A stretch of DNA of 33,343 bases. Source: Nannochloropsis salina CCMP1776. Its lineage: Eukaryota; Sar; Eustigmatophyceae; Eustigmatales; Monodopsidaceae. Numbering within the stretch: the first letter of the stretch is position 1; every line of letters begins with the position of its first letter. A model generated the notes under the pieces. It did not search any database and was not told the origin of the DNA. It saw only the letters and a program-made list of their open reading frames with translations. The DNA is taken from contig SDOX01000133.1 of NCBI GenBank assembly GCA_004565275.1, positions 1-33,343 of the forward strand, given 5' to 3'. The translations under genes were made by a program, and so were the position numbers. Below, in pieces: positions 1 to 33,343 of the stretch.

Positions 1-214
1 AACCCTAACCCTAACCCTAACCCTAACCCTAACCCTAACCCTAACCCTAACCCTAACCCTAACCCTAACCCTAACCCTAACCCTAACCCTAACCCTAACC
101 CTAACCCTAACCCTAACCCTAACCCTAACCCTAACCCTAACCCTAACCCTAACCCTAGCCCTAACCCTAACCCTAACCCTAATCCTAACCCTAGCCCTAA
201 TCCTAACCCTAACC
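1..214. repeat. Telomere, CCCTAA/TTAGGG repeats
   Basis: The + strand begins with a nearly perfect run of AACCCT repeats. Up to about 156 the units are canonical. From there to 214 variant units (AGCCCT, AATCCT) are mixed in, as is usual at the inner edge of a telomere. The C-rich strand reads inward 5'->3', as expected at a left chromosome end, so this is a genuine terminus and not an interstitial tract. Confidence 0.97.
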
Positions 215-367
215 AAAGAAATGTAACTTTGCATTAGCAAGGGGATTCACCGCTTTTCCACTGTAACTTTCTTTGAATCTCATCCTTTTCTTTCAATTCT
301 TCAAGTCCCTCTATGAGAGACTTGAAAAGATTGGTGCTGTAATTTTCTCCGACCCACTAGCATACAC

Positions 368-3174
368 CTATCCGAAGGTCCAGATGGAGCCTTGTGCCAC
401 CGCAGCGGCAAGCTTCTGTGCATGAGGGGAGGGATAGTTGACGAGGATGCGTTAATTCGAGTGTCGCATGGCAACCCTGGACGAGACATGCACACACGAT
501 GGGACCACCATCGAAGAGAGGGTCCTGGTGGACCTTGTGAAATAGCCTACATGAATTCACGTACCGTGCCATCTGACGACGACGCTATCGACAACCAGGT
601 GCGTGAACCAGCGCCTGTTTGCTCCGTCCAGGTGACGCCCGCGTCGGTGGATGTATAGATAAAGCCATTATCCACCACGGCGGCAAGGTCCTGTGCATAA
701 TGGGATGGGCAATCGATCAGGATAAGTCAGATCGAGGGTCGCATGGCAACCGTGGACAATGGCATGCCACCATCAAAGACAGAAGCACGGTGCTTCTTTG
801 TAATGGGTAACATCCATACACGTACCATGCCATCAGATGACGACGCGATGGAGGTCCAGTTACGGGTACCAGCGGAAAATTGCGGCGTCCAGTCGACGCC
901 CCCGTCGGTCGACGTCCCAAGGAGGCCCCCATACACCACACCGGCAAGGTTCTGTGCATGACGAGATGGGTAGTCGACCAGGATAAGTTAGATCGAGCAT
1001 CGCAGGACGACCTTCGATGAGACATGCACACACGATGGGACCATCATGGGCATGATTCATCCTCCTCTGTGATGGTCCGCATTCACACACGTACCATGCC
1101 ATCCAACGAAGACGCGACCGAGGAATAGTTACGGAAACCAATGATGGTTTGCTCCGTCCAGGTGACCCCCGCGTCGGTGGAGGTATAGATGTAGCCCGGA
1201 CCGACCCCGGCGACAAGGTTCTGTGGATGACGGGATGGGTAGTTGACCAGGATGTGTCAGGTCGAGTGTCGCAGAGCGACCCTGCACGAGACATGCACAC
1301 ACGATGGGACCACCATCGAAGACAGGGGGGTGGTGCATATTGTGTAATGGCTTGCATCCACGCACGTACCGTGCCATTTGATGAGGACGCGATGGCCTGC
1401 CAACTACTGGAACTAGCGTTGGTTTGCTCCGTCCAGGTGACCCCCGCGTCGGTGGAGGTATAGATGTAGCCTGGATTGACCACGGCGGCAAGGTTCTGTT
1501 ATGATGGGATGGCTAGTGCGTGAGATCGAGCGTCGCAGGGCGACCCTGGACGAGACATGCACACACGATGGGACCGTCATCGAAGAAAGGGGCATGGTGC
1601 ACCTTGTGCAAAGTCCTCCATCCAAGCACGTACCATGCCATCAGATGACGACGCGATTCCGTTCCACTGACGGGAGCCAGCGGCGGTTTGCTCCGTCCAG
1701 GTGACGCCCGCGTCGGTCGATTTATAGATGGAGCCATTATACACCACGGCGGCAAGTTTCTGTACATAACAGGATGGGTAGTTGACCAGGATGCGTCAGA
1801 TCGAGCATCGCATGGCGACCTTAGACGAGACATGCACGCACGATGAGATCATCATCGAAGAGAGGGGCATGGTGCACCCTGTGAAATGGCCGGCATCTAC
1901 ACACGTACCGTGCCATCGGACGAGGACGCGATCGACCTCCAGTCACGGGAACCAGCAGCGGTTTGCTCCGTCCAGGTGTTGGTCGGAGCCGCCGTGGGCT
2001 GCATTGTAGGCTGCATCGTAGGCTGCATCGTCGGTGCCGGCGTGGGCTGCATTGTCGGCGCCACGGTCGGAGCCGCCGTGGGCTGCATTGTAGGCTGCAT
2101 CGTAGGCTGCATCGTCGGCGCCATGGTCGGAGCCGGCGTGGGCTGCATTGTCGGCGCCACAGTCGGAGCCGCCGTGGGCTGCATTGTAGGCTGCATCGTA
2201 GGCTGCATCGTCGGCGCCATGGTCGGAGCCGGCGTGGGCTGCATTGTCGGCGCCACGGTCGGAGCCGCCGTGGGCTGCATCGTGGGTGGGAGTGTCTTGG
2301 GCACAACCCCCTCATACACACTGAAATCAGGGTCGAAGATGAAGGGCGTGCACACTGCGACGCAGCAAAAGCACTGGCGGGTTACGGTATTCCAGCTGAA
2401 GAAGAAAGGCGTCTCTTGTCCCGCATTGAGAGAGCAATATTCATAACAAGCATCGGGGGTATCGATGGATTGGAGTTGTCGGTCTTGAGGATGGCTTGGA
2501 GCCGCCTTGTCCTGATGCATGTCGGTAGGAGAGGGCACCGAGAGACGGCGGTCTTGGAAAGGGGCTAGTCGCCCTCCTTGAGAGAATCGCTGTCCCGCAC
2601 CAAACAGCATAAATGGCTCCGCGGGATTGGTTGTGGGAACTGGCGTCGGCGCGCAAGTTGCAGCGTTTTTAGAGCTCGAGTAACGCACGTTTACCGTTGC
2701 GGACTTGGCCAGTGGCGTGATGCACGAGGCCCCTGTGCCATTCACTGGATAGGCGAAAGCATTTAACCGTAATGACTCAGGGGCGCAGTCATCAGCCTTC
2801 ACCTTGACGCGGAAGCGGCGTTTTCCGCCCTTACGCTTGGTGAATGCAATGTTGAGCCAGTAGATCACAGTCGTTCCATCCGCATTTTTAACCATTTCTG
2901 GAGAGGTAAAGGGTTTCGGGGATGGGCGCATCGCTATTCGCTCTACGGATAAGCCGTTTGGGAGATTAACTTGGAACTCCAGGTTGTCGATGGGGTCTTT
3001 GCTGGTCAAGGTAATGGTTAGCCTGGCCTGGCCCTTGCCTGCAAGGATGCCGTGTTTAGCGTTCGGCCTAGCCTTGGCCTTGAGGAAGAGGCCTGGACAA
3101 TCTTGAGAGACGGTGGTGATAATGCTTGCTAAGCCCAGAAGGGCGACAAGGAGGATATCAAAGAGATGAGCCAT
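368..3174 (-). CDS. Secreted beta-propeller protein, one blade per exon
   Basis: Seven exons: 1909-3174, 1634-1759, 1370-1495, 1095-1220, 826-951, 565-690 and 368-415, about 647 residues. Exon 1 starts at an ATG with a signal peptide (about residues 1-23), then a domain of about 140 residues that I do not recognise, a Cys-rich module ending CFCC (about 240-290, possibly PAN/WSC-like), a Pro/Thr stalk (about 295-398) and a half blade. Exons 2-6 are each exactly 126 bp and each encodes one 42-residue blade of the type LAAVV..GYIYTSTDAGVTWTEQ, a BNR/Ycf48-like propeller repeat with Asp-box character. The last exon supplies KLAAAVAQGSIWTFG and a TAG. All introns are phase 0, start GTACGTG on the minus strand and end in CAG (most often CACAG, also TACAG and AACAG). 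The frame is open in every exon. The protein is probably extracellular or wall-associated; its ligand is unknown. The blade sequence resembles repeats common in bacteria, so an origin by transfer is possible but unproven. Confidence 0.85.
416..1908 (-). repeat. Tandem exon-intron units, about 270 bp, six introns
   Basis: Introns at 416-564, 691-825, 952-1094, 1221-1369, 1496-1633 and 1760-1908 (149, 135, 143, 149, 138 and 149 bp) alternate with 126 bp exons, giving a period of about 260-275 bp. The introns are visibly copies of one another: all share the 5' splice context GGCAYG|GTACGTG, a central block containing CCATCGTGTGTGCATGTCTC or close variants, and the 3' end CAG. Intron lengths vary by a few bases while the exon length never does, which is the pattern of selection on the coding units. 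Confidence 0.9.
1985..2290 (-). repeat. Pro/Thr-rich coding minisatellite, 96 bp unit
   Basis: Tandem units begin at about 1985, 2069, 2165 and 2261 on the + strand (spacing 84, 96 and 96 bp), a 32-residue unit with one 28-residue variant. On the coding strand they read as PTMQPTAAPTVAPTMQPT-like peptide. This is a flexible, probably O-glycosylated stalk between the Cys-rich module and the propeller of the gene at 368-3174. Confidence 0.9.
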
Positions 3175-5385
3175 AATTTAATTGGTGGAACTGCGGTTGT
3201 ATTGGCCAGTGTAGATTGATTTTGAAGTGTGCGACGGCTTGACCTATAAATGGGCAATATGATTCGAAAGATTACACAGATCATGAGTTATACAGCTATA
3301 AGCATTGTCACATTGGTCTTGGTAGTTCCTACGTAGGACAGAGACATCACAAGAAAGCCTATCACGCTTGATTGCATTTGAGTGCATGCTGCTCCGGTCA
3401 GGAAGAATGTAGCAGTGCATCGTTGCCAAGAGACTACGGGCCATTATTAACGACCGTAGGGCACACCTCGACAGGCAATGTGAAAAGCGAGAATAAGATT
3501 CATGCGTCAAGAGTCCAGAATCATTTCAATTGGATCATTTCCGACTCTCAGGAGAAGCGATGTAGAGCATTACTTCTGTGTGTGGCTTTACAACGACATG
3601 TGTTTCTGTCTTCCTCGATTCCGTTGACATGCACGGATGCAGGTCAGAATGTCAGCAGCGCGTCACGCCAGGACAATGAGGGGCCATTACTTTGGATCTC
3701 ATGTTCGTTCTTCAACAGAGAGTATGAAGTGGAAGAGCAAACCGAGTGCATGACACCGACTTATCAACTTTATGGGCGTCCAGTGCTGAAGCCCATAATA
3801 ATCATCGATGTTGAATGAGCTCCGATCCTCGGAGGAGAGCGAGTTAGGTAGGTCTAATGTGTGGCTTAAAGATGACAAGTATGTCTCTAATGCCCGATTT
3901 CGTCGTTATCCACGGGATTCAAGTCAGGATATCGTCAGTAGTAAGTCATGAAAACCAGGCGCCCTTGCCAATGTGCTCCTGAGCATCCTTTAAAAAAGAA
4001 TTTGGAAAGCAATGGGCTTCGTGGCGTCGCGGAAGCCCATAAACATACGGTCATCGGAGAAGAGGCACGTGGCACGTGTTCGTTTTAAGAAGGAACGCCA
4101 GTGCACATCATGTGCTCTTCATCGAGTGTTTTCGTGAAGTTTTTTTCAAGTACATGAATATCAAGGACCGTACATTGCAGATTCAGTTTGAGACATTGCT
4201 TGATGAGCGTCCGAGTCGGAGGCCTGCAAACATGAGTACTGAACAATCTCCGATCCTCGGAGAAGAGGTCGTGCACATGGTCGTTCCATGAAGCAACGCC
4301 ATTGCGTATAGTGTGCGCTTCGCCAAGAACTTTTCGTCAGGTGACAGCTCGAGCACAGGGAGATCCCTTAGAGTCCATTACACTTTGTAAATCCAAACGA
4401 ATATTCCGATTTAATCCACCACAGTACCATTCACGTACGAACGCAGCTTTTACTCCACTTGACAGGCGAGAAACGACAATCGCCGTCCTATTCGTTAACA
4501 GTACCGGCATGCTAGCTTTTCAAATGTCATCACCAACGCGAACAACCACGTGACCGTCAGTGTTTGGGGCGTCTTACTGAAGCGGCCGGGGTTAAGTGCC
4601 TACCTGTCTGCGCTGTGCGTATACAATTGAAATGGAAGGAGCAGACATGAATTGAATGAAGGTAAGTATACGATGACCTCGTGTGGGGTGTTTAGCATTC
4701 CTTACAAAGGGCGCAAAGACATCTTCGGCTCGTGCCATCATATCCCGATAAAATTGCCCTCACTGATTATGCTGCTTTCGTCTATTAAGAAAGATCCAGT
4801 ACACTAAAACAGCTCTTCAACATCATAATAATAGACCGTGGTCAGGTCTTATAGCGCTTGCTTGACACGATGCCTGTGAGTGTCAAGCGAACCATAGCAT
4901 TGCATAGGCTTTCAGGTAAGTTTGGTAATCGTGAGAGAGAATTATTTCCGTGCATCTTTTATATACCGGGAGGCTTATAAACCAAAATCGGACTGCAACT
5001 GCCGTACTACTGATCTTTGAGGATGTTAAACTGGAAAAGCCGCAGCAAAGCGGCTGGTAGCCCTCTACTTCGGCATCTAGTCCTTTTAGCAATACGTAAT
5101 GTGAATCATGACGAAAGAAGAAGTATGGCTGATTGAAGAGTAGATAACGGAGAAGAAGAAGGGCTGAGTAAAAGAGAGAGGGCGGACAAAGGCGGGAGGA
5201 AGTGGGAGGGGAGGGAGGCAACTCGTAAGCCACACCTGAGCTGCTCATCCATTGAAAGACTTGTTCTTACATCACTCACTGAATTGTTGTAGAGGAAAGG
5301 CTTCCCCAAGAAAAAAGATATGCGCCAAAAGAACGAAGGGAAATAACAAGGAGGAGGGGTTAAGAAGGGAAAAGCCCAAAAAAAA
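3175..5385. other. Gene-free subtelomeric stretch
   Basis: I see no convincing gene here. The longest frame (3372-3818, + strand) has no ATG at its 5' end, no recognisable domain, and overlaps degenerate repeats. From about 3270 to 4310 the sequence is made of decayed repeats (see separate entry). From 4310 to 5130 I see nothing recognisable. From 5130 to 5385 the + strand becomes strongly purine-rich up to the start of the left duplication copy. The promoter of the propeller gene should lie just right of 3174. Confidence 0.6.
3270..4310. repeat. Degenerate subtelomeric tandem repeat, four units
   Basis: The anchor GATCCTCGGAGGAGAG or close variants recurs at about 3541, 3820, 4047 and 4248 (spacing about 279, 227 and 201 bp). 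Flanking words also recur: GAAGCCCATAA precedes the anchors at about 3790 and 4032; GTGTGGCTT follows at about 3580 and 3860; and GGTCAGAATGTCAGCAGCG near 3642 pairs with a diverged form near 3396. The units are too diverged to define edges by eye. Confidence 0.55.
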
Positions 5386-5530
5386 CGAAAAAGAAAAAAT
5401 GATGACAAGGACGTGTCTTACCATACCTGTTGTTCGAGGACGACCTAACTCGTCGCGTTACTCTGGAGTATGATGAATCTTAACGGCTTCAATTCGTGTT
5501 TTCTGTTCCGTTCATATTCTTGATGTACTA

Positions 5531-5548
5531 TTAACCCTGACCCTAACA
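5531..5548. repeat. Interstitial telomere-like tract
   Basis: TTAACCCTGACCCTAACA: about three degenerate CCCTAA units in the same orientation as the chromosome end. Its counterpart in the other duplication copy is at 9237-9254. Confidence 0.7.
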
Positions 5549-6143
5549 CGTTCACCCTGTGGATTCACAATACACTCACGTTTATATTACCGTCACCCTT
5601 CTACCACCACGCACACTTATAGTCAAGCTTATACTGTCCTCAAAGAAGGAGGAAAAGGCAGAAAAAGGAGGTGGTGAGGTGTGGTGAGCTCTGCTGGGAG
5701 GAATGATGGAAGGAGGGAGGGAGAGAAGGATAATGAAAGTAAGGGAGGATGGGATAGAGGGCAGATGGAGCGAGGCAGGAAGGAGAGGTGGATGGATGGA
5801 AGAGAGGGTGGAAGAGAGGGAGGGAGGCGGGGAGAGAGACGGTTGCAAGAAAATATTTGCCGCACGCGGATGAAATGTCACGGCAGAGTCACGATCGAGA
5901 AACATCCAAAGACCTGACTGCCAGAGCCCTTCCTCCCTCTCTCTCCCCCTCCCTCCCTCCTTTTCTATCCTCCAAACACTTGGGCTCAATGCTTGGCTTT
6001 TCACTCTCCGTCTATCTCTTGATCACACCTTCTTGTTGGCAGACGCTGCCTTTGAGTGCCGGTCCGTGCCCAGAGACGTGATAGTAGGAGGGAAGGTATC
6101 GGCACAAGGGGACAAGGGAGTGACGACGTCCGTTACCACGCCA

Positions 6144-6167
6144 ACGCTAACCCTAATCCTAACCTTA
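6144..6167. repeat. Interstitial telomere-like tract
   Basis: CGCTAACCCTAATCCTAACC followed by TTA: three to four degenerate CCCTAA units, same orientation as the terminus. Its counterpart in the right copy is at 9840-9863. Confidence 0.75.
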
Positions 6168-6306
6168 CAGCCTAAAAGGTGCATTAATCATTTTGAGGGA
6201 GGAGGTGTGGAAAGAAACGGTTTTAACTTTCCGGGAGTAGGTTTTATTACATGCTCATCTGTTCTTTCGATGTAGGGATCGAGGCAAGCAAGGTGTAAAA
6301 CCCTAC

Positions 6307-6945
6307 CTACACACCACTCCATGTGCTGGCCGTGTCCTCTAGTCGAACATAGTCTGCAGGACGATATGAAAAGCGTTCATTGCTTTCCAAGGACAACGAC
6401 CAGTTATGATTCTAACGCCCGCTCAGCAAGGCGCAGATCCTACCTAAGCCGGAATTCTGCGTCACGATAAAAATCGTTCTCGGCGAGGCCAAGCATGTCA
6501 GCAGCGGCCGATCCAAGATCCATCATCATTTTATCAGCTTCCTCTTAATCTTTGGATCGCGTATGGGCAACATGTGTGTTCGGCTGGGTGGAGGTGACGA
6601 GTAAATCTGGCCCGTACCTCTCTAGCGCCTTTTCCTTTGGCCGCTGCGAGTCCGACACTAGATACCACACGACCTTGGTCGTTTCCGAGGTCCTCTTGTG
6701 GCGCTCGATTGTACGGGCGCAGTCGAAATATGGCATATAATCTTTGAATAGGACATCATCGGCATGAGAGCGGTATGCTCGATGCTCGACGCGGATCTGA
6801 ATGCCAATGCGTAGGATATTCTCAGGCTTGGAAGACGGAGCCTGCCCTTCAGTCATGCTGTCATTCGCACGGTGTGGAGGGTGCAGACGGCTTTTGGCCA
6901 GTTGCCATCCTGGGGCGCTCCGCGTAACTTGGTCGAGGGCAAGTA
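6307..6945 (-). pseudogene. Truncated, broken copy of the 9998-11494 glycosyltransferase
   Basis: This matches residues of about 285-498 of the intact neighbour at high identity. The 5' two thirds, including the membrane anchor, is absent because the duplication ends near 6945. The frame is open from the breakpoint to an in-frame TAA at 6545-6547 (GAT TAA GAG where the intact gene has GAT TTA GAG), so the last 80 or so residues are cut off. The sugar-nucleotide-binding-like motif IQIRVGDRVY of the intact copy reads IQIRVEHRAY here, losing the Gly-Asp pair. No start or promoter of its own is visible. I infer a dead fragment carried by the subtelomeric duplication. Confidence 0.85.
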
Positions 6946-7118
6946 CATCCTAAAAGCATTGGATGGGAGAGTGGACACACTCATTACTGAATTTTTTTGT
7001 GTCCTATTACGAGTTGTCAAGGAAGTGAGAAAGGGAAGAAAAAAAGAGAGCAAGAGTGAGAGAAACGTGAATAAGAAGGGAGGAACTCAAAGTTATAAAT
7101 GAAACATTATCAAATAAA

Positions 7119-7945
7119 TCATTCAATGCTTTCGACTGGTCGCTTTTGTCCAACTCCTTTGTCCCCTCCCTTCTCGTCTCCTCTTTCCTCTCCTTCCTCT
7201 TCAAGTACCGGACTTTGAAGTGATGTCAGTGTTGAAGGAACGCACATCTTATCTCGCGTCCCCTGACTCCTTGCGTCCGACTGAGCAACGGGAATACTAA
7301 TTGCAGAGGACAGACTGACCATTCCTTTGACGCATGAGATACTTCTAGGAAAAATGGCGGGAAGCGATGAGGCAAGGGAAGAAAAATTTGATCAACAAAG
7401 GTTTTGAGGGACAAGAGAGAGGGAGGGAAAGGAAAGAAAGGGGGAGGGATCACTAGTACCTTTTATAGAGCTGTCCTTCCATGTCTTCAACCCCACGGGC
7501 CAGCACTTCTTGAGTCTGACGAGGGAGGGCTAAAGAAAGAAAGGAAACGAGAAGAAAGTAAGCAGAATCTGTGGAGGAAAGCAGAACACACGGATGCGAA
7601 ACAAACTCAATTCTGATAGGGAGAGGGGGGGAGGCACGAGGAAATAAAGGAAGGGTTTTCGAGGGTAATAGAATACAGGGTTCAAAGAGGTAATATGCAC
7701 CTGGGCCTCAACAGACGCATACATTCGATGAATATTTCCTCGTTTTTGTGTTTCATAAGCCCAAGAGTGGAATAAGCTACGCTGACGAGGTAACCAAAGG
7801 CTGAGTGAAAGCTTCTCAATGTCGGAAAGCCCTACGCTTCTGTTGTTGCACCCTCCTCGCTTTTCTCATTCCTTCCTCAGCCATTCCAGAGCCTTGCGTT
7901 GCTTCTCCAACGTCTTCCTCTCCTTGCGTTGGTGCCAGTCCCTGT
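7119..7945 (-). pseudogene. Downstream exons in frame after a TGA; end of the WW gene or separate small gene
   Basis: Three exon-like segments follow the WW-domain gene on the same strand: 7701-7839 (containing GLSDIEKLSLSLWLPRQRSL and ending ...ASVEAQ before GTGCAT), 7460-7515 (TQEVLARGVEDMEGQLYK, between GTCAG and GTACTAG) and 7119-7344 (ending GQKRPVESIE and a TGA). Intron phases agree (0, then 2). The first segment is in the same frame as the WW-gene exon at 7866-7945 and is separated from it only by a TGA at 7866-7868 and about nine codons. Either the WW gene once continued through here and acquired a nonsense codon, or a second gene starts nearby. No domain is recognised. A purine-rich tail encodes EEEGEERGDEKGGDKG. 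Confidence 0.45.
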
Positions 7946-8992
7946 CTGCAGAAATACAAATCCTGAGCGGTTGAGCTGATCCGCGAGACGCAGGACAGCG
8001 AGGGCAGAGACCAGAGGCCAGGAACCTATCGAGCTCGCGTCCCGACCACAAACCCCTTTCCTCCGCCATTGGCCAGCTTCCTCGTCAAAGCCCTTTCTCT
8101 CACCATCTTTACCCTTGAGCGCCCTTCCGCTCCCTTGTGTATTAAAACGCCTTCCTGCGCTTTGACTTCCTGCACGCGAGCTTAGTTTCCCCCCTCCCTT
8201 CCTTTTTATCTCCCTTGATGCCTCTCATCCCACGCCCCTTCCTCTCTCATCCCACCCTCACCTCTCCCGGTCGCCTCCTTCTTCCTTTTGGCGTCCTCCC
8301 GGTTGCCCGGCAGAGTGGAGGGATCGAAGTAGTGCCTGAGCATGCGCACATCTCGCTCGCAGGGGGGAGGAAGGCGGGGCTGGAGAAGGAACAGGGGAGT
8401 GGCAAGGGAAGGGAGCCGTGCCGGCAGAGAAAGACAACGGTCGCCTCTTGATTCATAAAACGTGATTTCCCTCCTTGTCTCTCCCTCTTTCCTCTCTCTT
8501 TCCCGCTCCGTCTCCATGCTCAGGCCATCGACCCCCCACTCCCTCTTTCCCCCCCTCCCTCTTTCCCCCCCTCCCCCCCTCCCTCCTTCCCACCCTCTCA
8601 CCTGTGTCTACATCGCGTGCTCGTGTTCAACACGTCAGGTGGCCTTGTTCTTTTCCTGTGCGGCAAATAAAAATCGCAGAAAGGGCTGTAAGTCGAGAGG
8701 AGGGAGGAGACAAGCAGGAATCATCTCGCTTATGGTAGGACCACGACAAGAAGGAGACAAAGGAGCAGGACAGAAGACCAGAATCGGCGGACCTAACCAC
8801 CTGCGCAGACAATCCACAGACCTGGTAGCCAAGAGGCACCTCCCACTGCCTCGCTTGAGAAACCACGTTGTAGTAAAAGGCACGCCCTGTTCCCTCCTCG
8901 CACAGCTTCACCCACGTCTGGTCCAAGGAGGGCTCGGGGGCGGGGAGCGGAGGGGAAGGCGGGGAGTCCGCGTCAGGGAGCGGGAGGGGAAT
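7866..8992 (-). CDS. WW-domain protein, 5' end missing or unresolved
   Basis: Three exons with matching phases: 8822-8992 (phase 0 out), 8262-8379 (phase 1 out) and 7866-7945, ending WLRKE and TGA. Exon 1 holds a WW domain, the fold that binds Pro-rich peptides: W at TWVKL, then GTGRAFYYN, and the second Trp in QWEVP. Exon 2 reads CERDVRMLRHYFDPSTLPGN and ends in a Lys-rich stretch; exon 3 is a charged helix (HQRKERKTLEKQRKALEW). The predicted splices are CAG|GT and TGCAG|. The exon with the WW domain has no ATG and an in-frame stop lies upstream of its 3' splice site, so at least one 5' exon is needed. The right duplication copy begins only 100 bp away at 9092, and I see no coding exon inside it. 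The gene may be truncated by the duplication. Overall architecture suggests an RNA-processing or transcription scaffold, but I do not recognise the family. Confidence 0.65.
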
Positions 8993-9236
8993 CTGGGGGT
9001 GGAAGTGGGAGGGGAGAAAGGGGAGGGCAGCCCGGTTGGATTAAGGGGGGCATGCGAGGGATCAGGCGGAGCCCCCTAAGCAAGAATAAGACGAAAAAGA
9101 AAAAATGATAACAAGGACGTGTCCTACCATACCTGTTGTTCGAGGACGACCTAATACGTCGCGTTACTTTCGAGTATGATGCATCTTGACGGCTTTAATT
9201 CGTCTTGTCCGCTCCGTTCATATTCTCGATGTACTC

Positions 9237-9254
9237 TTGACCCTGACCCTAAAA
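9237..9254. repeat. Interstitial telomere-like tract
   Basis: TTGACCCTGACCCTAAAA, degenerate CCCTAA units, same orientation as the terminus, paired with 5531-5548. Confidence 0.6.
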
Positions 9255-9839
9255 TATTCATCCTCTGCAATTACTCAACACTCACATTCATGCTACCGTC
9301 GCCCTTCTACCATCACGCACACTTATAGTCAAACTCATACTGTCCTCAAAGGAGAAGGAAAAGGCAGTAGAAGGAGGTGGTGAGGTGGGGTGAATTCTGA
9401 CGGGAGGAATGTTGGAAGGAGGGAGGGAGAGAGGGATAATGAAAGTAAGGGAGGATGGGAGAGAGGGCAGATGGAGCGAGGCAGGGAGGATGGGTGGATG
9501 GATGGAAGAGAGGACGTAAGAGAGGGAGGAAGGCAGAGTGAGAGACGGTTGCAAGATATTTGCCGCACGCGGATGAAATGTCACGGCAGAGTCACGATTG
9601 AGAAACAAAGACCTGACTGCCAGAGCCCTTCCTCCCTCTCCCTCCCCTTCCCTCCCTCCTTTTCTATCCCCTCAATACTTGGGCTCGATGCTTGGCGTTT
9701 TCGTCTTCGTCTATCTCTTGATCACACCTTTTTGTTGGGAGAAGCCGCCTTTGAGTGCCGGTTCGTGCTCAGAGACGTGATAGTAGGAGGGAAGGTATGG
9801 GTACAAGGGGATCAGAGAGCGACGACGTCCGTCACCACG

Positions 9840-9863
9840 CTAACGCTAGCCCTAACCCCAGTC
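9840..9863. repeat. Interstitial telomere-like tract
   Basis: CTAACGCTAGCCCTAACCCC followed by AGTC, degenerate telomere-like units paired with 6144-6167. Confidence 0.65.
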
Positions 9864-9997
9864 CTACACCCTTACAGGTGCATACATCATTTTGAGGGAA
9901 AAGATGTGGAAAGCAATGTTTTACCTCTCCGGGAGTAGGTTTTATTACATGCTGGTCTGTTCTTTCGATGTAGGGCAAGCAAGGTGTAAAACCCTAC

Positions 9998-11494
9998 CTA
10001 CACACCACTCCATGTGCTGGCCATGTCTTCCAGTCGAACATAATCCGCAGGACGACACATCAAGCGTTCATTGCTTTCCGAGGACAACGACCAGATATGA
10101 TTCCATCGTCCGCTCAGCAAGGCGCCGATCCTACCAAAGCCGGAATTTTGCGTCACGACAAAGTAGTCGCTCTCTGCGAGGCCAAGCATGTCAGCAGCGG
10201 CAGATCCAAGACCCGTCATAATTTTATCAGCTTCCTCTAAATCTTTGGGTTGAGTATGGGCAACATGTGTGTTCGGCTGGGTGGAGGTGACGAGTAAATC
10301 TGGCCCGAACCTCTCCAGCGCCTTTTCCTTTAGCCGCTGCGAGTCCGATACTAGATACCACACGACCTTGGTCGTTTCCGAGGTCCTCTTGTGGCGCTCG
10401 ATTGTACGGGCGCAGTCGAAATATGGCATATAATCTTCGAATTGGACATCATCGGTATGAGAGCGGTATACTCGATCCCCGACGCGGATCTGAATGCCAA
10501 TGCGTAGGACATTCTCAGGCTTGGAAGATGGATCCTGCCCCTCAGTCATGCTGTCATTCGCGTTGGGTGGAGGGTGCAGACGGCTTTTGGCCAGTTGCCA
10601 TCCTGGGGCGCTCCGCGTGACCTGGCTGGGGGCGAATAAAAAACGGAAAGCGCACGCAAATGCAGTTTCAGGTCGAAGCCCGACATCATAGAGCTTCTGA
10701 CTGTAGTGCGGATTATTAAAAATTCGTTGAGTACAGCCCCGATTCGACGTCATGAAAAGCACGGACTTGTTGTCCTCCACCTCTGGGATGGTACTCAGGT
10801 TTTCAGTGGAAAGGAAGTCGTAAAAGCCATTGATCAGGCGCATGCTTCCGTACTCGCTCAGATTGGGAACCGCAGGGTGCATAGCGGGGTACCTCATTTC
10901 TCCTTTATACTTAAGGTGTAAATGCTCAGTAAGAACCGGTGGGTCGCCCGCAGGTCTCGTCCAATTGACGAACGGGGCGTCGAAAGCAGCTTCCAAAGGT
11001 GGAAGAGGCTGCCCTCCCGTGCTTATTTGAAACGCCCTCCCAGTGAGGAAAGCCCAATAGAATAAGGTTATGATTCCGACCAGTTGGTCTGCGAGGCCGT
11101 AGTGGGGAAGGACTGCGATCAAATAGCGCGGAGGTCGTTCGGCTGCGAGGATCTGGCGATGCAATGCCATGTATTCCTCCTGCCAATCGCCACAGCGACG
11201 AAAGGATTCCGGCCGTTCACATCCTGCGGTAGATTCACAGGGGGGTACTCTATTTCTACTTGATATGCTCTTGAACAGACTTAGATTATGGACGCTTGGC
11301 TCTTTACGGTTGGCAGGCACTTCAGGGGGTAAGCTTGCGTAAGACGCGTTCCATACAAGTCGATCGCTTAGCCTTTTTGACACGGTCCATGGCCCATTAA
11401 AAGCACATGATATCAATGTGCCCAGTAGGAGTGCTACATATGGCCAGCTTCCTCGCGCCCTGCCGTGGGATGTACCGCTTCGATGAGTAGACAT
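9998..11494 (-). CDS. Putative type II membrane glycosyltransferase, fucosyltransferase-like
   Basis: Single exon, 498 residues, ATG at 11494, TAG at 9998. A short basic N-tail is followed by one hydrophobic segment (about residues 18-34, VALLLGTLISCAF), giving a type II Golgi topology with a lumenal catalytic domain. Visible family-like motifs: LPHYGLADQLVGIITLFYWA (a G-x-x-x-Q-L nucleotide-sugar loop as in O-fucosyltransferase/GT37-like folds), GLRPETAFACAFRFLF, LRIGIQIRVGDRVY (the HxRxGD-like motif), and TQNSGFGRIGALLSGR near the C-terminus. N-glycosylation sequons such as NWT are present. It is probably involved in wall or glycoprotein glycosylation; the fucosyl specificity is inferred from motif shape only. 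Its 3' third lies in the duplicated segment, and a broken copy sits at 6307-6945. Confidence 0.7.
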   Translation of the reverse strand: MSTHRSGTSHGRARGSWPYVALLLGTLISCAFNGPWTVSKRLSDRLVWNASYASLPPEVPANRKEPSVHNLSLFKSISSRNRVPPCESTAGCERPESFRRCGDWQEEYMALHRQILAAERPPRYLIAVLPHYGLADQLVGIITLFYWAFLTGRAFQISTGGQPLPPLEAAFDAPFVNWTRPAGDPPVLTEHLHLKYKGEMRYPAMHPAVPNLSEYGSMRLINGFYDFLSTENLSTIPEVEDNKSVLFMTSNRGCTQRIFNNPHYSQKLYDVGLRPETAFACAFRFLFAPSQVTRSAPGWQLAKSRLHPPPNANDSMTEGQDPSSKPENVLRIGIQIRVGDRVYRSHTDDVQFEDYMPYFDCARTIERHKRTSETTKVVWYLVSDSQRLKEKALERFGPDLLVTSTQPNTHVAHTQPKDLEEADKIMTGLGSAAADMLGLAESDYFVVTQNSGFGRIGALLSGRWNHIWSLSSESNERLMCRPADYVRLEDMASTWSGV

Positions 11495-12519
11495 GGGCCA
11501 AGGAAATCAGCCCTGTGTGTTTTACGGCAATGTATGCTCGTCTCGCCGGACCTCCCAAAAGTCGATGCGAGAAACAGATAATACCTGTAGGTTGTATGTT
11601 ACCATACCATGAGTGCACATGGTACAACAAAATGTTTTGAACGACATGCATTTCCTGTGTCATATTTTGTATCAGGCGGCTTTGGGGCCATGGCCCTCAA
11701 GGTCCTCGCTGGCTCGCCAAGAAACCGTTACACTTGTTGTTCCCCCCCGCTGCAGCTCCACCGTTTTCGCACTTGGCCGGATTCTTTTTTTGCTTTGCTG
11801 TGTTTTTAAGATGCACTTGCCTGTTGCATGTGGATGTGGTCAATTTTTATCCTGATATCATGGAGGTTTCGATGTTAAATCTTCAAAGCTATGAATTTTG
11901 GTAGTAAAACCCATTCGATGCATTGCATACTGACGAAGTAAAGCTTCGGTGATACTTTGCATGCTGACCAGCGATTATGCAGGTCATACCTTTTAGAAAG
12001 AAATAGAGAGAATTTTGTCTATAATTGCTCGTCACGAATATCTGCATATCTACAAGAGTCCAGTAAGGATGCTTCTGAGCGATGAAAGCTGTTTTTGTAT
12101 GCGTTGGCAGGGGACGGACATGCTGTTTCCCCCTCACCTCGCCCCCACTCACAGGGGGTGGTCACCGGAACATATAGAGAATCCTTCTACACTTTGGTGG
12201 CATCTTTGTTAAAATGTACTAAGGTGTGTGTGCAGGAGGAAAAAATATCAAAAAAAGCCAATTATGCTGGAAGAAATTGTGGGCTATTGGTTACTTGTTT
12301 GTTTGGGTACCAAGACCCTGGGAATGCGATGGTTTGAAGCCTCGATTCATCTGCGCGTGAAAAAATTGGCCATCCGTGCAAGTCTATGAAGCCATGAGTC
12401 TCCCCCAAAGCGACGGTTGTGTATACACATACACAATGTGGATACGTAGCAACTCTCACGATGGAACTTACCAAACGATTCGAGCCACGCCATGCTCTCA
12501 ATCATTGGGCCCCACACTC
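11495..12519. other. Intergenic region, no gene seen
   Basis: This separates two minus-strand genes and so should hold the UBA2 3' UTR and the promoter of the glycosyltransferase gene. It is AT-richer than the flanks. Open frames here are short, overlap on both strands and show no domain. Confidence 0.6.
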
Positions 12520-15062
12520 TCAATCCAGGATGACCACGGGCTCAAACGCCCCCCGTCCCCCATCCCCCATGCCACCGACCTCTCGTCCCTCTCCCTCCGT
12601 CCCTGTGGTGCCCTTCCCCTCCTCGCCTTCGATCACCTCCACCGCCCTAGACCCGTCCTCCTCCCCGTTTCCCCCCCGTCCCTCCACGCGCGACCGCTTG
12701 ACGTGCCCCTCCCTCTCCTCCCTGGCCTCACCCCCCCGCTTCCTGTTCACCTGGACCCTCAACGTACTCTTCACCTCCTCTTCCGCCGCATACAAATGCT
12801 GCGCCCTCTGGCGCTCGGTGGCTTGCGCTGCCGCCGCGGCCGCCGCTGCTTTCAGGGCTTCTTTCGCGCTCCCGCCCAGGAGGAAACCCTGCGGCGGGGC
12901 CTCTGCGTCCCCCTTCCCTTCCGGCCCACCCTCCCAGCGCTTGTGGTAGACGTGAAGTTGGAGGGTCAGGTCCTGGGAGACGTCGTCTACTTCGACAGTG
13001 CTCTGGTCCCGGATGCCCCCCGCAGGGAGCGAGGCGAGGGGCAGGGGGAGGTTGCGACGCGCCATGGCCTCGTCCGCGTCCTCGCCCTCCTCGTAGATGA
13101 TGCTGGTACCTCGAAGCGTGATGGTGGGCTGGGCGAAGCTCAGGGAGCCTTTCAAGACCTTCTCTACCAGGAAGCCGAGCGTGCTGGCCTCCGTGTCCAA
13201 GACCACGTCCAGGCTGGAGCGGTTGCAGACAAAGCAGGCAGGGTTCGGAGGGTGGAGCTTCGTGGGCTGCAGCAGGAGCCGCTTGCGCCCGGCGTAGGTG
13301 CGCACGATGTAGTTGACACGGCAGCCCGCGTCCACAATGGTGGAGGACGGGAGGGAGGGCGGGGCAGAGGACGGGACCGAGGGCGGGGCGGTCCGGAGGA
13401 TTTTCAGGGCCTCCAGCACTTGGAGCCCGGCGGCGATCGCGTTGGTGGTGGCAATGGCAGGGACGATGTTCCCGGCGATGCCCTTGGCGTGGTGGTAGGA
13501 CTGGGCGGGGATCCCAAAGGAGGCAGCACGGAGGTTCGTGGCGGCCGTCACAAAGCGCATGGCTAGAGCGTCGTCCTTGTCGAAGTCGTAGCGCCCCAGG
13601 TCCCGCCGTCGCCCTGGGTCGCCCACCAAGGCCGCAAAGACACCCAGCAGCTCCAGGACGCACCGCTCCTCGGTCCACACCTCCCGCGTCCATTCCTGCC
13701 CCTCCCCCCCGCCCTCCCCCCCGTCCTCCACCAAGGCCACCCACGCATCCTCCCCCTTCCCCTCGTCCCCCAGGCAGGGCACGGGGCAGGGGGCGACGCG
13801 GGCCCTTGCGTACACCCCTCGGTCCACGCGGGCGGAGAGCTCGTCGTAGAACAAGGCCTTCAAGACCCGGAAGCCGTAGCGGACCGCCGCCTCCATCCCC
13901 TCCCCCTCCGGTCGTGCCAGCACCACCGGCATGTACAAGGAGGGTTCAGGCGCATCGGGCGCCTCGTACAGGAGGGAGGCGTCCGCGGCCCCAAAGAGGA
14001 GCTTGTACGCCTCCTTCGCCCACACCACGCAGTGCACGGGCTTGTCGGGCGTGGAGCGGATGGTGCAGATAGGGTAGACCTTCTGGACCGGTTTCTCCTC
14101 GCACTCGTAGCAGGCGGCCTCCCCCTTCTTGATCACGTTCACTTGCCCCACGTACCTGAAGGGGAAGGGATGGATTGTTAGCGTGGGGGAGGCGCGGTGG
14201 AGGGGGAGGGAGGGAGGGTGGGGCCGACAGAGGTCCTGTCGCCTGGGCGGGCGAGGTTCTCCTGGGGAGGCCCCTCTCCTTCCTCCCTCGCCTGGCCAGT
14301 CCCTCCCTCGGGACCGAGCCAAGGCCTCGGGCGACGAGGGTGACAGAAACTTCCGTCTTTCCCTTACCACCCTCCTCTTCCCTCCCCTCCACCCCCCCCC
14401 CTCACCCCATGGTCCCCGCGTCAATCATTGCCTTGCCCGTGGCCAGGCACATCCTGTTCACGTGCCGACGCGCGTCGATGTTGTCGAGGGCGTTCAGAAC
14501 CAATGTGAACTGTGTCGCATGCCGTGATTGGCGGGAGGGACGGGAGGGAGGATGAGTGAGGAGTGAGACAGGGAGAGAGGGGGGAGGTCTCCCGACAGAG
14601 GGGAGATGACCCTCACAGGCATCCTCCCTCCACCTGCTCCCTCCGCTTCCTCCCTCCGTGTGATTCGCGCAATCCGTTCCCCCTGGCCAACGTCTTCACC
14701 TGCTTGAAATATTCCATGTTAAACTGCGGATCCTTCACGTTGGCATGGTGCGCCACGAGGGTCTTGGCGGCCCGGGGATTCAACCTCAGCACCACCTCCT
14801 TGGCTACTACGGCCTTGGGCTGTCCCACGTGCTCGGCCCGGAAGAGGAATTGCCGATTCAAGTTCGACACGTCGATGGTGTCCAGGTCGATGACCTCGAT
14901 TTTTTCGAAGCCCGTGAGTACCAAATTCTTCAGGAGCTCACACCCAATCCCTCCCGCGCCCACCACCAGCAGCTTCGCCTCCCGTACAGCTTGAGCCAGC
15001 GTGGGGCCCAGCACACGGGTACGGGCATCATCCACGGACGTGGAGGGGGAGGAGGGAGCCAT
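12520..15062 (-). CDS. UBA2: SUMO-activating enzyme subunit 2 (UBA2/SAE2)
   Basis: Three exons: 14700-15062, 14406-14509 and 12520-14155 (phases 0, then 2), 700 residues versus about 640 in human. UBA2 pairs with AOS1/SAE1 to adenylate SUMO, carries it as a thioester and hands it to UBC9, mainly in the nucleus. Visible: the ATP-binding Rossmann loop [12 protein letters not shown] (residues 35-46), the [15 protein letters not shown] motif (61-75), exon 2 with [14 protein letters not shown], zinc ligands CYEC (171, 174) and a later CFVC (about 460), and the catalytic cysteine in [16 protein letters not shown] (Cys186). A ubiquitin-like domain region follows (ITLRG...LQLHVYHKR). The C-terminus has a basic NLS (VKRSR) and ends in acidic/hydrophobic FEPVVILD, like the tail of animal UBA2. 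There is a long Glu/Gly-rich insert (about 245-260). It is transcribed divergently from the DUF3326 gene. Confidence 0.95.
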
Positions 15063-15697
15063 CAGGGCAACGCACTGCGACTTTTCCCACTGCCTGAAAG
15101 GTTAAGTATGACGAGGTGGAGAGGGTAGCGGGGCATAAGCAACGCCACGCAAATGAAAGAGCGTCAGCCGGACCGCTGCCGTCTTCAACAGAAAAAATGT
15201 CATGCATCAACCAAGCCAGAACATTTTCTCAGCGGATGTCACACCCTGTCCCGTTCGGAACTGCCTCAGAGGCAACCAGAAAAGACTGGAGAACAAGCAC
15301 GGCCAGGGTGGGAGGTTGCTACCGAGGCCAGTATGGTATGCATAGAATCAAGACCGAAAGCCTAGATACTCGGCCAGGTTCGGCATCGTTTCACGTCGCA
15401 GTGTGGGGAGAGCACACTGAGGCGTGTGTGTACGCATATTTTAATTTTTGGGTCCCACGCTTAACGGCCTTGACGAAGCCTGACCAGGTCGACACGAGCG
15501 CACCTGTATTGCCTCAGGCTCCGTCCCGTAATCCAAACAAAACGACTTAAAGCTCGGACAATTCATACACGCATCTTCACGGTGCCCCTATATACCGTCC
15601 ACAGAACGCATTAGCCTCAGTGGCTGCTCCTTCATTCAGGTTGTTGTCGTGTTCAGGAGCACAGGCCTCTGCCGTTCCTGCGCTGAAGTTGACCTTC
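15063..15697. promoter_or_regulatory. Divergent promoter region between UBA2 and DUF3326 genes
   Basis: 635 bp between two start codons facing away from each other, so it must hold both promoters. A TATA-like word CCTATATACC lies at about 15588-15597, about 100 bp upstream of the DUF3326 ATG. I see no other recognisable element. Confidence 0.5.
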
Positions 15698-17448
15698 ATG
15701 AGGCTGCCATTTTCTCTCCTACTTGTCTTCCTACACATTCTCCGACTCCCGCCTCATGGGGCTGCTTTCTTCTTCTCATCATGTGGGGTTTCGCAGCGGC
15801 ATCACCCACGGCACCGGTCAATTCTAAAAGCTTGTGCCTCGACCCCTGAAAGCCTGTCATCTACCGCCCTCAGACATCCTTACGATAACTTGCAGCAACA
15901 AGCATCGATATGGGGGGGCAACAGCCATCACGGTAAGTGGACTTCGTCTGGACCAGGATTGTCCGTGTGTGTATTCTATCCGTCCTCCATTTCCGGACAA
16001 TCACTGCCTTTCTGTTTCCCCTCCTGTCTAGGGCCCATGCTGTGAAGTACTTTCCCTCCCAGACTCCCCCCAAAACACCACAATCACCTCCCTTCTTCAC
16101 ATCCACCCACCCCTCTTCTTTCACTCTGCCACCCCACAGGCTATACGGCCGTCTTGATCGTGCCGACGGGCATCGGCGCCTCCATTGGGGGCTACGCCGG
16201 CGACGCCCTGCCCGTGGCCCATGGTCTGGCCTCCGTCGTCGACACCCTCATCACCCACCCGAACGTCATGAACGGTGAGCTTTCCTCGAGCAAGGCACTT
16301 AGCCAGGTCCTGACCCAATACGAGGCGGTAGAGGGCGTTTTTCCTCTCCCCCGTCAATGCTCTTCAATACCCAAGTATATATTTGCCCGACTTCATGCCG
16401 CGCCCCCGCATGACACACCTCTCCTGCCATTGCCCTCCCCCCCACGCACCACACAGGTGCCTCCCTCTACGCCCCTCGGCCCAACATTCTGTACACAGAG
16501 GGCTTCGCGCTGGACGAATTCGCGGGAGGCAGGTGGGGTCTCCGCCCTTTCCTCCCCTACCAGGGCAGCCACAAGATCGGGGTGGTGCTGGACGTGGGCA
16601 TGGAGGAAGAGATGCGCTTACGACACCTACAGGTGGTGGAAGGGGCGCGGGCGACGCTGGGCATCGACGTCGGGGCGGTGGCGGTGACGGAGGAGCCGAT
16701 GGAGGTCGGGCTCGGGCTTATGCCGGGGGGAGGGTCCTGGGGGAAAGTCGGCAAGCCAAACACCCTGATGAAAGCCGCGCGGCGGCTGGTGGAGGAAGAG
16801 GGCTGCACCGCCCTGGCCGTGGTGGCCCGATTCCCGGAGGAGGAGGAGGACGAGGCGGCCTTGCAGGCTTACAGGGAGGGCCACGGCGTCGATTGTGTAG
16901 GGGGGGCAGAAGCGGTCATCTCCCATCTGGTCACTGCTGAGTTGGGGGTGCCCTGCGCCCACGCCCCAGGCCTCCCCCCCCTGGAGGCAGACGCGGGGAT
17001 CAGCCCGAAGGCCTGCGGAGAAGAGCTCGGGTACACATTCTTGCCCTGCGTCCTTGCGAATTTGCAACGGGCGCCGGTCCTGGTCTCTCCGCACCTGGAG
17101 GGGAGGAACCAAGGGAGGAACCGAGGGAGGGAGGGGGACGGGCGCACCCTGTGGAGGGAGGATGTCTCGGCGGTGGTGGCGCCGGCGTCGGCGGTGGGGG
17201 GCCCCGCGGTCCTGGGCCTGCTGGGCGGGGAAAGGGCGTCGGGGCAGGCCACGTTGCTGGTGGCGGTGGAGGAGAACGAGACCTTGATGCGGGCGTGGCC
17301 GGAGGATTTGTTCCCGAGGCAGTTGGCGGCGGGGAGGGTGGTGAGGGCCAGAAGCTACCTGGAGGCGATGGGGATCCTGGCGGCGCACAGGGCGGGCATG
17401 AACTTGGCCGCTCTGACGCCGTCGGTCCCAGGGGTGCGGGTGGTCTAG
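15698..17448 (+). CDS. DUF3326 family protein, predicted plastid-targeted
   Basis: Three exons: 15698-15932, 16140-16274 and 16457-17448 (both introns phase 1), 453 residues. DUF3326 proteins are conserved in cyanobacteria and plastid-bearing eukaryotes; their function is unknown. Conserved blocks are clear: AVLIVPTGIGASIGGYAGDA, LITHPNVMNGASLY, ILYTEGFALDEF, GVVLDVGMEEEMRLRHLQV, ALAVVARFPE, GAEAVISHLVTAELGVPCAH, ELGYTFLPCVLANLQRAP. The N-terminus is a strong signal peptide (MRLPFSLLLVFLHIL) with predicted cleavage at GAA|FFF, the aromatic junction of bipartite plastid targeting, followed by a basic/Ser-rich transit peptide to about residue 78. Exon 1 encodes just this leader, as if it had been added to a cyanobacterium-type core. 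A short Asn/Arg/Gly insert (NQGRNRGREGD) interrupts the C-terminal part. Start chosen as the ATG directly before the signal peptide. Confidence 0.9.
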
Positions 17449-17918
17449 GAGGAAAGAGGGAGGGAGGGAGGGAGGGAGGGAGGGAGCGGGGAAGCGGGGG
17501 AAGCAAAATGGAGGATAGCGGCCACAAAGCACTAAGTTGATACCCGTCTCTCTCCTTTGCTGCGACTGGAGTAGTCGCTATCGTGTGGGTGTTGAAACAG
17601 AGGAGGATGATGGAATGTGAACCCGGCGGACGACGTGGCGAAGTCCCACAAAGCCAGGGCCCGCGCGAATTGTGCTCCTTTTGGGTGCCTCGCCGATCCG
17701 ATCCGTACATTCATGATTGCGTCGATGATGATGACGACCGTGAAGATCACCGTGACTCCACAGGGCTCGCGTTCTCCCCCCTTTCTTTGCCCCTCCCGTC
17801 CTCCTCGACCCTCCATGCCACTCATCCCATCGGTCTCACCCTCTCCTTTCACTGCCTTTCCTTGGTCCTTCCCTTCCCCCTACCTTCCCCTCCTTCCAGC
17901 CCGCACGCCTCCGCACGC
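17449..17918. other. Intergenic region
   Basis: Contains a (GGGA)n microsatellite at 17457-17486. A minus-strand frame across 17532-17852 has a hydrophobic stretch (VIFTVVIIIDAIM) but no domain or flanking support, and I do not call it. Confidence 0.5.
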
Positions 17919-19082
17919 ATGGCCCTCCCGCCCCCCTCCTGCCCTCCCTCCTGCCCTCCCTCCCCCCCTCCCTCCCCCCTGACGGTGGGCATCCTCCTCT
18001 TCCCCCACCTGACCGCCCTCGACGCCCTCGGCCCCTTCGAAGTCTTTGCTCGCGCCCCCGATACCCGCGTCCTCCTCGTCTCCTCCGCCCCTTCCTCCCC
18101 CCCGCCCTCCGCCCCGCCCTCCCCCGTCACCAGCGACGCCGGCCTCCTCCTCCTCCCCCACGTCCCCTCCCTCGCCCTCTGCCCCCCCCTCCACGTCCTC
18201 CTCGTCCCGGGGGGGCCCGGGCAGGTGGCGATGATGGAAAACGAGCACGTAAGCAGTGGGAAAATGTGGGGCAATGGGTGGAGATGGCCACAGCGATTGA
18301 GGCGCTGCCCCGTCCTCCCCTGGAGGCGGGGTGCGGGGCGGAGGATGGAGAGCTTGCACAGACAAAGGGCCCCCAAGAGGCTGCTGTTTCTCACCTTCCC
18401 TTCTCACATGAACCGTTTTTGCGGGCGATGACTCATTCTCACACCAATCATTCTCCTCACGTGATTGCATATTCCTTAACTGCAGGTGTTGGGTTGGATC
18501 GAGCACCAGGCGCGCACGTCCTGCATGTACGTCACGAGTGTCTGCACGGGGTCCCTGGTGCTGGCCGCGGTGGGGAAACGGGAGAACAAAGGGAGAGGAG
18601 GTTTGCTGTTGCAAAGGGACGGGGTGAGGGCGACGACACATTGGATGTTTCTCGATCAACTCCGGCAGATGGGGGTGGAGGCGGTCAAAGGTGAGCGCGT
18701 GGTCCGAACCACGACCACGGTGCCCTGCTGGGAGGAGGGAAAGGCGGAGGCAGTGGGGAAGACGAGGGATGTTGTGATTTATACAGGAGGCGGCGTCACA
18801 GCGGGGATTGATTTCGCCTTCGCAGTGGTACGAGACGTTTGGGGGGAAGACGTGGCACAAAGCATTCAGCTACAGCTGGAATATTTCCCTGCCGTTCCGA
18901 GCGGTCTGCTCACCTGTCGTCCGGAAACTCTTGGAAAAGGCCAATCAGAGGGACAAAAAAGAGTCTTGCAGAGTGTGGAGAGCAAAGCTCAAGATTTAAA
19001 GAAGGAAAGGGCGCGGGTTTGTGCACGCATCAAGGCGCGGTTGGACGGAGAGGGTGAAGTGCGGGGGAATGCGCGAACATGA
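17919..19082 (+). CDS. DJ-1/PfpI family protein, isonitrile (cyclohexyl-isocyanide) hydratase-like
   Basis: Two exons, 17919-18248 and 18486-19082 (phase 0), 308 residues; typical family length is about 230. Exon 1 starts with a Pro-rich leader and then TVGILLFPHLTALDALGPFE, the family's first strand, and VLLVPGGPGQ. Exon 2 has the nucleophile elbow YVTSVCTGSLVLAA (Cys130), RATTHWMFLDQL and GGGVTAGIDFAFAV, which together are diagnostic for the InhA-type branch. Isonitrile hydratases add water to isocyanides to give N-formamides; the substrate here is unknown. A sequence between 18690 and 18786 has GT...AG ends, but splicing it would delete the strand before GGGVTAG, so I keep it as coding with a short insertion. 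A charged tail of about 60 residues follows the usual end. The first 18 residues are CCCT microsatellite translated as Pro/Ser. Confidence 0.85.
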
Positions 19083-19655
19083 CGCATGAAAAGGGGGGAA
19101 GTATTGACACATTGAAGCAAAATAGTGTTCCTGTTGGCTTCAAATTTTAAAATTACTTTCTTTCACTGTGTCGAACAATGCTAGTTCTTTTTTAGTACGC
19201 CTTAAGTCGACCGTGCCACAACGTGAGGGCGGTCAACCTCCTGCCTTATTGAGCCCCCTTGTCAGCTCCTCAGTTACACCCTTTGGGTTGCATCCTTTTC
19301 AGGACACTATATGTATCATCTGTTTGAATACATTGGGTACTCTCAGAGCGTCTGTAGAGAATTGTGTAATCAGCAAGGCGCAAAGTCAAGGATTTGAGCC
19401 GTACTTATGGGCCGACGGGATGCTGGCTGCTGATCGTACCTGACGGACCTTTGTGCCTCGGTGTTCTTATTGCAGTCATGTTTGTGACTCCGTCGGACCA
19501 CAAATTCTCCCTTTCACAGTGTACAAACAAGGTACACCATGTCCCTATTGTCGTGTTCATAGTAATGACTGCTTTACCTTCCATCCTTTGCCCTCGTTTC
19601 ACTCCACAGCGCCCAACTGGAAGGTCGGTGCGGTCGCATTGCTCAGAAGCACTGC
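19083..19655. other. Intergenic region, possible 5' exon of next gene
   Basis: No confident gene. A candidate 3' splice site (CACTCCACAG) ends at about 19610 and would join an upstream exon to the frame of the next gene, but I cannot find an upstream exon with matching phase. ATG TTT GTG at 19479 opens a short frame ending in AAC AAG|GTACAC, of the wrong phase. Confidence 0.4.
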
Positions 19656-20234
19656 ATGCTTATGCCTCCCACACTTTTCCCGCATCAAGTCCCGGCTCTC
19701 GCAAAGACACGCGTGGGTATTGCTTCCTCTTCATCGTCTTCTGCTTCCACTGCCACAGGCTGGCGGCTTTTGGCAGTAGCCAGCGTGCTTTCTATTTGGA
19801 TTGGTAAGGTGCAAGGTTTTACGGCATCACACCGCTATGAATTTTCCTTCTCCTTATTTTTACCTTCTCTTTTTCCCTTTTTCCCACATCACATGCTTTG
19901 GCCAGTGACCAAGTTGTTGGAAAGCGAGACACTCCCGAAAGTACACGCAGAGGAGGGGGAGGAGGGCTTCGATACCGGGGCGGCCGACAAAGGGAGAAAG
20001 AGGAGGAAAACGAGTGGATGGAAAGGCTGGTGGGGTGCACGGGGAGAGAGTGTGGACGAAGAACAAGAGGAGGACGATGCAGCGGCAGAGGATGGGCGGG
20101 AAGCTCGGGCAGAGGCGTGGGCGGAGTTGGAGCATGCCTTTAGTGTATTCCCGGATGAAGAACGGGCTCGACAGCTGGTGGAGTTGGCGCGCATGAGGCG
20201 GGAAGAGGCACGGAGGTTGGCTGAGGGGGATTGA
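19656..20234 (+). CDS. Small single-pass membrane protein, unknown
   Basis: Two exons, 19656-19803 and 19906-20234, joined across a CT-rich 102 bp intron (phase 1; GTAAGG...GGCCAG), 158 residues. Because the intron is a multiple of three and stop-free, retention would add 34 residues without a frameshift. Visible: a Ser-rich N-terminus, one hydrophobic helix (WRLLAVASVLSIWIV, about 36-50), then a basic patch (KGRKRRK), an acidic stretch and a C-terminal amphipathic helix (FPDEERARQLVELARMRREE). The frame is also open upstream of the chosen ATG, so the N-terminus may be longer. I do not recognise the family. Confidence 0.55.
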   Translation: MLMPPTLFPHQVPALAKTRVGIASSSSSSASTATGWRLLAVASVLSIWIGKVQGFTASHRYEFSFSLFLPSLFPFFPHHMLWPVTKLLESETLPKVHAEEGEEGFDTGAADKGRKRRKTSGWKGWWGARGESVDEEQEEDDAAAEDGREARAEAWAELEHAFSVFPDEERARQLVELARMRREEARRLAEGD

Positions 20235-21546
20235 GGGGAGGAATGGCGGGGTGTGGATGACAGCAAGGAGGATGAAAGATGGACAGGAGGGCGTACAGGA
20301 TCTTCGGTGGACTTGCGCGTAGAAGGCCGCGCTTGGAGGGGCGGAGGGACAGCAACATGGGCCGAAGCCAGTCTTGAAGGAAGAGCAAAGGGCAGAGGAT
20401 ACGGGCCGCGGCTCCTTGGGTACGCAGGGGCGAGGGAGTGAGAAGGGGAGGGCGGCGAGAGGAGTTAGGGAGGGAGGGAGGGAAGGAGGAAATCACGAGG
20501 CGGGGAACATATCCGAGTGCTGGCAAGACTCCCACATTCCGACCTTTTAATACATACGCCACTCTCCCTCCCTTTCTTTCCCCCTCCCTCTCTCCCTCCC
20601 TTGCTCCTCTCCCTCTTTTTGCCTCCCTCGTCTGCTGCTGTCCTCTTGTTCGGGGGCGTGATCTCTGCGCCCATCTACCGACCTCAACGTCCATGGCTTG
20701 TGCTCTATCTATTGCCCATTCCGTCGTACTCTCTCATTTTCTGTCTATTGCCCTTTCTGTTGCGTCCTTTATTGTCACCCCTATCGTATCCTCTCTCTTT
20801 CTCCCATTTCCCCCCCCTTCCTCCCTGCCTTTTGTCTCTTTTCCTCTGGCCCTGGAGAGACCTTAGGACGCCCCCGGGGCCCGGGAAAAGATCGGAACGA
20901 TGGCCTTGAGGCAACAGCGTCTTGACGCTTGTCGTGGAGGGAGGGCCACGCGGTCGTGAGGAGTTCGCAGCGTGCGGACGGGCTCAGACATCTGCGGAGT
21001 CGGCGGCCCTTGTGGGCGAGGCTGAGGGGCAGAGGGATGGGTGTCGCTTGAGATGCGATGTGTGCAGGCGAAAGATCGCGAATCAAAGGCCCGTTTCGCT
21101 TGTGTGGCTGGCACGAGGACGGGATGGGACGTTTGAATGACCTGTTGGCGGGAGTTTTTGGGAACCTGCGCCTGTGTGGTGGCGGGTCGAATCTCCAGCC
21201 ACCTTAGAAGACATTGATGATACCTTAAGTTGTGATGTTCCCGGACCTTTGTGTGCGACGTGGGCTATTATGAAAGTCGTGGAGGATAGTGTAGGCTCCC
21301 AAGCACGAGGCCCTTTACGGATACGGGGTCTAAGACTCGCGCTTCGCCTTCTCCCTCCCTCTAGGGTAGGAAGCTTTCCATGACGGACATGGATTCTGTA
21401 TGGGCGCTCCTTGCACTCACCTGAACCGAAAAAGCGCACGGACTCCTCGATAAAAGGCCTATCTCCGTGTCCAAGCCCCTTTCACATTTCTCATCCGTCG
21501 CTTTGTCTCTGACCTCCGACCCCACAGGAGCTTCATCATCACCTGA
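20235..21546. other. Intergenic region, no gene supported
   Basis: Both strands have open frames from low-complexity CT/GA sequence (20560-20860), but none has a domain or a convincing start. A 3' splice-like site (CCCTCTAG) ends at 21364 and another (CCCCACAG) at 21528. They may belong to 5' UTR introns of the next plus-strand gene. Confidence 0.45.
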
Positions 21547-22996
21547 ATGGCCGACCATCCCCCGCCCTCCCCCTCCTCCCGCCCCCCAACCTCCCCCCCC
21601 CCCTCCGCCGCCGACAGCCCTACCCCCGAAGGCCCGCGCCCGCCCTCCGTCTCCTTCCACGGCGAGCAGGGCGGGGCCGAGGGCCGAGACCGGGGCCACG
21701 TCAGCGCCGCCCCCCGCATGGGTGGGATGCTGGCGAAGGGCTCTTGTCGCTCCTGTCTGGGGATCACGCTGCTGACCCGAAAGATGAAAGACCGAGCCCA
21801 GCCCCCAGCGTGCTACGGGATCCGGCGGACGCATTCCGTCACGGAGCTTCCCGAGGTGCCTTCCCCTCCCTCCCTCCCTCCCCTCCCTCCCCTCCCTCCC
21901 TCCCTCCCTCCCTCCCTCCCGTCTTCCGTCCCTCCCTTCCACCTCGCGGCGCTCACGGCACTAAACCCGAGCCTTACCATTCACACCTTCTCCCCGCCCT
22001 CCTTCCCTCCCTCCCTCCCTCCCTCCCTCCCTCCCGCCTCTCTTCCGCAGCTGGAGGACGCCTACATCGAGGAAGTGCTGCGGAACGGCAGCGCCCGATG
22101 GACCTATCTCTGTGTGGGGGCGAGCGAGACCCTGGAGCCCACCGTCACCACGTCCGCAGTCCCTTCCCTCCCTTCGCACGCTGGGGAGGAACCCCTCCCC
22201 CCTCTGGCGGGGGAGGGGCGTGAGGGCGGGAGGGAGGGCGGGAGGGAGGGCGGGAGGGAGGGGCGGAGGGCGGACTGGACTCCCTTGCCCACCTGCCGGG
22301 GCCTGTTGGTGTTTATGGACGGCGACGAGGAGCGCTTGGAGGACGCATTGGGGCGGGCGGGGGAAGGCGAGGGAAGGAGGGAGGGTGGGAAGGGAGTCAG
22401 CGAGCGGCCTCCGCACGTGACGGGAGGGATCATGACCCGTCGCGCCTCCGCCTCGCCCTCTGCCCCGCCCTCCGCCCCGCCCTCGGACCCGATGAAACCC
22501 TTGGAGGAAGCGGCCCGTCGGGTGGGGCCTTTTGGGGGAACGCCACGGACGACTTTGCGGCCAAGGTGGAGGTTTTCCTTCCCTCCCTCCCTCCCTCCCT
22601 CCCTCCTTCCTTTCTTCCTATTTCCCCTTCCTTCCCTCCCTCCCTCCCTCACCCCTTCCTCGTTCTTCTCCACCCCATTTCTTCTTTCGTTCGATCCTGC
22701 GAGGCCATTTCCAGATGCTTCAGACACGCGCTCACACTCCCCCTCCCTCCCTCCTCCCTCCTTCCCGCCCTCCCACTATCCCCCCCTCCCAGTACGTTCG
22801 CTCGAGCACGAAGCTCCTCTCGGCCATGGGCCGACAGGCGCAACAGGTGGTGGTGACAGGGAGACGGCTTATGGGTCAAGGGAGGGGGAAGGACGGGGGG
22901 GAGGGCGGGGGGGAGGGCGGGGGGGAGGGCGAGGGGCGGAGTCCCCCCAAGCCGAAGCAGCCTCCGCCCCCGCCATCGACGCCTGGCAGTAGGTAG
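21547..22996 (+). CDS. Unrecognised protein, three predicted exons, frame conflict in exon 2
   Basis: Exons predicted at 21547-21855, 22051-22565 and 22793-22996. Exon 1: Pro/Ser-rich, then GGMLAKGSCRSCLGITLLTR and GIRRTHSVTELPE. Exon 2 begins LEDAYIEEVLRNGSARWTYL and later has GLLVFMDGDEERLEDALG. Exon 3 reads YVRSSTKLLSAMGRQAQQVV and ends in a Gly/Glu tract plus Pro-rich tail. The exon 2 frame that starts correctly is not the frame that ends correctly: before the donor AAG|GTGGAG the plausible reading is GAFWGNATDDFAAK, and the exon is 515 bp (3n+2). A hidden intron, most likely in the GGGAGGGC tract at 22215-22270, or an indel in the GCCCTCC repeats near 22460 would explain this. No domain is recognised. 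Confidence 0.5.
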
Positions 22997-23576
22997 TGGC
23001 AGAGAGAGGACACCATAGGGAGGGTGGGGGCGAGAGAGGGAGGGAGGGAAGGAGGGAGGGACGAGCGGAGGCGGGGATTGTGCAGGTAGGAGGAAGGAGG
23101 ATGTGTACTAAAGGGAGTGAGGGAAGGAGGGAGGGTTGCGAGGGAGGAGTGGGGAGGGCAAGGAAGCTTGCAGGCTGGAGGGTGCAAGTAGGCAAAAGAG
23201 AGCCCGGAGAGGCACGGGTATTTTCAGAATGGACGGCCGCAATCGCGCATGACGGTGCGTACAAGGAGAACAATTACGTCGAAAAAATATACATACACGG
23301 TAATAAAGTCCCCACTCGGTGTTAACGTATGCGTGGCACCGGTGGGAATGGAACCATGAAGCTTTTCCATGCGGCTCGAAAGCCGTGCATGCCTCTGATC
23401 GATTCCTCTCCCTACGACCCTAAGGTGTTTACACTGCATGCGCCTTCGTAATGACACGATGCGCAAGGACAAGCCCCCCTCTCAAAATTGTCTGCTCCTC
23501 GTCGCACTCCCGGAGCCACCGTCTAGGAAGTTCCTCCTAACCCCTCCCGTCCTCTTTCCCCCTCCCCTACCCTGCC
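22997..23576. other. Intergenic region between convergent genes
   Basis: GGGA-rich to 23160, then mixed sequence. A short imperfect hairpin with a CGAA loop (GCGGCTCGAAAGCCGTGC) lies at 23371-23388. No gene is seen; both flanking genes end here. Confidence 0.5.
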
Positions 23577-26166
23577 TCACTCCTCTCCCCCTCCCTCTTT
23601 CCCTCCCTCTCTCCCTCCCCCTCCTCCTCGACGGGAGAAAACCAGCTGCACCCCCAGGTCCTTCGGGCAGAGCGTGACCATGTTCTGCGTCTCCAGCATC
23701 CTCGCCTTCCTCTCCTCCCCCCCGCCCTCCCCTTCCACCACCTGAACCCGGTATTGATGCAACAGGAGGACCAAGGTGGTCATGACGGTGACATGGGCCA
23801 CGCGTCGGCCCAAGCAGCTCCGTTCGCCCAGGCTGAAGGGGACGAAGGCGAAGTAATCCCTCTCCGCCGGCGCCTCCCCCTCCCTCCCTCCCTCCCTCCC
23901 TCCCACCTTGCCCGCCCACCGTTCTGGACGGAAGGTGTGCGGGTCGGGGTAGTACTTGGAGTCTCGGTGCAAGGAAAAGACGTGCAGATAGACGTCGGCG
24001 CCCTTGGGGATCCGGAAGGAGGGCGGGGGGGAGGGCGGGGCGCTGGTGCCGGGGGAGGGCGGGGAAGGGGGCATTGTCAAGGTGGAGTCGGCGACGCAGA
24101 CTTTGGGGACCATCACGACGGGGGGAAAGAGGCGGAGGGCTTCGTTCATCACCCCGTGGCAGTAGGGAAAGCGACCCAGGTCGTGGTATTGTAAGGTCGA
24201 GGACGAGGGGGAGGGCGGAAGGGAGAGCGGGCCCAGCACACCTTGCACCTCGTGGAAAGCCGCCTCCTGCTCGTCGGGGTGGAGGGCGAGGAGGAGGAAC
24301 GCCCAGACGAGCGTGTGCGCCGAGGTCTCGTGCCCCGCCAAGAGGAAGATGAAGGCGTTGCCCAACAGCTCCTGCAGGTCCAGTTCGCTCGTCCGGCCGC
24401 GCCCGCCCTCCCTCCCGCCCTCCTCCCCGCCCTCCTTCCCGCCCTCCTGCCCGCCCTCCGTGGCAGCATGGTCCCGGGTGACGGCATCGTTGGCTTGGAC
24501 GAGCAGGGAGAAGAGGTTCTCGCGACGACGACAAGCCCGTGCCCTCTCGCCCTCCCCCCCGCCTCCCCCCCGCCCTCCCTGCCCCCCAGGCGTCGACGTC
24601 GCAAGCCCGTCTCCCCCTGCCTCCCTCCGACCTCCTCCCCCTTCTCCCCCTCGAGTCGGCGCCGCTCCCGCTCCTCCTCAATGCTGTCGAGCAGGTGCTG
24701 ATCGAACTCCTTATACGCCATCGCCACGCGCCGGAGGTCGGGGCGGAAGGGGAGGTGGAAGGCGACGGCCGGGAGGAGGACCTGGGCGAGGGACCGAAAG
24801 AGGGAGGGCGGGCGGGCGGGCGGGAGGGAGGGAGGGAGGGAGGGAGGGAGGGAGGGAGGGAGGATGGGATGGCAGGGAAAGAGAAGTGCCCAGAGGGGAA
24901 AAGGACGGTAGGAAGAAGGGAGGGGAAGGGGGAGAGGGCGAAAGGGAGGGAAGGAGAGCGGCACGGACGATAGGGAGGAAGGCAAAGAGAAGTTTCCCTC
25001 TTCAGAGTGGAGAGGACAAATAAAGGTTTCCCTCTTCACATGGAGCACGACAAATAGAGGTTTCCCTCTTCACGCCAATCGTGCCTCCCCTGCCGTCGAC
25101 CCTCCCAGGATTCCTTGGCCCCCCCCCAATAGCTAAGCCACTCACCTTGGCCAGCGTGTACTGAGACACCAGCTCCATGCACCGGGTAAAGGACATGCTG
25201 TATTTCCTCCCCTTCCCTCCGGGGCCCTTCCCTCCCTCCCTCCCTCCCTCCCCCCCGCCTTCCTTCCCTCTCTCCTTCTCCGTCTGCCCTTTCCCGTAGG
25301 ACACATCCAGCTCCCAACCAAAGCTCGCCTCACTGATAATAGCCAGGCTTAGTTGCGTCATGTCCTCCATAATGGTGATGCGCAACTCGCCCTCCTTCCC
25401 GCCCTCCTTCCCTCCTTCCCGCTCCCCCTCCCACGCGGCCACCATCCTCGCCAAGGACCTTTTGGCAGTGTCGAACACAAGCCGATTGTTCGATTCAGTG
25501 AACGCGGACCGAACCACCTGCCGGTGTCGCCGCCAGACGGCGCCTTCCGTGGTGACGATGTTATCTCCGAAAATCCGAAGCCGGTTGTAGAGATGGACCG
25601 CTTTGGGAAAGGCACGTCGTCGGGTAATGCTGACCTCACGAATCAAATGCGCGTCTTTGATATGGACGCTCAGACCGCGGGAGGAGACGAAGGCGAAGAG
25701 GGGTGTCTGCAAGCTCTCGAACAAGGAGGGGGCTGTTTCGTAGAAATTTGACCTGTACCGGAGCAGGCGAGGGAAGAGGATGCCGAGGGGGGAGAAGAAA
25801 TCCAAAAATTGAAGGACACGCGGAAGGTGTCGGCTCTGCATAAGGTTGGCATGAAAAACGGGCAAGAATGAGAGGAGAATCGGGAGGGAAGGTCAATGGA
25901 ACAGGAAGAAGGAGGAGGCGCGCGGAGAAGGGCCAGACAGACGACGCAGATGGTAGCTACGAAGTTGTTTGCCTCCCCCAATGCGTGTCGAATGCGGGAA
26001 TGGAAAGCTTTGCTTGTCATACCTGGTATGAGTTCCACAGGTAGATGGTAACGAGTTTGCTCAGCCACAAGAGAGCGAACGTGGCCAGGGCGAGCGAGAC
26101 CAGCGGGAGGAGCAAGGAAATAACAGTAGTCGAGGAGGAGGGGAATGCTGGGATGAAGTGGGCCAT
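23577..26166 (-). CDS. Cytochrome P450, microsomal type
   Basis: Exons 26023-26166, 25146-25835, 24632-24781 and 23577-24551, all phase 0, about 652 residues versus about 500 for most P450s. A heme-thiolate monooxygenase; substrate unknown. Exon 1 is an N-terminal membrane anchor (VISLLLPLVSLALATFALLW) and ends WNSYQ. Exon 2 contains the C-helix (VWRRHRQVVRSAF). Exon 4 has the I-helix oxygen-binding motif AGHETSAHT (about 400-408), ExxR in NEALRLFPP (465-468), PERW (about 537) and the heme loop FSLGERSCLG (Cys574). Extra length comes from Gly/Glu/Lys tracts encoded by GGGA repeats at four or five sites. The third intron (24552-24631) has weak borders (GTCGGA...GGGGAG) and is inferred from the frame change; an alternative border or an indel there is possible. 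Neighbours give no pathway clue. Confidence 0.85.
24801..24863. repeat. (GGGA)n / GGGC microsatellite in P450 intron 2
   Basis: An uninterrupted run of GGGAGGGA preceded by GGGC units. It is CCCT on the coding strand, just upstream of the 3' splice site, where it acts as the polypyrimidine tract. Confidence 0.9.
24993..25071. repeat. 34 bp direct repeat in P450 intron 2
   Basis: TTTCCCTCTTC starts at 24993, 25027 and 25061, exactly 34 bp apart; the intervening bases are similar (GAGGACAAATAAAGG versus CACGACAAATAGAGG). A short local triplication. Confidence 0.85.
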
Positions 26167-27370
26167 GGCCGCAGACGGGCCGAAGGAAAAATTGTCCAGC
26201 TCTTCAATTTTTTTGAAGGGCTGAGGTATGGTGTTTCCGCAGCGTTTGAGTTGCTACTGTGTTTTGAGAAATCGGTACATGATGGTGGCGGGATATTATT
26301 TTACCTGCCAGGGATAAGGAGACTTTCTCGAGGAGGAATTCACTCGCCTAGTCTATTTCCTTCAACTTAAGTCATATCGATACTTTGAGCGTTGTAAGAT
26401 CAAAAGGATGTTGTATATCTTTTCAAAATTTGTCTTTGGGAAAGCATGGAGCGGAGATGCGCGTGCGTCATGTTCATAAGTCTTTTTTGTTGTTTTGTAA
26501 AAATGCGCGAATGGTATGGGCAGGGACAGTAGCCGACAAGTCGAGTGTCGAAATATTGGACGAATCCGTTCTGGCTGTCTTGAAGTCTTCTGGCAATCAT
26601 CAGTACTATATACTGTACGGATTGTAATTATATATCGAACTTCACTGCCTACACACTTTCCTACCTCTCTTGACGATATGCCTTGGGGAATGAAAAGTAA
26701 GTGTTGAAGTCGAGAAAGAATAAAGGGAGGCGCTCATAGTATGCTCCATACGGCACGGCACACCTCTCTCGCGCCCTTTTGTAGCTTCCTTCGCGGGCCG
26801 TTCTAGCTCGCCTTTATCTGCTCCACTTTCCTTTCTGCCTTGTCTGTGTGCATGTGCACACCTGATGACCCAAGAATCACAGTACATCCCTAATAATCGC
26901 AACGTATGTCGACTTTGTAAAAGGGGCGACAATGTCAACACGACATCAGAATCCAATGTCATGTCAACCCTGGCTATGGGCCGTCTAGTCTCCCGACGTG
27001 ATGCCGTTGGTTACCACAGCAGAAAATGACCCGAAAATCTTGTGACCAACAGTGACTTTTCTATTTTATTCAGGAGAAAAATCAATATGACGATCAAGCC
27101 ACAGTTAGAGACTATCAAGTTTAGGATATGCACCGATCATTCGCACCTCCTTTCTAATCACAAAGCAACGAGTAATTACAACGAATGTGTAACAATCCTA
27201 GCTGTCGACGTTCCGTTCTGAGGGCTTCTTTAATTGTAGTTTCTTGGCAGGGATTCTTCTCTCTAACCTCTCTTACTGAGATGATGTGGTAACGATAATA
27301 TGTTTTCCTTTTTCAATAACGCATCAGGCCCTGCAGCTCACAGCAAGATAGTCGTGATGATTGTATGCCG
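26167..27370. other. Intergenic region, no gene seen
   Basis: AT-richer than its flanks. It separates the P450 start from the 3' end of the next minus-strand gene, so it should contain the P450 promoter and the neighbour's 3' UTR. Open frames are short and lack domains. Confidence 0.6.
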
Positions 27371-29763
27371 TCACACACCCTCGTCGCCGAGCACAACAAC
27401 GCGTACCATCTCTTTGAGCCCCTGCCTGAACGATTCCACATTTCGCGTCGCTTTGTATTCACGCATTACTTGCATGACATGCTTGTCTTCCTGCACGATG
27501 GCTCGGCGGAGGGCCCGTAGCTGAACAGGTGTGAGGTTGAGCGAGGAAAGGATTGGGAGGAAGGAGGAAGATGACACTTGAGCAGGGGATATAGGGGGAG
27601 GTGAAGGCTTCCGAACAATCGTTTCCTGTCGGTTGCAACCTCCCGCACGGATGTGCTCCAAGATCTCAACGTCCGGGAGCGAGGAACCAGAGAGGTTGAA
27701 TGGTCGTCCCCCATCCTTTTCGCCGTTTCTTTTCTTGTCTCGGTAGTGCTTGAACTCGCCTTTCTCTTCGCGACTGTCGGTGGTACTACCCTCCTTCCCC
27801 CTGCTTCGCTGCCCCCGGCCCCGCTGAGTCTGAGTCCCCACGGACACTTTCCTCCCTTCCCGACGTGCCCTGAGAGCTAGCTTGGCGATGGTTGCCATGA
27901 GGTCCGCGACCGCGGTGGTGTCGGCGAGAAAGGAGCGATACGAGGCGAGGAGGGCGCGTCGGGCTTTGGGGGAGGAAGAGAGGTGATGGCGCATGAGGGA
28001 GAGGTCGGAGGGTTGGAGGAGGGCGGCTGGAGGCAGGGAGGGAGGAGAGAGGGGTGAGGACCAGGCGAAGGCAGGAAGGGAAGGCAGCAGGCGGGGAGTA
28101 GGAGAGATTCTAGAACGTCCTCCCCTTTGCAACGAACGACATGTTTCCTACCTTTCCCTTTCACTTACCTTCGACCATGAAGTCAAGCAGACCCCCCAGA
28201 GTCCACCAGGGCACTTCCTCCTCCTTCGCGCTGACTGCTGGGCTTGCAGGACGGACAGGGGGCACATACGGAGGGGGTACAGAGAGGGCGGTGGGGGAGG
28301 GAGGGAGGGAGGGAGGAAAGGAGGGAGGGAGGGAGGGCAGGGGTCCAGGCTGGCGCGTCGTCCTCTCTGAGGGGGAACGCGAGTACTCAGATGGAGGAAA
28401 GAGAAGGAATGTATTGATTTCCTTCTCCTCCTTTTTATCCATTAATCTTCCCTCCACATCGATCCCTGGCGCCCCCTCGCTGTCTCTCTCTCCTGCGGCG
28501 ACAGCAACGGATGCTGCCTCCTTGGCTGCCGTTACCTCCAGATCCATAATCAGACAGCCTGCGTCGAAATTGAGACCTGACGCGACCTCCCTCGTCCGTG
28601 CCCCTCCTACTCCTATGTCGCCCTGCTGCTCTACTTCGGCGAGCACGTTATCTCCCTCCCTCCCTTCAGCCTCGGCCAAGGCGCTTGCCTCCCCCCCCCC
28701 ATCCTCCCTCCCATCCTGTGCCCCTCCCTCCTTGATCTCTTCCTTTTCCTCCCTTTCTCCCTCCCCTTCCCCTACCTTCCTTCCCTCTTGGCTTCCCCTC
28801 TCCTCCTTCCCCCGTCCTCCTCCCTCCCCTCCCCACTCCTCTCTCTCCTCCTCCTCCTCCTCTCCCTCCCCCTCCCTCCCTTCTCCCCCTACCCCCCTTC
28901 CTAGCTCCCTCACGCCCTCCTGTCCCTTGGTCTCTCCCTCCTCCGACTCCACCACTACCCCATGTCTGTCCGCCCTTGTCATATCTTCCTCCCCTCCCGT
29001 TAATCCCTCTTGCCCCTCCTTGAGAGGCGCCACCGCTACTCGCTCCTCCTTCTCGGACCAACGCATAGGAGAAGAAGGGATGGAGAGCGCAGGGGAGGAA
29101 AGCGGCGACGAAGTGGTGGGAGGCGGCGAAGAGGCGACCCCAAGAAGAGGGAGCCGCGAGGACGAGAGGGAGGGAGAGGAATTCGGCCGAACGCCCCGCG
29201 AGAAGGGAGGGCCGGGCAGGGTGGAAGGGAGCACGGGGGGGGGACGGCGGGAGCAAGGGGATGGGCGGTCTGGACGATGAAGGACAAGTGTGAAGTCCTT
29301 CTGATGGAGGCGGTCCGGACAGCGACAGACGAAGGAGGTGGGAATCACGATGTTTCCCCCCCCCTGGCTCCCTTCTCCCGCTTTGCGCCGAGGGTCGTGC
29401 GCGGGCAGTTCTTTCCAGTCCATGGCCTGCGCATTTTGGGCAAGTGATGGAGAGTGGAACAAATAAGAGCGAAAGACGTTAGGTGCTCAGTCATCCATGT
29501 TCCTACCTTGAGGCCGACCAGGGAAGCTGCCGCGGATGGCAGGAGAAAAAGACAGGAGACCAGGTCCCTGAATTCTGACACAGGCAGACCCTGGAGGAGT
29601 AAAGAAGAGGTCAGCAGATTCAATGAAGCGCTCAATTTCACTCAGAAGGATGAGAGGACATTCCGGTGTGACATTCGAACCGTACCACACGGCGGGAAGG
29701 TACATGAGTCTTCCTAGTTATCACCCTATTAGTTAGAGCTGCTCGTCGATTTTTTGCGTACAT
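27371..29763 (-). CDS. Unrecognised large protein with acidic Glu/Gly-rich centre
   Basis: Predicted exons 29686-29763, 29507-29590, 28169-29426 and 27371-28026 (phases 0, 0, 1), about 691 residues. Exon 1 is short and Arg-rich (MYAKNRRAALTNRVITRK), possibly an organelle leader; its ATG follows an AT-rich TTTATAAT. Exon 2 has a branch-point-like CTGAC and a good pyrimidine tract upstream, and encodes LPVSEFRDLVSCLFLLPSAA. Exon 3 is mostly low complexity: Pro/Ser, then a long Glu/Gly/Arg tract, then more ordinary sequence (LNFDAGCLIMDLEV) and a CCCT-derived Pro/Ser patch, ending LLDFMVE. Exon 4 has a helix (SLMRHHLSSSPKARRALLAS) and a C-terminal helical region (LTPVQLRALRRAIVQEDKHV, then EYKATRNVESFRQGLKEMVR). 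No domain is recognised. Exon 1 is the weakest part. Confidence 0.55.
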
Positions 29764-30494
29764 TATAAAGCTGCACCGTCTCTATTTTCCCTTGATAGTG
29801 CAGGCGCAGGGTAACAGGTGATATAGTCGAATCAATGTTTTGACAGAAAAGATGCTGGGGGCGAGCTCCCGAGCATGTTGACATATTGTTGAAAGAATCC
29901 TCCATTGTCTGCTCGTATCACAGCGAAGTGCGGCGAAGAACAAAGGCTAAAAAACTTTTAATTTTGTCAAGGAAGTAGATAAAGAATGTGGGAAACTGGG
30001 CATTACATGAGGAGGGTCTCCATTAAAATTCGAAAAGCAACCATATCGTCGTTCAAAATTTCCTTTCAACCTCCCTCTTCCTTCACCCTCTGGATCTCAA
30101 CCGCTCATAAAGCTCATTTAAATGACAAAGAGAACCAACTTCATCATGAGCCCAGACCCAGGCACGCTCACATTCCAAAGAAACCCTGAAAATCTCCCAA
30201 TTTGCTTTCAGAGAAAGCCGTCTTCGGAACTATGGGGCTATATCTCCGGCGATAATCGGCGATCGATCTTTTCCCCTCTCTGACGCATCCTCCTGCCTGA
30301 TTTCTACCCCTCTGTCCTTACGTCCCGTGCCGATTTTCGCGATGCGGTGCGTATTATTGATGTATCCTCATTCCCACCAGGCTTTCTGTCACTCTTTCTG
30401 CATCACCAGGACAGGCTCCCGCTGTGTAGATCGCCCGAAAGACCTGAAAAGCAGCAGCTGTTCGGAAGTCACACGTAGTAGCCCGTCCAGTCCT
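29764..30494. promoter_or_regulatory. Divergent intergenic region
   Basis: 731 bp between the starts of the acidic-protein gene (-) and the ABC1-like kinase gene (+), so it must carry both promoters. The frame of the kinase gene is open back to 30327 with ATGs at 30342 and later, so part of this stretch may be coding. AT-rich in its left half. Confidence 0.5.
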
Positions 30495-33343
30495 ATGCCC
30501 CGAATTACTTGCTCCCCTTTTCTCCGTGATCCGTTTTTCCTTCTACTCGTTGCCGTCACCATGTTACATTGGCGTAGCCTCTTCGTCGCTGCGCATGGTG
30601 CAGGGGGTCGGAGCGGCGCATTTTTGGTTCCAACCTCTTTTGGCGGATCATCATCCCGCTCAAGCATGCGGGGCCGCCTCATTCCTCCGTACCGCCTCAT
30701 GAGTACCACACTTCACAATCCGAGTGTATCCGATCCCAAATCAGTTCCTACTCCACCATCCACCTCCATACCTGATTACAATCACCGCGACGCCCTCACG
30801 TCTAGGGATGGACTGCCTCTCGTCTACGAGCCCAAAACCATCAAGAAGTACTGGGACGCACGCCCTGCGGAGATGCAGCGTCGATGGGCACTTTTCCTGA
30901 GCGTGACAGCACCATTTTTAACCAAATTGGGTAAGAGGCCGGGAAACGCAAGGGTCTGGGAGGAGACGGACCTGGAGGAAGGAAAGACTACGCATGTGAG
31001 GGGGAGGAGGAGGATGGAGGAGGAAGGGGAGGTAATAAGGAGGTGCAGGAGGTACCCAGACGTTGAGCGGGGGATGCGGTGCAGAAATTGGCGCAACAAC
31101 AGGAGGGATAGTGTAGCTGAGGGGTTGTACATCCCAAGACGATGCACAGAACGGTCAGGAACATGGCCAGGTGGCCTGACCTGCCTCCCTCCTTCCCTCC
31201 CTCCTTCCCTCCCTCCCTCCCTCCCTCCCTCCCTCTCTTTCTCCCTCCCTCCCTGCCTCCTGTCATCGCTTTCTTTCTCCCCCCCTTTCTCCTGTCCCAC
31301 CCATTGGGAATATACTCGAACTGGGTAAAAAGCGTACCTCAAACATAGGCAACACCCATTCTGCCCTGACCTTCCCTCCCTCCCTCGCTCCCTTCCTCCC
31401 TCTTTTCCTCCCTCCCTCCCGCCCTCCCTCTCCACCGCCTGTCAGGATGTCTTCCTGGAAGTGTCTCCCGAGCCTGTAGCCGCCGCCTCCCTCGCTCAAG
31501 TTTACAAGGCCCGTCTCAAAAGTAGGAAGCTTGTGCCCCGCCCTCCCTCCCTCCCTCTCTCCCTCCCCGCCGTTCCCTCCTTCATCTCACCTTCCCTTCC
31601 TCCCTCCCTCCCTCCCTTCCTCCCTTCCTCCCCCCCTCCCTCCTTCCTTCCCCCAGGCAACGGGGAATGGGTGGCGGTGAAAGTACAACGGCCGGACATG
31701 CTGGCGACCGTTAGCAAGGATCTCTATGTGATTCGACGGGCAGTGGAGGTAGGGAAGGAGGGAGGGAAGGAGGGAGGGAAGGAGGGAGGGAAGGAGGGAG
31801 GGAAGAAGGCGAAGAGCAGGTACTCCCACAGGCAAAGGTGCCATCCCTGAGCTTCTGACGCGTAGCCAATCTTTCCCGCCCTCCCTTCCTCACTCTCCCC
31901 CTGCCACCCCCTTCCCTCCCTCTCTCCCTCCCTCCCTCCCTCCCCCATCTTCTCCAGGTCTATCAGAAGTACATCGTGGAGCGATTCACCGCCCAGAAGA
32001 CAGATTACCAAGAGCTGTTGCAGGTGAGGGAGGGCAGGGGGGGTGGGAAGGGAAGGAGGGAGGTAAAGAGGTAGTGGAAGAAAAGGAGTACTTGAAGGCT
32101 TCTTCATGCCTAAGGAGGACGTGATGAGAGTGGAGGCCGATAAATAGATGGAAGAGGAAGCTGATGGCCTCCTCCTCTCCCTTCTCGTCCGCGCTCGTCT
32201 TTTTCCTTGGCAGGTGTTTGCCACAGGCTTCTATGAAGGTGCACCTCCCTTCCCTCCCTCCTTCCCTCCCTCCTTCCCTCCCTCCTCCCCTCCCTCCTTC
32301 CCTCCCTCCTTCCCTCCCTCCTTCCCTCCCTCCTTCCCTCTCTTCTTTCCTTCCTCCTCCCCTCCCTCCTCTCCTTCCTGCTTCTGCCCTAAAAAGGCTT
32401 TGCCTCTCTCGTTTTGGAACAAGGCCACCTCCCTCTTTCTGTCTCTGCCGGCGCCGTCTCGGTTCGCGTTGCACTGGGCGTACGACCCCCCCGCAAGAAC
32501 AACGGTTTTCACCATTTACTGGCCCTCCCCTCCTCCCTCCCTCCCTCCCTCCCTCCCTCCCTCCCTTTCTCAGAGCGAATGGATCGACGGGATCAAGCTC
32601 ACGCAGGCCTCTCAAGATGATGTTCGACGCCTCACCAAAGTGGCGCAAGAATGCTTCTTGCGCCAGCTCCTGGAGTTCGGCGTCTTCCACGCGGTGCCTC
32701 CATCCCTCCCTCCCTTCCTTTCCTCTCTCCCTCCCTCCTTCCTCCATTCCTCCCTTTACTCCCTCTTTTCCTTCCTTTCTCCCTCCCTTCCTCTTCTCCC
32801 TCCTTCCCTCCCTTCCTCCCATTCACTTTTCAATTGTCCTCTCGCTCACTCTTGGACTGTATGTCCTTTCTTCCGCTTCCTCACGTCCACTCCCTCCCCT
32901 GTCACCATCCCTCCCTCCCTCCCTCCCTCCCTTCCTCCTCCCTCCCAGGATCCTCACCCCGGTAACCTCCTCCTTATGTCCGACAAGAGTAAAGGCGAGC
33001 TTGCTATCCTCGACTGGTAGGAAAGAGGGAGGGAGGGAGGGAAGGAGGGAGGGAAGGAGGGAGGGAAGGAGGGAGGGTGGATGGTGGGAGAAAGCGTAGG
33101 AGGGAGGGCGTGAGGGAGGGCGTGAGGAAAGGCGTGGGGGAGGGAAGGTTGGAGGGAAGGAGACAGGGAAGGAGGAGGGAGGAAAGGAGGAGGGGAAAAG
33201 GACGTATGCCGGAAGGGATAGGAAGGAGGGAAGGAAAGAGTGAAGGAGGGAGGGAAGAAGAGTATCGAGTTGCGTATTGCCTGAAAGCTAATGTCATACA
33301 GTCGAATGCTGCAGTGGCGACGGGGAGGATCCGATTTGCTCTT
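30495..33343 (+). CDS. ABC1/UbiB-type atypical kinase (ADCK/ABC1K), partial at window end, predicted plastid
   Basis: Predicted exons 30495-30930, 31446-31521, 31657-31748, 31958-32023, 32214-32238, 32574-32693 and 32949-33016, continuing past the window. ABC1 kinases regulate prenylquinone metabolism in mitochondria and plastids. Visible: YEPKTIKKYWDARPAEMQRR and FLTKLG (start of the KxGQ motif) in exon 1; EPVAAASLAQVYKARL (Ala-rich nucleotide loop); VAVKVQRPDM (catalytic Lys); SEWIDGIKL; FHA|DPHPGNLL (catalytic Asp/Asn); and LAILDW, where the intron begins GTAGGA so the codon completes as the DFG-like D-W-G. The leader has a signal peptide (FFLLLVAVTMLHW) and SGA|FLVP, as in plastid import in this lineage; ATGs at 30342 and 30558 are alternative starts. 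Two conserved segments are not found: the residues after KLG, and those between GFYE and SEWIDG. At both places the intron phases of flanking exons disagree (1 versus 0), so an exon is missing or unrecognised at each. Confidence 0.8.
31185..31258. repeat. (CCCT)n microsatellite in kinase intron 1
   Basis: CCTCCCTCCTTCCC units, pyrimidine on the coding strand; part of the 515 bp stretch where a conserved exon is expected but not seen. Confidence 0.85.
31749..31957 (+). repeat. Intron with complementary GGGA and CCCT arms
   Basis: The intron begins GTAGGGAAGGAGGGAGGG and continues with GGGA/GGAA units to about 31805. It ends with CCCTCCCTCC units from about 31910 to 31945 before TCTCCAG. The arms are complementary and could pair in the transcript. 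Confidence 0.7.
32244..32345. repeat. (CCCTCCTTCCCTC)n microsatellite in kinase intron
   Basis: About 100 bp of CCCTCCCTCCTT units on the coding strand, downstream of the short exon 32214-32238. Confidence 0.85.
33017..33343 (+). other. Intron of the kinase gene, open at window end
   Basis: Starts GTAGGAAAG directly after GAC TG and is dominated by GGGA repeats to about 33255. I find no acceptor that restores a D-W-G codon and the expected following residues before 33343, so the next exon lies outside. Confidence 0.6.

Follow-up and report, generated by a model that had tools for sequence, protein, structure and literature searches.

What kind of protein is encoded by a gene that ends beside a telomere repeat and is cut into exons of equal size, one repeat's worth to each, and what could such a layout be for? 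The question is raised by a minus-strand gene near one end of the window, by which we mean the whole 33,343-nt stretch analyzed here, a contig of the alga Nannochloropsis salina CCMP1776. We propose, as the probable answer, that this gene and its relatives encode secreted recognition or adhesion rings, built exon by exon and blade by blade, and diversified by repeat gain and loss together with selection.

Layout of the telomere-adjacent gene

The gene comprises seven exons (a long exon 1, five internal exons, and a 48-bp last exon) and six introns (Table 1), and its stop codon lies ~150 bp from the inner end of the telomere repeat. The original prediction described five internal phase-0 exons of 126 bp separated by introns copied from one another, and both points hold: all five exons are of exactly this length and phase, open in frame and placed at the predicted coordinates, while all six introns are GT-AG and share GTACGTG..CAG borders. 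Pairwise identity is 67–80% among the exons and 70–84% among the introns.

Table 1. Features of the gene at 368–3174 and of the adjoining contig end.
Feature	Position	Strand	Remarks
Telomere repeat (CCCTAA)n	1..214	none	from the sequence
Exon 1	1909..3174	-	start signal-peptide-like by eye
N-terminal module (exon 1)	2311-3105	-	
Pro/Thr-rich linker (exon 1)		-	between N-terminal module and half-repeat
Coding minisatellite, 96 bp (exon 1)	1997..2280	-	PTMQPTAAPT linker
Half-repeat, end of exon 1	1909-1980	-	NTWTEQTAAGSRDWRSIASSSDGT
Intron 1	1760..1908	-	149 nt, GTACGTG..CAG
Internal exon	1634..1759	-	126 bp
Intron 2	1496..1633	-	138 nt
Internal exon	1370..1495	-	126 bp
Intron 3	1221..1369	-	149 nt
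Internal exon	1095..1220	-	126 bp
Intron 4	952..1094	-	143 nt
Internal exon	826..951	-	126 bp
Intron 5	691..825	-	135 nt
Internal exon	565..690	-	126 bp
Intron 6	416..564	-	149 nt
Terminal exon	368..415	-	48 bp, KLAAAVAQGSIWTFG + stop

Each internal exon carries the Asp-box motif SxDxGxxW as an STDAGVTW-type sequence (5/5), and the gene matches the Pfam family BNR (PF02012; E 1.5e-11, 42.9 bits against a cut-off of 27). Ycf48/HCF136 and sortilin-type propellers likewise have an Asp-box in their blades, but the window gene scores below the cut-offs of these families (Ycf48, PSII_BNR, PF14870: 19.2 bits vs 27; sortilin-type: 26.3 vs 33), as it does for NF010237, likewise a Ycf48 model (21.9 vs 326). 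Homology and the complementary half-repeats at the two ends of the array suggest a closed ring of four-stranded blades. An exon had been read as one 42-residue blade; it does hold one blade's worth of sequence, but published Asp-box topology would shift the register by one strand, so that an exon would supply strands 2-3-4 of one blade and strand 1 of the next, with its limits falling in the loop that connects strands 1 and 2, blade to blade. In the blade that closes the ring, the half-repeat at the end of exon 1 would provide the outer strand and the terminal exon strands 2-3. With these two ends as complementary parts of one blade, n internal exons would yield n+1 blades and the ring would close for any n, giving six blades in the window gene. 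The whole protein is predicted to be secreted, with an N-terminal module, a Pro/Thr-rich stalk, and an Asp-box (BNR) beta-propeller. The N-terminal module, which gave no Pfam family above the cut-off, is common to a large gene family.

Two exon-per-repeat types in one genome

The 126-bp-type repeat occurs at ten loci, all with array ends 0–8.0 kb from a contig end, and nine keep the exon-intron layout; one locus (C4) is cut by its own contig end and another (C6) consists of fragments only. Internal exons measure exactly 126 bp in 31 of 39 cases at the eight loci where they can be counted, and 45 of the 46 introns at nine loci are GT-AG. In the coding frame, 30 of the 31 126-bp exons are free of stops, whereas stops occur in 12/31 and 26/31 exons in the other two frames. 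Since the repeat recurs at ten loci, with layout, exon size, and open frame largely preserved, the layout is not due to chance. Paralogs with open frames have four (C84), five (C23, the window gene), and six (C78) internal exons. Their symmetric phase thus permits units to be gained or lost in frame, as foreseen, but the claim that any exon could be skipped, gained, or lost ignores ring closure.

A second type comprises five regular arrays in which all 44 internal exons are exactly 132 bp long and phase 2, in sets of 6, 6, 6, 13, and 13. In-frame stops are absent (0/44), against 44/44 and 40/44 exons with stops in the other frames. At three of the five arrays (C17, C33, and C64), the same N-terminal module precedes the repeats and is joined to them in a single open frame. 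Neither of the modal exon-intron units of the two types (275 and 220 bp) is divisible by 3, and an open frame therefore needs splicing. The 132-bp repeat has no detectable similarity to the 126-bp repeat (BLASTP E 0.83), and no relation was detectable between their introns (local score 17 vs a shuffled mean of 14.0, sd 2.1). It gave no propeller family above the cut-off in Pfam (LVIVD, 12.5 vs 20.2), no match up to E 1 in the PDB set, and no match in the phage collection; a Pfam match to Urm1 (25.8 vs 21.8) was taken as spurious. Its length, its array sizes, and its resemblance to what we take to be bacterial look-alikes suggest that it is probably another propeller, whose arrays would form 7 or 14 blades, counting one split between the first and last exon. 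With regard to ring closure as a limit on exon skipping, we note that these arrays keep to two sizes.

Relatives of the 126-bp-type repeat were found in Patescibacteria, Planctomycetota, Verrucomicrobia, Nitrospirae, and other bacteria; the best match (L026) has the same 42-residue repeat at 70% identity over nearly the entire query. At least four repeats lie inside one open frame at 54 of the 76 bacterial loci, hence with no intron between those repeats, in agreement with the prediction that bacterial relatives lack introns. The two that were read (L027 and L030) have the same closing half-repeats as the alga, with seven blades each, but their repeats run uninterrupted in one frame. The plasmid collection gave two matches (40% and 27% identity). 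We infer a bacterial origin for the repeat.

That intron and blade were amplified together, as also predicted, fits the origin of the arrays; within loci, however, the present distances among exons show only a loose relation to those among introns (p < 0.05 in 2 of 20 Mantel tests, with few repeats and low power). Correlation is better with the downstream intron (rho 0.45–0.70 in 4/5 loci of the 126-bp type, likewise with few repeats and low power). A PHI-style test for mosaic structure gave no value below 0.05 in four runs (exons 0.50 and 0.88, units 0.07, introns 0.07). An isolated but striking case is C78, in which repeats 1 and 4 show 7 differences across 296 sites of the flanking introns and 30 across 126 sites of the exons. 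As a general rule, faster divergence of exons than introns is true of the 132-bp type (5/5 modelled loci) but fails for the 126-bp type (exon more diverged in 7/10 pairs at C23, 6/6 at C84, 9/15 at C78, 2/10 at C70L, and 1/10 at C26), and the claim was dropped for the window gene. The idea that the introns are dispersed introners was also rejected: the best matches to either intron, among the 40 of 66 and 40 of 54 candidates scored, come from exon-per-repeat arrays or from fragments on family-bearing contigs, and none of those scored showed introns spread through other genes. Frequent recombination is expected at chromosome ends, where exchange among similar introns may add, remove, and homogenize units.

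Hypervariable codons and their possible role

Diversity is concentrated in a few codons. Every 126-bp-type repeat (25/25) and nearly every 132-bp-type repeat (43/44) has its own combination at the variable codons, compared with only two combinations among the same 44 repeats at codons picked for low variability. In the 126-bp type, the variable codons are 7, 8, and 10, predicted to fall within the loop joining strands 2 and 3, and 26–33, predicted to surround the loop between blades, with 31 and 33 varying around a mostly conserved W32. Published Asp-box geometry, in which the available part of the source describes a variable top face serving function and a bottom face serving structure (PMC2716378), would place these codons on the functional face, and the intron should lie on the opposite, structural face. 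Bacterial blades vary mostly where the algal ones do: the Spearman coefficient is 0.54 for 208 blades of 34 proteins, computed on the 38 positions that played no part in filtering, and 0.60 for the unfiltered set of 461 blades from 54 proteins.

With the codons for each 126-bp-type locus chosen on the other loci, held-out pN/pS at variable codons exceeded 1 at four of five loci (1.93 in the window gene; 1.33, 1.65, and 1.79) and was 0.55 at the fifth (C84), against 0.35–0.79 in the framework. A comparison restricted to neighbouring repeats, for which the codons were picked from the very loci compared, gave 1.31 at variable codons and 0.50 in the framework. In the 132-bp type, pN/pS at variable codons was 1.08, 1.36, 0.96, 1.81, and 1.33 (framework 0.55–0.95), and pN at these codons (0.33–0.54) was 4–7x the divergence seen among introns within those arrays (0.066–0.087). 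Selection may keep these few codons diverse in each repeat, and the most likely role would be that of a secreted or surface recognition or adhesion family in which binding faces are shuffled one blade at a time.

A structural wall or adhesion protein without a recognition role, whose loop codons drift since loops tolerate change, is a serious alternative that we consider less than likely. The variable positions do lie in predicted loops, in other genes this N-terminal module is combined with collagen-like or different repeat domains at the C-terminal end, and pN/pS is near or below 1 at three of ten loci (0.55 at C84, ~1 at C33 and C31), which leaves room for relaxed loop constraint. Such drift accounts poorly for non-synonymous divergence several times that of neighbouring introns in the 132-bp type, and for a separate codon combination in nearly every repeat.

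Neutral subtelomeric tandem duplication, in which arrays expand and contract in the manner of satellites and most of the genes are relics, appears improbable. Five of the nine 126-bp-type loci are indeed damaged: C41, a nearly identical array, has a frame-breaking one-base insertion common to its four units; C7 is frameshifted and broken within an intron beside a scrap of telomere repeat; C26 has a stop; the last exon of C70L is shortened; and C70R retains two repeats. Broken arrays also show the contrast between variable codons and framework (pN 0.206 vs 0.022 at C41 and 0.416 vs 0.144 at C7), which is therefore either inherited or not restricted to functional genes. Neutral growth is nevertheless at odds with the open frames of both exon types, with regular array sizes as expected of whole rings, and with the near invariance of the low-variability codons. 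Least probable is a device for alternative splicing, an option raised in the original prediction, in which symmetric exons are skipped to give many isoforms: internal exons at intact loci are phase-symmetric and the available part of a study of brown-algal exon-per-repeat ROCO genes reports splice variants (PMC11378527), but near-uniform donors (GTACGT 39/46, GTGAGG 48/49) give no sign of regulated choice and the regular array sizes suggest use of whole rings.

The secreted recognition or adhesion rings that we favour might, more tentatively, form part of a telomeric diversity system that joins secreted N-terminal modules to exchangeable repeat cassettes. At least two repeat types (Asp-box and probably a second propeller) would have been cut independently into one-repeat exons with homogenized introns; faces would be reassembled exon by exon, with the half-repeat end exons preserving ring closure. 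With the arrays located at chromosome ends, frequent recombination would be expected. If true, a single-celled alga would possess a repertoire for immune-like or self/non-self recognition.

Relation to known systems

The original prediction was aware of no published algal gene arranged in exactly this way, a claim that does not stand as worded in view of brown-algal ROCO genes, which have an exon of constant size per repeat (PMC11378527). In the available part of that source, each leucine-rich repeat (LRR) occupies one 72-bp phase-2 exon, positively selected sites lie on the probable binding face, most genes are dispersed over different scaffolds, and NB-TPR genes are also mentioned (PMC11378527). 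The window gene likewise devotes a single phase-symmetric exon, constant in length, to each repeat (5/5 126-bp exons), and brown algae probably belong to the same wider group as this alga, the ochrophytes. In the PDB set, one of two light-harvesting proteins from this genome has its best match among fucoxanthin chlorophyll a/c proteins and the other among the LHCI chains of entry 9vfj, which suggests an ochrophyte. Unlike the ROCO genes, the algal genes described here have exons of 126 bp in phase 0 and 132 bp in phase 2, lie at contig ends, and are predicted to encode propellers on stalks rather than LRR horseshoes within GTPase proteins; neither LRR repeats nor a ROCO protein appear in the Pfam list of the window gene. 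A ring also imposes a closure constraint absent from open LRR arrays, which the end exons appear to satisfy. The brown-algal logic recurs here in different repeats, on at least two occasions within a single small genome. A 2012 study by Zambounis on the brown-algal exon-per-repeat receptor genes reportedly asks in its title whether brown algae have adaptive immunity.

Fungal NWD/HNWD receptors are intracellular NACHT proteins; no NACHT domain was found upstream of the algal repeats, where the N-terminal module lacks a Pfam match above the cut-off. In the available parts of the sources, the fungal genes (het-d, het-e) carry 42-residue propeller repeats of 126 bp (PMC12222747), change in array size, and combine a concerted framework with few selected codons paired around a conserved residue (PMC1805685, PMC12222747); algal codons 31 and 33, on either side of W32, are paired in a similar way. 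Fungal repeats are WD40 and algal ones Asp-box (the Pfam list of the window gene has BNR and no WD40 family), and a per-repeat intron, present in the alga, is unmentioned in those parts of the fungal sources (PMC1805685, PMC12222747). In the silk-moth DPP10 propeller, a blade pair arose by amplification of a single exon, according to the available part of PMC9218822; this is one extra exon copy in a diverged propeller, compared with a whole array in the alga. The open-access literature yielded no propeller gene with one blade per exon and, among the matches listed, no telomere-linked exon-per-repeat family in algae. Brown-algal LRR genes and fungal WD40 receptors already illustrate the principle; the combination here seems to be new.

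Layout of the window gene and its relatives near contig ends

The window opens contig C23 (C-numbers denote the 103 contigs of this 26.5-Mb genome, and C70L and C70R the left and right ends of C70) with a telomere, towards which the gene runs leftward, its stop codon lying ~150 bp from the telomere repeats. Exon 1 encodes, in order, a signal-peptide-like start (by eye), an N-terminal module of ~265 residues, a Pro/Thr-rich linker containing a 96-bp minisatellite, and 24 repeat residues. Exon 1 is followed by five phase-0 exons, each precisely 126 bp long, and by a final exon that contains 15 codons and a stop. All six introns begin with GTACGTG, terminate in CAG, and are mutual copies (70–84% identity). 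The coordinates and counts of the original prediction, a propeller gene with one blade per exon and copied introns, were correct, and the observation proved larger, comprising ten 126-bp loci and a second type of 132 bp.

With a PF02012 match at E 1.5e-11, the window repeat belongs to the Asp-box (BNR) propeller units. Genome searches located it at ten loci (C23, C26, both ends of C70, C78, C84, C4, C7, C41, and C6), a lower bound that leaves out a weak intronless match on C71 and two intron-like stretches on C25 and C4. At each locus, the near end of the array lies 0–8.0 kb from a contig end. Nine loci were modelled, C6 comprising fragments only and C4 being truncated by the contig end. The 39 internal exons of the eight countable loci measured 126 (31), 127 (4, all in C41), 120 (2), 144 (1), or 124 bp (1), and the terminal exon was 48 bp with a stop at 6/8 loci; that of C70L was 36 bp, apparently following a frame change, and the terminal stretch of C41 lacked a stop. 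Open loci contained four (C84), five (C23), or six (C78) internal exons. C26 is broken by a stop within its first repeat and C70L at its last exon, and C70R retains two repeats, with one GC donor site. C7 carries a frameshift, and its array is interrupted within an intron adjoining a telomere-repeat scrap, a junction that telomere healing or end fusion may have left behind. In C41, four near-identical units share a one-base insertion that destroys the frame; it is a dead array that nonetheless amplified. The module and the half-repeat share one open frame, with matching frame lengths, at C23, C26, C70L, C84, and C4; the 126-bp gene of C78 has a different N-terminal part, and no such module exon was found directly upstream of C7, C41, or C70R within the sequence examined.

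Coordinates and locations of features (L009 and L010 are the stretches examined on C41 and C7)
Feature	Location	Remark
Telomere (CCCTAA)n	window 1-214	start of C23
Window gene	window 3174-368, minus strand	
N-terminal module	window 2311-3105	
Minisatellite, 96 bp	window 1997-2280	in frame; encodes Pro/Thr stalk, whose length also differs among paralogs
(CCCT)n or (GAGG)n runs, numerous	window 13000-33343	in open frames, they read as SLPP repeats; probably microsatellites of introns or spacers
Broken four-unit array	L009 4151-5378	C41
Array breakpoint	L010 about 4100-4230	C7 about 125,100; intron joined to short CCCTAACCCTAACCC scrap
Module-linked end, collagen-like repeats	C37	
Module-linked end, SBBP propeller	C87, C25, C78 right end	intronless; PF06739 for C87
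Module-linked end, Asp-box-like domain	C71	intronless
Module-linked end, Hint domain	C66	PF14623
Module-linked end, second repeat TSPGIVVKVNLTDFSRVGSLVLQDGENLLYTSVVSGDYAYFG		one exon per repeat

A shared N-terminal module and a second repeat type

A contig search returned 63 genome matches to the module, of which 23 were read after the addition of 20 further stretches. Their downstream C-terminal ends were very diverse; the module stands at the head of a large family of genes whose C-terminal ends are exchangeable. Lipase-like (by eye) and Cys-rich ends and repeat arrays were also seen. Most of the added stretches lie no more than ~15 kb from a contig end, with C2 (86 kb in), C66, and C80 as exceptions. 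The family also retains a blade-like repeat without introns on C71, where a 620-aa ORF carries MTSPDGxxWTxRT repeats after the same kind of stalk.

The 132-bp type was modelled at five regular arrays (C17, C33, C64, C31, and C49), in which all 44 internal exons are 132 bp, all 49 introns span 87–89 nt with GT-AG borders, and each of the five last exons measures 43 nt. Internal exons number 6, 6, 6, 13, and 13; counting one closing repeat per array, the totals would be 7, 7, 7, 14, and 14 repeats, and the 13 internal exons of C31 and C49, about twice a seven-blade ring, may form a double propeller. The module lies within the first exon at C17, C33, and C64; at C31 and C49, one precedes the array by ~2.5 kb in the same orientation, a putative link. 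We infer that this repeat, too, is a propeller; it matched no propeller family above the Pfam cut-off and nothing in the PDB. These counts exclude the C78 right end (six repeats found), C62 (a single internal repeat, the contig end being close by), and irregular C69, C41, and C37; C1, C7, C44, C46, C75, and others are known from the match list alone (107 matches). At all 11 loci with known contig extent and more than one match (C7, C17, C31, C33, C37, C41, C49, C62, C64, C69, and C78 right end), the array is no farther than ~10 kb from a contig end; two partial matches, on C70 and at the left of C78, were excluded from this count. Since no relation was detectable between the introns or the repeats of the two types, exon-per-repeat arrays probably arose twice.

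The modal units, 275 bp (126-bp type) and 220 bp (132-bp type), are not multiples of three, so the frame is kept only with introns removed. It is open in 30/31 and 44/44 exons, respectively; the other two frames contain stops in 12/31 and 26/31 exons of the 126-bp type and in 44/44 and 40/44 of the 132-bp type. A branch-like CTGAC/CTAAC motif occurs within the last 60 nt of 38/46 introns of the 126-bp type. Judged from sequence, splicing of both types is likely.

Proposed ring closure, variable codons, and possible origin

Under the Asp-box propeller topology described in PMC2716378, STDAGVTW would form the loop joining strands 3 and 4, which places the intron in the one joining strands 1 and 2. 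Each exon would encode the last three strands of one blade (2, 3, and 4) together with the first strand of its successor. One further blade would be split, its strand 4 being supplied by the end of exon 1 and its strands 2 and 3 by the last exon. The two end exons would thus complete a closing blade, giving five (C84), six (C23), or seven (C78) blades. The inter-blade loop and loop 2–3 would share one face.

Across 25 exons of exactly 126 bp at five loci, residues at codons 7, 10, 26, 27, 31, and 33 of the repeat differ in 65–88% of within-locus repeat pairs, and L2, D16, W21, and G41 are invariant. With variable codons picked on four loci and measured on the fifth (C26 stop codon skipped), pN/pS at variable versus framework codons was 1.93 versus 0.56 (C23), 0.55 versus 0.61 (C84), 1.33 versus 0.35 (C78), 1.65 versus 0.79 (C70L), and 1.79 versus 0.52 (C26), a counting method unable to tell selection from relaxed loops. 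Broken C41 (pN 0.206 versus 0.022) and C7 (0.416 versus 0.144) show the contrast too, which alone is therefore not proof of present function. In the 132-bp type, the same test gave pN/pS at variable versus non-variable codons of 1.08 versus 0.95 (C31), 1.36 versus 0.62 (C17), 0.96 versus 0.79 (C33), 1.81 versus 0.58 (C64), and 1.33 versus 0.55 (C49), and non-synonymous divergence at variable codons reached 0.33–0.54 against 0.066–0.087 in introns. Silent changes were likewise raised there, a pattern to which replacement or exchange of whole codons may contribute. Variable-codon combinations were distinct in 25/25 (126-bp) and 43/44 (132-bp) repeats.

Introns of the 126-bp type are alike at all nine loci (mean identity 75% between and 80% within loci), so one ancestral intron probably multiplied along with the repeat. 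The proposed joint amplification of intron and blade fits the origin, but exon and intron distances are only loosely related today: 2/20 within-locus Mantel tests gave p < 0.05, and downstream introns correlated with exons (rho 0.45–0.70) in 4/5 loci of the 126-bp type. Repeats 1 and 4 of C78 differ at 7/296 flanking intron sites but 30/126 exon sites, so introns may act as shared homology between units. In frame-broken C41, exons are homogenised too (mean difference 0.8% in exons, 5.0% in introns). At C78 and C70L, intron similarity suggests that three-unit blocks were duplicated as a set; similar introns pair as H/3 and 1/4, and as H/4 and 3/6, respectively.

In 84,980 prokaryote genomes, the search for relatives confirmed 182 stretches, and the top one shares 70% identity over almost the entire query. 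The best 80 (76 loci) included Patescibacteria, Planctomycetota, Nitrospirae, Verrucomicrobia, and others; at 54/76 loci, at least four repeats occupy a single open frame, in line with the expectation that bacterial relatives are intronless. Viral contigs yielded 30 loci. The two bacterial loci read (L027 and L030) have the same half-repeat closure as that proposed for the algal genes, with seven blades. Bacterial and algal variability profiles correlated (Spearman 0.54, 38 positions, p 4.5e-4) with the four blade-filter positions omitted (0.60 unfiltered; an earlier 0.61 had included filter positions). Bacterial transfer followed by intron gain would be the simplest reading.

Comparison with known recognition arrays

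In brown-algal ROCO genes, each 72-bp phase-2 exon encodes one LRR; four sites are under selection, and splice variants occur (PMC11378527). Fungal NWD receptors contain WD40 repeats of 42 residues, or 126 bp (PMC12222747), with four selected codons paired around conserved residues and 55 combinations among 69 repeats (PMC1805685). In highly repetitive WD40-like propellers, blade number peaks at 7 and 14, and amplification of a single exon doubled one blade of the silk-moth DPP10 propeller (PMC9218822). The Nannochloropsis arrays appear to resemble the ROCO and NWD systems in working principle but belong to neither receptor family, because fold, remainder of the protein, and location differ. 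They represent a variant of the exon-per-repeat, hypervariable recognition arrays already known, with a presumed recognition function. What sets them apart is the ring, apparently closed by the first and last exons, and the occurrence of this layout in two types of repeat close to chromosome ends.
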